A stretch of 41,170 bases of DNA from Ileibacterium valens. Lineage in GTDB: Bacteria > Bacillota_I > Bacilli_A > Erysipelotrichales > Erysipelotrichaceae. Position 1 is the first letter of the stretch. Every line of letters starts with the position of its first letter. Below are positions 1-41,170 of this stretch, in pieces. The stretch is taken from NCBI RefSeq assembly GCF_001945525.1, contig NZ_MPJW01000078.1:1-41170 (forward strand), in the 5' to 3' direction. The notes beneath the pieces were generated by a model. The model was not told the DNA's origin, searched no databases, and saw nothing but the letters and a program-made list of their open reading frames with translations. The translations under genes and the position numbers were made by a program.

Positions 1-41
1 CAGTATTTCACCAGAATGCACGAAGTCTGAATTTTATGACT

Positions 42-150
42 GTCTACAATTCGGGAACATATTGAGACGGCGTCCACAAATTTCAGGTTGATTTTTCCGG
101 TGTCTACTGAATCAGGAAAAATAAAGATCACGTCCACTTTCAGGGGTACA
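42..150. repeat. Four short repeats at exact 30-bp spacing (possible IS21-like end)
   Basis: The hexamer GTCYAC occurs at 42, 72, 102 and 132, exactly 30 bp apart, and each copy is followed a few bases later by a TCAGG or TCGGG motif. No coding frame explains it. Multiple regularly spaced terminal repeats are typical of IS21-family ends, so this may be the terminus of an element lying to the left of the window. An array of regulator sites upstream of the MATE gene is the alternative. Only the repeats themselves are seen; the rest is inference. Confidence 0.45.
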
Positions 151-209
151 GTTTAGCTGCTAGGACTTATACTGAACTTGTTTAGAAGAGAAGAGAAAAA
201 GAAAGAAGG

Positions 210-1628
210 ATGAAAAAAGACATGCAAAAATCAACTTTTGTAAAAAATATTCTGGATGGTTCACTCAGTAAAAACATTCTACTATTCGCCTTACCGCTGG
301 CCTTTACCGGAATACTTCAGCAATTATTCAATGCCGCGGATATTGCTGTTGTCGGACAGTTTACAGGGGAATTGGGCGCTCAGTGTATGGCAGCAGTTGG
401 CGCCTGTGCTCCGCTGATTAACCTGCTGGTAAATCTGTTTATCGGTATTTCACTTGGCTCGAATGTCGTTATTGCAAATATGACTGGCCACCGAAATGAA
501 AAAGGATCTTCTCGAGCAGCGAAGACTTCTGTCATCATTGCCCTGATTGGCGGATTTTTCATTGCTATCGTTGGACAGCTGATTACACCTGCATTAATGA
601 GATGGATGAGCGTTCCGGATGAGGTTTTTGGGATGGCCATGGAATACATGAGAATCTACCTGATTGGAATGCCTGTCATTTTGCTTTATAACTTCTGTGC
701 TGCGATCTTCAGAGGCATAGGAAATACCAGACTTCCACTCTTAACTCTGAGTTTTGCCGGGATCGTCAATGTAGCCTTAAACCTGTTTCTGGTTGCGGTT
801 TTACATCTCAACGTAGCTGGAGTAGCCATTGCAACGATTACCTCTAATGCAATCAGTTCTGTTCTTCTGATCTATTTGCTCTTTAAGAAAACCAAACTGA
901 TGAGTATGGATTATGGGAAGTTTCGTATTGATCCTGAACTGGCTAAACGGATCCTGAAAATAGGTGTGCCTTCCGGAATTCAGACTTCTGTATTTTCGAT
1001 CGCCAACATGGTCATTCAGTCTGGTTTTAATTCATTGGGAACGATTGTTATGGCGGCAAGCAGTGCGTCGATCAATCTGGAGTTAACAACATTCAACTTC
1101 GTATCTGCTTTTGGTCAGACATGTACAACTTTTATCGGACAGGCGTATGGAGCTCATCAGATTAAAAAATGTAAGAAGATTCTGAAAATTTGCTGTATGG
1201 AAGGATTTGGAGCGGTTTTGATTGCAGCTTCATTAATCGTCTGCTTTGGAAAGGACATGATCGCTTTGTTTAATTCAAATCCGGAAGTGATCGAATATGG
1301 CTATTACCGGCTTTGCATTCTGGTATTCTCTCACTTGTTTTCAGTTCAATATGAGGTTATTTCTGGATATCTTCGTGGATTTGGAATTTCATTGCTTCCC
1401 GCTGTACTGACAACTTTTGGGGTTTGTATCCTTAGGATTTTCTGGATTCTGTTCATTTTCCCGTTAAAACCTACCTTTGAAACGATTGTAATGGTTTTTC
1501 CGATTTCACTAGGAAGTGCAGCTTTAATGCTTGTGATCGCATTAATCATCAAACATCCAGCAACCAGGATTCTTCAAGATGATGCATTCAGACAGAATCA
1601 GGTAATTTCTCAAACTGGACAGATATAA
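210..1628 (+). CDS. MATE family multidrug/Na+ antiporter
   Basis: A 472-residue protein with about twelve hydrophobic segments in two halves. The N-terminal half begins with a segment like the family's first helix, containing FALPLAFTGILQQLF and AADIAVVGQF. This matches the MATE (multi-antimicrobial extrusion) family in length and layout; members export cationic drugs or metabolites in exchange for Na+ or H+ at the cytoplasmic membrane. An AGAAGG ribosome site abuts the ATG at 210, so the second in-frame ATG at 222 is an equally good start. A rho-independent terminator follows at 1664, so it looks monocistronic. The substrate cannot be deduced. Host gene. Confidence 0.88.
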   Translation: MKKDMQKSTFVKNILDGSLSKNILLFALPLAFTGILQQLFNAADIAVVGQFTGELGAQCMAAVGACAPLINLLVNLFIGISLGSNVVIANMTGHRNEKGSSRAAKTSVIIALIGGFFIAIVGQLITPALMRWMSVPDEVFGMAMEYMRIYLIGMPVILLYNFCAAIFRGIGNTRLPLLTLSFAGIVNVALNLFLVAVLHLNVAGVAIATITSNAISSVLLIYLLFKKTKLMSMDYGKFRIDPELAKRILKIGVPSGIQTSVFSIANMVIQSGFNSLGTIVMAASSASINLELTTFNFVSAFGQTCTTFIGQAYGAHQIKKCKKILKICCMEGFGAVLIAASLIVCFGKDMIALFNSNPEVIEYGYYRLCILVFSHLFSVQYEVISGYLRGFGISLLPAVLTTFGVCILRIFWILFIFPLKPTFETIVMVFPISLGSAALMLVIALIIKHPATRILQDDAFRQNQVISQTGQI

Positions 1629-1663
1629 ATCATTGCTTGTTAAATTCTTATACAATTTATCTG

Positions 1664-1703
1664 AAAAGACTGTTTGTTTCATGGAAATAAATAGTCTTTT
1701 TTT
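1664..1703 (+). terminator. Rho-independent terminator after MATE gene
   Basis: The arms AAAAGACT (1664-1671) and AGTCTTTT (1693-1700) pair over 8 bp across a 21-nt loop and run into a T tract. It lies 36 nt after the MATE stop codon. Confidence 0.7.
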
Positions 1704-1935
1704 AAACTCTGATAGGGGATGGATCTTTCAATTCAAGGTTTTCTGAATTTTAAGCTTTCGATAATTTTTGTTTGCGAGGATTAATAGTTTAGAAGCTAAA
1801 CTATGGTTATGGAAAGTGGTTCTGAGTTGATCAGGTCAGGAGTGATATCCTTCTTTATTTCGGTTTACAAAGAAGCGGAGATCTTTTTGTATAGGTGGCT
1901 AAACTTGGAACTATTTGGATTTGGAGGTGCTGATT

Positions 1936-2457
1936 TTGGAAGCAGAAAGAATCACTCATCCCTTTGCCCCGGTCTGGAATCAGAATTCAAAGATATTAAT
2001 TCTTGGCAGTCTGCCGTCAGTGAAATCCAGAGAGAATAACTTCTATTATGGTCATCCACGTAATCGCTTCTGGAAGGTACTGGCTGGAATATTTGAAGTA
2101 AGTATTCCAGAAACGATTGAAGAGAAAACTGACTTTATTCTGGGTCATCAGCTGGCCATCTGGGATGTGATTGAGAGCTGTCAGATTCAGGGAAGCAGCG
2201 ATTCGAGCATTCGAGAAGTGAAGGTTAATGATCTTGAAATTGTTCTCAGGCAATCAAATATTCATTACATCATCTGTAATGGAAAGGCCGCTGAAAAATT
2301 TTTTATGAAATACCAATATCCAGAAGTCGAAATTAAACCGATTGTATTACCATCTACCAGTCCGGCGAATGCAGCCTACAGCCTCGAACGTCTGATTTCA
2401 GTCTGGAAGCCAGCAATTCTCAATCTTCTCAATGACGAGAATTCGCTGGTATCATAA
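1936..2457 (+). CDS. DNA-deoxyinosine glycosylase (hypoxanthine-DNA glycosylase)
   Basis: The 173-residue product has the conserved opening of the uracil-DNA-glycosylase-like family 6 (hypoxanthine DNA glycosylases): HPFAPVW, ILILGSLPSVKS, then FYYGHPRNRFW, and a late serine-rich STSPANA loop. Such enzymes excise deaminated adenine (hypoxanthine) from DNA to start base excision repair in the cytosol. I place the start at TTG 1936 because GGAGG at 1923-1927 sits 8 nt upstream. The frame is open further upstream to TTG 1915, but that start has no ribosome site and the extra residues are not part of the family. Host gene; no partner is evident. Confidence 0.8.
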   Translation: MEAERITHPFAPVWNQNSKILILGSLPSVKSRENNFYYGHPRNRFWKVLAGIFEVSIPETIEEKTDFILGHQLAIWDVIESCQIQGSSDSSIREVKVNDLEIVLRQSNIHYIICNGKAAEKFFMKYQYPEVEIKPIVLPSTSPANAAYSLERLISVWKPAILNLLNDENSLVS

Positions 2458-2491
2458 AAGATAAATATGAATAAAAAAGAGATCAAAGAAA

Positions 2492-3487
2492 ATGAAAATG
2501 AACAAAACTGATAAGAACAGAGATTACGATTCAAGTACAGGAAAAAGGGATTTTAGATCTTCAGACAGCAAATCGGATTTACAACAGGATTCAAGAGGAA
2601 TTTTATTCGGGCTTGCGGGAGGTATGTTATGGGCCGTTGATTCAGTAATTTTATCTATGGCTCTAGCTCCCTATGAAATGATCTGGATGGCACCAGTTGT
2701 TGCGACGTTTATTCATGACTCAATTTCCGCCCTGATTTTAATCCTGCTTCAGATCGCAAAAAAGAAGCTCGGGCAACTCCTTCATCTATTAACCATGAAA
2801 GAAGGGCGTTGGCTGATTTTTGCCGGCCTTTTAGGTGGTCCGGTGGGGATGAGTGGATACGTTTTCTGTATTCGCTATGCTGGTCCAGGATTAAGTGCTG
2901 TCTTTTCCTGTTTGTATCCTGCATTTGGTCTTCTTCTTTCATTTCTGCTCTTTCATGAGCGGTTCTCAAAGAGGCAGATTTTGGGACTTATACTTTCTCT
3001 AAGCGGAGTAATTGCCTTATCAGCTGGCAGCGCTCAGAGTGATAATTCGAACTTGCTTATTGGATTGGTGTTTGGTCTGGTTTGTGCCTTAGGCTGGGCT
3101 TTAGAAGGATTGGTTGCCCAGAAGTCAACTGAAAGCCAAATGGTCAGCAGTGATCAGGCATTGACCATCCGTCAGATTACTTCTTCAATTACATTCGGTC
3201 TGATTTTAGTTCCACTTCTTGATGGATGGCCTCTCACATCGCAGATTATAATGAGCCCCGATTTGAAAGTGATCGCTCTTGCCGCAATAGCAGGTACTGC
3301 AAGTTACTTATGTTACTATAAGGCAATTCATCTGATTGGCGCCTCTAAAGCCATGCCGTTAAATATTACTTATTCGGGATGGGCAATTGTCTTTTCTTTG
3401 CTCTTGCTTGGAAGCATTCCAACTTTTTTAGAAATAGCTGCCGCGATTATCATACTAGCTGGCGCTCTGATGTGCTCTTCGAAATAA
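2492..3487 (+). CDS. EamA/DMT-superfamily transporter
   Basis: The 331-residue protein starts with a hydrophilic, charged tail of about 32 residues, followed by about ten hydrophobic spans arranged as two EamA repeats (beginning near GILFGLAGGMLWAVDS and LLIGLVFGLVCALGWALEG). The second repeat ends with a glycine- and alanine-rich helix. This is the drug/metabolite transporter fold, an inner-membrane metabolite exporter or importer with unknown substrate. The ribosome site is weak (AAAGAA), and a 14-codon frame at 2467 lies just upstream in another frame. Host gene ending 218 nt before the tRNA. Confidence 0.82.
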   Translation: MKMNKTDKNRDYDSSTGKRDFRSSDSKSDLQQDSRGILFGLAGGMLWAVDSVILSMALAPYEMIWMAPVVATFIHDSISALILILLQIAKKKLGQLLHLLTMKEGRWLIFAGLLGGPVGMSGYVFCIRYAGPGLSAVFSCLYPAFGLLLSFLLFHERFSKRQILGLILSLSGVIALSAGSAQSDNSNLLIGLVFGLVCALGWALEGLVAQKSTESQMVSSDQALTIRQITSSITFGLILVPLLDGWPLTSQIIMSPDLKVIALAAIAGTASYLCYYKAIHLIGASKAMPLNITYSGWAIVFSLLLLGSIPTFLEIAAAIIILAGALMCSSK

Positions 3488-3657
3488 ATGCTATTCAATA
3501 CATTAACAGTGCCAGAATTTAAAACAGAAAAGGAGCATTTATTCAATAGGTAATGTCTTTGTTTACTCATCGAATGATGGAAACTTCATAGTTTATTCTC
3601 CCAAATAAAGGACAGATGGATAATTAATAAAAAATTCTCTTTTTTTGTTATTTTGGG

Positions 3658-3685
3658 TTGTACTTTCGAATTCTATAAGTATAAT
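3658..3685 (+). promoter_or_regulatory. Promoter of tRNA-Leu
   Basis: A -35 TTGTAC (3658-3663) and a perfect -10 TATAAT (3680-3685) are separated by 16 bp. The mature tRNA begins 20 nt further on, as expected for a stable-RNA promoter. Confidence 0.75.
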
Positions 3686-3705
3686 AGATTAGGCAATGAG
3701 GTACT

Positions 3706-3791
3706 GAGGCCGTGGTGGAATCGGCAGACACGCTACTTTGAGGGGGTAGTGAGCTTAGCTCGTGTGCGTTCAAGTCGCATCGGCCTCACCA
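3706..3791 (+). tRNA. tRNA-Leu (anticodon GAG), prophage attachment target
   Basis: The gene is 86 nt long and CCA is encoded. The acceptor arms GAGGCCG and CGGCCTC pair perfectly. The anticodon arm is CTACT-TTGAGGG-GGTAG (last pair T-G), which places GAG at the anticodon. A long variable arm and the T-loop GTTCAAGTC are present, as in class II leucine tRNAs. It reads CUC/CUU codons. The 3' end (TCACCA) lies inside the phage core sequence, and the integrase reading frame runs antisense through its 3' two thirds. Because the phage core also carries ACCA, the tRNA is intact after insertion. Confidence 0.95.
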
Positions 3792-5259
3792 TTTTTAGCA
3801 CATCCGAACGTGTCAGCTTCTTAGCTGGCACGTTTTCAATATTTAAGGCAATGATCATTTTGGCATCATTGCCTTTTTCTTCGTCAAAAAGATAGACCGA
3901 ATTTACAAGAGAGTTAATAACTGCTTTCTTATAATCAAAGTCATTTATATCTCCGGCTCTAAACTTCTCTAGCCAGAAAACGATATGATCCTTTGTAAAG
4001 GCTGGCTTCTTTAACCTTTCGCGAACAATCTTATCTGCAAGAATTGACTGCTGATCTTCCAGATCTATAAGGCGCTCCTTCGTTTTTGGGGTAAAAATGC
4101 CTTCTTCGATCGCTGCTAAAATATTTTCAATCTTTTTAGTGACTTCTTCATGTTCTGCTTCCAGTGATACCAAAAGACTTTTATTTGAAGCTTCTTCTTC
4201 CAGAAGAGCATACTCTTTCTCAGCAATCTGTTCGATCATGTCATCTGTCAGGACTTCACGACAGATGTAGGCTACTACTGTATCTTCCAGATCTGTCTTT
4301 CTTTCGGTTTCCTTCGAACAAGATCCGGGGCGATTTTTTCTCTTGGAGCATTTGTAATAGTGATATCTCTGACCTGTGCTTGAGGTTCCCTGTTCTCCAA
4401 TCATGGTGGCCCCGCATTCCCCACAAAATAACTTGCCGGATAATAAATATTCTTCCATGGCTTTCTTCCTTCCTCTAGTATACCGATTGGCTTCTATTCT
4501 TTTCTGTACAATTTCAAAAAGTTCTTTACTGATAATGGATGGTAAAGCATCTTCGTGGCGATGATCGCCATAGATATAGACTCCTGTATATCGTTCGTTT
4601 CTTAAAATTCCATGCAATCCATTTCTTTTAAACTCTCCACCTCTGCGGGTCTTGAAGCCTCTGTCATTTAGAAAGTCACAGATTTCAACTTTGCCGTATC
4701 CATCCGCATACATTTCAAAAATTATACGAACGGCTTCAGCTCCAACCGGCTCTAGGACAAAGCGGCCAGCTTCAACTTTATATCCTAATGGAGTTGCACC
4801 ATTACTTTTAGCATGCAGCGCGTTTTCTTCCAGCCCTCTCTTAGCAGACCTGGATAGATTTTCTGAATAATATTGGGCAAATCCCTCCATGATTGATTCC
4901 ATCAGACTGCTCTCTGGAGAGTCATCCAAAGGTAGAGTAGCGGAAATGATCCGTACTCCATTCTTCTTTAATTTACTCTTATAGACCGCTGTATCATACT
5001 TGTCTCTGGAGAACCGGTCGTGAGCATAAATCAGAACTGTGTTAAATTCGCCTTTGGAGCTGTCGCTAATCATATGCTGAAAAGCTGGACGCTGGTCTGT
5101 TCGACCCGAGATTGCACTGTCTGTATATTCACGAATTACTTCCAGATCGTGATCGGCAGCAAAGCGGTGACAAACTCTAAGTTGCGATTCAATACTTTCT
5201 TCTCTCTGGTTGCTGCTAGAGTATCGGGCATAGATTACAGCAGTTTTAACTTCGTTCAT
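3733..5259 (-). CDS. int: Serine recombinase (phage integrase) with host-derived C-terminus
   Basis: The 508-residue enzyme has a resolvase-type catalytic domain (about 5-145; YARYSSSNQ with Ser14 as likely nucleophile), a recombinase DNA-binding domain (about 155-265), a zinc ribbon (Cys279, Cys282, Cys304, Cys314) and a coiled-coil region (about 345-415). It would integrate and excise the prophage at short att sites. The ribosome site AAAGGA is 8 nt before ATG 5259. Residues after Met490 are read from the antisense of tRNA-Leu. In the excised circle the frame would instead continue for 22 codons encoded at 40839-40901 and stop there, giving a 512-residue native protein. It is the last gene of the minus-strand lysogeny operon. 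Confidence 0.93.
   Translation of the reverse strand: MNEVKTAVIYARYSSSNQREESIESQLRVCHRFAADHDLEVIREYTDSAISGRTDQRPAFQHMISDSSKGEFNTVLIYAHDRFSRDKYDTAVYKSKLKKNGVRIISATLPLDDSPESSLMESIMEGFAQYYSENLSRSAKRGLEENALHAKSNGATPLGYKVEAGRFVLEPVGAEAVRIIFEMYADGYGKVEICDFLNDRGFKTRRGGEFKRNGLHGILRNERYTGVYIYGDHRHEDALPSIISKELFEIVQKRIEANRYTRGRKKAMEEYLLSGKLFCGECGATMIGEQGTSSTGQRYHYYKCSKRKNRPGSCSKETERKTDLEDTVVAYICREVLTDDMIEQIAEKEYALLEEEASNKSLLVSLEAEHEEVTKKIENILAAIEEGIFTPKTKERLIDLEDQQSILADKIVRERLKKPAFTKDHIVFWLEKFRAGDINDFDYKKAVINSLVNSVYLFDEEKGNDAKMIIALNIENVPAKKLTRSDVLKMVRPMRLERTRAKLTTPSK
3786..3795. other. attL core (left prophage boundary)
   Basis: The sequence TCACCATTTT at the 3' end of the tRNA gene recurs exactly at 40902-40911 and the match stops on both sides (C versus T before, T versus G after). 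It bounds a 37,116-bp element with an integrase gene at this end. In the reconstructed attP the core is centred in TGGT-TC-ACCA, which suggests TC as the crossover dinucleotide. Confidence rests on the coherence of this reconstruction, not on a long repeat. Confidence 0.78.
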
Positions 5260-5330
5260 CTAAACATCCTTTCTGTTGGAAATTGGATATACATTGAATT
5301 CAGAAGATAGCAGCTTCTGAGCTCGTTTGT

Positions 5331-5540
5331 TTATTTGTCTTTGGCCTTTTTAATCACATCTTCCATCATTGTTCTTATAGCCTCCGAGTTTTTCTGACCA
5401 ATTTTCTTTAATGCCGCTTTGTATTCATCCACAAAGTCAGCTTTGTATGATGCACTAACTGTTTTCATATTCTGTTTTTTCCAGTCGTTCTGATAGGATT
5501 GCTGATTGAACGGTTGACCATCTTTAGTTTTTCTTGGCAT
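5331..5540 (-). CDS. Small ribbon-helix-helix-like protein
   Basis: A 69-residue basic protein. The segment KTVSASYKADFVDEY followed by two helices (KAALKKIGQKNSEAIRTMM) has the pattern of a ribbon-helix-helix DNA-binding protein. The ribosome site AGAAAGGA lies just before ATG 5540. It sits immediately upstream of the integrase on the same strand. It resembles in outline the 59-residue gene at 6009 and the 62-residue gene at 15874. Possible roles are excision factor (recombination directionality factor), integrase regulator or antitoxin; none is proven. Confidence 0.7.
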   Translation of the reverse strand: MPRKTKDGQPFNQQSYQNDWKKQNMKTVSASYKADFVDEYKAALKKIGQKNSEAIRTMMEDVIKKAKDK

Positions 5541-5563
5541 AAATTTTCCTTTCTTAAAGAAGA

Positions 5564-5592
5564 GGCTAAAGCTGATTTCTTCAGCCCCTCAA
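5564..5592 (-). terminator. Weak hairpin between 26-aa and RHH genes
   Basis: Read on the minus strand, GGCTGA and TCAGCT(T) can pair around AGAAA, with outer GAGG/CCTC support, followed by a pyrimidine-rich CTCTTCTTT. It could be a partial terminator or a processing structure after the 26-residue gene. Confidence 0.35.
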
Positions 5593-5609
5593 TAACTCGA
5601 TACGATTAC

Positions 5610-5690
5610 TTATTTAAAAAGAACCATCAGAGCTAGAATGATTCCAATAATATAAAATGCAATCTCAGCATAATCTTTCCAATGTTTCAT
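5610..5690 (-). CDS. Tiny single-span membrane peptide (26 aa)
   Basis: ATG 5690 is preceded by AGAAAGGAG at ideal distance. The peptide has a short charged start (MKHWKDYAE), one hydrophobic span (IAFYIIGIILALMVLF) and a terminal lysine. I recognise no family. The strong ribosome site and the matching neighbours (26, 38, 29 and 42 residues, all membrane-like, all minus strand) argue that it is real. It could be a toxin-like, exclusion or membrane-sensing peptide. Confidence 0.6.
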   Translation of the reverse strand: MKHWKDYAEIAFYIIGIILALMVLFK

Positions 5691-5725
5691 ATAAACTCCT
5701 TTCTAAGGTGTAACATATATCTAAG

Positions 5726-5746
5726 AAGGGGAGAGGATCTCCCCTT
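5726..5746 (-). terminator. Hairpin after 38-aa gene
   Basis: The arms AAGGGGAG (5726-5733) and CTCCCCTT (5739-5746) form a perfect 8-bp stem with a 5-nt loop, 6 nt past the stop of the minus-strand 38-residue gene. The T run is short (TTCTTA), so termination may be partial, which would leave some integrase read-through. Confidence 0.6.
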
Positions 5747-5752
5747 GATAAT

Positions 5753-5869
5753 TCAACTTAGCAAAGTTTTTATAACTGCCGCTAAGTTGAGTAAGAACCA
5801 GATGACTTTGAACACGGCTTTGGCGAGCTTTAATGTGTATTCGAAGTCATTTTTCTTTGCGTGTCTCAT
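5753..5869 (-). CDS. Tiny cationic/hydrophobic peptide (38 aa)
   Basis: The ATG at 5869 has an excellent ribosome site (AAGGAGG, 8 nt spacing). This start is preferred over an upstream in-frame start that would add about 40 residues across the site. The peptide is basic at the start (MRHAKKND) and then a membrane-compatible amphipathic stretch (LKLAKAVFKVIWFLLNLA) ending IKTLLS. It is followed by a strong hairpin. In layout (short, basic, one span, own hairpin) it resembles type I toxins or bacteriocin-like peptides, but no family match is claimed. The plus-strand peptide at 15570 has a similar composition. Confidence 0.6.
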   Translation of the reverse strand: MRHAKKNDFEYTLKLAKAVFKVIWFLLNLAAVIKTLLS

Positions 5870-6008
5870 AAGCACCACCTCCTTACATCTATATAATAAC
5901 ATAATAGAGCTAGTATGTAAAGAGTAAAACTGAGAATATCCTTTATCTATCGTCTTTTCACTTCTTCTCTTCCTCAAAACTCTGTAATACAAGCAATTGT
6001 ATTTAACT

Positions 6009-6188
6009 CTACTTTGCTTGTTTCTCCATATCTTCCTTGATCAGTTTTTTTACATACGGACCAAAGGACTTATTCTCCAGCCATCTCAAAAGATCGGATT
6101 CTGTATTTTTGTTGAAACTCACTGTTTTGTTTGTTAACTTGCGGGCGTTGTAATTATTCCTGGCTCTTTTCTGTGCGTCTGTAGTCAT
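6009..6188 (-). CDS. Small ribbon-helix-helix-like protein (59 aa)
   Basis: The gene reads from ATG 6188 to TAG 6009. Its start codon follows the stop codon of the 29-residue gene directly (TAA then ATG), so the two are probably translationally coupled, with a G-rich site in the end of the upstream gene. The basic N-terminus (QKRARNNYNARKLTNK) leads to KTVSFNKNTESDLLRWLE and KSFGPYVKKLIKEDM, a strand-helix-helix pattern like ribbon-helix-helix regulators. The operator or partner is unknown. It may control the tiny-gene operon or act in excision. Confidence 0.65.
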   Translation of the reverse strand: MTTDAQKRARNNYNARKLTNKTVSFNKNTESDLLRWLENKSFGPYVKKLIKEDMEKQAK

Positions 6189-6278
6189 TTAGATCGCCCC
6201 CCAGAGAATGACAAAAAATGCGATAATGCCGATTAGCTCAAGGGTAGTAATGATGAAGTTGCTTAATTCTTTTGACAT
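6189..6278 (-). CDS. Tiny single-span membrane peptide (29 aa)
   Basis: The start ATG 6278 has AGAAAGG at 7-nt spacing. The product begins MSKELSNFII and is mostly one hydrophobic span (LELIGIIAFFVILWGAI). Its stop codon touches the start of the 59-residue RHH-like gene, an arrangement suggestive of a functional pair (membrane peptide plus DNA- or partner-binding protein). No known family is recognised. Confidence 0.62.
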   Translation of the reverse strand: MSKELSNFIITTLELIGIIAFFVILWGAI

Positions 6279-6302
6279 GTTTATACCTTTCTTTATAGAA
6301 TG

Positions 6303-6335
6303 AAAGAGCAGAGAGCACTGGAATCTCCGCTCTTT
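6303..6335 (-). terminator. Perfect-stem hairpin between 42-aa and 29-aa genes
   Basis: AAAGAGC pairs with GCTCTTT (7 bp), extended inwards by GAGA/TCTC after a mismatch. No long T run follows on the minus strand, so this is more likely an attenuator or RNA-processing hairpin within the operon than a strong terminator. Confidence 0.45.
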
Positions 6336-6348
6336 GAATTGTTTTAAA

Positions 6349-6477
6349 TTAAATGATTCCGATAACTTTAAGAAGGATCATCAGCCATCCAACGACTGAA
6401 ATGATTCTGATCAAGACTTCTTCTATAGCCGCCAGCAAAGGAAGAAGTCTTTTTATATGTTGTGTAATTTCATCCAT
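6349..6477 (-). CDS. Small membrane peptide (42 aa), first gene of tiny-gene operon
   Basis: ATG 6477 is preceded by AGAAAGGA. The first half is an amphipathic helix (MDEITQHIKRLLPLLAAIEE) and the second a hydrophobic span (IISVVGWLMILLKVIGII). It is the first gene downstream of a near-consensus promoter whose spacer contains a CI-type operator (6533-6561). The operon is therefore probably silent in the lysogen and switched on when the repressor is inactivated. Function unknown. Confidence 0.65.
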   Translation of the reverse strand: MDEITQHIKRLLPLLAAIEEVLIRIISVVGWLMILLKVIGII

Positions 6478-6532
6478 TCTCTTGATTCCTTTCTATATCA
6501 GATGGGTTTCCAGTGCTTCATCTGACTTCTAT

Positions 6533-6561
6533 AGTATATACCCAATGGGTATATAAATCAA
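6533..6561 (-). promoter_or_regulatory. Repressor-controlled promoter of the tiny-gene operon (operator O5)
   Basis: On the minus strand, TTGATT (6561-6556) and TATACT (6538-6533) are 17 bp apart. Within the spacer, the 15-mer ATACCCAATGGGTAT (6538-6552) is an almost perfect dyad and matches the operator consensus RTACnnAAyGGGTAy found at 7394-7462. Binding of CI here would occlude the promoter that reads the 42-, 29- and 59-residue genes and possibly on towards integrase. Confidence 0.75.
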
Positions 6562-6603
6562 GAGAAACCTTATATATAAAGCAAATTCGAATCTTTACCT
6601 TTT

Positions 6604-7338
6604 TTATATCTCTGCCTTTCCGATTACTTTTCCATAACATCTAATATCGGAAAAATCTGTCAGCGGCACATCTTCGTATTCAGGGTTCAAAGAATGCAAG
6701 GTGTTGCCGTTTTTCTCTTTAATGTAGATTTCTCCATCAACACACCAGATTCCGATTTCTCCATCTTCAATGTCATCTTGAGATTTAACAAGCACAAAAT
6801 CTCCGTCTTTGAATTCGGGTTCCATCGAGCGACCGTCAACTTGTAAAACAAAATCAGCTTTTCGCGCGTCTCTTGAATCTCGAATTCGAATGATTCCATC
6901 TAGATCTAGCGCACCATTACCAGCACCAGCTGATGGCCGTCCGTAATAATAGCGCTTTTCGATCATTGGGATTGGATAGGCCTCTTGGTCTGAATCACTT
7001 TCCAGGAAGTCGATGGCAACATCGAGAATTTCCATAACGACTCTTTGCAATCTGGGATTTACCAGCCGAAATTTTCTAATTAGTTGTTCTTCTTCGTCGG
7101 AGTTGAACATCAAATTCGGAGATAAATGATTTTTTTCTTCATCCATACCGACTAAATAATCGACAGATACATTTAGAGCCTTTGCAAAATTCAAAATAAC
7201 TTCGATCTTTGGTGTTCTAGATCCTTGTTCATAAGCTTTGTAGGTATCGAACGGGATTCCCATATATTCGGCAAATTCTTTTTTGGTGAACCCTCGTTCA
7301 ATTCTTTGTTCTTTTAAATTTTCCGCAAAACTTTTCAT
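6604..7338 (-). CDS. CI/LexA-like prophage repressor with S24 autoprotease
   Basis: An N-terminal HTH_XRE domain (about 8-65; RIERGFTKKEFAEYMG) is followed by a linker and a C-terminal S24 peptidase domain (about 135-244) with Ser171 (GRSMEP) and Lys207 (YIK) as likely catalytic dyad and Ala137-Gly138 as likely self-cleavage bond. It would hold the prophage silent and be inactivated by RecA-stimulated autocleavage after DNA damage. I use ATG 7338 rather than the in-frame ATG 7368, because the -10 box TATAAT overlaps that upstream ATG, so transcripts should begin after it. It is divergent from the Cro-like gene, with operators between. 244 residues. Confidence 0.92.
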   Translation of the reverse strand: MKSFAENLKEQRIERGFTKKEFAEYMGIPFDTYKAYEQGSRTPKIEVILNFAKALNVSVDYLVGMDEEKNHLSPNLMFNSDEEEQLIRKFRLVNPRLQRVVMEILDVAIDFLESDSDQEAYPIPMIEKRYYYGRPSAGAGNGALDLDGIIRIRDSRDARKADFVLQVDGRSMEPEFKDGDFVLVKSQDDIEDGEIGIWCVDGEIYIKEKNGNTLHSLNPEYEDVPLTDFSDIRCYGKVIGKAEI

Positions 7339-7366
7339 CTCCTTTTTTATCCTTTCTATCGTTTCC

Positions 7367-7419
7367 ATTATATACGAAACGAACGAAACTTAAGTCCGTA
7401 ATGGGTACAAAATGGGTAT
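7367..7419 (-). promoter_or_regulatory. Repressor promoter with operators O1 and O2
   Basis: The minus-strand -10 is TATAAT (7372-7367) with only a weak -35 (ACTTAA or GACTTA). Operators O1 GTCCGTAATGGGTAC (7394-7408) and O2 GTACAAAATGGGTAT (7405-7419) overlap by four bases and cover the -35 region, implying autoregulation by CI and/or repression by the Cro-like protein. Confidence 0.75.
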
Positions 7420-7437
7420 TTGTTTTCGGCAAAGGGG

Positions 7438-7494
7438 TTGAAAAGAGGTACATAACGGGTATACTAAGTTCTGTAAGAGGTACAAATTGAACCT
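7438..7494 (+). promoter_or_regulatory. Early rightward promoter with operators O3 and O4
   Basis: TTGAAA (7438-7443) and TATACT (7460-7465) are 16 bp apart. O3, GTACATAACGGGTAT (7448-7462), lies in the spacer. A weaker copy, O4 GTACAAATTGAACCT, lies at 7480-7494 at the transcript start. This is the lambda-PR-like promoter of the early operon. Confidence 0.78.
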
Positions 7495-7513
7495 ATTACA
7501 GAAAGGAGTAACT

Positions 7514-7729
7514 ATGTACCCAAACATCAATGCTGAGTTAGCTCGACGAGGAATGACTCAAGGTGATCTTGCTGTTTTTCTTGGAGTTGGGCGCAAAACA
7601 GTTAACAAATGGCTGACCGGAAAGTCTTCAATTCCGGTCGAAGTATTATGCCAGCTAAAAAAGTCATGGGGGACAAGCATTGACTACCTGCTTGATAGAT
7701 GTAGCCCTAATCAGAAGGAGAAGTTATGA
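7514..7729 (+). CDS. Cro-like HTH_XRE regulator
   Basis: 71 residues, almost entirely a helix-turn-helix (about 5-58; RGMTQGDLAVFLGVGRKTVN). AGAAAGGAG lies 5 nt before ATG 7514, which decides against the in-frame upstream start at 7487. It is the first gene of the early operon, divergent from the S24 repressor, so it is the natural Cro counterpart. Its TGA overlaps the next start (ATGA). Confidence 0.88.
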   Translation: MYPNINAELARRGMTQGDLAVFLGVGRKTVNKWLTGKSSIPVEVLCQLKKSWGTSIDYLLDRCSPNQKEKL

Positions 7730-8340
7730 AAACCGAAATATGGAACGGTAACGAAATTCGATTTGTTGAGAAAGACGGCGAATGGTGGGCGGTTCTGGCT
7801 GATTTGTGCAAACCATTGGGAATTCGCCAAAGAGACGTTAGCTACCGACTTAAGAAGAAGGGGGTCGTTTCAAACGTCCCCCTACCAGACAAACGCGGCG
7901 TTACTCAAAATTATTTAATCGTTAATGAAAAAGGCGTTTATAACACGATATTTGCTAGCAAAAAGAGAATCGCTGACGAATTCAGAGATTGGGTAATGGA
8001 TTTGCTGGTAGAACTTCGAAAACAGACAGGCCTTGAAGGCTTTGAAGTATTCCGGATGCTCGACAAAGAGCATCAAAAAGAAGCGATGCAGAAACTTCGC
8101 GACAGCCTGAAGCCAAACGGAAAAGTGAATTACATCAAAGCAAACACCATTGCTAACAAAGCGACCAGCAATAAACACGGATTCGACAAGATGATCAAAA
8201 AGGCGGATATGACCCCTGGTATGCTCAGTGATCGAGAAGCCATTCTCGATGACGTCGTTGAACTAATGATCGTTAAAGAGAAATACGAATTGAACGATTT
8301 AAAAATTGCAGAAGAAATTTATAGGAGATGGGAAGCATGA
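7726..8340 (+). CDS. BRO-N domain antirepressor
   Basis: The 204-residue protein has an N-terminal BRO-N domain (about 1-95: WNGNEIRFVEKDGEWWAVL, later NYLIVNEKGVYNTIFASKK), as in phage antirepressors and baculovirus BRO proteins, and a C-terminal helical part. Such proteins bind DNA or the repressor and promote lytic entry. Translation is coupled to the Cro-like gene by a 4-nt overlap. The C-terminal half is not a KilA-C or ANT domain that I recognise. Confidence 0.85.
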   Translation: MKTEIWNGNEIRFVEKDGEWWAVLADLCKPLGIRQRDVSYRLKKKGVVSNVPLPDKRGVTQNYLIVNEKGVYNTIFASKKRIADEFRDWVMDLLVELRKQTGLEGFEVFRMLDKEHQKEAMQKLRDSLKPNGKVNYIKANTIANKATSNKHGFDKMIKKADMTPGMLSDREAILDDVVELMIVKEKYELNDLKIAEEIYRRWEA

Positions 8341-8645
8341 ACAAGATCGAAATCAGAACAGACGACAACGAATTATACGCAACTTTGGATTGGAATCCAA
8401 AGTTCGCAGGACTTCCTGAAGTCCTTGGCAGCATCCTACACAAATCCGCAGCTAACCCAGATGGATCAGTGAACTACCTGCATATTATTTGGGCCCTTGA
8501 GAAATTGCTCGAAAGAATCGAAGCCTTAATTTCCGAGGTTGATGAAGAAGACGAACCGGAAGATGACGACTTTCTGGATGAGTTGATCAAAACCGCGTTA
8601 GATAACGGCTGTGATGTGAAAGTTATCGAGGTTGGAAAGGAGTAG
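8337..8645 (+). CDS. Hypothetical acidic early protein
   Basis: 102 residues starting at ATG 8337, which overlaps the antirepressor stop and has GGAG 9 nt upstream. The product is strongly acidic, with a run near residues 65-80 (EVDEEDEPEDDDFLDEL). I recognise no domain. It is part of the tightly packed early operon. A DNA-mimic or inhibitor role is possible from the charge alone but is not supported otherwise. Confidence 0.75.
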   Translation: MNKIEIRTDDNELYATLDWNPKFAGLPEVLGSILHKSAANPDGSVNYLHIIWALEKLLERIEALISEVDEEDEPEDDDFLDELIKTALDNGCDVKVIEVGKE

Positions 8646-8648
8646 CGA

Positions 8649-8798
8649 ATGACAGAAGAAGTGCTCCAGGCTCTTGCCAGAGGGATCGGCCTGCAAAAAT
8701 TGGTCGATTTCTACGCAGACGAAATGAATGCGAAAGAGTTTGAGCAATGGCTCGAAAAAAGAGAGGGAAAGAAGAATGACCAAAGACGATCTGATTGA
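8649..8798 (+). CDS. Small hypothetical early protein (49 aa)
   Basis: ATG 8649 follows the previous stop by 3 nt, with GGAAAGGAG upstream. The product is helical and charged (MTEEVLQALARGIGLQKLVD). It overlaps the next gene by 23 nt. No family recognised. Confidence 0.6.
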   Translation: MTEEVLQALARGIGLQKLVDFYADEMNAKEFEQWLEKREGKKNDQRRSD

Positions 8799-9000
8799 AA
8801 TTATGATCAACGCCCAGGATTCCGAAAGTGAACTGAGTACTGTATTGAACTCAGCTCTTTCTGGAGCCTTGTTAGGCGCTGATATCGAACAGCAAGTGGA
8901 TTTTGCTCTTGATTGGATTGACAAGATCGGCATGGATCTACAGCGGATCCATGATTATTACCGCTCGGCTGACGAGTGGGAAGGAGAAAGATGGAGATGA
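8776..9000 (+). CDS. Small hypothetical early protein (74 aa)
   Basis: I start at ATG 8776, after GAGGGAAAG, rather than at the upstream in-frame start at 8728, which lies well inside the preceding gene. The protein is acidic and helical (MTKDDLIEIMINAQDSESEL), ending in a charged tail with DEWEGERWR. No domain recognised. It overlaps the following gene by up to 10 nt. Confidence 0.65.
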   Translation: MTKDDLIEIMINAQDSESELSTVLNSALSGALLGADIEQQVDFALDWIDKIGMDLQRIHDYYRSADEWEGERWR

Positions 9001-9197
9001 AAGAAGGACGAAATCTAAATCAAATTCAAGAAAATATTTTAGAAATTTCAGATTTATTAACCGCAGATCTAGCTGACGAATTGAAGCACAATCTGTTGGG
9101 CGTCGATGAAGCATATCAAATTAGCCGCATGGTGAGCGAGTGTATGGGAGCCCTAACCAGACTTGATACATTAATCGTAGATATATATGCGTCATAA
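8991..9197 (+). CDS. Small hypothetical early protein (68 aa)
   Basis: AAGGAG precedes two close ATG codons (8991, 8997) and either may be used; 8997 would overlap the upstream TGA. The product is a helical protein (NQIQENILEISDLLTADLAD) with no recognised family. Confidence 0.65.
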   Translation: MEMKEGRNLNQIQENILEISDLLTADLADELKHNLLGVDEAYQISRMVSECMGALTRLDTLIVDIYAS

Positions 9198-9228
9198 GCG
9201 GGTTTAGGAGATTAAAAGGAGAAACAAG

Positions 9229-9417
9229 ATGGAAACAAATAAAAATCACCAAGAGACTATCAGTTTATTCGGCAAGCGCTACCGCATCAAACCAGCACTT
9301 TACCGCTTCTTAGGAGGGCTACAGATTGGAGCCGGGATCGCTCTCGGCTTCAGCCTGGTTATAGCAATAGCACTGATGTTTCTAGGGGCTGCATTTCACT
9401 ATGCGGTCTGGCACTAA
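9229..9417 (+). CDS. Small membrane protein of the early operon (62 aa)
   Basis: AAAAGGAG precedes ATG 9229. A basic soluble N-terminus (about 1-27) is followed by one long hydrophobic span (about 29-57; LQIGAGIALGFSLVIAIALM). Function unknown; an early phage membrane protein may act in superinfection exclusion or host takeover. A hairpin follows immediately. Confidence 0.65.
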   Translation: METNKNHQETISLFGKRYRIKPALYRFLGGLQIGAGIALGFSLVIAIALMFLGAAFHYAVWH

Positions 9418-9450
9418 AAAAGCCGTCCTGATCACCACAAGCAGGACGGC
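9416..9450 (-). terminator. Terminator facing against the early operon
   Basis: GCCGTCCTG (9422-9430) and CAGGACGGC (9442-9450) form a perfect 9-bp stem. The T run (TTTTTT) is on the minus-strand side only, so it should stop leftward transcription, although no minus-strand gene lies nearby. On the plus strand it has no U tract and should be weak. Confidence 0.65.
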
Positions 9451-9535
9451 ATGATTAAACAAAACACTTAAATATTAACAAATTTTCCCTACCTCGTCTC
9501 AGGGGCAGGGTGGAAAGGAATTAGAAAGGAAAAAC

Positions 9536-10471
9536 ATGAACTATATCAAACATAAACTACCCGAAACCAGAGAAGAATGGCTTGCTGGAAGACAGAAAGG
9601 ACTTGGCGGCTCAGATGCCGGGGCTATCTTAGGTCTTAATCCTTACAAATCGGCCTATACGCTGTGGGCTGAAAAGTGTCAGCTAATCAACTCTGAGGTC
9701 CCGGATAACGAAGCTATGAGAGTAGGCCGAGATCTGGAGGATTATGTAGCAAAAAGATTCACAGAAAAAACCGGCTTAAAGGTCAGAAAGAGCGGATTCA
9801 GCTTTCAATCCGAAGAGCATCCTTTCATGCTTGCTAACGTCGATCGACTTATTGTTGGCGAAAAGGCAGGGCTCGAATGTAAAACCGCAAATGCGCTGAA
9901 TAAAACCGATTTTAAAGGTGGCGACATTCCACCGAGTTATTACGCCCAGTGCTATCACTACATGAGTGTGCTTGGTTTTGATCACTGGTACATGGCCGTG
10001 CTGGTGATGGGAAAGGGCTTTTATTGTTACCGGATCGACCGAGACGAGGCCGAGATTCAGGCTCTGATCGAAGCAGAAGAGGAATTTTGGGCAAAAGTCC
10101 AAAACAAAGAAGCCCCAGAAATTGATTGGTCTGAGTCCACTGAGAAAACGATTCAGACGCTTAATTCTGATGTGGAACCTGATGCAGTTGAAGACCTGGA
10201 CTATCTGAAAGAGGTTTTCGATGCAAGAAACGAGCTCGATTTACAAATCAAGGATGCAACAAACAAGAAAAAGCAGTGTGAAAACCGCATCAAAGATGCG
10301 CTTGGAACAGCCTGCAAAGGTGTTCTATCTGGATACAGAGTATCTTTCAAACCTCAGGAAAGCCGAAGAATTGACACAGGAAAGCTGAAAAAAGAGTACC
10401 CGGACATCGCTGCGGCCTGCTCAACCACAAGCGCCAGCAGACCGCTGCGTATCACAGCGGAAAGGAGTTAA
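9536..10471 (+). CDS. YqaJ-family phage exonuclease
   Basis: A 311-residue YqaJ-like viral recombinase nuclease. It contains the opening motif KGLGGSDAGAILGLNPYKS, Asp103 (NVDRLI), the Glu114-x-Lys116 pair (GLECKT) and Gln138 (YYAQCYHYM), the PD-(D/E)xK core of lambda-exonuclease-like enzymes. It would resect double-strand ends 5' to 3' to leave single strands for the RecT protein next door. AGAAAGGA lies upstream of ATG 9536. The C-terminus (about 215-311) is charged and helical. Confidence 0.92.
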   Translation: MNYIKHKLPETREEWLAGRQKGLGGSDAGAILGLNPYKSAYTLWAEKCQLINSEVPDNEAMRVGRDLEDYVAKRFTEKTGLKVRKSGFSFQSEEHPFMLANVDRLIVGEKAGLECKTANALNKTDFKGGDIPPSYYAQCYHYMSVLGFDHWYMAVLVMGKGFYCYRIDRDEAEIQALIEAEEEFWAKVQNKEAPEIDWSESTEKTIQTLNSDVEPDAVEDLDYLKEVFDARNELDLQIKDATNKKKQCENRIKDALGTACKGVLSGYRVSFKPQESRRIDTGKLKKEYPDIAAACSTTSASRPLRITAERS

Positions 10472-10473
10472 TA

Positions 10474-11334
10474 ATGACCAATACAGTTAATCAGAATGGA
10501 GCTATTGCCAAAGCTCGAAACTCGCAAGTATCAACCAAAAGAGAACAGCCAACGAGTATCAAAGGATGGTTGAAAACATACCAGGGAGAAATCGCAAGGG
10601 CACTCCCTGCCCAGATCGGGCCTGAACGTTTTAACCGAATCTGTATGACTGCCTTAACCGCCAATCCGAAATTAGGTGAGTGCACACCGGCCAGCTTTAT
10701 CGGAGCTGTCATGAACTCGGCTCAGCTTGGCCTGGAGCCAAATACTCCATTGGGTCAAGCTTACCTGATCCCGTTCAAAAACAAAGGGGTGATGGAAGTA
10801 CAGTTCCAGGTCGGTTATAAAGGCCTGATTGAACTCGCTCGCAGATCGGGAGAAATCTCCATGATTAAGGCTCAGGAAGTACACGAAAACGACGATTTCA
10901 GCTATGAGCTTGGTTTGAATCCGACAATTCATCACGTCCCTGCCAAAGGCAACAGAGGAGCTATCATTGCCTACTATGCCTTCTATAAGACCAAATCCGG
11001 AGATTTTGATTTTGAGGTAGCCTACAAGGACGAAATTGAAGCTCATGCCAAAAAGCATAGTATGGCCTATTCCAAAGGCTGGACTTCGCCGTGGTCAACC
11101 AATTTCGACCAGATGGCCAAAAAGACACTGGTAAAGCGTGTGCTGAAGTATGCACCGATGGCCACAGAAAGAGCCTTGCAGATCGAAAGCGATACGACAA
11201 TTAAGCGTTTCGACCCAACGGAATCTGATGCCATGAGCGATTTATCACTGGTTGCCGACTCTACTGTCATCGAGGCCGAATACGAAGAAACACCGACAGA
11301 TCCTACAACTGGTGAGGTGATCGAAAATGCGTGA
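10474..11334 (+). CDS. recT: RecT-family ssDNA-annealing protein
   Basis: 286 residues with the RecT core: IKGWLKTYQGEIARALP, LGLEPNTPLGQAYLIPF, QVGYKGLIELARRSG, and MAKKTLVKRVLKYAP. It coats ssDNA and anneals complementary strands. It starts 3 nt after the YqaJ stop with GGAG upstream, so exonuclease and annealase form the usual two-component recombination module. It overlaps the PC4-like gene by 8 nt. Confidence 0.95.
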   Translation: MTNTVNQNGAIAKARNSQVSTKREQPTSIKGWLKTYQGEIARALPAQIGPERFNRICMTALTANPKLGECTPASFIGAVMNSAQLGLEPNTPLGQAYLIPFKNKGVMEVQFQVGYKGLIELARRSGEISMIKAQEVHENDDFSYELGLNPTIHHVPAKGNRGAIIAYYAFYKTKSGDFDFEVAYKDEIEAHAKKHSMAYSKGWTSPWSTNFDQMAKKTLVKRVLKYAPMATERALQIESDTTIKRFDPTESDAMSDLSLVADSTVIEAEYEETPTDPTTGEVIENA

Positions 11335-11539
11335 GTTCAACTATCAGATCACAGCCGAGTTGGGGACGCTGTCCGAATGGAGCGATAAGGCCAAAAAGGT
11401 CCGAATGATCAGCTACAACGGGGCAGAGCCTAAGCTTGATATCCGCACATGGCAGGATGATCGGATGCTCAAGGGTATCACTTTAAATCACCAGGAAGCA
11501 GTTGAATTATTGAAAATCCTCCAGGGAATGGGGCTGTAA
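11327..11539 (+). CDS. PC4/YdbC-like ssDNA-binding protein
   Basis: 70 residues. The order of motifs (ITAELGTLSEWSDKAKKVRM, then SYNGAEPKLDIRTW, then KGITLNHQEAVELL) matches the bacterial YdbC/PC4-type family, a small dimeric fold that binds single-stranded nucleic acid. It is co-translated with RecT and precedes the replication initiator, consistent with a role in recombination or replication intermediates. Confidence 0.75.
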   Translation: MREFNYQITAELGTLSEWSDKAKKVRMISYNGAEPKLDIRTWQDDRMLKGITLNHQEAVELLKILQGMGL

Positions 11540-11543
11540 AAAA

Positions 11544-12320
11544 ATGGAAAGGGGATGGGTGAAGAATTACCGAAAGATCGAAGACTGGGAATGGTATAAA
11601 AAGCCGCTGACTGCCCATCTCTTTCAGCATTTGATTCGACGGGCAAACCATACAGTAAAGAAATGGCAGGGGTATGAAATCCCTGCCGGCTGTTTGGTTA
11701 CTTCTATCCCACATTTAGCGGAGCAAACCGGTCTATCTATACAGCAAGTTAAGACTTCTCTGTCGCATTTATATAGCTCGCTAGATATAGAAAAAGTAAC
11801 CGACATTATAACCGACGGAAAGAAGGCTAATTTTACCGTACTTAAAGTAAATCACTATTCTGTATATCAAGAGGATAACCGACCTGTTAACCGACCGTTA
11901 ACCGACGAGCAACCGACCGGTAACCGACCGGTAACCACTAACAAGAATGAAAGAATTAAAGAATTAAAGAATGAAAGAAATATAAAAACTATGTCAGGCG
12001 ACAAGCCACCTGACACCCCTGCCGCTGAGGTTATCCGGTATTTAAACGAGAAGGCTGATAAGAAGTTTTCGCCTAATTCAGATGCCAGTTGTAAGCCAAT
12101 CAATGCTCGGATCAGAGAAGGGGCATCCATCGAAGATCTGAAAAGAGTCATTGATCTGAAAGTATCTGAATGGAAAGACAACGAGACGATGAACAAGTAC
12201 CTGAGGCCGCAAACATTATTTGGACCTCAGAAGTTTGAGCAATACATGAATGAAGTACCAGCAAAGAGAGAAAAAACAAAAGAAGAGATGCAGGCAGAAT
12301 ACGGAGGCTTATGGCTATGA
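11544..12320 (+). CDS. DnaD-like phage replication initiator
   Basis: 258 residues. The N-terminal winged-helix region (GWVKNYRKIEDWEWYKKP, later VTSIPHLAEQTGLSIQQVK) is followed by a low-complexity linker rich in NRP repeats (about 110-132). The C-terminal domain (about 155-258; EVIRYLNEKADKKF and LRPQTLFGPQKFEQYM) is the conserved phage replication C-terminal domain. It should bind the origin and recruit the helicase loader encoded next. The linker is encoded by a DNA iteron array followed by AT-rich sequence, so gene and origin are superimposed. No strong ribosome site is visible. Confidence 0.85.
   Translation: MERGWVKNYRKIEDWEWYKKPLTAHLFQHLIRRANHTVKKWQGYEIPAGCLVTSIPHLAEQTGLSIQQVKTSLSHLYSSLDIEKVTDIITDGKKANFTVLKVNHYSVYQEDNRPVNRPLTDEQPTGNRPVTTNKNERIKELKNERNIKTMSGDKPPDTPAAEVIRYLNEKADKKFSPNSDASCKPINARIREGASIEDLKRVIDLKVSEWKDNETMNKYLRPQTLFGPQKFEQYMNEVPAKREKTKEEMQAEYGGLWL
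11798..11995. other. Putative phage replication origin: AACCGAC iterons plus AT-rich region
   Basis: AACCGAC occurs at 11798, 11810, 11877, 11889, 11900, 11911 and 11922, with a degenerate copy at 11933. The last group is spaced 11-12 bp, close to one helical turn. A purine/AT-rich tract with repeated AAAGAATT units (about 11941-11995) follows directly and would serve as unwinding element. This layout inside the initiator gene matches the lambda-O type origin logic. Confidence 0.75.
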
Positions 12321-13105
12321 CAGATGAGTTTAAAACGATCACAGGATTTGGCAAGCCAGCCATGACGGAATGGGAGTGGCAGCAAAAGCTTGCCGATGAT
12401 GAGAACAAGAGGCCAGGAAAGCTGAATCAGTTCGATAAGATCGATTGCCCCAAGTGTCTTAACCGCGGTTATACAACAGTGCTGATCGGGGACCCCGAAA
12501 CAGATCTTTATCCCGAGATGGCTCAGCGTCGCTGCGAGTGTATGACCAGAAGGGAAATTGTTCGAAATGCCAATGCTTCCGGAATGGGCTCGATGCTAGG
12601 TCGAAAGTTCAAGGACTTCAAAGTCGAAGCCGACTGGCAAAGATCCATGAAACAAAAAGCAGTCAGTTTTGCCGAGAATCCAGAAGGCTGGTTTACCGCA
12701 ATCGGGCAGATCGGATCGGGCAAAACGCTGATTGCTTCTTGTGTCGCTAATCAACTTCTTAGGGACGGTCACAGGCTGCTTGTTAAGTCTTGGCCAGAGT
12801 TGGTTAGAGAGTCGGGTGTGGACTGGTTCAAAGAAAAGGAGATTCTTTCAAAGTTCCAAAAGGTTGAATGCTTGTTTCTTGACGACTTCCTGAAGACAAA
12901 ACCGACAGACAGAGCTTTGGACATAGCGTTCGAACTTCTGGACTATCGTTACCGCAACGGTTTGATTACCTTGATCACCAGCGAGAAAACTCCAGATGAA
13001 ATCGCGGACTATGATCCAGCCCTCTGGAGCCGAATCAGGCAGATGAGTGGAGATCGGCTGGTTACCGTATCCAAAGATCAATCGAAAGACCAAAGAAGAA
13101 AGTGA
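12317..13105 (+). CDS. DnaC/IstB-like helicase loader ATPase
   Basis: 262 residues from ATG 12317 (GGAGG 9 nt upstream, and the ATGA overlap with the initiator). A Cys4-type motif near the start (Cys44, Cys47, Cys73, Cys75) precedes an AAA+ domain with Walker A GQIGSGKT (130-137) and Walker B CLFLDD (about 185-190). It would load the host replicative helicase at the phage origin. The first ATG at 12311 lies only 3 nt from the ribosome site and is less likely. Confidence 0.9.
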   Translation: MTDEFKTITGFGKPAMTEWEWQQKLADDENKRPGKLNQFDKIDCPKCLNRGYTTVLIGDPETDLYPEMAQRRCECMTRREIVRNANASGMGSMLGRKFKDFKVEADWQRSMKQKAVSFAENPEGWFTAIGQIGSGKTLIASCVANQLLRDGHRLLVKSWPELVRESGVDWFKEKEILSKFQKVECLFLDDFLKTKPTDRALDIAFELLDYRYRNGLITLITSEKTPDEIADYDPALWSRIRQMSGDRLVTVSKDQSKDQRRK

Positions 13106-13116
13106 GAGAAAAAAGA

Positions 13117-13446
13117 ATGGATAGAGAGATTATAGCCGGCAAGCTGTACCGGCATTTCAAAGGGAATGTTTATCTGATTGATGGCATTGGGATGGATGCA
13201 GATAACAATGCTCAGGTTGTCCTGTATCGAGATGTACGACAGCCAAATAGGACTTGGGTCAGATCTTATGACGAATTTATCAGCGAAGTCGACCGTGAGA
13301 AGTACCCGGACGTAAAACAGCACTACAGATTTGAGGAAATCCCGGGAGTTGACGAAAGCAACATCGGCAAAGCGTGTCTCGGTTGCCGAAAGATTCTTCA
13401 GTGCCTAGAAATCGAGGAATCAGGATGTCAGTACAGCATGGCGTAA
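13117..13446 (+). CDS. DUF1653-like small protein
   Basis: 109 residues. The segment KLYRHFKGNVYLIDGI, then VVLYRDV and TWVRSYDEFISEVD resembles the DUF1653 fold, a small barrel of unknown function frequent in phages. The C-terminal extension has Cys residues (ACLGCRKILQC), possibly metal binding. ATG 13117 has only a weak purine-rich site. An in-frame GTG start at 13102 is possible. Confidence 0.65.
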   Translation: MDREIIAGKLYRHFKGNVYLIDGIGMDADNNAQVVLYRDVRQPNRTWVRSYDEFISEVDREKYPDVKQHYRFEEIPGVDESNIGKACLGCRKILQCLEIEESGCQYSMA

Positions 13447-13697
13447 TTGCACTGTTAGCGTTGGTGGTTGCAGTTGAAACTTCCTTGCTGATTAAAATCA
13501 CAAACCAGTCTGGCAAATACCTTGCAGAACTTGAAGCAACCACGATCAATAAACAAAGAATCAACCAAATTTTAAACGGATTACTGAAGTCTGAATTGAA
13601 AAGATCTCACAAGCGAGAAGAAAAATTGTTCAACCAGGCAATTCGAGAAGTAAGAAACGAAATCAACAGAGAATTTGAGAAGAGGGAAAAAGAATGA
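13425..13697 (+). CDS. Membrane-anchored coiled-coil protein (90 aa)
   Basis: From ATG 13425 (GAGG/CAGG upstream) the protein has an N-terminal hydrophobic span (HGVIALLALVVAVETSLLI) and a long charged helix (about 50-90; KRSHKREEKLFNQAIREV). The layout resembles a Rz-like or membrane-tethered spanin/scaffold protein, but its early-operon position argues against a lysis role. Function unknown. Confidence 0.6.
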   Translation: MSVQHGVIALLALVVAVETSLLIKITNQSGKYLAELEATTINKQRINQILNGLLKSELKRSHKREEKLFNQAIREVRNEINREFEKREKE

Positions 13698-14026
13698 CAG
13701 GAAACGAATATCAGGTGTTAGCGATGCGAACTTGCAGCATTACCGAAGATCCAGAAGCGAAGCTCAGACATGGAGTCTTTGGGCTTGCTTCCGAAGCCGG
13801 GGAAGTATCTGGAATTTTTCAAAAGGTTTATCAGGGTCATGAGTTGGACATCGACCACGTGGTGAAAGAATGCGGTGATTGCCTGTGGATGATCGCCGAG
13901 ATACTCGATACTTTGGATATCGAGCTTGAAGAGTGCATGGAGATGAACATCAGCAAATTGAAAGCGAGATATCCTGATGGATTCGAACCCGAAAAAAGCC
14001 TGCATCGAAAGGTTGGCGATGTCTAA
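13694..14026 (+). CDS. MazG-like nucleotide pyrophosphohydrolase
   Basis: 110 residues with the all-alpha NTP-PPase signature: GLASEAGEVSGIFQKV (metal-binding Glu pair) and VKECGDCLWMIAEIL (second Glu/Asp pair). Such enzymes hydrolyse NTPs or (p)ppGpp-type nucleotides to monophosphates; phage copies are thought to clean nucleotide pools or blunt host stress signalling. It overlaps both neighbours by a few bases. Confidence 0.88.
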   Translation: MTGNEYQVLAMRTCSITEDPEAKLRHGVFGLASEAGEVSGIFQKVYQGHELDIDHVVKECGDCLWMIAEILDTLDIELEECMEMNISKLKARYPDGFEPEKSLHRKVGDV

Positions 14027-14459
14027 GCCTAAAAAGTGGAAACCTGGCGAGATTGGATTTATTTACGCGAATGATCTATATGGCATCCGTTTTAAAACGC
14101 CGATAAAAGTGGAGGTTATGGCTGAGATCGAGCAAGACCTCCATCCGGTTAAAGTCAGATCTTTGAAATCGGACGTCATCTACTACTGCAAACACGAAGA
14201 GATCCAAACCAGAGCTGCTAAAGCGGAAAGAAAATCAGCAAAGCTTATCATCCCAGAAAAGATCAAGGAACAAGCCGAAGAACTGGCGGCAAAGAGAATG
14301 GAGAAAATCATGGAAAAACCAACTTTTGAAGAAGTTTGTGAAAAGTTTTATGCATTAGCGAAGTTCGGTGCAGAGGAGATTCAAGGCAAAGATATCGTCC
14401 TGCAGCTTGCTGAAAAAGCCCTTTTTGAAGAGATCAAGAATGGAGTCATCTGGAAATGA
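14019..14459 (+). CDS. Hypothetical early protein (146 aa)
   Basis: I start at ATG 14019, within the end of the MazG-like gene; the longer frame from 13977 would overlap more and has no better site. The N-terminal half looks like a small beta barrel (GEIGFIYANDLYGIRF, PIKVEVMAEI). The C-terminal half is a charged helix (about 78-146). No domain recognised. Confidence 0.65.
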   Translation: MSKPKKWKPGEIGFIYANDLYGIRFKTPIKVEVMAEIEQDLHPVKVRSLKSDVIYYCKHEEIQTRAAKAERKSAKLIIPEKIKEQAEELAAKRMEKIMEKPTFEEVCEKFYALAKFGAEEIQGKDIVLQLAEKALFEEIKNGVIWK

Positions 14460-14617
14460 AGCCATATATCATCACAAAAAGCTCAGGCGAGCGATTTGAA
14501 GCGGACAGTATAATTTATCGCGGATTCGAAAAATGGGCCGTGGTGAAAGAAAGAGGCGGCAAATACGAGGTAAAAATCTTAGATGATTGGAAAGTAGCAA
14601 AGAGGGAGTTTGTATGA
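14456..14617 (+). CDS. Small hypothetical protein (53 aa)
   Basis: ATG 14456 overlaps the previous stop (ATGA). The product, starting MKPYIITKSSGERFEADSII, is beta-rich and may be a small SH3-like barrel. Its stop overlaps the next start. The chain of 4-nt overlaps supports reality. Confidence 0.6.
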   Translation: MKPYIITKSSGERFEADSIIYRGFEKWAVVKERGGKYEVKILDDWKVAKREFV

Positions 14618-14745
14618 CAGAAAAAGCGATTAATGCATTGTCGGAATTAGGTGCTATGACAGTCGTTACCGATGCCAGACAAAGAAAGCGCAGAGATGAG
14701 CTAGTTAAGATCCTGCTAGATGCGATCCTGGAGAAAGTGAAATGA
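14614..14745 (+). CDS. Small hypothetical protein (43 aa)
   Basis: Coupled by ATGA to both neighbours, with GAGGGAG upstream. A basic helical peptide (DARQRKRRDELVKILLDAIL). No family recognised. Confidence 0.55.
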   Translation: MTEKAINALSELGAMTVVTDARQRKRRDELVKILLDAILEKVK

Positions 14746-14876
14746 CGCTGATCTTAGGGTGTGCTCTGATAGCTATCGGAATTTATATCATGGTTGAAAC
14801 ACTGATCCAAGGCTATAAAGACTGGGTCGACATTAAGGAGAAGGTAAAAGATGCCAAAGCCGTTAAAGACGATTGA
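14742..14876 (+). CDS. Small membrane peptide (44 aa)
   Basis: ATG 14742 overlaps the previous stop. It has an N-terminal hydrophobic span (LILGCALIAIGIYIMVETLI) and a charged C-terminal tail. Function unknown. It overlaps the next gene by 26 nt. Confidence 0.55.
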   Translation: MTLILGCALIAIGIYIMVETLIQGYKDWVDIKEKVKDAKAVKDD

Positions 14877-15048
14877 ACATTCGTTAGCTAAATCAATTGA
14901 GCATTTGTCTGATCTGGAAGCCGAGCTGAAGCTTTTGAAATCCATAGATTTAGAATTGCTGATTAAAAATCTTGAAGAAGAGATACGGCTTGAAAGAATG
15001 CGAGTGGCATATCTCCATGGATTGAGAGCTAAGGAATTTGGCTGCTAG
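14851..15048 (+). CDS. Coiled-coil hypothetical protein (65 aa)
   Basis: AAGGAG stands upstream of ATG 14851. The protein is nearly all heptad-like helix (HLSDLEAELKLLKSIDLELL, EEEIRLERMRVAYL). Common as a small gene before DUF1492 regulators; function unknown. Confidence 0.65.
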   Translation: MPKPLKTIEHSLAKSIEHLSDLEAELKLLKSIDLELLIKNLEEEIRLERMRVAYLHGLRAKEFGC

Positions 15049-15070
15049 AGAAAAGAGAAAGAGAGGATCT

Positions 15071-15490
15071 ATGAAACCGAAAGAGTATTTGCTACAGATT
15101 GGACGAGCAAAGCGTCGGATCAAGGAGATTGAAAATGAAATTCTTGAAACCAGAGAGGCCATGAACTCTCTTTCTTGTCGGCTGGGGAGCGGGGGAAGTC
15201 CATCCAGTAACCAGGAAATCAAGAGCCCACAGGAAAAGCTAATGAATCAGCTTTTAGAGCATGAGGAAATGCTTGCGGATGAGCAGAGACATTACTTCGG
15301 CCTAAAAAGGCTGATCGTTGGGCAGATCGATGCGGTAGACAATGACGTATATCGAAATTTGCTGTATGCCAGATATGTCGAAAATAAAAGGCTGGAACAG
15401 ATTGCTGTGGATCTTGGCTATTCGTACGATCATGTAAGAAGAATTCACGGAAGAGCACTGTGTGATTTCGGGAATAAATATCAGATATAA
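15071..15490 (+). CDS. DUF1492/sigma-region-4-like late transcription regulator
   Basis: 139 residues from ATG 15071 (GAGAGGA upstream). A long N-terminal coiled coil (MKPKEYLLQIGRAKRRIKEI) leads to a C-terminal sigma-70 region-4-like HTH (about 98-135: YARYVENKRLEQIAVDLGYS, then YDHVRRIHGRAL). Proteins of this DUF1492/ArpU/RinA type switch on the packaging and structural genes. Its position at the end of the early operon fits. Confidence 0.82.
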   Translation: MKPKEYLLQIGRAKRRIKEIENEILETREAMNSLSCRLGSGGSPSSNQEIKSPQEKLMNQLLEHEEMLADEQRHYFGLKRLIVGQIDAVDNDVYRNLLYARYVENKRLEQIAVDLGYSYDHVRRIHGRALCDFGNKYQI

Positions 15491-15525
15491 ATGAAAAGAA
15501 GAGGGGATAAAATTCCCTTTTTCTA

Positions 15526-15554
15526 TTGCTATTATGTATCGTATACGATATAAT
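15526..15554 (+). promoter_or_regulatory. Promoter with perfect 14-bp palindromic operator
   Basis: TTGCTA (15526-15531) and TATAAT (15549-15554) are 17 bp apart. The spacer contains TATCGTATACGATA (15537-15550), a perfect palindrome overlapping the -10, unlike the CI operator. It drives the tiny peptide gene that follows and should be tightly controlled by an unidentified dimeric regulator; one of the RHH-like proteins is a candidate. Confidence 0.75.
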
Positions 15555-15569
15555 ATAGTCAGGAAGGAG

Positions 15570-15686
15570 GTGAATGATACGAAAAAGAAAACAAGAAAAA
15601 CCCTTGAATGCTTGGGAACGTTCCTTGCTAAAGCCTCACCATTTATTTTAGCTTTAGCCGAACTTATCAAGTCAATCAAGGGTTAA
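15570..15686 (+). CDS. Tiny basic/hydrophobic peptide (38 aa, GTG start)
   Basis: Downstream of a strong promoter and AGGAAGGAGG, the frame from GTG 15570 encodes a lysine-rich start (VNDTKKKTRKTLE) and a hydrophobic helix (FLAKASPFILALAELIKSI). It is followed at once by a terminator, so it forms a self-contained unit. The start is uncertain: ATG 15574 in another frame gives a 25-residue basic peptide with poorer spacing. Composition recalls type I toxins and the minus-strand 38-residue peptide at 5753, but no family is claimed. Confidence 0.5.
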   Translation: MNDTKKKTRKTLECLGTFLAKASPFILALAELIKSIKG

Positions 15687-15695
15687 CAAACCCCA

Positions 15696-15735
15696 GAGCC
15701 GGTCAAACCGGCCGGCTCACTTTGTTTTCTTTATT
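15696..15735 (+). terminator. Terminator after tiny peptide gene
   Basis: GAGCCGG (15696-15702) pairs with CCGGCTC (15712-15718), followed by the T-rich ACTTTGTTTTCTTT. Confidence 0.7.
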
Positions 15736-15749
15736 GTATCAAAAACACC

Positions 15750-15917
15750 ATGACAATGATTGTATTCGCGTTGATGTATGTCATTGTTTCAGACAAATCA
15801 AGACTTTCGCTGTTTATTTTGCTGGTTGTATCCGGCTATGAATTGCTTAAAGAAATCGAAAAGAGGTCAAAAAATGCAAAGCGCAAGATCAAAAGCAACA
15901 AGAAAGTACGAAGCTAA
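15750..15917 (+). CDS. Possible small membrane protein (55 aa)
   Basis: Open from ATG 15750 with two short hydrophobic stretches (MIVFALMYVIVSD and LSLFILLVVSGYELL) and a lysine-rich tail. It has no ribosome site and overlaps the RHH-like gene by 44 nt. It may be a leaderless or non-functional frame. The hydrophobic pattern and the ribosome site of the next gene inside it suggest coupling. Confidence 0.35.
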   Translation: MTMIVFALMYVIVSDKSRLSLFILLVVSGYELLKEIEKRSKNAKRKIKSNKKVRS

Positions 15918-16062
15918 AACAGGCATGATCACAAAGTCATACAAGCTCAAAAAAGAGATTGTTGAAGAATTTAAGGTGGCTTGTGAAAAAGCTGGATCGA
16001 ATCAGTCGAAAGAGCTGACCAGGATGATGCTTGAATTTATTGAGAAACAAAAAGAAAATTAG
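15874..16062 (+). CDS. Small ribbon-helix-helix-like protein (62 aa)
   Basis: ATG 15874 has AAAGAGG 7 nt upstream. Basic N-terminus (MQSARSKATRKYEAKTG), then MITKSYKLKKEIVEEFKVAC and NQSKELTRMMLEFI, the strand-helix-helix layout also seen in the 59- and 69-residue minus-strand genes. It could be the regulator of the palindromic promoter 300 bp upstream. A terminator follows. Confidence 0.65.
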   Translation: MQSARSKATRKYEAKTGMITKSYKLKKEIVEEFKVACEKAGSNQSKELTRMMLEFIEKQKEN

Positions 16063-16073
16063 GTCGCTATGCC

Positions 16074-16098
16074 AAGCCCGATTATTTCGGGCTTTTGT
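16074..16098 (+). terminator. Rho-independent terminator
   Basis: AAGCCCGA (16074-16081) and TCGGGCTT (16087-16094) form an 8-bp stem with a 5-nt loop and run into TTG. It ends the small regulatory unit and isolates the next cassette. Confidence 0.75.
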
Positions 16099-16167
16099 AT
16101 TGTTGGATTAATCCCTACAGATACCGGATAGAACCCTGCTGATAACATTGGGTATCACTGATGGCTA

Positions 16168-16194
16168 TTGTATAAGGCTTATAACTCGTATAAT
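16168..16194 (+). promoter_or_regulatory. Promoter of the three-gene accessory cassette
   Basis: A perfect -10 TATAAT (16189-16194) has a possible -35 TTGTAT (16168-16173) at a short 15-bp spacing, or CTATTG (16165-16170) at 18. The dyad TATAAGGCTTATA (16171-16183) lies in the spacer. Upstream at about 16149 is a half-site TTGGGTAT like the CI operator. Expression in the lysogen is plausible because this promoter is separated from the early operon by terminators. Confidence 0.5.
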
Positions 16195-16241
16195 GTGAAT
16201 AAAGGCGAGTAGCGAAATATAACAAAGAAAGGAAAGATAGT

Positions 16242-16622
16242 ATGAATGAATTAAGTTATTTTATAGCAGCTAACGGAGTAAATGATAGTGGCCCCGTTAT
16301 AATTGATCAGCCTCTAACCTGTATCACTCTGCCTTCATTTCCGGGTTTGTTTTCTTTCTTTTTGGCGTTTGGCTTTTGTAATTGGGATTCTGAGAAAGAA
16401 CATCGTTTAAAAATTATAGGCAAAGATTGCACGGGAGGCGTGTTTTTAGATACCGGTGATTTAGAGATACCGCAAAATATTCCGAACAAAAGTATTGATA
16501 TTAAAATGAATATTCAAAACTTAAGACTTTCTATAGAAGGATTATATATATTCGAACTTTATCTCAATGATGAATGTGTTAATAGAATCAACCTCTATGG
16601 CTGTAAGGAGCTGGAAGCATGA
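16242..16622 (+). CDS. Cassette gene A: uncharacterised beta-rich protein
   Basis: 126 residues with AAAGGAAAG upstream. Predicted all-beta by eye: short strands such as LTCITLPSFPGLFSFFLAFG, HRLKIIGKD, and the C-terminal LSIEGLYIFELYLND. The arrangement (proline-rich edge strand, then FSF, then a final G-L-Y-x-F-x-L strand) resembles small beta-sandwich proteins of unknown function in mobile elements; I cannot name the family safely. Its stop overlaps the next start (ATGA). Base use is more AT-rich than that of the flanking phage genes, suggesting later acquisition. Confidence 0.8.
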   Translation: MNELSYFIAANGVNDSGPVIIDQPLTCITLPSFPGLFSFFLAFGFCNWDSEKEHRLKIIGKDCTGGVFLDTGDLEIPQNIPNKSIDIKMNIQNLRLSIEGLYIFELYLNDECVNRINLYGCKELEA

Positions 16623-17092
16623 ATCAAATGACATTTTCCGTTAACCCTTCCAAGGAATCAATAAGTCCTGTTGTTTCGATGTTGTTTTTAAGAAATGAGA
16701 AATGTTGCGAAAAATACCCAAAGAGAAATGTACCATCGAAAAACAGAGTCTCTTTCTGTGTAGATAATCAATTTATCTTGGCTCATAAGCAGTTAGAAAT
16801 CCTATCTTCTCTGGAAGAAAATTGGGATGGATACGGTAGTAAACCAATGTCCGAAGCCGCCGTGAATACAGCAGAAGAATTGCTCACGCGCCTTCCATAC
16901 GCACCGATGATTTACCCTGTTTCTGGGGGCGGTATCCAATTTGAATATGAGATCAACGATAAGTATCTCGAATTTGAGATACTAGATGACGGAAAAATTA
17001 AACTTTTTAGTTCAAACAGCGGAGAAGAGACAGAAAGAATAATTCAATTAAGAGAAGCAAGAGGATGGGTTAATGGATTCTATTTCAGCTGA
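16619..17092 (+). CDS. Cassette gene B: uncharacterised NWDGYG-motif protein
   Basis: 157 residues. The N-terminal 50 residues are basic and Cys-containing (RNEKCCEKYPKRNV). The core (about 55-145) has LEENWDGYGSKPMSEAAVNT, a helix AEELLTRLPYAP, a strand ending YPVSGGGIQFEYE and a final ELLEF-like strand (YLEFEILDDGKIKLF). This NWDGYG...GGIQFE(Y/W)E signature recurs, to my knowledge, in uncharacterised proteins of mobile regions. It is translationally coupled to gene A and overlaps gene C by 20 nt. Function unknown. Confidence 0.82.
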   Translation: MNQMTFSVNPSKESISPVVSMLFLRNEKCCEKYPKRNVPSKNRVSFCVDNQFILAHKQLEILSSLEENWDGYGSKPMSEAAVNTAEELLTRLPYAPMIYPVSGGGIQFEYEINDKYLEFEILDDGKIKLFSSNSGEETERIIQLREARGWVNGFYFS

Positions 17093-17459
17093 GTTTCATC
17101 CGAATGAACGTCTGCTTAGGGCAATATGGCCTAATGACGGAAAGTATAATCAATATTGGAAATGCGACAGACCATCTTCTGCTTGTTTCAAAGATCGCAG
17201 AGGTTTATCTGTGAACAGAACTGCAGGGAGAGATTTTCAGGGTGTATTAGAAATTACAAAGAAAAGTTTTTCGAACAGTGTCATTGCTTCAGTAAGTGTA
17301 CAGGATTGTAAGGATATTAATGCAAAGCCAAAATACTTGCCCAGCAAATCGAACGAACTCCATTCGGAAATACATAAAGATGATCAGTGTAAATGTTTAT
17401 CCGCCTCACAAGCTCGAGAGCTAGCGAAAAGAGCTAAGATTGATTACAAACCAGTTTAA
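17073..17459 (+). CDS. Cassette gene C: uncharacterised protein with conserved polar motifs
   Basis: 128 residues. Motifs include ERLLRAIWPNDGKYNQYW, RPSSACFKDRRGLSVNR (an SSAxFKD...LSVxR pattern) and HSEIHKDDQCKCLSASQARE near the end. The conserved-looking Arg, Asp, His and Glu residues suggest an enzyme or nucleotide-binding site, but I know no function. It completes a three-gene overlapping operon with its own promoter and terminator, inserted between the late regulator and the packaging genes, a usual cargo (moron) position. Confidence 0.8.
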   Translation: MDSISAEFHPNERLLRAIWPNDGKYNQYWKCDRPSSACFKDRRGLSVNRTAGRDFQGVLEITKKSFSNSVIASVSVQDCKDINAKPKYLPSKSNELHSEIHKDDQCKCLSASQARELAKRAKIDYKPV

Positions 17460-17535
17460 AATGTTCAATAAGTTAAGATGCCACACAATGCCACATTCCA
17501 ATGTGTTAAAGTAGTAGCATCGAGAAAACAAATAA

Positions 17536-17568
17536 GACCCGGGTCACTTAAATACCCCGGGCCTTTTG
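17536..17568 (+). terminator. Terminator after three-gene cassette
   Basis: CCCGGG (17538-17543) pairs with CCCGGG (17556-17561) around a 12-nt loop, followed by CCTTTT. Confidence 0.6.
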
Positions 17569-17590
17569 CTGTTTATGGGGGTGGGTTGAA

Positions 17591-17956
17591 ATGCCGGGGG
17601 TGGGGTCAAACGCCAGGTATGGACCGTTCAGACAGGAGTACGAAAGAAACAGGAAGAAGATCCTGATGTCTCAAAACATTTGCGCACTCTGCGGCAAGCC
17701 AGTGGATAAGAGCTTGAAGTATCCTGATCCGATGTCAGCGACAATCGATCACATTATTCCGATTGATCGCGGTGGTCATCCAGCTGACATAGATAATTTG
17801 CAGTTAGCACATATGAAGTGCAACAGAGACAAATCAAATAACTTGCAGACTGAACAACAGACAAGCCAAGTAAGCAATCGGAATCTTCCTTGGCTGATCG
17901 ACTGGAAAGCATATAGAGCAGATGATAAAGCATCTCAAAAAAAAATAAAAAAATGA
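17591..17956 (+). CDS. HNH endonuclease of the packaging module
   Basis: 121 residues with a zinc-finger HNH motif: Cys31 and Cys34 (ICALCGKP), Asp53-His54 (IDHIIPIDRGG), Asn69, His74, Cys77-Asn78 (HMKCNRDKSNN). HNH proteins encoded beside terminase or portal genes of cos phages are needed for specific terminase cleavage at cos. Its ATG lies inside a GC-rich 13-mer that recurs inverted just after the gene. Confidence 0.87.
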   Translation: MPGVGSNARYGPFRQEYERNRKKILMSQNICALCGKPVDKSLKYPDPMSATIDHIIPIDRGGHPADIDNLQLAHMKCNRDKSNNLQTEQQTSQVSNRNLPWLIDWKAYRADDKASQKKIKK

Positions 17957-18120
17957 ATGATCAGTGTGGAAAACAGCTAAGGTATAGGGGCATACCCACC
18001 CCCGGCAAGGATCGCGAGACCTTCCGGCGGTACTGTACAAATTTTCTCGTGGAAGTTGATTTTTTTAAAATAGCAGATTTTAGAAGGAGGAACCGGAAAT
18101 GGGTGAACGCAGGGGATTAG
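17953..18120 (+). CDS. Doubtful small frame spanning the cos-like segment (55 aa)
   Basis: ATG 17953 overlaps the HNH stop (ATGA) and the frame stays open into the portal gene. The product is basic (LRYRGIPTPGKDRETFRRY). It has no ribosome site and crosses the GC-rich segment, so it may be only a by-product of the cos region. It is the only candidate position here for a small-terminase-like gene, yet it is far too short for one. Confidence 0.22.
   Translation: MNDQCGKQLRYRGIPTPGKDRETFRRYCTNFLVEVDFFKIADFRRRNRKWVNAGD
17985..18035. other. Candidate cos site / packaging start region
   Basis: A GC-rich island in AT-rich surroundings, containing GGGGCATACCCACCCCCGGC and an imperfect CCGGCaagg...ccttCCGG dyad. 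The 13-mer CCCACCCCCGGCA (17995-18007) is the exact inverse of TGCCGGGGGTGGG at 17592-17604. Its position between the HNH gene and the portal gene is where cos sites are commonly found. The exact nick positions cannot be read. Confidence 0.4.
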
Positions 18121-19358
18121 CATATTGCCGGAGTCTTCTGGCCAATAAAAGAAGCAGAAATGACGAAAGATATCGGTTTTATGAGATGAAGAACAAAGCT
18201 CTCGATTTGCCTGTTGTTTTACAGGAAAGAGCTTTCCGAGTCATGCAGATGTGGGCCCTTGGATGGTGTGCTAAAGCTGTCGATTCTCTCGCCGATCGAC
18301 TTGTGTTCAAGGCGTGGAAAGACGATAACTTCAACATCTCTCAAATCTTCCAGTTGAACAACCCGGATATTTTCTTCGACAGCGCAATTATGGCTGCGCT
18401 AATTTCGGGATGCTGCTTCGTTTACATCAGCCTGGATGAAAACGGATATCCAAAGCTTCAGGTTTTGGATGGACGGAAGGCAACCGGGGTTATTGATCCG
18501 ACTACAAACATGCTTTTTGAAGGGTATGCAGTTCTCGATGAAGATGAATTCGGTCCTTTGCTGGAAGCCTATTTCGAACCAGGAAGAACAACCTATTATC
18601 CAAGAAACGCTCAGCCATACTCGATTGGCAATTCTGCAGAATACCCACTCCTGATTCCTATCGTTTACAGGCCGGACGCAAAACGGAAACTAGGCCATTC
18701 TCGAATCAGCAGAGCTTGCATGGATCTGGTGAATGGGGCTACTAGAACACTGAAAAGATCCGAGATCTCGGCAGAATTCTATGCCTTCCCTCAAAAGTAT
18801 GTTCTAGGACTTTCTCAGGATGCCGAAAGAATGGAGAAATGGAAAGCCACTATGTCAACGTTTCTTCAGTTCGATCAGGACGAAAATGGCGGTCATCCAG
18901 TAGTGGGACAGTTCCAGCAGGCTACTATGAATCCATATGTTGAACAGCTTAGAACATTCGCTGCAATGTTTGCTGGAGAAACAGGACTGACAGTAGATGA
19001 TCTTGGATTTGTCTCAGACAACCCATCCAGCGCAGAAGCAATCAAAGCTTCCCATGAAAACCTCAGACTAACCGCAAGGAAAGCACAAAGAACATTTGGA
19101 GCTTGCTTTTTAAATGTTGGTTTTGTTTCGGCTTGTTTACGGGATGACTTCCCATACCAGCGACGGCAGTTTTATCTGACAAAACCAATCTGGGAACCAA
19201 TCTTTGAGCCAGATGCCGCCACACTTTCGAGCATCGGCGATGGAGCAATTAAGCTCAATCAGGCGGTACCGGGTTATTTCAATACTGATAATCTGGAAGA
19301 ACTGACGGGAATCAACGCATCGGAAATGGAGCCAGTAAGCAATGAACCGGCAGAATGA
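18099..19358 (+). CDS. Portal protein (SPP1 gp6-like)
   Basis: 419 residues with AAGGAGG 8 nt before ATG 18099. Portal hallmarks: an N-terminal VDSLADRLVFKAW segment, a middle region with GHSRISRACMDLVNGATRTL, and the C-terminal SSAEAIKASHENLRLTARKA helix typical of the SPP1_gp6/Phage_prot_Gp6 family. It forms the dodecameric ring through which DNA is packaged. It overlaps the MuF gene by 17 nt. Confidence 0.92.
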   Translation: MGERRGLAYCRSLLANKRSRNDERYRFYEMKNKALDLPVVLQERAFRVMQMWALGWCAKAVDSLADRLVFKAWKDDNFNISQIFQLNNPDIFFDSAIMAALISGCCFVYISLDENGYPKLQVLDGRKATGVIDPTTNMLFEGYAVLDEDEFGPLLEAYFEPGRTTYYPRNAQPYSIGNSAEYPLLIPIVYRPDAKRKLGHSRISRACMDLVNGATRTLKRSEISAEFYAFPQKYVLGLSQDAERMEKWKATMSTFLQFDQDENGGHPVVGQFQQATMNPYVEQLRTFAAMFAGETGLTVDDLGFVSDNPSSAEAIKASHENLRLTARKAQRTFGACFLNVGFVSACLRDDFPYQRRQFYLTKPIWEPIFEPDAATLSSIGDGAIKLNQAVPGYFNTDNLEELTGINASEMEPVSNEPAE

Positions 19359-20661
19359 AGTGAAGGATATTGTCCCGGATCTTCTTAACAAAATTGAATC
19401 TACCTATAAGGACCTTGTCGAAAACGATGAGGTCCTTTCTTCATTGTTGAAGAAGAATGCTGACAAGCTGGCCAAAGCTCAGGATGAACAGGATTTTGCG
19501 GCTAAAATCGCCGAACGCCTCTCTGAGGCCTATAAAGAGCACATATCAAGCGGGAACTTGCCTAACGGTAAAATGTACTACAACATTGCCAAACGAATCA
19601 TTCCACCTACAATGACTGATTCCTATCAGCAGATCAGCGATTATTGTTACGCCGCACAATCAGCTCTTAATGAAAATGCAGGAATTTCAATCAAGGCACA
19701 AAGAGCACCAATAAACACAGATCGAATTGATGGGATTGTAAATCGAGTTAGCCAGGAGCCATTTGATGAAATCGACTGGATCTTAAAAGCACCGATAGAA
19801 AACTTCTGTAGAAGCGTCGTTGATGATCACAAAAAAGCAAATGCTGATTTTCACTATAGATCCGGATTGCGTCCCAGAATTATCCGAAAAACAGACGGTA
19901 AATGCTGTAAGTGGTGTTCAAACCTTGCGGGAGCTTATGAATACAGTCCGGGAATGGATCGAGAAGTCTTTAGAAGGCATGAAAACTGTGGCTGTACAGT
20001 CGAATATGATCCGGGAGATGGATCAAAGAGAAGGCAGAATGTTTGGTCAAAAGAATGGAAGCAGAAATCAGAAAAAGCATCAGATTCGATAGCGTTAGAA
20101 TCCCCGCTTGGAAATAAGCCAGTACTAGTAACCGATCAAGCGATAAGAAAAGTAAAAGCGGTTAAAGTTCAAGGGCTGGAAGAAGATAGCGAAATTCTTA
20201 AAGAAGAACATCAAAAACTGCTTAAATTCGCTCAAAAAGAAAACGGGAGCAAAGAGGTTACTGGTGTAATTAATAAATCGGAGTTAGGGGTAAAAAAATT
20301 TGTTTATGCAAAAGGAGACTGGGATCGAACAAATCTTGATAGTAATCCGGAAATTCCAATGATTTTCGCAATGTCACCTCCCGAATCTTTAGTGGTCATT
20401 CATAATCATCCAAACTCAAATTCTTTTTCTTATGCTGATTTGGGGATTTTCTCTTATCCACAGGTGAAAACTTTAACACTTGTTACAAATAAAGGGGTAG
20501 TAAGAGTTCTAAACAAAACCGATTCCTTCGATTATCGAGAATTTATTGATATAATCAAGGAAGAAAAGGAGAGATGGGGTTTTACTGGAACAACGCAGCC
20601 TGTAATAGTTAAAAATGTTCTTAAAAGGGCTAAAGAATGTAACCTCGAATATATCAAATGA
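19342..20661 (+). CDS. MuF minor head protein fused to JAB/JAMM-like metalloprotease domain
   Basis: 439 residues. The N-terminal 1-230 region is a minor head protein of the MuF type, ending in a Cys/His cluster (Cys188, Cys189, Cys192, His213, Cys216, Cys218). The C-terminal part (about 260-439) is not needed by a MuF protein and contains IHNHPNSNSFSYAD, i.e. His354-x-His356-Pro then Ser363-x-x-Asp366, the JAMM zinc-metalloprotease signature. MuF proteins with exchangeable C-terminal domains are known as phage polymorphic toxins carried in virions. Here the cargo could be an injected protease or isopeptidase. A small co-translated gene follows. Confidence 0.85.
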   Translation: MNRQNEVKDIVPDLLNKIESTYKDLVENDEVLSSLLKKNADKLAKAQDEQDFAAKIAERLSEAYKEHISSGNLPNGKMYYNIAKRIIPPTMTDSYQQISDYCYAAQSALNENAGISIKAQRAPINTDRIDGIVNRVSQEPFDEIDWILKAPIENFCRSVVDDHKKANADFHYRSGLRPRIIRKTDGKCCKWCSNLAGAYEYSPGMDREVFRRHENCGCTVEYDPGDGSKRRQNVWSKEWKQKSEKASDSIALESPLGNKPVLVTDQAIRKVKAVKVQGLEEDSEILKEEHQKLLKFAQKENGSKEVTGVINKSELGVKKFVYAKGDWDRTNLDSNPEIPMIFAMSPPESLVVIHNHPNSNSFSYADLGIFSYPQVKTLTLVTNKGVVRVLNKTDSFDYREFIDIIKEEKERWGFTGTTQPVIVKNVLKRAKECNLEYIK

Positions 20662-20816
20662 TTAAGAATGAACGCTGTATTCCGGTTTTGCCGAATCTTC
20701 CGTTACCAAATTTGGATGATAGTTCTCCTGAAAACATTGCAAAATGCGATCTTGTTTTTGATATGATTTATGACTGGTTCTCTAATAGCAAAACCGGAGA
20801 TAAGAAAAGTCAGTAG
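20658..20816 (+). CDS. Small partner of the MuF-JAB protein (52 aa)
   Basis: ATG 20658 overlaps the MuF-JAB stop (ATGA), giving translational coupling. The product is proline-rich at the start (CIPVLPNLPLPNLDDSSP) and acidic-amphipathic afterwards (DLVFDMIYDWF). Position directly after a polymorphic-toxin-like domain makes an immunity or adaptor role possible. A terminator follows, so it belongs to the MuF transcript. No family recognised. Confidence 0.65.
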   Translation: MIKNERCIPVLPNLPLPNLDDSSPENIAKCDLVFDMIYDWFSNSKTGDKKSQ

Positions 20817-20824
20817 ATTTAAAT

Positions 20825-20850
20825 AAGAGCCCTAACCGGCTCTTTTTCTT
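20825..20850 (+). terminator. Rho-independent terminator within the late region
   Basis: AAGAGCC (20825-20831) and GGCTCTT (20838-20844) pair perfectly and are followed by TTTTTCTTTT. It splits the portal-MuF unit from the small membrane genes, tRNAs and terminase. Confidence 0.75.
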
Positions 20851-20863
20851 TTGGAGGAACAAA

Positions 20864-21052
20864 ATGAATTCGAATAAAACAAGCAGCGGTGGCATTGGCT
20901 TTTGTGGCCTTCTAACCATCGCTTTTATTGTGCTCAAGCTAACCGGATACATCACCTGGTCATGGATGTGGGTGCTTTCTCCCGTCTGGATCTCGCTTTC
21001 TCTGGTTATCGTTTGTGCTCTGATATTGGCCTGGATGGATAATCATGTCTGA
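20864..21052 (+). CDS. Small two-span membrane protein (62 aa)
   Basis: GGAGG precedes ATG 20864. Two hydrophobic spans (GFCGLLTIAFIVLKLTGYI and LSPVWISLSLVIVCALILAW) are separated by a short loop, and the protein ends with a short polar tail. It is followed with overlap by a second membrane protein. This type of small gene is common near the head genes of Bacillota phages; the function is unknown. Confidence 0.65.
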   Translation: MNSNKTSSGGIGFCGLLTIAFIVLKLTGYITWSWMWVLSPVWISLSLVIVCALILAWMDNHV

Positions 21053-21188
21053 TCAGATCGTCATGAACGTGTTTTTAACTGTCCTCGGTCTTATTTTTGG
21101 GTTGGTTACAGCGGGGGCGGTTATCCTTCTTCTCAAATTGCTTTGGAATATATTCAAATTTTTCTGGGAAGAATTGAGCGATTGGTGA
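21045..21188 (+). CDS. Small single-span membrane protein (47 aa)
   Basis: ATG 21045 overlaps the previous stop by 8 nt. One long hydrophobic span (VFLTVLGLIFGLVTAGAVIL) is followed by an aromatic amphipathic end (LWNIFKFFWEELSDW). Function unknown. Confidence 0.6.
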   Translation: MSDQIVMNVFLTVLGLIFGLVTAGAVILLLKLLWNIFKFFWEELSDW

Positions 21189-21195
21189 TGAATCA

Positions 21196-21226
21196 AAAAG
21201 GTCGCGCTATCATACGGCCTTTTATT
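21196..21226 (+). terminator. Hairpin just before the phage tRNAs
   Basis: AAAAGGTCG (21196-21204) and CGGCCTTTT (21215-21223) pair over 9 bp with one wobble, then TTATT. It ends only a few nt before the first tRNA, so it may be a terminator or a 5' processing structure for the tRNA precursor. Confidence 0.55.
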
Positions 21227-21314
21227 CGCTGGATTGACTGAGGGCTTAAGGTGTCCGCCTTGAAAGCGGAAGATCTACACAGATCCGAAGGTTCGAATCC
21301 TTCATCCAGCGCCA
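21227..21314 (+). tRNA. Phage tRNA-Ser (anticodon TGA)
   Basis: 88 nt with encoded CCA. Acceptor arms CGCTGGA/TCCAGCG; anticodon arm TCCGC-CTTGAAA-GCGGA with TGA at the anticodon; a long variable arm (GATCTACACAGATC) and T-loop GGTTCGAATCC as in class II serine tRNAs. Confidence 0.92.
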
Positions 21315-21317
21315 TTT

Positions 21318-21405
21318 GCAAAGTTGGCTGAGCGGACGAAAGCAACCGTTTGCTAAACGGTCGATCCATAAGGATCCACAGGTTCGAATTCTGTACTTTG
21401 CGCCA
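21318..21405 (+). tRNA. Phage tRNA-Ser (anticodon GCT)
   Basis: 88 nt with encoded CCA, 3 nt after the first tRNA. Acceptor arms GCAAAGT/ACTTTGC; anticodon arm ACCGT-TTGCTAA-ACGGT giving GCT; long variable arm (GATCCATAAGGATC). With its neighbour it supplies UCN (UGA) and AGY (GCU) serine decoding. Confidence 0.92.
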
Positions 21406-21465
21406 ATTAATTATTGTTAATACAGGCCCTGAATACGGCTTTAAACTGTTCGATCAGGAGGACTT

Positions 21466-22893
21466 ATGGCAGCTGACAAGAAAAGAATTGGCCGCCAGAC
21501 TCCTACTAAATCCTATGTTTTAGAGTATCAGCGATCCAAATATCAGGAAGCGATTAGTTACTATGAAAAGTCTGGTCAATCCGTATTGGAATGGCAGAGA
21601 TCATTGCTTCGGGACATCATGGCCATTAACACAGAACATGAATGGACTCATATGACCATTGGCTACTCCGTCCCCAGACGAAATGGAAAGACAGAAGCTG
21701 TTTATATGCGGGAACTATGGGGATTGTTCAAAGGTGAGCACATAATTCACACTGCCCACCGTACTTCAACATCTCATTCATCCTGGGAGAAACTGAAACG
21801 GCTGCTGGAAAAATCCGGACTGGTTGAAGGGACAGACTTTCGAAGCATCAAAGCCAAAGGATCGGAATCCCTTGAGATATTCGAGACTGAAGGCGTCATC
21901 CATTATCGAACCCGAACCGGATCTGGTGGGCTGGGTGAAGGATTTGACCTTCTGGTTGTTGATGAAGCTCAGGAATATACCGGAGATCAGCAATCCGCAT
22001 TGAGATATACGATTTCATCTTCAATGAATCCACAGATTATCATGTGCGGAACCCCGCCAACAGCAGTTTCAAAAGGGACAATCTTTCCAAAATATCGGGA
22101 AACCTGTTTATCAGGTAATCCTGAAGATTCAATGTGGGCTGAATGGTCCATTGAGAAGATGGCAGAAGATCGTTCTGATCTGGATCTGTGGTATGAAACC
22201 AATCCGTCTTTAGGATTGATCATTAATGAGCGATCTGTTCGAGGGGAGCTTTCTGATACAGAGGAAACAGATTTCAACATTCAGCGTCTGGGTTTATGGA
22301 TCCAGTACAATCAGTCTTCAGCCATTTGTGCTGCAGATTGGGATGCTCTGACAATCGATAGAGACAATATGCCGGCCTTTAAGGGTCGGCTTTTTGCTGG
22401 AATCAAGTACGGCAAAGATAACAAAAACGTCGCTCTTTCGATTGCGGTTAAGACAACTGACCAGCGGATCTATATCGAAAGCCTGGATTGCAGGGAAATC
22501 GCTAAGGGAAATCCATGGCTGATCGATTTTTTACTGAACGCAGATGTTGAAAAGATTGTAATTGATGGGGCCAATGGACAGAGTCTTTTAACTGAAGAAA
22601 TGAAAGACTCCGGGATAAAGAAAAAGCCTATTTTGCCAAAGGTCGCTGAAATTATTGAAGCTAATTCCGCATTTACTCAGGGGATCGCATCAAAGTCAAT
22701 TTGTCATTCGGGCCAACCCAGTTTAAGACAGGTGGCCACCAACTGTGACAAAAGATCCATAGGAACCAATGGTGGTTTTGGCTATAAATCTCAGATTGAT
22801 GAGTTTGATATTGCCCTGCTGGACAGTGCGATTCTTTCTTATTGGGCCTGTGCAACCACAAAAGAAACTCGAAAACAAAGGATTTGCTATTGA
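21466..22893 (+). CDS. terL: Terminase large subunit
   Basis: 475 residues from ATG 21466 (CAGGAGG upstream). ATPase: Walker A VPRRNGKT (about 69-76), Walker B DLLVVDEAQE (161-170) and the coupling motif IIMCGTPP. The C-terminal nuclease region begins RLFAGIKYGKDNKNVALSI; the first catalytic Asp expected in an RNase-H-like strand appears as Lys (IKYG), a variation seen in some siphophage terminases, with Asp367 (IVIDGANG) and later acids present. It powers DNA packaging into the prohead. It is unusual in lying downstream of portal and MuF, after the tRNAs, with no small terminase recognised. Confidence 0.92.
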   Translation: MAADKKRIGRQTPTKSYVLEYQRSKYQEAISYYEKSGQSVLEWQRSLLRDIMAINTEHEWTHMTIGYSVPRRNGKTEAVYMRELWGLFKGEHIIHTAHRTSTSHSSWEKLKRLLEKSGLVEGTDFRSIKAKGSESLEIFETEGVIHYRTRTGSGGLGEGFDLLVVDEAQEYTGDQQSALRYTISSSMNPQIIMCGTPPTAVSKGTIFPKYRETCLSGNPEDSMWAEWSIEKMAEDRSDLDLWYETNPSLGLIINERSVRGELSDTEETDFNIQRLGLWIQYNQSSAICAADWDALTIDRDNMPAFKGRLFAGIKYGKDNKNVALSIAVKTTDQRIYIESLDCREIAKGNPWLIDFLLNADVEKIVIDGANGQSLLTEEMKDSGIKKKPILPKVAEIIEANSAFTQGIASKSICHSGQPSLRQVATNCDKRSIGTNGGFGYKSQIDEFDIALLDSAILSYWACATTKETRKQRICY

Positions 22894-22934
22894 TCCACTA
22901 CGCTGACGGCAGCGGTAATAGCCGGGAGGAGATT

Positions 22935-23423
22935 ATGGCAGAAAACAATAACGCACCAGCACCTGGTGAAGAGACAACGAATCCAAATCCAGATGGATTC
23001 AAACCAATCGAAACACAGGAAGCATTTGATGCTCTGATCAAAGATCGAATCGAAAGAGCGCAGAATGCAGTCCGAAAAGAATATCAGGATTTCGAAACTT
23101 ACAAATCGAAAGCCGAAGGCTATGAAACAAAAATGAACGAGTTCACCAAACAGATTACAGATCTGACAGCCGAAAGGGATCAGCTCAAAGGTGAAATTTC
23201 AAAACGCGAAACGGCGGCGGAAAAAAGCCGGATTGCCCGAGAGTATGGACTTCCTGAGTCACTGGCCGATCGATTAACTGGATCTAAAAAAGAAGATTGG
23301 GAAGAGGACGCAAAAGCTTTAGCGGCGCTGTTTAAAGATCAGCGACCACCCTATCCCCAGCCAAATCCAGCGGATCCAATCGCCGAAAATTCAGATCTGT
23401 TAAGACTGGCTCGTGAACTTTAG
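22935..23423 (+). CDS. Scaffold protein (DUF4355-like)
   Basis: 162 residues from ATG 22935 (GGGAGGAG upstream). Low-complexity N-terminus, then a central coiled coil (about 40-110: RIERAQNAVRKEYQDF, EFTKQITDLTAERDQLKG), then the REYGLPESLADRLTG motif usual in siphophage scaffolds, and a proline-rich C-terminus. It guides capsid assembly and is lost on maturation. It directly precedes the major capsid gene. Confidence 0.87.
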   Translation: MAENNNAPAPGEETTNPNPDGFKPIETQEAFDALIKDRIERAQNAVRKEYQDFETYKSKAEGYETKMNEFTKQITDLTAERDQLKGEISKRETAAEKSRIAREYGLPESLADRLTGSKKEDWEEDAKALAALFKDQRPPYPQPNPADPIAENSDLLRLAREL

Positions 23424-23443
23424 ATAAATAGAAAGGTAAAAAC

Positions 23444-24373
23444 ATGGCAAGCTCTAATATCACAAAATCAGGCACTCTCTTTTCTGAGAAGCAGGTAGGA
23501 GAGGTATTTAACAAAGTTGCCGGACATTCTGCGATTGCTAAACTGTCTGGCCAGACTCCAATCCCTTTTGCTGGTATTGAAAATTACATCTTCAGCATGG
23601 ATGGAGAAGCGTCCATTGTCGGCGAGGGTGAAAACAAACCGGCTGGACCAGCAGAATTCAAGAAAGTATCTGTTAAACCTGTAAAGGTCGTCTACCAGCA
23701 TAGATTAACCGATGAATTCTGCTATATGTCAGATGAAGCCAAATTACCATATCTGGCTCAGTTCCAGGACGGATTTGCGAAGAAGATCGCTCGTGCAATT
23801 GACATCATGTATTTCCATGGATTAAATCCCGCCACTAAAGAGGCGGCAACGGCGGTCAAGGACATTGCTTTTAACGCCAAAGTTTCTCAGGAACAGACTT
23901 TTGATGCGGCAAACGCTGATGATAATGTCAACGATGCAGTCAATACAATCGTTGCCAAGGACGGAACGCCTACTGGTATCGCCATGGCTCCAAAATTCAG
24001 AACTGCTCTGGGAGCTATCAAAGAAAAAACCGGATCGAAGGTTCCAATGTATCCAGAATTCAGAGGTGTAGGAAATCCTGGTACTTTTATGGGTCTGACT
24101 TGCGATATCAACAACTCTTTGGCTTACAATGACAAGACTGCAGCCGGATCTAAAAACACTGTTGCAATTGTAGGCGACTTCCAGAACGCGTTGAAATGGG
24201 GATATACCAAGAATATCGCTATGGAAAAGATCGAGTATGGTGATCCTGATGGACAGGGTGATCTGAAGCGCACTAACCAGATCGTACTCCGCGCTGAAGC
24301 TTATATCGGATGCGGAATTATCGATCCGGAATCGTTTGTTCGCATCGTGGAAACTGTACCAGCGGCCGCCTAG
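23444..24373 (+). CDS. Major capsid protein (HK97 fold)
   Basis: 309 residues with AGAAAGG upstream. Features: GTLFSEKQVGEVFNKV start, IVGEGENKPAGPAEFKKV E-loop/strand region, then a P-domain and A-domain with AMAPKFRTALGAI and IVGDFQNALKWGY near the end. It matches HK97-type capsids (PF05065-like) in length and order. It forms the icosahedral shell. Confidence 0.93.
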   Translation: MASSNITKSGTLFSEKQVGEVFNKVAGHSAIAKLSGQTPIPFAGIENYIFSMDGEASIVGEGENKPAGPAEFKKVSVKPVKVVYQHRLTDEFCYMSDEAKLPYLAQFQDGFAKKIARAIDIMYFHGLNPATKEAATAVKDIAFNAKVSQEQTFDAANADDNVNDAVNTIVAKDGTPTGIAMAPKFRTALGAIKEKTGSKVPMYPEFRGVGNPGTFMGLTCDINNSLAYNDKTAAGSKNTVAIVGDFQNALKWGYTKNIAMEKIEYGDPDGQGDLKRTNQIVLRAEAYIGCGIIDPESFVRIVETVPAAA

Positions 24374-24382
24374 TGACAGAGT

Positions 24383-24790
24383 ATGGAAGGAAAAATTCTT
24401 ACTCTCGAGGATCTTAAAATTCTTTTTCGGCCTTTGACTCAGGCTGAAGAGCTCAAGGCAGACAGGCTGATCGATACCGTATATGAAATCTTGCAGCAGG
24501 AAGCAAAACGAGTGGGCAAGGATTTACAGACGATGATTGATCAGGGTGATTTGTCTCTTAGGGTTCTTCAGTCAGTCATTGCCGATATTGTCGGGCGCAC
24601 TTTAATGACAGCAACAAACCAGGAGCCGGTTTCGCAGTTTACTCAATCGGCTCTTGGTTATTCTGTTTCTGGTACTTATCTGGTTCCAGGTGGTGGGATT
24701 TACGTAAAGAAGTCGGAGTTGGCAAGACTCGGACTCAGGCGACAAAGAGTAGGAGTGATGGACGTTTATGGCCTTGATCAAGGGGATTGA
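24383..24790 (+). CDS. Head-tail connector / adaptor (Gp19/Gp15-like)
   Basis: 135 residues. An all-helical N-terminus (ILTLEDLKILFRPLTQAEE; ADRLIDTVYEILQQEA) and GYSVSGTYLVPGGGIYVKKS C-terminus match the head-tail connector family that follows the capsid gene in siphophages. It attaches to the portal ring. It overlaps the next gene by 23 nt. Confidence 0.82.
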   Translation: MEGKILTLEDLKILFRPLTQAEELKADRLIDTVYEILQQEAKRVGKDLQTMIDQGDLSLRVLQSVIADIVGRTLMTATNQEPVSQFTQSALGYSVSGTYLVPGGGIYVKKSELARLGLRRQRVGVMDVYGLDQGD

Positions 24791-25109
24791 TGTAGTCCTT
24801 TATACCCGGATTCAAGTTGGAATAGACGGTTTCGGCACTCCGATCTGGGAAGAAAAGCCAGAGATCGTCAGTAATGTTTTAGTCTATCCAGCAAGTTCGG
24901 AAGATATCACAAACAGCACTTCTTTGTATGGTAAGCATGCTGTTTATACTTTGGGGATCCCAAAAACTGATAACCATCAGTGGGAAGATACGACGGTAGA
25001 GTTCTTTGGCAGAAAGTGGAAGACGTTCGGGTTTCTCACCAAAGGGATTGATGAACTGATCCCGCTGGAATGGAACGGGAAGATTCAGGTAGAAGCGTAT
25101 GACAACTAA
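24768..25109 (+). CDS. Head closure/minor capsid protein
   Basis: 113 residues, beta-rich. Motifs: VLYTRIQVGIDGFGTPIWEE, VLVYPASSEDI and GRKWKTFGFLTKGIDELIP, as in the head closure/stopper (minor capsid) proteins at this position. It completes the neck after packaging. Confidence 0.8.
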   Translation: MALIKGIDVVLYTRIQVGIDGFGTPIWEEKPEIVSNVLVYPASSEDITNSTSLYGKHAVYTLGIPKTDNHQWEDTTVEFFGRKWKTFGFLTKGIDELIPLEWNGKIQVEAYDN

Positions 25110-25332
25110 AATTGTTTTAAACTCAGCAGGTATTCAAGCTTTACTGAAAAGTCTGGAGATCCAAAACGAATTATCAAGAGTTGCAGACTCTAGGATCAGT
25201 AAGGCAGCCGGAAATTACAAAAAATCCATTGAAGTTCAGTCTACTCGAGCCGCAGTTAAGATCCGGCCTAAGGATCATAAGACTTACAAGAAAAACCTTA
25301 AAAACAACGAAATGGTAAAAATGGTGAAATGA
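25099..25332 (+). CDS. Short HK97 gp10-like neck protein
   Basis: 77 residues; position and NSAGIQALLKSLEIQNEL start suggest the gp10/tail-completion family, whose members are usually 110-150 residues. The C-terminus is lysine-rich and lacks the usual strand pair, so the gene is short, reduced or the assignment is loose. Start ATG 25099 overlaps the previous gene. Confidence 0.6.
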   Translation: MTTKIVLNSAGIQALLKSLEIQNELSRVADSRISKAAGNYKKSIEVQSTRAAVKIRPKDHKTYKKNLKNNEMVKMVK

Positions 25333-25673
25333 TGACAGCCGAAAAAATTGTTTATGACCATCTCGTCAAGTCGATGAGCGTTCCGGTCTCTTTTGAGCGA
25401 TTCTCCAAAGATCCGGAGCGCTTTATTATTATCGAACGCGTTGGCGGTTCAATAACTGGCCACATCGAAAAAGCGTCCTTTGCGATCCAATCCTATGCCG
25501 AAAGTATGTTTGAAGCTTGTGAGCTCAACGGTCTGGTCAGAGAAGCCATGACAGATCTGATTCAGTCGGACTTGGTTTCAAGCGTGGATCTGGACTCGGA
25601 TTACAACTGGACAGATGAAGAAACAAAGAAATTCAGGTATCAGGGCATCTATGACCTGGTGCTTTTTATTTAG
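25329..25673 (+). CDS. Tail terminator-like protein
   Basis: 114 residues. MMTAEKIVYDHLVKSMSVPV and RFIIIERVGGSITGHIEKAS, with a C-terminal strand RYQGIYDLVLF, match the tail terminator/completion proteins between neck and tail tube genes. It would cap the tail tube at the neck. ATGA overlap with the gp10-like gene. Confidence 0.72.
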   Translation: MMTAEKIVYDHLVKSMSVPVSFERFSKDPERFIIIERVGGSITGHIEKASFAIQSYAESMFEACELNGLVREAMTDLIQSDLVSSVDLDSDYNWTDEETKKFRYQGIYDLVLFI

Positions 25674-25686
25674 AAGGGAGATCAAA

Positions 25687-26256
25687 ATGGCAAACACAGC
25701 AAACGTAACTCAGGGTAAGCCAAAAATTGCTGGTGCTTTTTCAATTGCACCCGCAGGAACAGCGCTGCCAACAGATGCTGTTACTGCACTGACTGAAGAC
25801 TTTAAAAATCTTGGGTATATTTCCAAGGATGGATTAACTAACTCAAATAGTTCTGAATCGACCGATATTACTGCATGGGGTGGAGATGCAGTATTAACTA
25901 CTGATTCGTCCAAAACAGACACTTTTCAGGCGACGTTTATTGAGTCACTGAATCCTGAGGTATTAAAAATGGTTTATGGGGACTCTAATGTAACTGGAGC
26001 TGATGTTGATGCAGGCCTAACGGTAAAAGCTAACTCTTTAGATACAAAAGCCCATGTATATGTTATTGATCAGGTTCTTAAGGGAGATGTGCTGAAAAGA
26101 ATTGTTGTCCCGAATGGGACTGTAACCGCTGTTGGAGACATTTCTTACAAGGATGATGATGCAGTTGGATACCAGGTAACCATTTCTGCCGCTCCTGACA
26201 ATGACGGAAATACCCATTATGAATATTTAAAAAGAAAGGGAGCTGAGCCGAAATGA
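25687..26256 (+). CDS. Major tail tube protein
   Basis: 189 residues from ATG 25687 (AAGGGAG upstream; the longer upstream frame covers that site). Features: FKNLGYISKDGLTNSNSSES, ITAWGGDAVLTTDSSKTDTF, and the C-terminal YQVTISAAPDNDGNTHYEYL, as in siphophage tail tube proteins. It polymerises around the tape measure. Confidence 0.88.
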   Translation: MANTANVTQGKPKIAGAFSIAPAGTALPTDAVTALTEDFKNLGYISKDGLTNSNSSESTDITAWGGDAVLTTDSSKTDTFQATFIESLNPEVLKMVYGDSNVTGADVDAGLTVKANSLDTKAHVYVIDQVLKGDVLKRIVVPNGTVTAVGDISYKDDDAVGYQVTISAAPDNDGNTHYEYLKRKGAEPK

Positions 26257-26513
26257 CAAAAGAAAAACTGGTTAAACCAATTCTGAAAATCGACGAAGAT
26301 GCATTAGACGACTGGGAATTAGTCGAAGAAATGCAGGCTATGATCGAGAATAATGATCCACTAAAATCCATCGGAATTTTCAAACGCCTCGTAGGGTTGG
26401 AGCAGTACGAAGAACTTAAAAAGTACTTGAAAGCGCGTGATGGCAAAGTTAAAACGGGTGAAATGCTTAAAGAGTTGGAAGGAATCATGGCAGAATCCGA
26501 ATTAAAAAAATAG
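26253..26513 (+). CDS. Tail assembly chaperone G
   Basis: 86 residues, helical and acidic (KIDEDALDDWELVEEMQAMI; YEELKKYLKARDGKVKTGEM). It lies between tail tube and tape measure and ends at a slippery A-AAA-AAA followed by TAG, so part of the ribosomes should make a G-T fusion. Chaperone G coats the tape measure during tail assembly. Confidence 0.85.
   Translation: MTKEKLVKPILKIDEDALDDWELVEEMQAMIENNDPLKSIGIFKRLVGLEQYEELKKYLKARDGKVKTGEMLKELEGIMAESELKK
26504..26510 (+). promoter_or_regulatory. Programmed -1 frameshift site (A AAA AAA)
   Basis: The zero frame reads TTA AAA AAA TAG. Slipping back one base on A-AAA-AAA gives ATA GCA GCC CTG GCT TAT ATG, joining in frame to the downstream 125-residue gene and yielding a 217-residue G-T protein. 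The added IAALAYM residues match the usual start of the T part. Confidence 0.82.
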
Positions 26514-26527
26514 CAGCCCTGGCTTAT

Positions 26528-26905
26528 ATGATCAAAGAAGACAGCGATAGCTTGAAGTGTGACTTAGCCGAAACATATCGAATTTATGATATGAAAGCTT
26601 TCCCTCTTCGGACTATCGCTGTTTTTGCGTATGGGCTGGGGAAAGATTCCAGAATTCACATGAAGTTATCAGGAGCTGAATGCTCATTTAGCTCGTTGCT
26701 GCTAGCTCAGGCGGTAGATGGAATCAATCTGCTCCTGTGGATGTTAGGAGGAGCGGATAACCAGAGACCGGAAAGCATAGTCGAAAAAATGATTCCTTCA
26801 CATTTACAACATAAAGGCTCAGAAGATCTTACCGTCTCTTTTGATAACGGAGAAGATTTCGAAGCATTCCGAAATTCTTTGATTGGAGGTGATGAGAATG
26901 GCTGA
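26528..26905 (+). CDS. Tail assembly chaperone T part (Gp15-like)
   Basis: 125 residues if started at ATG 26528, but normally expected as the frameshifted extension of chaperone G from 26510. Motifs: KEDSDSLKCDLAETYRIYDM, PLRTIAVFAYGLGKDSRIHM. This is the Gp15/DUF5361-like protein found between G and tape measure. The ATG has no ribosome site, supporting expression mainly by frameshifting. It overlaps the tape measure start by 8 nt. Confidence 0.8.
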   Translation: MIKEDSDSLKCDLAETYRIYDMKAFPLRTIAVFAYGLGKDSRIHMKLSGAECSFSSLLLAQAVDGINLLLWMLGGADNQRPESIVEKMIPSHLQHKGSEDLTVSFDNGEDFEAFRNSLIGGDENG

Positions 26906-27397
26906 AAATACAATTGGTCAGGCTTATGTCCAAATCGTGCCGTCAGCCAAAGGAATCAAGGGAGCGTTGGCCCAACAGTTTGATGGCGAAGGAACCGCAA
27001 TTGCGGACTCGCTGATGAGCAAGATCAAAGGCGCTTTAGCCGCAGCTGGAATAGGGGCGGCTATCGGTGCGGCTTTTAAAACGGCGCTGTCAGAAAGCGC
27101 CAAACTGGAACAGTCACTCGGCGGGATTGATACCCTCTTTAAAGGCTCGGCGGATACTGTTAAAGCTTATGCGAGAAATGCATTTAAAGATGCTGGGGTA
27201 TCGGCTAATGAGTATATGGAAAACGTTACTTCGTTTTCCGCTTCTTTGATTTCATCGTGCGGCAACGACACCGCTAAAGCAGCAGAAACCGCAAACAGAG
27301 CAATGATCGATATGTCGGATAACGCCAATAAGATGGGCTCGAATATGGCAGATATCCAAAATGCCTACCAAGGTTTCGCCAAACAAAACTATACGAT
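26898..27397 (+). CDS. Tape measure protein, exon 1
   Basis: Start ATG 26898 (GGAGG 8 nt upstream). Encodes the conserved N-terminus (AENTIGQAYVQIVPSAKGIK, then LEQSLGGIDTLFKGSADTV and MADIQNAYQGFAKQNYT). The frame is broken at 27397, after ACG AT, by a group I intron. Exon 1 (500 nt) plus exon 2 (2146 nt) gives 882 codons exactly in frame, i.e. an 881-residue protein with the expected junction NYTMLDNLKLGYGG. It sets tail length. Confidence 0.9.
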
Positions 27398-28240
27398 AAA
27401 CTTAATGTCCGCTATGCCAGTGATGGCATAGTGATTTCTTGTGAACCTTATCAAGGGTGTGGGCTTTGTGCCTGCTAACGGGGGAAATCTAAACCGAAAG
27501 GCATGACAATCCCGTGCTAAGCTATATACCAATTATTCCTGTTAGATAGCTGAAATTGTGCTATGATAGGTATATAGAAAGTGTAACGACTATGAGTTAG
27601 TTACTCAGTACGGCTTCTATTGATACGAAGCTGGAAGCGCAAGACACTTTTACTAACAGGAGGATTTCTAGTGGAAGAATTCAGACCAATTAAAGATTTG
27701 CCCGGATATTCCGTCAGCAACAAAGGCAGGGTTAGAAAGGACTCGACAGGACAAATCATGGTTCTAAGCAAAAACGGTGGGTACTGTCGTATCACTATAA
27801 GCAAACACGTTCATCGGCTTGTTGCAGAGGCATTTATTGAAAAGCCGCATGAATCAAAGGCGTGGGTGGACCACATAGACGGAAACAGATCGAATAATGA
27901 TGTTTCAAATCTGCGCTGGGTCACACCTTCTGAAAATTGCCTTGCTTATGGCTATCATTCGAGAATCAAAAATAAAAGACGACCGGTTAAAGCCGTCCAT
28001 ACAGATGGGCAAGAAATTCTCTTCGAATCAAGACAGCAGGCAGCCGAATATTTTGGATGCTCTGACTCGGAAATTGTTTACGGTAAAACATATCAAAAAC
28101 ATTCTCCAAAGGTCAGAAGTAATCCAAATGCTCATGACAAAAAAGGCTGGAGATTCGAGAAAGTAAAAGATGAAGATATAGTCTAATCCCTGATAGCCGA
28201 GAGGCTGTTTTTAAATACCATGAAAATGGGGGTATAAATG
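27398..28240 (+). ncRNA. Group I intron in the tape measure gene
   Basis: 843 nt. The upstream exon ends in T and the intron ends in G, as group I splicing requires, and joining 27397 to 28241 restores the conserved protein. Near the 5' end CTATGCCA-GTGA-TGGCATAG (27412-27431) forms a perfect stem with a GNRA loop (P2-like). GACTAT (27588-27593) and ATAGTC (28178-28183) can form P7. A homing endonuclease gene fills the interior, its stop codon lying just after the P7 strand. Confidence 0.88.
27671..28186 (+). CDS. Intron-encoded HNH homing endonuclease (NUMOD4-HNH-NUMOD1)
   Basis: 171 residues starting at GTG 27671, with CAGGAGG 7 nt upstream; the frame is open further upstream but without a site. 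NUMOD4 (about 3-25: FRPIKDLPGYSVSNKGRV), HNH (about 45-90: VHRLVAEAFI, VDHIDGNRSNNDVSNLRWVT) and a C-terminal NUMOD1-like domain (VKAVHTDGQEILFESRQQAA). It would cut intronless tape measure genes to spread the intron. Its last codons double as the ribozyme P7 strand. Confidence 0.92.
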   Translation: MEEFRPIKDLPGYSVSNKGRVRKDSTGQIMVLSKNGGYCRITISKHVHRLVAEAFIEKPHESKAWVDHIDGNRSNNDVSNLRWVTPSENCLAYGYHSRIKNKRRPVKAVHTDGQEILFESRQQAAEYFGCSDSEIVYGKTYQKHSPKVRSNPNAHDKKGWRFEKVKDEDIV

Positions 28241-30386
28241 GTTAGACAACTTGAAGCTCGGCTATGGCGGTACTCAGGAAGAAATGAAGCGTCTGGTCCA
28301 TGATGCTTCACAAATGACAGATGTCCAAAGTAAATTGAATGTTTCTGTTAAAGATGGAGACCTGAGTTTTGCTAACATTGCGAATGCCATCAGTGTAGTT
28401 CAAGACAACCTTGGAATTGCCGGAACAACTGCAGAGGAAGCCAAAACAACTTTTTCAGGATCATTTGGAATGATGAAGGCAGCCGCCATGGATTTAATGG
28501 GATATCTGGGGGCTGAAGAAATGTACAGCTTTGTGCCTCAGGCCCTTGAGAACCTTGCTACTTCTGTGGATATATTTTTCTTTGGGAATTTTTTACCTAT
28601 GGTTGGCCGAATTGTTGAGCAGATCCCATCAGTACTTTCTCAAGGGCTAGGGATGCTTACCGATCGATTAAATAATGCCGGATCTCTGGCAACTTCAGGA
28701 TTTATTACCGGATTTATCCAGGGGATTCCGGGACTGATCAAAGCCGCTGCTGAGTTCGTTGCGGCAATTGTAAATTACATCATCACTCATAAAGATGAGT
28801 TTTTCCAAATCGCTCGTGACTGTGTCGAAGCATTTGTAAAAGGTTTGGGAGAAGTGATCCCAATGAGCGAGGAAACCATGGCAAAGCTTCCCGGAGTGAT
28901 TGAGAAAGCACTTCAGGGGATTGCTTTACTTAAAGTGGGTTCGATTCTCCAACCGTTTGTATCTCAATTCGGAGGAGTGATAGGCGGAGCTTTTAAAGGA
29001 GCCTGGTCACAGGCTTCAACTTTCTTCGGGCTGATGAAATCCGGTGGTGGAGTGTTCAGCAATCTTGCTTTGATGGTTTCGCAAGGAACCGGACCAATGG
29101 CAAGCCTTGCCGCCAGTTTCGTTAATGCTGGTGGCGGTCTTTCGGGATTTATGGCTTTGTTAAAAGGGTTTGGATCCGCTTTGATATCAGCGATTGCTTC
29201 TCCAGTAGCTTTAATCACTGCAGCTATTGCGGCTTTGATTGGTGCCTTCATGCATCTGTGGAACACCAACGACGAATTCAAAAACAATATGATTGCGATC
29301 TGGAATGATTTAGTTTCGGCAGTCAATGATTTTTGTCAGGGAATCGTTGATCGAGTAAATGCGTTGGGATTCGATTTCGAAAGCGTCGGAGAGATGATCA
29401 GCGCTATTTGGAATGGATTCTGCGAGATGCTAGCGCCTGTGTTTGAGGGGGCGTGGGCAGTGATTTCCGCGGTATTGCAGGGAGCGTTGGATATAATTAC
29501 CGGCTTGCTTGATATATTCATTGGATTATTTACAGGCAATTGGTCACAACTCTGGACGGGAGTTCAGGAAATTGCAGCAGGTGTTTGGAATGCTATTTGT
29601 GGAATTTTCTCAGCGGCATGGAATATGATCATTGGTTTACTTGATTGGTTTTGTGGATTATTTGGTACCACGTGGTCTGCAACCTGGGCTAGTGTTCAGG
29701 CTACTGTATCGAGCATCTGGAATGGGATTGTTTCTTTCCTATCCGGAATATGGAATGGACTTGTAGCTACAGCAACTTCGATTTTCAACAATATAAAAAC
29801 AGCTGTAACACAGGCTATGCAAAGTGCTATCGACATGATTACGAACATTTGGAATGGAGTAACAAGCACTTTATCAAGCATCTGGAATGGTATAGTGTCG
29901 ACTGCTCGAAGTATTTTTGACGGTGTGTATAACGCAATAGTTGGTCCGTTTCAGCGAGCTAAAGAAACCGTCCAGGGGATTTGGGACTGGATAACCGGGC
30001 ATTCGGAAGTAAACGTCAAAGTAAACCAGTCATCTGGTGGGTATGGATCGAGCTCAGCGGCTCATGCTGCAGGCGGCGTTTTCACCAGAGCTACTCTTTT
30101 ACCTTCTGTTTATGGAGCAACACATTTAGTTGGAGAAGCAGGACCTGAAGCTATTCTGCCACTGACGGAGTTTTACCGATCTATGGATCGATCCATTAAA
30201 GAAGGATATTCCGCAGCGGCGGCAAATCCACAACTTGATGTTGTGATTGATCTGCTGGCGGCTATTGCCGGTAAATCCACAACAATTGTCATGGATAAAA
30301 AAACAGTTGGTCAAATTGTGGCAGATGAAGTCGAAAAGGCAATCAACAAAAAGGCTGTATTGCGGACTAGATTGGCAGGTGGTTAG
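28241..30386 (+). CDS. Tape measure protein, exon 2
   Basis: Continues at LDNLKLGYGGTQEEMKRLVH. The middle is hydrophobic and helical (about residues 380-480 of the spliced protein), followed by a run of tryptophan-rich repeats of the form IWNGI/FxGIWN spaced about 11 or multiples of 11 residues apart (for example SIWNGIVSFLSGIWNGLVAT), then a C-terminal GGVFTRATLLPSVYGATHLV segment ending in GEAGPEAILPLTEF. That last motif is standard for tape measure proteins. It overlaps no other gene and is followed by Dit. Confidence 0.92.
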
Positions 30387-30388
30387 AG

Positions 30389-31855
30389 ATGAATAAAATT
30401 GATGTCTCGGTCAATGGACAATGGATTTCAGAAGTTATTCCAGGATTTACTGTTACTTCGATATCAGGACGGGAGCTTCATCCTCGTAAGATCCGGGATG
30501 AAGCGATTAAGGGAATTGATGGGTCACGTTACTTAGGGTCAGAATTTCCTGTTAGAAATCTCGAGATTGAATTTTTTATACTTGCCAAAAATAATGTTGA
30601 ACGAGGACGTAAGTACAATGAACTTGCGTCCCTTTTAAATTTCGAAGAAGGAAAAGTTGTGTTTTCGGACGAAATAGATAAGTACTTCATCGGAACACCA
30701 ACCGGAAGCAACCATAAAACTATAACCTTTAAGTGTACAGATCCATTCAAATATTCCTCGACTTTAAAACTTTTCGAATCATCAAATGAAGTCCTTAAAA
30801 TTCAGAACTCTGGATTTCCTTGTGGGATCGAATTCGAAGCCACCAATACTCAAGAAAACGGATTTATAAGTCTGGTATCAGAAGATGGAGCAATTGAGCT
30901 GGGTTGCCGTGAAGAGAAAAATGGAGAGACATATAAGCAGGCTGAGGTTGTTTTGTCACAGGAAGATTTCTATACCGCTGAAAACCAGGTCGGCATTGAC
31001 TATCTGCATCCAACCTATGTGATTAATGGCCACTTAGGAAAAATCGAAGTCGGTACAGATCTGCCTCGAGAAGACGGTAAAACCTCTCCTGTGGATTGGT
31101 TGTTTTTAGGAGGATATGGCACAGGATCCGGTTGGCACGGCGGTGGTAAAGTTGTCTCACTCAAAGCCGATAGCAGCGGCCATATTGGAGCTAAGAATTT
31201 TGATGTATATCTATATCACTGGTTCCATAAAGCGAATCCAAATAACATTGGAGAGCAGACAGTGAATTTCTTAACCGCTGATAACAAAGTGATCTTGTCA
31301 ATTAATATCTACTCTGATGTCAGCGGTTCGTTTTCCTCTACAATTGAGTGGTGGGCTAATGGAATTCAGCGCCAGCAGTTCAAATTCGACGCCAGAGGTT
31401 ACGATCACGGACACATGGCGAATGCCTTTGGATCTGGCTCAAACGGGCACAACATGATTCGAAAAGAAGGCTCAAAAGTTACTTATTATTACTGGGGCCA
31501 GTATTACACTTTGATCATCCCCGAAATCGAAAACATGGAATGTACGAAAGTCCAGGTCTGTATGAAACAGTTTGCCTCATCCGACTATATGGTAAGAAAT
31601 TACATCCGGGATTTTCGAATGACTAAACTGGATGTTGAGGGTTATCAAGACATCAAAAACCGCTTTCCAGCTGGTTCGGTAATAAGAATCAAAGAGGGCA
31701 AGCCTTATGTAAACGGCATGTATAAACCTGAAGAAGAAGTGCTTGGGTCCACATATTTTAAAGCCAGATCAGGAGAGACAAAGGTTTTGATCAGTGGTTC
31801 AGATTGGTCGACTGCACCGAAAGTAAAAGCCTGGATCAGAGAGAGGTGGTTATAA
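30389..31855 (+). CDS. Distal tail protein (Dit) with large insertion
   Basis: 488 residues. The N-terminal Sipho_tail domain (about 1-135; [35 protein letters not shown]) is followed by a region much longer than a classical Dit of about 250 residues, including [20 protein letters not shown] and an aromatic-rich, jelly-roll-like stretch (about 220-420). Dit forms the hub of the baseplate; an evolved Dit with a carbohydrate-binding insertion is a reasonable reading. Start ATG follows the tape measure stop by 2 nt. Confidence 0.85.
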
Positions 31856-34710
31856 TGCGGATAGCTATTCTTAACGCAAACTCAACACGAATCGGCTTTA
31901 TTGATAACAGCATTCAAAGCGCTCTACATTATTGGGATGACACTCTCCACACATATTCCGAAGGTGCTGCATGCACTTTCGACTTCACTTGTTCAACGAA
32001 CCATGAAGATACCGAACTGCTTCAAGTCGGAAATAAGATCGCTTTTCGATATGGAGATAAAGATTACTTTCTGACCATTATGTCCGTAGAAGAAAGCGAA
32101 TGGGAAAAGAACATCAGTGCTCAAAGCCTGAACCTGGAATTACTTAACGAAATAGCCTTGCCGATTTCAGGCACTTATAAAATCGCTCAGTTGATTGAAT
32201 CCTTAGGGGTTGGAGCCAATCTAAAAATCGGCAAAAACGAGATCTCTGATCGATCAAGATCAATCAAACATGAAGGGAATAACGAGACGCTGCTAAAGCG
32301 TCTTTTTTCTTATGCTGCTGATTTTGATGCAGAAATCGAGTTCGAAACAAAATTAAACTCTGATTACACCCTGAAGCATTTCGTAATCAACATTTATAGA
32401 AAACATTCAGAGACCGATCAGGGCATGGGGCGCAAACTGCCACAGGTCATCCGATATGGAGAGGGTATCACAAGCATTAAGCGTAAGAGTGATATCACAG
32501 AGCTTTACACCATGCTGGTAGGAAGCGGGAAAGAAAAGGACGGTCAGAAATTAAATCTGGCCAGTTATCCAGAACAAAAAGTTATGGATAAAAACGGTAA
32601 ACTTCTCTATCACAAACCGGCTGGCAGCGAAGCGTTATATGCTGTTCAGGCCAAAGACCAATTTCCATCTACCTTAGCATCTGAGGATCGCTGGATTGGG
32701 TATTATGCGGATTATGAGTATGAGAGTCAGGAAGATCTATACGGACATATGCTATCCGAGTTGAAAAAGCACTCCAAACCGAAAGTCGAATATGACGTAT
32801 CCGGTTATATCGCTGGACAGATTGGGGACACCATCACCATCCAGGACGAACGATTTCATCAAACATTGTTCTTGGAGTGCCGAATTGTAGAACAGGAGAT
32901 CTCAACAACAGACTCAAGCCGCAACAAAACAAAGTTGGATAACTTTACGGAATTGAGTTCGAAAATTTCAGAGCAAAGCCTGTCACAGATTGCTCAACTG
33001 ATCCAGCAAGCCAAACGCTATACCGGCGAAATCATCTCCACCAACGGTGTCATCCTCAAAGAAGGACAGTCCACAACCTTAACAGCAAGGGTTATGGATG
33101 GAGCAAAAGAAATCGATACTCCAATCCAATGGACTCGAAACGGGTATGACTTGTCAAAAGATAAAACCATCACTGTCAAATGGGATGATGTTGTAAATGG
33201 AGCCGTTTTTGCTTTTCGAGGACACAAAGTTTACTCAGAAGTCACGGTCACAACCGTTTTTGACGGCAACAAGGGGGAAAAAGGAGACAAAGGCGATAAG
33301 GGAGATCCGGGAGAAACAGGACCACGAGGTCTGCAAGGCCTTCAGGGTGAAAAGGGAGAACAGGGCATTCAAGGTCCTCAAGGTGATCCCGGACCTCGGG
33401 GACTGCAAGGATTACAGGGTGAAAAAGGTGAGCAAGGAATACCTGGTAAGGATGGACCATCCGGAAAGACATCATACTTTCACATCATGTATTCAGCCGT
33501 TGCTAACCCGACAAACTCCAATCAAATTTCTCAGACTCCTAATACATACATAGGAACATATGTTGATTTCAATCAGGCCGATTCAACCGATCCATCTAAA
33601 TATACTTGGATGAGACTTGCAGGTGCTCAAGGTATTCAGGGTGCCCAGGGCATTCCGGGTACAAATGGGATAAACGGGAAGACGAGTTATCTTCATATTG
33701 CTTACGCAATCTCGGCAGACGGTACGCAAGGTTTTTCTGTCTCTCAATCAGCCGGCAAAACATACATTGGACAATATACAGATTTCACACAAAATGACTC
33801 GACCGATCCTACTAAGTACTCTTGGAGTCTAATCAAAGGTGATAAAGGCGATAAAGGCGATCAGGGTATTCAAGGTGTAGCGGGTAAAGATGGAAAGACA
33901 ACGTATTTCCATATTAAATATTCATCTGTAGCCAATCCAACCAGCGCATCTCAGATGAGTGAAACGCCTAATACGTATATGGGAACGTGTGTTGATTTTA
34001 ACTCCACTGATCCAACTGATCCATTAGCTTATCAGTGGTTTAGAGCACAGGGAGCGCAAGGCGTTCAAGGTAATCAAGGCATTCCCGGTAAGAATGGATC
34101 AAATGGTCAGACGAGTTATCTTCATATCGCTTATGCAAACTCAGCGGATGGAACTTCTGGCTTTGATGTAAGCAACTCAGCTGGAAAGTTATACATCGGT
34201 CAATATACAGACTTTTTACCGACGGATTCAAATAACCCTTCAGCATATAAATGGACAAAAATCAAAGGCGAAACAGGTCCTCAAGGCGCTCAGGGTCCAC
34301 AGGGTGCAACCGGTCCAAAAGGTCCTCAGGGTATTCAGGGTCCTCAAGGTAATAAAGGAGACAAGGGCGATAAAGGGGACAAAGGACCTCAAGGCGCTCA
34401 AGGACCTCAGGGACCTCAGGGGCCTCAGGGAGAACCCGGAAAAGATGGAATTGACGCATGGAACATTGAGGTTACTCAGTCTTATACAAGAACCGCTCCT
34501 GATTCAACCGGAAACTATATCGAAACTTTGACAGCAAACGCCAAGGTTTATCAGTCTGGAAGAGAGCTGACCGACCCCCAAGTCACCGCCCTTGGCACTC
34601 TAACTTGGTATGCCGACAACACAAAACTCGGTAACGGGAAAACTTTAACCCGTACCGTATCGGGACGAGAAACAATCAAATGTGTGTTGGAATCTGGGGG
34701 GGTGGTCTAA
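31855..34710 (+). CDS. Tail-associated (Tal-like) protein with collagen-like domains
   Basis: 951 residues from ATG 31855, which overlaps the Dit stop. The first 370 residues are a prophage tail endopeptidase/Tal-like hub ([40 protein letters not shown]). From about 470 come Gly-X-Y collagen-like tracts ([19 protein letters not shown]) interleaved with four about 60-residue modules starting K/QTSYxHI. The modules alternate in two types (A-B-A-B). The C-terminus is a small beta domain. It probably forms the trimeric tail tip and host-contacting fibre. Confidence 0.87.
33466..34269. repeat. Alternating A-B-A-B module repeats in the tail-tip gene
   Basis: Modules begin at 33466 (A1), 33679 (B1), 33895 (A2) and 34108 (B2), about 215 nt apart, separated by Gly-X-Y tracts. 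A1 and A2 share YFHI...VANPT...TPNTY; B1 and B2 share SYLHIAYA...SADGT...SAGK and TDF. The pattern implies duplication of an A-B pair. Confidence 0.85.
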
Positions 34711-34856
34711 TGGAATTAATTAAACTAGTAGACGGCTCCTATGGTATAAAAGGAAGGAATTTACTAAAAACATCGATTGAAAAAGTAATGGTCACATTTG
34801 GACACGATGAGTATGCTTATTTTCCAGTGCCAGAAGACATGGAAGGGGTGAATTGA
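34710..34856 (+). CDS. Small baseplate-type protein (48 aa)
   Basis: ATG 34710 overlaps the preceding stop with GGGGTGG upstream. The product (LVDGSYGIKGRNLL ... KVMVTFGHDEYAYFPVPED) compresses the start and the end motif of the 185-residue gene at 35047 into 48 residues, suggesting an internal deletion of a paralogue. Possibly a mini carbohydrate-binding module or a decaying copy. Confidence 0.6.
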   Translation: MELIKLVDGSYGIKGRNLLKTSIEKVMVTFGHDEYAYFPVPEDMEGVN

Positions 34857-35047
34857 TGGATTGGGCGAAATTAAAAGGCGTAGAAAAACGTCCTTGGATT
34901 CTACCGTGCTTTGATTTTCCAAATGTTCAAGCATCTGAAGTTGGAGCAACACTAGAATACAAAAATTGGTCGCTCATGTATGGTGACGAAGAAATCCCAT
35001 GGTCATCCGCTCCCGAAGATGTAGATAACCCAACGGAGGCAGTGTGA
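34856..35047 (+). CDS. Small baseplate-type protein (63 aa)
   Basis: ATG 34856 overlaps the previous stop. The C-terminus (NWSLMYGDEEIPWSSAPED) shares with its neighbours the (M/L)xxYGDE(D/E)xPWxxAPE motif, which in larger tail fibres closes a jelly-roll carbohydrate-binding module. The N-terminus is unrelated. Its stop overlaps the next start region. Confidence 0.6.
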   Translation: MDWAKLKGVEKRPWILPCFDFPNVQASEVGATLEYKNWSLMYGDEEIPWSSAPEDVDNPTEAV

Positions 35048-35604
35048 TGAATAGAGACATGTTTGGGACTCTTCCTGACGGGAGCTTATATACAAAGAGG
35101 CGAAATCTGTGGACTCAAAAGCCTCAGAATGTTGTGACTTATCAAGGGTATGAGTGCGAGAAGGTAACATGCGGGCTTAAACAGACAAAATACTATCTAA
35201 GGCAAGAGTTATTTCCACTTGTCGGAAGTGTGGGAAGAGAAACACATTTTACCGTGTCTTTTGACTACATTTACATAGAGCGTCAAAGAGGCACAACCAA
35301 TCCAATGTCAGAGACGTATCCGAGTGGTTATACAACAAACCCTCTCGAATCCAAATATTGGTTTGGTCATATTCCTAAATCAGGAAATATAATGCTCATC
35401 AATGGCGAAATTTGGCGGCACCATAAATACACCTTTGCTTTTGACGTTGACAAAGGCAAGGCGGTTACCCTTCCGATTGTTCCCGCCTATTTAAGAGATG
35501 TAGACGCAGATCTCTACATCCGAAACATTATGGTAACCTACGGTGATGAAGACTACCCCTACACACCAGCTCCTGAGATCGACCCAACGGTGGTGATTAC
35601 ATGA
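35047..35604 (+). CDS. Jelly-roll carbohydrate-binding-like tail protein (185 aa)
   Basis: ATG 35047 with GGAGG 7 nt upstream. A complete beta-sandwich pattern: start DGSLYTKRRNLW, strands such as THFTVSFDYIYIE, and end YIRNIMVTYGDEDYPYTPAP. The terminal motif is common at the ends of CBM-like modules of phage tail fibres. It likely binds cell-wall sugars. It is the full-length member of three adjacent related genes. Confidence 0.72.
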   Translation: MNRDMFGTLPDGSLYTKRRNLWTQKPQNVVTYQGYECEKVTCGLKQTKYYLRQELFPLVGSVGRETHFTVSFDYIYIERQRGTTNPMSETYPSGYTTNPLESKYWFGHIPKSGNIMLINGEIWRHHKYTFAFDVDKGKAVTLPIVPAYLRDVDADLYIRNIMVTYGDEDYPYTPAPEIDPTVVIT

Positions 35605-35631
35605 CAGACATGATAACGGTGGTGATTTGAT

Positions 35632-36069
35632 ATGGCGGTTTTAGCTTTACGAGAAGTCCAGATTGGTCCTGACTACACTGTAAAAATCGAGCAACTCGAA
35701 AAGTCTATTTTGAATACTGTTAAGGCTGAATATGTATCCGGCGAAACGTTGACATCGTACAATTTTCAGACGGTCGATTCTTTCAATCAGGTTATCAAAG
35801 AGACAGTAACAAATCTCAACGGAGCGATTGAAGAAAAAACGAAGTATATGCGTTTTACCAATAGGGGTCTTGAAATCGGTGAAGTGAATGCTCCAATCAA
35901 GCTGGTAATGAAAAATGACAGAATCGCTTTCGTTACTTCTGATAACTCTGAGCCGATGTGGATCACCGCAAACATGATTCATATAAACGAACTCGAAGTC
36001 AAAGAGAAGTTCAAATTCGGCGGTATGACGGTAACGATTAACTCTCAGGGAATCGGAGTGATTCGATAA
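35632..36069 (+). CDS. gp58-like tail fibre/upper baseplate protein
   Basis: 145 residues. N-terminal coiled coil (VKIEQLEKSILNTVKAEY) and a C-terminal beta domain with YMRFTNRGLEIGEVNAPIKL, IAFVTSDNSEPMWIT and MIHINELEVKEKFKFGGM, the typical ending of gp58-like tail proteins. It would join the tail tip to receptor-binding proteins. Ribosome site GGTGG in a 13-bp direct repeat (AACGGTGGTGATT at 35587 and 35615). Confidence 0.8.
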   Translation: MAVLALREVQIGPDYTVKIEQLEKSILNTVKAEYVSGETLTSYNFQTVDSFNQVIKETVTNLNGAIEEKTKYMRFTNRGLEIGEVNAPIKLVMKNDRIAFVTSDNSEPMWITANMIHINELEVKEKFKFGGMTVTINSQGIGVIR

Positions 36070-36084
36070 GAAAGGAGGTGTAAA

Positions 36085-37494
36085 ATGGCTTATTGGTTAG
36101 GTACCACTAAAACTAGTTATACATTGACCGAAGGGATTACCTTTGGAGCTGGCAATAATCCAACAAACAACAAATGGATTGTCCGCGCGTGGTTTGGCAG
36201 TAAGTACCTTGAATTAGCTAGAGATTTGCCGGGCAACGCAAATACGACTGTACCTTTAAACTGGGGGAGCCAAAAAGGAAACGCATTGATGCGTGTTATG
36301 GGTGGATCGAGAAGTATTACCACATCCAAAATTAACGCCATTATGTACGACAGCGGTAACTGGTCAGACAGCGGTGGTAATCATCAAGTTTTCACAATGG
36401 ATCTTCCGAACGTTACGTTCACAATCCCTGATGATGGTCTGTTTAACCCTAAACTCAGTGCGTCATTCAGTCTGATCAACGCTCTAAATGGGCAATGGGT
36501 ACAAAACAAAACTACTGCTCTCATCACTTCAACAGCGGAAGCCGCTCCGGGCGCTTCGATTGAAGGAGTTGCTAATACTTTTACGGCTGATGGAGATGTC
36601 TGGTGGGGTGAATCTGTAACGAAAACCACTCCAATCACTAAAGCTGGAACATTTCAGATTAAAACAGAAACTCAGGATACTCGTAAACTAAGAAAAGAAA
36701 TTTTTACAACCATTAATGTATTACCCTACCATTCGCCAAGAATAAACACATTCACACTTCAAAGATGTAATTCTTCTGGAGCTTTGGATGCTAACGGCAC
36801 TTATGCGAAAGTTACGTATAACTATGAAGTTAAAAACATCTCAGGAAACACAGCTACAGCTGTCTTTCAGTATTTAAATGGGTCAACATGGACCTCTATC
36901 AAAACCCTAACCGGATCTACAGGAAACTCATCTTTTGTAACAGGGAATATCTGTCCAACAAACACGGAAACTCAATTCAGAGTTATACTTACTGATAAAT
37001 TCGAGTCTGTAACTCATACCGGAAGCATTACCCCTGCAAGAGCTTGGATGGGATTTTCTCAGCAAGGTGATGCTATGGTTTGTGGTCGTGAATACAACCC
37101 AGCTACCGATGCGGGAAAAACGATTACCGCAAGACCGTTTGTGGCTGAAAGTCACGCTTATTTTGATAAAAAACTCATTTTTAATACCGCTGAAGCTATT
37201 AAATCTCTTGTTGATCGATTATATCCCATTGGAATCAGTCTTCCTTTTAAAGAAGGTGTAAATCCAAACACGTTATTCCCCGGAACGACGTGGCAGGAAA
37301 TGGCAAATGTTATTGAATCAACCATCACTTCTGGGCAATGTATAAATAACTCGGATTGTAATGCAAGTAATGGGGGAAAAGTCGCAATGTATCAAATGGA
37401 TGGAACTTTTGCATCAAAATGGAGATTTTATTTAGCTCCACTGAATGACACGGGAACGAGCATCAAAACGCCGTGGTGGTTAAGAACCGCATAG
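36085..37494 (+). CDS. Receptor-binding tail fibre (DUF859-like)
   Basis: 469 residues with AGAAAGGAGGTG upstream. A beta-rich N-terminal and middle part with Ig-like segments (INVLPYHSPRINTFTLQRCN, AKVTYNYEVKNI), then HAYFDKKLIF and a C-terminal tip LYPIGISLPFKEGVNPNTLF, TTWQEM, typical of fibres that end with the YPxG...NPxxLFxGTxW module. It should recognise the host surface. Confidence 0.83.
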   Translation: MAYWLGTTKTSYTLTEGITFGAGNNPTNNKWIVRAWFGSKYLELARDLPGNANTTVPLNWGSQKGNALMRVMGGSRSITTSKINAIMYDSGNWSDSGGNHQVFTMDLPNVTFTIPDDGLFNPKLSASFSLINALNGQWVQNKTTALITSTAEAAPGASIEGVANTFTADGDVWWGESVTKTTPITKAGTFQIKTETQDTRKLRKEIFTTINVLPYHSPRINTFTLQRCNSSGALDANGTYAKVTYNYEVKNISGNTATAVFQYLNGSTWTSIKTLTGSTGNSSFVTGNICPTNTETQFRVILTDKFESVTHTGSITPARAWMGFSQQGDAMVCGREYNPATDAGKTITARPFVAESHAYFDKKLIFNTAEAIKSLVDRLYPIGISLPFKEGVNPNTLFPGTTWQEMANVIESTITSGQCINNSDCNASNGGKVAMYQMDGTFASKWRFYLAPLNDTGTSIKTPWWLRTA

Positions 37495-37505
37495 AAAGGG
37501 AACAT

Positions 37506-37961
37506 ATGAAAATTTATGTTGGGTTAGACGAAGCAAGAAATGTTTCCGCTCTGTCGACATTTGCGACAGAGTTCACAAAAATCGAATTGGAAAATGAAGC
37601 CGTTGAGACGCTGACAGATCTTGACGGTTTTTATATTTCTGGCGACAAACTCATGTATTCAAAAGAACTTTCTGACTCTAAAAAGCTAGCTAGAAAAGAG
37701 CTGGAAGACAAAAAGAAAGCAGAAGAAATGCTGGACAATCTGAAGACCAAGGAACTTCTGGATAACCTGAGTGATGAGAACGCAGTTCTGGTTATGGCTT
37801 TATTTCCTGCGTGGAAAACGAAAACGAAATACAAAGTCGGGGACCGAGTTAGATATGAAGATAACCTCTATAAAACAATCCAGGAGCACGATTCACAAGA
37901 TAACTGGACTCCTGATCAGGTTCCGGCACTTTTTGAAAAGTTAGCAAAAGGAGACGAATGA
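37506..37961 (+). CDS. Tail accessory protein with chitin-binding-like domain
   Basis: 151 residues from ATG 37506 (AAAGG upstream; the frame opens earlier inside the preceding gene). The C-terminal segment (about 106-148: PAWKTKTKYKVGDRVRYEDN, then LYKTIQEHDSQDNWTPDQVP) is a CBM5/12-type carbohydrate-binding fold with conserved aromatics. A charged coiled coil (about 60-95) precedes it. Common in phages between fibre and holin genes. Confidence 0.8.
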   Translation: MKIYVGLDEARNVSALSTFATEFTKIELENEAVETLTDLDGFYISGDKLMYSKELSDSKKLARKELEDKKKAEEMLDNLKTKELLDNLSDENAVLVMALFPAWKTKTKYKVGDRVRYEDNLYKTIQEHDSQDNWTPDQVPALFEKLAKGDE

Positions 37962-38182
37962 TGAAAAAGAAAATCGAACTGAATAACGATGTCTATGACG
38001 TACTGAAGTGGATCGCTTTACTGGTTTTGCCGGCTCTTGCGACCTTTTATACTGCTCTTGCTCAAATCTGGAATCTGCCTTATGTCAGCGAGATTCCAGC
38101 AACGATTACGGCAGTAGATGCTCTCCTTGGGGCGCTTTTAGGAGTTTCGTCTGCAAACTACAAACCAAAAGGAACAGATTAA
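37961..38182 (+). CDS. Phage holin
   Basis: 73 residues from ATG 37961 (AAGGAG 7 nt upstream; a second ATG at 37958 gives one more residue, and such dual starts are a known holin feature). Two hydrophobic spans (VLKWIALLVLPALATFYTAL and ITAVDALLGALLGVSSANY) and a Lys-rich start, matching a widespread Bacillota phage holin family. It permeabilises the membrane for the endolysin. Confidence 0.9.
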   Translation: MKKKIELNNDVYDVLKWIALLVLPALATFYTALAQIWNLPYVSEIPATITAVDALLGALLGVSSANYKPKGTD

Positions 38183-38664
38183 TGGATGTATTTGTAACTC
38201 TATTTACCGCAATCGGCGGCGCTTTAGTCGCTGGGATCTTTTCGGTGATTGTCAAAAAGATGGATGCTGCTACACAAGAACAGCGAGATGCGCAGAAAAA
38301 AGCAGATGAACGTATGGCCAGGATCGAGGCGAATACAGAAAAACTGGCAGAGCATGACAGTATTATTCTTTCTCTGGCTGAAGTTGCTAAACAGCTAAAA
38401 GAAAGCACCGACGCAAACGGCGAGGGAGTAAAGATCATCATGCGCTATATGCTCCAGCGATATCATGCGGAGTATATGCTGCAAGGATTCGTTACCAGTC
38501 ACCAGCGGACCGACTTCCTGGAAGCTTATGGCGTTTACCATTCGAAAGGCGGCAATGGGACAGCAGAAGGATGGAAAGATGAAGTCTGCAGCCTTCCGGT
38601 TCGTGATGATCAAGTGGTAGTTAATCCGTTTCTAGCAGTACTAAAGAAAGAAAAAGGAGCCTGA
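38182..38664 (+). CDS. Membrane-anchored lysis-module protein (160 aa)
   Basis: ATG 38182 overlaps the holin stop. N-terminal hydrophobic span (VFVTLFTAIGGALVAGIFSV), then a charged coiled coil (about 30-75: ATQEQRDAQKKADERMARIE), then a soluble domain with RYMLQRYHAEYMLQGFVTSH. It may be a holin-associated or antiholin-like protein. The terminator after it overlaps its last codons. Confidence 0.72.
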   Translation: MDVFVTLFTAIGGALVAGIFSVIVKKMDAATQEQRDAQKKADERMARIEANTEKLAEHDSIILSLAEVAKQLKESTDANGEGVKIIMRYMLQRYHAEYMLQGFVTSHQRTDFLEAYGVYHSKGGNGTAEGWKDEVCSLPVRDDQVVVNPFLAVLKKEKGA

Positions 38665-38682
38665 TTTGGGCTCCTTCTATAT
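38654..38682 (+). terminator. Terminator before endolysin gene
   Basis: AAGGAGCC (38654-38661) pairs with GGCTCCTT (38669-38676), then a U-rich CTATATTTT. It may set a lower level of endolysin than holin mRNA. Confidence 0.65.
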
Positions 38683-38697
38683 TTTATGGAGGTATTT

Positions 38698-39981
38698 ATG
38701 AAAGGTGTTGATATCTCATCCTATCAGGTAGGAGTTAATTACGCTGCAGCAGCCAAAGAAATCGATTTTGTAATCCTCAGGGCTTGTTGGGGAGAAAACG
38801 AAGATAAGATGCTTCGGACTCATGCTCAAGGATTCAAAGAGGCCGGCATCCCGATCTTAGGGCTGTATTGCTTTGATTACGCTTTATGCAAATCCCAGGC
38901 AGCTGCAGAGGCAGATTACATTGTAGATCTGGCCAGATCTTTGGAGTTGCCTGAATCGGCAATCCTGTTTTTTGATTGCGAGTACGATTCAGTCCGCTGG
39001 GCCAAAGATAACGGGCTAGATCTGACTGCCGAAAAGGTCCAGAAGCACACCAGGGCGTTTATGGATCGAGTAAAAGAATCAGGCTACCGAACTGGATATT
39101 ATACGAACTTAGATTGGTCTAATCGGTACTACAAAAACTTTGAGAAGCAGCCAGACGAACTCTTCTGGTTTGCAAGATACGGAGCAACCCCTGAAATTGA
39201 TTACGATATTTTGCAATATTCGGCCGATGGAACAATTCCTGGTATCAAAGGAAAAGTTGATTTAAATGAAATGAAGGAGAAGACTATGGCATTAAAAGCA
39301 ATTAACCCGAACGAATGGATTGATTCCCACGAGGGGAAGATCTATGACATCGATGGCGCTTACGGGGTGCAGTGTGTCGATTTATTTAAGATATTCCTTA
39401 AAGATATTGGCTATCCGGCACCAACTGAACCACTCGGGGGAGATGGATACGCGCATCAGATCTGGTACGGACGCCAGAAATATTCTAAGTATTTTGATTT
39501 CGTAACCGGGAAACTCAAGAAAGGGGACATCCTGATTTGGCCAAAAGGACATCACGAATGTCCAGACAGTCATGTGGCCATGTTCGTAGGAGATAGCCCA
39601 CGAGGAGGGAATCGAGGAATTTTTTTAGGAGCTAATCAGGGTTATGCTCACAGTCCAGGAGTCCTTACAGATATTTCTTGCAGCGGGTCTTTGGGAGCAC
39701 TCCGGTATAAAGGTTTTACAGATAAATCATCTACTCAACCGGCAAATAAACCTATTGCTGAAAACGGAACAGTTAGAGTTCTGAAAGGGCATGAGATTAA
39801 TTTACGTGCTGGTGGCCCAAAAGGTCGAGTTGTTGGCCAGCTGAAAGAAGGAGACGAGCTGACATATGATCATAAAGTGGTTACTAACGGTCATCGTTAT
39901 GTGATCAGCGGATCACTCTACCTGGCAATCACACCGACTGAGAAGCGAGAAAATTGGTGGGTAGATGTAAAAACGAGATAA
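38698..39981 (+). CDS. Endolysin: GH25 muramidase + CHAP + SH3-like domain
   Basis: 427 residues from ATG 38698 (TGGAGG 5 nt upstream). GH25 lysozyme domain (about 1-190) with Asp5 (GVDISSYQ), Asp93 and Glu95 (FFDCEYDS); CHAP domain (about 205-340) with Cys226 (YGVQCVDLF) and His292 (DSHVAMFVG); C-terminal SH3b-type cell-wall-binding part (about 350-427). It has two peptidoglycan-cutting activities, one against glycan and one against peptide bonds. Last gene of the late region. Confidence 0.93.
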   Translation: MKGVDISSYQVGVNYAAAAKEIDFVILRACWGENEDKMLRTHAQGFKEAGIPILGLYCFDYALCKSQAAAEADYIVDLARSLELPESAILFFDCEYDSVRWAKDNGLDLTAEKVQKHTRAFMDRVKESGYRTGYYTNLDWSNRYYKNFEKQPDELFWFARYGATPEIDYDILQYSADGTIPGIKGKVDLNEMKEKTMALKAINPNEWIDSHEGKIYDIDGAYGVQCVDLFKIFLKDIGYPAPTEPLGGDGYAHQIWYGRQKYSKYFDFVTGKLKKGDILIWPKGHHECPDSHVAMFVGDSPRGGNRGIFLGANQGYAHSPGVLTDISCSGSLGALRYKGFTDKSSTQPANKPIAENGTVRVLKGHEINLRAGGPKGRVVGQLKEGDELTYDHKVVTNGHRYVISGSLYLAITPTEKRENWWVDVKTR

Positions 39982-40001
39982 ATCTATGAAGTAATAAAAA
40001 A

Positions 40002-40029
40002 GGGGCTCCGATTTGGAGTCCCGTTTTTT
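40002..40029. terminator. Bidirectional terminator between lysin and HicAB
   Basis: GGGGCTCC (40002-40009) and GGAGTCCC (40015-40022) pair over 8 bp (one G-T); TTTTTT follows on the plus strand and an A run on the left gives T on the minus strand. It serves both convergent units, overlapping the HicB stop. Confidence 0.8.
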
Positions 40030-40423
40030 AGTTGGATAAGCCGATTTCATGCTTTAACGCTTCCTGAAGCACTTTAGAAAACTTAATTCTTTTTGCTTTG
40101 CAAGTGTCATCTAACCACTTTGGAATGCTTAAAGTTTTCTTTACCGGTTTTTCAAAATTCTTTTTGATGTAGTCATCTACGTCAAATGAAACAAGTACCG
40201 GAAAGCTTCCGTCATCAGGTTTAATATCTTCGATTTTAGAGGGTTCCGGAACCGCTTCAGAATGAAGTTTTGCCCAGTGGAATTCACCGGCAAGAAGATC
40301 AACGGCCATCGCCATGGCATCGTCGTAGGAATTGCCAAAAGTGGCCAGATCATTTAAGTCCGGAAAAACGACCGAATAAGATCCATTTTCTTTAAAGAAT
40401 AGCGCAGGATAATTAATATACAT
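40028..40423 (-). CDS. hicB: HicB-type antitoxin
   Basis: 131 residues. N-terminal degenerate RNase-H-like HicB fold (about 1-60: YINYPALFFKENGSYSVVFP, DLNDLATFGNSYDDAMAMAV) and a C-terminal RHH-like DNA-binding tail (KTLSIPKWLDDTCKAKRIKF). It should bind and neutralise HicA and repress the operon. The start ATG 40423 has only a weak site. Convergent with the endolysin gene. Confidence 0.9.
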   Translation of the reverse strand: MYINYPALFFKENGSYSVVFPDLNDLATFGNSYDDAMAMAVDLLAGEFHWAKLHSEAVPEPSKIEDIKPDDGSFPVLVSFDVDDYIKKNFEKPVKKTLSIPKWLDDTCKAKRIKFSKVLQEALKHEIGLSN

Positions 40424-40459
40424 ATGGTTTACTGATAAACTTAAACAAGAGCAGGGGGC

Positions 40460-40642
40460 TCATTTGAGCCCGGCCTGTTTTAAGATTGAATTGGCGGTTT
40501 TTAGCGGAAGGTCACCTTTATGATATGGGATGGTGACTTTCCATTTTTTAATTTGATGCATGTAATGATAATGCGATCCGTTCACCGATACCAAAAACCA
40601 ACCATCTTTCTTGATTGTCTTTTCAATTTCTCTAAAGTTCAT
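40460..40642 (-). CDS. hicA: HicA-type mRNA interferase toxin
   Basis: 60 residues with AGAAAGGAGG upstream of ATG 40642. HicA pattern: NFREIEKTIKKDGWFLVSVN, GSHYHYMH (catalytic His) and VTIPYHKGDLPLKTANSIL. It cleaves mRNA in translation unless bound by HicB. Toxin first, antitoxin second, the usual HicAB order. A stem-loop at 40456-40471 covers its stop codon and could modulate HicB translation. Confidence 0.92.
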   Translation of the reverse strand: MNFREIEKTIKKDGWFLVSVNGSHYHYMHQIKKWKVTIPYHKGDLPLKTANSILKQAGLK

Positions 40643-40671
40643 CAGTTAACCTCCTTTCTTATTTATACAAG

Positions 40672-40704
40672 AATTATAACAGAATACGTATAAAACAGAT
40701 ACGT
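40672..40704 (-). promoter_or_regulatory. hicAB promoter/operator
   Basis: On the minus strand TATAAT (40679-40674) lies about 30 nt before hicA, with no strong -35. The dyad ACGTAT-N7-ATACGT (40686-40704) overlaps the expected -35 and is the likely HicB operator. Confidence 0.6.
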
Positions 40705-40901
40705 GTTTTGGGTGGTTGAAGATTAATAGAAGGTATCGTTATTCCTTAAGAAGAAAAAATTGGTGGGCAAAGGTGCTTTAACCGAAATAAAAAGCCTGGG
40801 GGATTATCCCTCAGGTAATTTTTTTGGTTAAAACTGTCAAATGCAGAAAATAACGAGATATTTTCGAATGAGGATATCGTTCGGCTTCTGTTTGAAGTGG
40901 T
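40705..40901 (-). other. Right-end segment: separated int 3' tail and spacer
   Basis: No independent gene is seen. Positions 40901 down to 40840 read, on the minus strand and in the integrase frame after circularisation, as 22 codons (start VNHFKQKPNDILIRKY), with TGA at 40839-40837. The bases 40705-40794 show nothing beyond AT-rich spacer. Confidence 0.6.
40795..40825. terminator. Stranded integrase terminator
   Basis: CCTGGGGG (40795-40802) and CCCTCAGG (40808-40815) form an 8-bp stem with one G-T; TTTTTTT follows on the plus side and CTTTTT on the minus side. In the excised circle it lies 12 nt beyond the native integrase stop, and so would end int transcription. Confidence 0.78.
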
Positions 40902-40911
40902 TCACCATTTT
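40902..40911. other. attR core (right prophage boundary)
   Basis: TCACCATTTT matches the attL core exactly. Phage sequence TTTGAAGTGG-T precedes it and host sequence GTAAATTC follows. In attP the distal 7-mers CGTTCGG (40878-40884) and CCGAACG (3804-3810) are inverted copies 17 and 16 bp from the central TC, a spacing fitting a serine-integrase attP of about 50 bp. Confidence 0.76.
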
Positions 40912-40958
40912 GTAAATTCAAGGGGCTGTTAAATTTCTGACAGTCCAAAAATAAAAAG

Positions 40959-40995
40959 AGGCACCTGATCCGTAATGGATGAGGTGCCTTTTTTG
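40959..40995 (+). terminator. Host terminator, probably of tRNA-Leu
   Basis: AGGCACCT (40959-40966) and AGGTGCCT (40982-40989), with inner ATCC/GGAT, form a strong hairpin followed by TTTTTT. In the uninfected chromosome it would lie about 55 nt after the tRNA-Leu, so it was separated from its gene by the prophage. Confidence 0.7.
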
Positions 40996-41002
40996 GTAAA
41001 AT

Positions 41003-41170
41003 ATGTTCATGATCAATAAACAAAATTACCAAACACACTATAACTCGATTCAGGGCCGTTTGCCACTGCTCCATTCTCTCTTCCCTCATATTGAGATGGA
41101 TTCTGTCTTCACTACTGTCAGTTCCTTTGTCGATGATTATCTCGACCTTGCCCTTTATCCTTCTTTTGCC
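41003..41170 (+). CDS. Partial unidentified host gene (runs off the window)
   Basis: Open from ATG 41003 (or 41009) to the window end, 56 codons, beginning MFMINKQNYQTHYNSIQGRL and continuing with VFTTVSSFVDDYLDLALYPS. No ribosome site is visible. The short hydrophilic start resembles some transposase N-termini, but this is only an impression. The complete gene is needed for identification. Confidence 0.45.
   Translation, partial: MFMINKQNYQTHYNSIQGRLPLLHSLFPHIEMDSVFTTVSSFVDDYLDLALYPSFA

Follow-up and report, generated by a model that had tools for sequence, protein, structure and literature searches.

At one end of the window, by which is meant the whole 41,170-nucleotide stretch of DNA analysed, the integrase gene of a prophage runs into a tRNA gene lying on the opposite strand. 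The arrangement raises the question of which C-terminus the enzyme bears before integration, and whether the end that is lost matters. The window is a complete contig of its genome and is also found as a contig in the IMG/VR viral collection. Our analysis makes it very probable that it holds a prophage with an attP of ~50 bp in the last codons of its own int gene, an attB formed by the CCA at the 3′ end of tRNA-Leu, and a tail encoded only by the phage form, of a kind that is under selection in relatives.

Two forms of the integrase and the attachment sites

In its prophage form, int (3733..5259, minus strand) encodes a large serine recombinase of 508 aa, the last 18 residues of which are read from antisense tRNA-Leu and the att core. 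The Pfam domains follow the order Resolvase (7–147), Recombinase (173–257) and Zn_ribbon_recom (272–332), all above the curated cut-offs, and the protein matches the integrase family phrog_95 with an E value of 8e-115. Residues Y10, R12, S14, D81, R82 and R85 are invariant among 34 aligned sequences, a pattern identical to that of the catalytic residues given for TP901-1 in PMC8637289. By its domains and catalytic residues, the protein is classified as a phage serine integrase of the large serine recombinase family.

The attB target, tRNA-Leu (GAG), was located by ARAGORN at 3706..3791 on the plus strand, with its 3′ CCA end inside the core; it was absent from the Rfam matches at the gathering threshold. 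Ten identical bases, TCACCATTTT, form the core at the int end (3786..3795) and again at the far end (40902..40911), and the int reading frame stays open through them. The two forms of the enzyme have 490 residues in common. In the prophage these are followed by the 18-residue VRPMRLERTRAKLTTPSK from antisense tRNA, giving 508, and after rejoining by the 22-residue VNHFKQKPNDILIRKYLVIFCI, giving 512. The severed phage-only end lies 3′ of the far core, at 40837..40901 on the minus strand, and terminates with TGA at 40839-40837, adding ...NHFKQKPNDILIRKYLVIFCI in the phage form. Both frames could be reconstructed from the window, in agreement with the initial annotation, which had proposed 512 residues for the circular phage and 508 for the lysogen. 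Its description of the gene as "split" by integration is too strong because the C-terminus is indeed exchanged but every conserved domain remains in the prophage gene. A perfect bidirectional terminator had also been described just past the phage-form stop. A hairpin is present there (40794..40816); by terminator scan and folding it is better formed on the plus strand, the only strand on which the scan detects it, and on the int strand the stem contains an A.C mismatch (MFE −14.3 kcal/mol, z −2.2), so "perfect" does not apply. No terminator was found by a scan of 3500–3900, at the prophage int end, where the initial annotation had proposed that read-through might yield antisense tRNA-Leu RNA.

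Is the 10-bp repeat an att pair, or a chance match with the true right end of the prophage elsewhere, at or past a repeated element that starts at ~40920? Beyond the far core, just 8 bases of leftover host DNA downstream of tRNA-Leu (40912..40919) precede this element, which has 39 other genomic copies at 98–100% identity, and the right host flank is for this reason of little weight alone. An empty attB was not found in the 60 genomes searched, nor did searches turn up the phage as a free genome or a second viral contig carrying its left arm and core. However, joining these two cores brings together GTTCG on the int strand at 3805..3809, inside the int body, and CGAAC at 40879..40883, one arm from each prophage end, to give GTTCG-N37-CGAAC with a span of exactly 47. 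This is the motif of the family at the spacing of the family. A GTTCG/CGAAC motif with a span of 43–56 arose in 4/20000 random joins, and the prophage form of the window has none. The 7-base symmetric run about the core was reached by 868/20000 random joins and is by itself weak evidence for an att pair; the family motif and its spacing are strong evidence. Joining also leaves int open, and bases 40912–40919 are similar to CACCATTTGAAAATTC, found 3′ of tRNA-Leu in a relative (L044). The pair thus goes beyond a chance match, a reading we regard as very improbable, and the attP junction predicted for the phage is GTTCGGATGTGCTAAAAATGGTGAACCACTTCAAACAGAAGCCGAAC.

Eight bases from attR, the start of the repeated element (40920–41170) contains an ORF and a stretch resembling a hairpin, and it closes the contig. 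The Pfam scan of an ORF at 40811–41089 assigned it to no family.

The same exchange in related integrases

The integrase nearest to that of the window is 55% identical to it. Among 95 distinct related loci, 32 carry the attP palindrome across the 3′ end of int, mostly with a span of 47, compared with 1 of 342 control int stretches. Many of the 63 loci without the strict motif are prophage or truncated forms, and some are distant or have variant arms. The centre of the motif is CTCCACCA or a close variant in most motif-bearing relatives and resembles the 3′ end of a tRNA.

Phage and prophage forms of relatives were compared in 14 pairs. In six of these, with bodies 94%–100% identical and, for two of them, a phage genome that has been sequenced, the break falls within int, as predicted; the rest are less similar or incomplete. 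In the pair formed by the induced and sequenced Faecalibacterium phage Lelie and the prophage FP_Toutatis, Lelie up to position 3471 corresponds to one prophage end and 3463–5199 to the other, leaving a 9-bp core inside int, and a further prophage (L076) breaks at the identical base. After the common SGMRLV, the phage tail reads HLAHQQANYSLYAASGYFSLVEHQFSARLWRTA and the prophage tail RVARIELTAS. The other pairs are Pioen/Taranis (96.4% identity), L132/L131 (100%), L135/L134 (99.9%), L162/L163 (99.9%) and L141/L143 (96.8%); for L134 and L143, the int frame continues to the end of the sequence stretch compared. The FP_Toutatis prophage tail is antisense-tRNA-like; ARAGORN and Rfam found no tRNA, and a weak tmRNA match fell below the gathering threshold. 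The passages of the Lelie and Pioen paper on integration describe intergenic sites and phiC31-like integrases, with no mention in them of an overlap between int and attP. The rejoined frame, the span-47 motif and these pairs agree with the original proposal that int crosses attP and has its C-terminus replaced on integration, and for the int of the window the exchange of tails is almost certain.

A tRNA or tmRNA gene was found at the far end of 6 of 9 prophages examined, with the matching arm following the 3′ end of the RNA gene. The targets are tRNA-Trp (L016, L013), tRNA-Ala (L019), tRNA-Thr (L023) and tmRNA (L028, L022). In L024, a tmRNA lies instead at the int end, antisense to int, as tRNA-Leu does in the window, and for L015 and L017, the far-end stretches examined contained no tRNA. 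Rejoining L016, L013, L019, L023, L028 and L022 gave in-frame tails of 24, 33, 24, 20, 21 and 24 residues, respectively, in place of prophage tails of 25, 11, 3, 19, 2 and 10; the prophage tail is absent altogether in L099. The cores of these six were chosen by eye, automatic core finding having been wrong for L016 and L023. The span was 47 in five of the six, and L028, with the right arm TGAAC, has no strict motif. Judged from these sequences, the design that combines the int end with attP is common to a group of large serine integrases at the 3′ ends of tRNA and tmRNA genes and is found in many phages of the gut. The known attB sites of large serine integrases are described as lying more commonly in coding genes, and a 2014 paper states that tRNA and tmRNA genes were not known as serine integrase targets.

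Some loci showed further features. The serine integrase of L024 (848–1192) extends ~78 bases into the antisense tmRNA, and L025 (1–57), from another genus, has nearly the same sequence and terminates at a contig edge. In L019 (G039), the tRNA-Ala with the matching arm is just ~8.9 kb from the integrase end, which suggests a small satellite-like element.

Selection and structure of the phage-only tail

To what extent is the severed tail conserved as protein? A codon table of 17 phage-form integrases shows att codons that are mostly frozen, including their third positions, with TCG GAT ATT invariant. Past the right arm, FFxKHxFGFV is retained while third positions vary, and F, K, F and G are invariant in all 17. 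The entropies of the first, second and third positions of tail codons are 8.3, 4.7 and 15.8, those of the first and second being below all 18 blocks of the body. Substitutions were counted in 8 hand-picked pairs, 7 with the motif and L135/L077. The body gave a pS of 0.729 and a pN/pS of 0.18, the att codons a pS of 0.065 (7 motif-bearing pairs), and the tail a pS of 0.548 and a pN of 0.135, a ratio of 0.25 (8 pairs). Selection on the tail is uneven, with a pN of 0.29 versus a pS of 0.50 in L127/L130 and 0.25 versus 0.40 in L097/L096. An earlier estimate of 0.446, over the last 25 codons of 16 pairs, had pooled the att codons with the tail and used a pair set different from the 8. These patterns indicate that the att codons are under selection at the DNA level as a recombination site, and the tail that follows them in the relatives is under purifying selection at the protein level. 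Because the att codons are synonymously frozen, part of the apparent conservation of the tail, for instance the Pro-Asn pair, would be at the DNA level.

It was also considered whether the tail is retained as a third GTTCG-type DNA site, given the inverted repeats in L082 and L103. In the 17-sequence group, the freedom of third codon positions led us to reject this reading; it may hold for Pioen. In that phage (L082, ~3980–4102), the attP arm occurs a third time, as an inverted repeat with the right arm, inside the phage-only tail, and this copy is a possible additional binding site.

The initial annotation had pointed to relatives as the place to look for the window's own tail, and the likeness found is moderate only: DILIRKYLVIFCI, which follows Pro-Asn, fits the profile of the relatives to a degree equalled by 409 of 39839 random 13-mers (~1%) and 789 of 20000 shuffles (~4%).

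Homology of int stops near residue 474. Solved serine integrases align to residues 1–475 only of the predicted model of a relative (L103), and a fold search with the whole model lists no match beyond. In this one model, a weak linker leads to the phage tail, a predicted β-hairpin past the end of the known integrase structures with strands at 498–501 and 504–511 (block pLDDT 81 and 74); its contacts are not seen in the model. In the model of the window's prophage form, residues 485–508 have a pLDDT below 50.

Possible roles of the tail and known parallels

Integration at tRNA-Leu would leave the tRNA intact and strip the phage tail (22 codons here) from int, which in the prophage would gain an arbitrary, host-encoded ending; excision would restore the phage tail. 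Since prophage tails are arbitrary, the body of the enzyme is presumably functional without the phage tail, at least in excision, and the selection on the phage tail in relatives suggests that this tail does something before or during integration. The phage tail, rather than the antisense-tRNA tail, is thus probably the meaningful one, and its action is probably confined to the phage form, the enzyme that unintegrated phage DNA encodes. Of its possible roles, the one that we rank as most likely, although tentatively, is to promote recombination of attP with attB or to hinder the reverse reaction. In this way the state of integration would be written into the integrase itself. The initial annotation had suggested that the tail could tune activity or stability. 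The arbitrary prophage tails of relatives (2–25 residues in the six mapped cases and none in L099) count against such fine tuning by the prophage tail, and because of them the antisense-tRNA tail is probably incidental. A more specific possibility, which we consider rather unlikely, is a direction switch, built into this group of tRNA/tmRNA-targeting integrases, in which the phage-only hairpin favours integration and recombination deletes it from the gene. If so, enzyme made by the prophage would be set for excision and would depend less, or not at all, on a separate directionality factor.

The tail might also have no role, attP having been placed, for compaction, in a stretch of int that can be dispensed with, and with both tails as functionless by-products. 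The position of the tails past the conserved domains is consistent with this, as are the frozen att codons and the arbitrary prophage tails of an enzyme that presumably must still excise. The variation of third positions and not of first and second positions past the right arm, and the pN/pS of the tail, would be unexpected for a functionless tail, and we consider compaction alone unlikely, albeit the strongest rival to a role in integration. A somewhat weaker candidate, also unlikely, is that the phage tail signals degradation of the enzyme, by analogy with the repressor of mycobacteriophage BPs, so that enzyme made from free phage would be short-lived and the signal lost on integration. The mean hydropathy of the window's phage tail (+1.68, as against −1.42 for the prophage tail) is suggestive at most. 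The phage tails of relatives span −0.37 to +1.39 (9 typed tails). The BPs repressor has an ssrA-like tag, and the BPs integrase is also described as having a C-terminal proteolysis signal (PMC4557955); the BPs protein is, however, of a different class. Moreover, the conserved FFxKHxFGFV is internal, the final residues are variable and in many cases acidic or polar, and an ordered hairpin, as modelled, is atypical of a C-terminal tag. A role in promoting integration or hindering its reversal remains the preferred reading.

In the integrase of Myxococcus phage Mx8, attP likewise lies within int, and integration creates a new 3′ end (intP to intR) with the loss of 112 residues. By comparison, ~18–33 residues are exchanged and all domains kept in the window and its relatives. 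The Mx8 enzyme is of the tyrosine class, as handled in Islander, and is unrelated in fold and chemistry to the serine recombinase of the window, which shares with it the C-terminal change brought about by attP within int. The likeness is one of way of working, not of kinship. Integration of Mx8 reportedly leaves the enzyme active and alters its specificity (PMC6070905), and Islander lists Mx8 and SSV among the integrases that extend across attP. The archaeal suicidal integrases of SSV, pTN3 and pT26-2 also have attP in the integrase gene but are tyrosine recombinases that are split into fragments, thought to be inactive (PMC8371274). In BPs immunity, too, attP lies in a regulatory gene and a phage-only C-terminal tail is lost on integration; there it is the repressor gene that is altered, its tail serves as a degradation tag and the prophage form is just shorter. 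In the window, attP lies in int, and a CI-like repressor is encoded separately at 6604–7368.

Integrases of the phiC31/TP901-1/Bxb1 type belong to the same family as that of the window and have the same domain order and an attP of ~50 bp with a short core (50 bp for the minimal attP of A118), a form shared by the window's GTTCG-N37-CGAAC; their solved structures stop where the extra tail of the window's group starts. Integrases that cross attP (Mx8, SSV, archaeal) and the loss of a phage-only tail (BPs repressor) are thus already known. Different here are the serine class, the tRNA and tmRNA targets, the arbitrary replacement tail and the selection on the tail that is lost. No description of a serine integrase with attP inside int was found in the parts of the literature covered by our search.

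What gives serine integrases their directionality is a central problem in recombination and in genome engineering. Two DNA states that encode two versions of one enzyme, with the phage-only part selected, would allow a direct test of C-terminal control of direction or stability. The group also adds tRNA and tmRNA genes to the targets of serine integrases, and GTTCG-N37-CGAAC over a CCA core may serve as a motif for mapping the ends of prophages that are hard to delimit. As a caution, integrases annotated from such prophages bear host-encoded C-termini.

Two other features lie within the prophage. Tandem tRNA-Ser genes with TGA and GCT anticodons are located at 21228–21405, between a minor head gene and the terminase, and a HicB-like antitoxin gene (40028–40423) is close to the right end.

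What the first reader, a model, noticed from the sequence alone, without database searches (positions are those of the whole stretch)
16242..17459. Three-gene overlapping cassette of unknown function with own promoter and terminator (best candidate for a new system)
Genes A (beta-sandwich-like), B (NWDGYG...GGIQFEYE) and C (SSAxFKD...LSVxR) are translationally coupled, AT-richer than the neighbours and isolated by terminators on both sides, at a classical moron position between late regulator and packaging genes. I believe such proteins recur together in accessory DNA but know no function. Cargo expressed in the lysogen at such sites is often anti-phage defence or host fitness.
Basis: inference. 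Interest (0 to 1): 0.8.

Follow-up and report, generated by a model that had tools for sequence, protein, structure and literature searches.

The report
Three-gene mobile toxin-antitoxin-like defence cassette
Three overlapping genes carried by a gut-bacterial prophage turn out to be a mobile unit that recurs in unrelated phages, plasmids and mini-elements; two of them are a compact form of a predicted but untested anti-phage system (PDC-M32), and the last gene is predicted to fold like an NAD-using ADP-ribosyltransferase, so the unit probably works as a phage-triggered toxin-antitoxin.

Summary
The three ORFs are real: A 16242-16622, B 16619-17092, C 17073-17459, overlapping by 4 and 20 bp, AT-rich, between terminator-like hairpins; an own promoter is not supported. 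C was found in 15 independent loci in at least three phyla, always directly after B; the full A-B-C order recurs in five. In two bacterial genomes the triad is cargo of a 2.5 or 5.3 kb element bounded by perfect repeats at a tRNA 3' end; in the smaller one the integrase is decayed while A-B-C is intact. Ten related prophages lack the cassette; one has a Panacea antitoxin gene there instead. B is the C-terminal domain of PADLOC PDC-M32A; C is a remote homologue of PDC-M32B. The third component varies: DUF6941 (A), DUF3467, or a fused 250-aa domain. C is modelled confidently (pLDDT 91.5); 16 of its top 19 PDB neighbours are KptA/Tpt1 (ADP-ribosyltransferase superfamily), but E-values are weak and profile comparison gives no support. 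Best reading: a tripartite toxin-antitoxin-like defence or addiction module (C ART-like toxin, B neutraliser, A exchangeable sensor), working like CmdTAC without being a member. Function is untested.

The parts
16074..16094 (+). Upstream intrinsic-terminator-like hairpin (AAGCCCGA-TTATT-TCGGGCTT + T tract) that separates the cassette from the gene before it
   Evidence: z = -3.7
16189..16194 (+). Perfect -10 hexamer TATAAT without a good -35; possible promoter of the cassette, not shown
   Evidence: sequence read directly; consensus scan did not call it
16242..16622 (+). Gene A, DUF6941 (PF22091) protein, 126 aa, predicted sensor/stabiliser component; replaced by DUF3467 or by the N-terminal domain of PDC-M32A in related loci
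   Evidence: Pfam 34.2 bits against cut-off 27, E 3.8e-8; phrog_5881 E 3e-12; replacements
16619..17092 (+). Gene B, 157 aa; low-confidence N-terminus (residues 1-36) then a folded alpha-alpha-5beta-alpha domain equal to the C-terminal domain of PDC-M32A; predicted neutraliser of C
   Evidence: PADLOC PDC-M32A E 5e-11, profile 264-359/375; AF2 model mean pLDDT 79.6, mostly above 90 over the domain
17073..17459 (+). Gene C, 128 aa; remote homologue of PDC-M32B; ART-like fold (nearest solved folds KptA/Tpt1); invariant E12, L14, R16, S46, R49, H97; predicted toxin/effector
   Evidence: hhalign to the M32B clade prob 87.5, E 3.6e-6; homologues hit PDC-M32B at 3e-5; AF2 pLDDT 91.5; Foldseek; conservation
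17537..17566 (+). Downstream GC-rich hairpin followed by TTTT, terminator-like
   Evidence: z = -2.5; loop too long for the scan

Best explanation
The cassette is a mobile, self-contained, tripartite toxin-antitoxin-like module, a compact divergent relative of the candidate defence system PDC-M32. SHOWN: B and C form a constant pair in phages, plasmids and integrated mini-elements. B is the C-terminal domain of PDC-M32A and C is related to PDC-M32B. A is one of several exchangeable third components. The site in this prophage is a variable cargo site. INFERRED: C is the effector, a small enzyme with an ADP-ribosyltransferase-like fold that would use NAD+ to modify RNA or another target, or simply consume NAD+, and so stop growth. 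B, translated from overlapping frames just before C, binds and silences it. A (or DUF3467, or the fused N-terminal domain) senses a phage or stress cue and keeps B active until it is titrated or removed, which releases C. Net effect: abortive defence of the lysogen against other phages and/or stabilisation of the element.
For: C next to B in 15 of 15 loci, gaps -23 to +3 bp. Triad A-B-C in the window, L020, L019, L023, L033. DUF3467-B-C in two phage contigs. Fused N-domain+B then C on plasmids and in viral contigs. B = PDC-M32A C-terminus; C related to PDC-M32B. C model pLDDT 91.5, pTM 0.86. 16 of the top 19 PDB hits are KptA/Tpt1 (best E 0.12, prob 0.80, TM 0.46), and rank 31 is AvrPphF ORF2 (HopF family), an ART-like fold from my own knowledge. 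Secondary-structure order in C (b-a-b-a-b-a-b-b) is what the ART core of KptA has (KptA side from general knowledge). Polar invariants R16, S46, R49, H97 suggest an active site. Mini-elements with perfect att-like repeats at tRNA-Ser and tRNA-Phe 3' ends, with a decayed integrase but intact A-B-C in L020. Empty or alternative cargo sites in ten related prophages, one with a SocA/Panacea antitoxin. The B domain also sits next to DUF4209 genes on Hymenobacter plasmids, as expected of a neutraliser shared between effectors.
Against: The ART assignment is structural only and weak: no Foldseek hit is below E 0.1, TM is under 0.5, and profile-profile comparison of C with KptA is at noise. The catalytic Glu of classical ARTs is not conserved (E99 is missing in L020 and in the M32B clade). 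B has no structural match of note, so its antitoxin role rests on gene order. Nothing shows toxicity, neutralisation, expression in the lysogen or defence. The gene order (candidate antitoxin first, toxin last) is common in toxin-antitoxin loci but proves nothing.
Confidence: 0.42

Rival explanations
1. Two-component core with A as a passenger: B-C alone is a classical toxin-antitoxin or addiction pair that stabilises prophages, plasmids and mini-elements, with no phage sensing.
For: C is always with B, while A is absent in L022 and replaced elsewhere. Cassettes lie on plasmids beside other TA modules (L015: vapBC, RelE/ParE). A occurs without B and C in L012.
Against: A third domain, as a gene or a fusion, is present directly upstream in 14 of 15 loci, which suggests it matters. 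The prophage site holds alternative cargo rather than a fixed stability function.
Confidence: 0.25
2. C is a non-toxic NAD+-dependent RNA-end repair or modification enzyme (KptA-like), helping the prophage or host against tRNA-cleaving defences.
For: The nearest folds are KptA/Tpt1. Large phages carry KptA for RNA repair (PMC9503650). The prophage carries two tRNA genes.
Against: C would have only the C-terminal, ART part and has no sequence match to KptA. No RNA ligase or 2H gene was recognised nearby. The strict partnership with B and the mini-elements point to a conflict module.
Confidence: 0.08
3. Superinfection exclusion, counter-defence or host-fitness cargo in which A-B-C act as a binding complex without enzymatic activity; C is not an ART.
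For: ART evidence is weak. Cassettes lie in typical moron sites (after lysis genes in L023, before packaging-type genes in L033 and the window).
Against: Invariant polar residues in C across very divergent homologues and a consistent set of enzyme folds as best matches.
Confidence: 0.2
4. Phage structural, packaging or regulatory component.
For: It sits between the late regulator and HNH/portal genes.
Against: Absent from ten related prophages at the same site, present on plasmids and in 2.5-5.3 kb mini-elements without virion genes, and at different places in different phages.
Confidence: 0.02

Closest known systems
PDC-M32 (PADLOC-DB phage defence candidate; unpublished candidate set, cited as Payne et al. 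2021 in PMC11811056)
   Same: B is homologous to the C-terminal domain of PDC-M32A, and C (through homologues and by profile comparison) to PDC-M32B; same order and close spacing.
   Different: The ~250-aa N-terminal domain of PDC-M32A is missing. A separate DUF6941 gene stands in its place, with no detectable homology to that domain. C itself scores under no PADLOC model, so annotation tools miss it.
CmdTAC / PD-T4-9 (toxin-antitoxin-chaperone system with an mRNA ADP-ribosyltransferase, PMC11618068)
   Same: Three small adjacent genes; predicted ART-like effector; a third component beside toxin and antitoxin that could be the sensor.
   Different: No PADLOC match of A, B or C to that system. 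CmdT is of the diphtheria-toxin type with an HY-[EDQ] triad; C has none. CmdC is SecB-like, A is DUF6941. Gene order T-A-C against A-B-C here.
KptA/Tpt1 RNA 2'-phosphotransferase (PF01885, ART superfamily)
   Same: Nearest solved folds to the model of C.
   Different: C is clearly shorter (128 against about 180 aa), appears to lack the N-terminal lobe, and has no detectable sequence similarity.
DUF6941 (PF22091) and DUF3467 (PF11950)
   Same: A is a DUF6941 protein over the curated cut-off; the equivalent gene in L024/L034 matches DUF3467 at about the cut-off.
   Different: Neither family has a known function. Full-text search found no paper on DUF6941 and one unrelated mention of DUF3467.

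Membership tests
PDC-M32 (PADLOC candidate) | PDC-M32A component | tested here: inconclusive
   B matches only profile positions 264-359 of 375 (E 5e-11); the N-terminal two thirds are absent.
PDC-M32 (PADLOC candidate) | PDC-M32B component | tested here: inconclusive
   The window's C has no direct hit; triad homologues L004, L023, L022 hit at 3e-5 to 3e-4; profile-profile E 3.6e-6, prob 87.5.
PDC-M32 (PADLOC candidate) | The two components adjacent, M32A-like then M32B-like | tested here: met
   15 of 15 loci, gap -23 to +3 bp.
PDC-M32 (PADLOC candidate) | Protects against phages | not testable with these tools
   Candidate status only; no experiment found.
CmdTAC / TAC systems | SecB-like chaperone component | tested here: not met
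   A is DUF6941, not SecB (PF02556). A SecB-like gene was seen only in L022, about 1.8 kb after B-C.
CmdTAC / TAC systems | ART toxin with HY-[EDQ] triad | tested here: not met
   Invariant residues of C are E12, L14, R16, S46, R49, H97.
ADP-ribosyltransferase superfamily (C) | ART fold | tested here: inconclusive
   16 of the top 19 Foldseek PDB hits are KptA, but best E 0.12 and TM 0.46; hhalign at noise.
ADP-ribosyltransferase superfamily (C) | NAD+ binding and transferase or NADase activity | not testable with these tools
   Needs purified protein.
Type II toxin-antitoxin system (B-C) | Two small adjoining genes, always paired, mobile distribution | tested here: met
Type II toxin-antitoxin system (B-C) | C toxic, B neutralises by binding | not testable with these tools
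   Needs expression assays and a complex.
DUF6941 (A) | Over the Pfam gathering score | tested here: met
   34.2 against 27 bits

The most novel reading that the evidence does not exclude
A new class of modular, phage-triggered toxin-antitoxin immunity: a constant core of neutraliser (B domain) and KptA-like ART toxin (C), coupled to interchangeable sensor or chaperone subunits (DUF6941, DUF3467, zinc ribbon, or the fused PDC-M32A N-domain), moving as prophage cargo, on plasmids, and as stand-alone tRNA-integrating mini-elements.
Probability: 0.33. Interest if true: 0.8.

Novelty: new variant of a known kind. Interest (0 to 1): 0.58.

Why it matters
It turns a bare candidate label (PDC-M32, no mechanism) and two domains of unknown function (DUF6941, DUF3467) into one testable model: a shared effector core with swappable sensors. 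It names the likely effector (C), its probable enzyme fold and the residues to mutate (R16, S46, R49, H97). It also explains why current defence finders miss this form: C scores under no model. If C is an ART toxin, it adds a small ART family to the RNA/NAD+ arm of phage defence beside CmdTAC and DarTG.

Tried and rejected
Direct profile searches of C (Pfam, PHROGs, NCBIfam, PADLOC) gave nothing usable; homologues had to be gathered step by step. A and C had no tblastn match in sequenced phages. Profiles of the wider C and B sets were too divergent for pattern scans, so subsets were used. SecB-like chaperone for A: rejected, A is DUF6941. DUF6941 = N-domain of PDC-M32A: no support. C against KptA by hhalign, local and global with 100 column shuffles each: noise. 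RES and KptA families are absent from sampled relatives, so no ART reference set came from there. B fold search: no match of note; the Rhs immunity protein TriTu at rank 20 (E 0.78) was not used as evidence. The weak C hit in G198 (L005, frame with four stops) was discarded as chance; L013 and L040 likewise.

Full report
OBSERVATION. GC is 0.370 against 0.423 for the window, in the lowest 4% of equal-sized windows. A terminator-like hairpin lies upstream (16074-16094, z = -3.7) and a GC-rich hairpin with TTTT downstream (about 17537-17566, z = -2.5). No sigma-70-type promoter is called in front of A; there is a perfect TATAAT at 16189 without a -35. So 'own terminator' holds and 'own promoter' is unproven.

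WHERE IT SITS. The window equals a 41,170-base IMG/VR prophage record. Homologues in the same GTDB family come from a MAG titled Erysipelotrichaceae (L004 and L020 encode the same proteins). The cassette lies between a late regulator (phrog_36) and an HNH gene, portal and minor head genes. I fetched the portal-upstream region of ten related prophages (portal 55-64% identical). None has A, B or C there. In most, a regulator-like ORF is followed by HNH and portal with little or nothing between. One (G024, L066) carries a SocA/Panacea antitoxin gene at that place, and one (G165, L064) a phage metallopeptidase-like gene. The site is a variable cargo site.

RELATIVES. C is rare: 2 of 273 genomes of the family (a third weak hit discarded), 2 of 395 of a class sample. 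Profile-guided scans gave C in 15 independent loci, and in every one B lies immediately upstream, gap -23 to +3 bp. Five loci have DUF6941-B-C: the window, L020, L019, L023 and L033. L033 carries the triad just upstream of a ParB/DUF4417 gene, by eye shortly before packaging-type genes, a position like the window's; L023 carries it after the holin-like/GH25 lysis genes at a prophage end. Two loci have DUF3467-B-C (L024, L034). Six have B fused behind a ~250-aa domain, then C (L008, L014, L015, L016, L036, L037; Rhodococcus, Rhizobium, Limnohabitans and Sinomonas plasmids and two viral contigs). One has B behind a zinc-ribbon-like N-terminus (L038, by eye). One has B-C alone (L022).

MINI-ELEMENTS. 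In L019 the triad lies in a 5.3-kb stretch bounded by a perfect 18-bp repeat, one copy of which overlaps the 3' end of a tRNA-Ser gene, with an integrase at the other end. In L020 it lies in a 2.5-kb stretch bounded by a perfect 17-bp repeat, one copy at the 3' end of tRNA-Phe. The L020 integrase is decayed (premature stop, N-terminal part missing) while A, B and C are intact. The triad is therefore a cargo unit in its own right, independent of any virion.

IDENTITY. A is DUF6941 (PF22091, 34.2 bits against a cut-off of 27). B matches the last ~100 residues of PADLOC PDC-M32A (E 5e-11). C has no direct family hit, but its triad homologues hit PDC-M32B (3e-5), and the profile of triad C proteins matches the PDC-M32B clade (prob 87.5, E 3.6e-6). 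PDC systems are unpublished candidates from PADLOC (PMC11811056). The one paper found that names PDC-M32 notes components of it in Sinorhizobium prophages (PMC12429752). DUF6941 shows no homology to the PDC-M32A N-domain.

STRUCTURE. C is modelled with high confidence (pLDDT 91.5, pTM 0.86). Foldseek against PDB puts KptA/Tpt1 in 16 of the top 19 places (several organisms), best E 0.12, probability 0.80, TM 0.46; AvrPphF ORF2 is at rank 31. KptA belongs to the ART superfamily (PMC9503650). The order of strands and helices in C is that of the ART core. The positions invariant across 13 divergent homologues are E12, L14, R16, S46, R49 and H97: R16 on the first strand, S46 and R49 on the second, H97 at the start of the strand where ARTs carry a catalytic residue (inference). 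Against this, sequence-profile comparison with KptA is at noise. B has a low-confidence N-terminus and a well-modelled alpha-alpha-five-strand-alpha domain without notable PDB neighbours.

MECHANISM (inferred). Constant partnership, overlapping translation, mobile distribution and an enzyme-like last gene fit a toxin-antitoxin core: B silences C. The third component changes family between lineages, as expected of a sensor or stabiliser. CmdTAC (PMC11618068) is a proven analogue: capsid protein removes the chaperone, the antitoxin is degraded, the ART toxin modifies mRNA. The present cassette fails two defining features of that family (SecB-like chaperone, HY-E triad), so it works like CmdTAC at most and is not a member. 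The B domain without C, next to DUF4209 genes on Hymenobacter plasmids, would fit a neutraliser used with more than one effector.

VERDICT. The finding holds and can be named: a compact, previously unannotated DUF6941-containing variant of PDC-M32, with a probable ART-like effector. Steps shown: pairing, homology, mobility, cargo-site context. Steps inferred: toxicity of C, neutralisation by B, sensing by A, anti-phage effect.

Noticed in passing
window 26883-30386: The tail tape-measure gene looks split by a NUMOD4-HNH endonuclease gene (27620-28186) with weak partial group I intron scores on both sides (27478-27592, 28040-28203, below the Rfam cut-off): probable group I intron with homing endonuclease.
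   Followed up: partly
window 21228-21402: Two tRNA genes between the minor head gene and the terminase large-subunit-like gene.
   Followed up: no
window 40028-40642 (-): HicB-like antitoxin (PF15919) followed by a HicA-like ORF at the right end of the prophage, near the lysin: another toxin-antitoxin cargo.
   Followed up: partly
L022 7480-8567: A SecB-like chaperone gene (PF02556) with an uncharacterised 221-aa gene before it, about 1.8 kb downstream of B-C in a 95-kb viral contig; possibly a separate chaperone-linked cargo.
   Followed up: no
L007 2208-3315; L009 893-3342: On Hymenobacter plasmids the B domain gene directly follows a DUF4209 gene whose C-terminus reads NLRNR[IV]AHG, HEPN-like by eye: possible second effector type paired with the B domain.
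   Followed up: no
L066 (reverse complement 3863-4423): SocA/Panacea antitoxin gene at the same site (late regulator to HNH/portal) in a related prophage: the site seems to be a cargo hotspot worth mining.
   Followed up: partly
L026 5538-6324: B domain gene alone in a large viral contig, directly after a NADAR/YbiA-like ORF (by eye; no Pfam match).
   Followed up: no
L012 531-1482 (-): DUF6941 gene without B or C in a phage context, followed by a 177-aa protein with a weak XhlA match and an HNH-like ORF.
   Followed up: no
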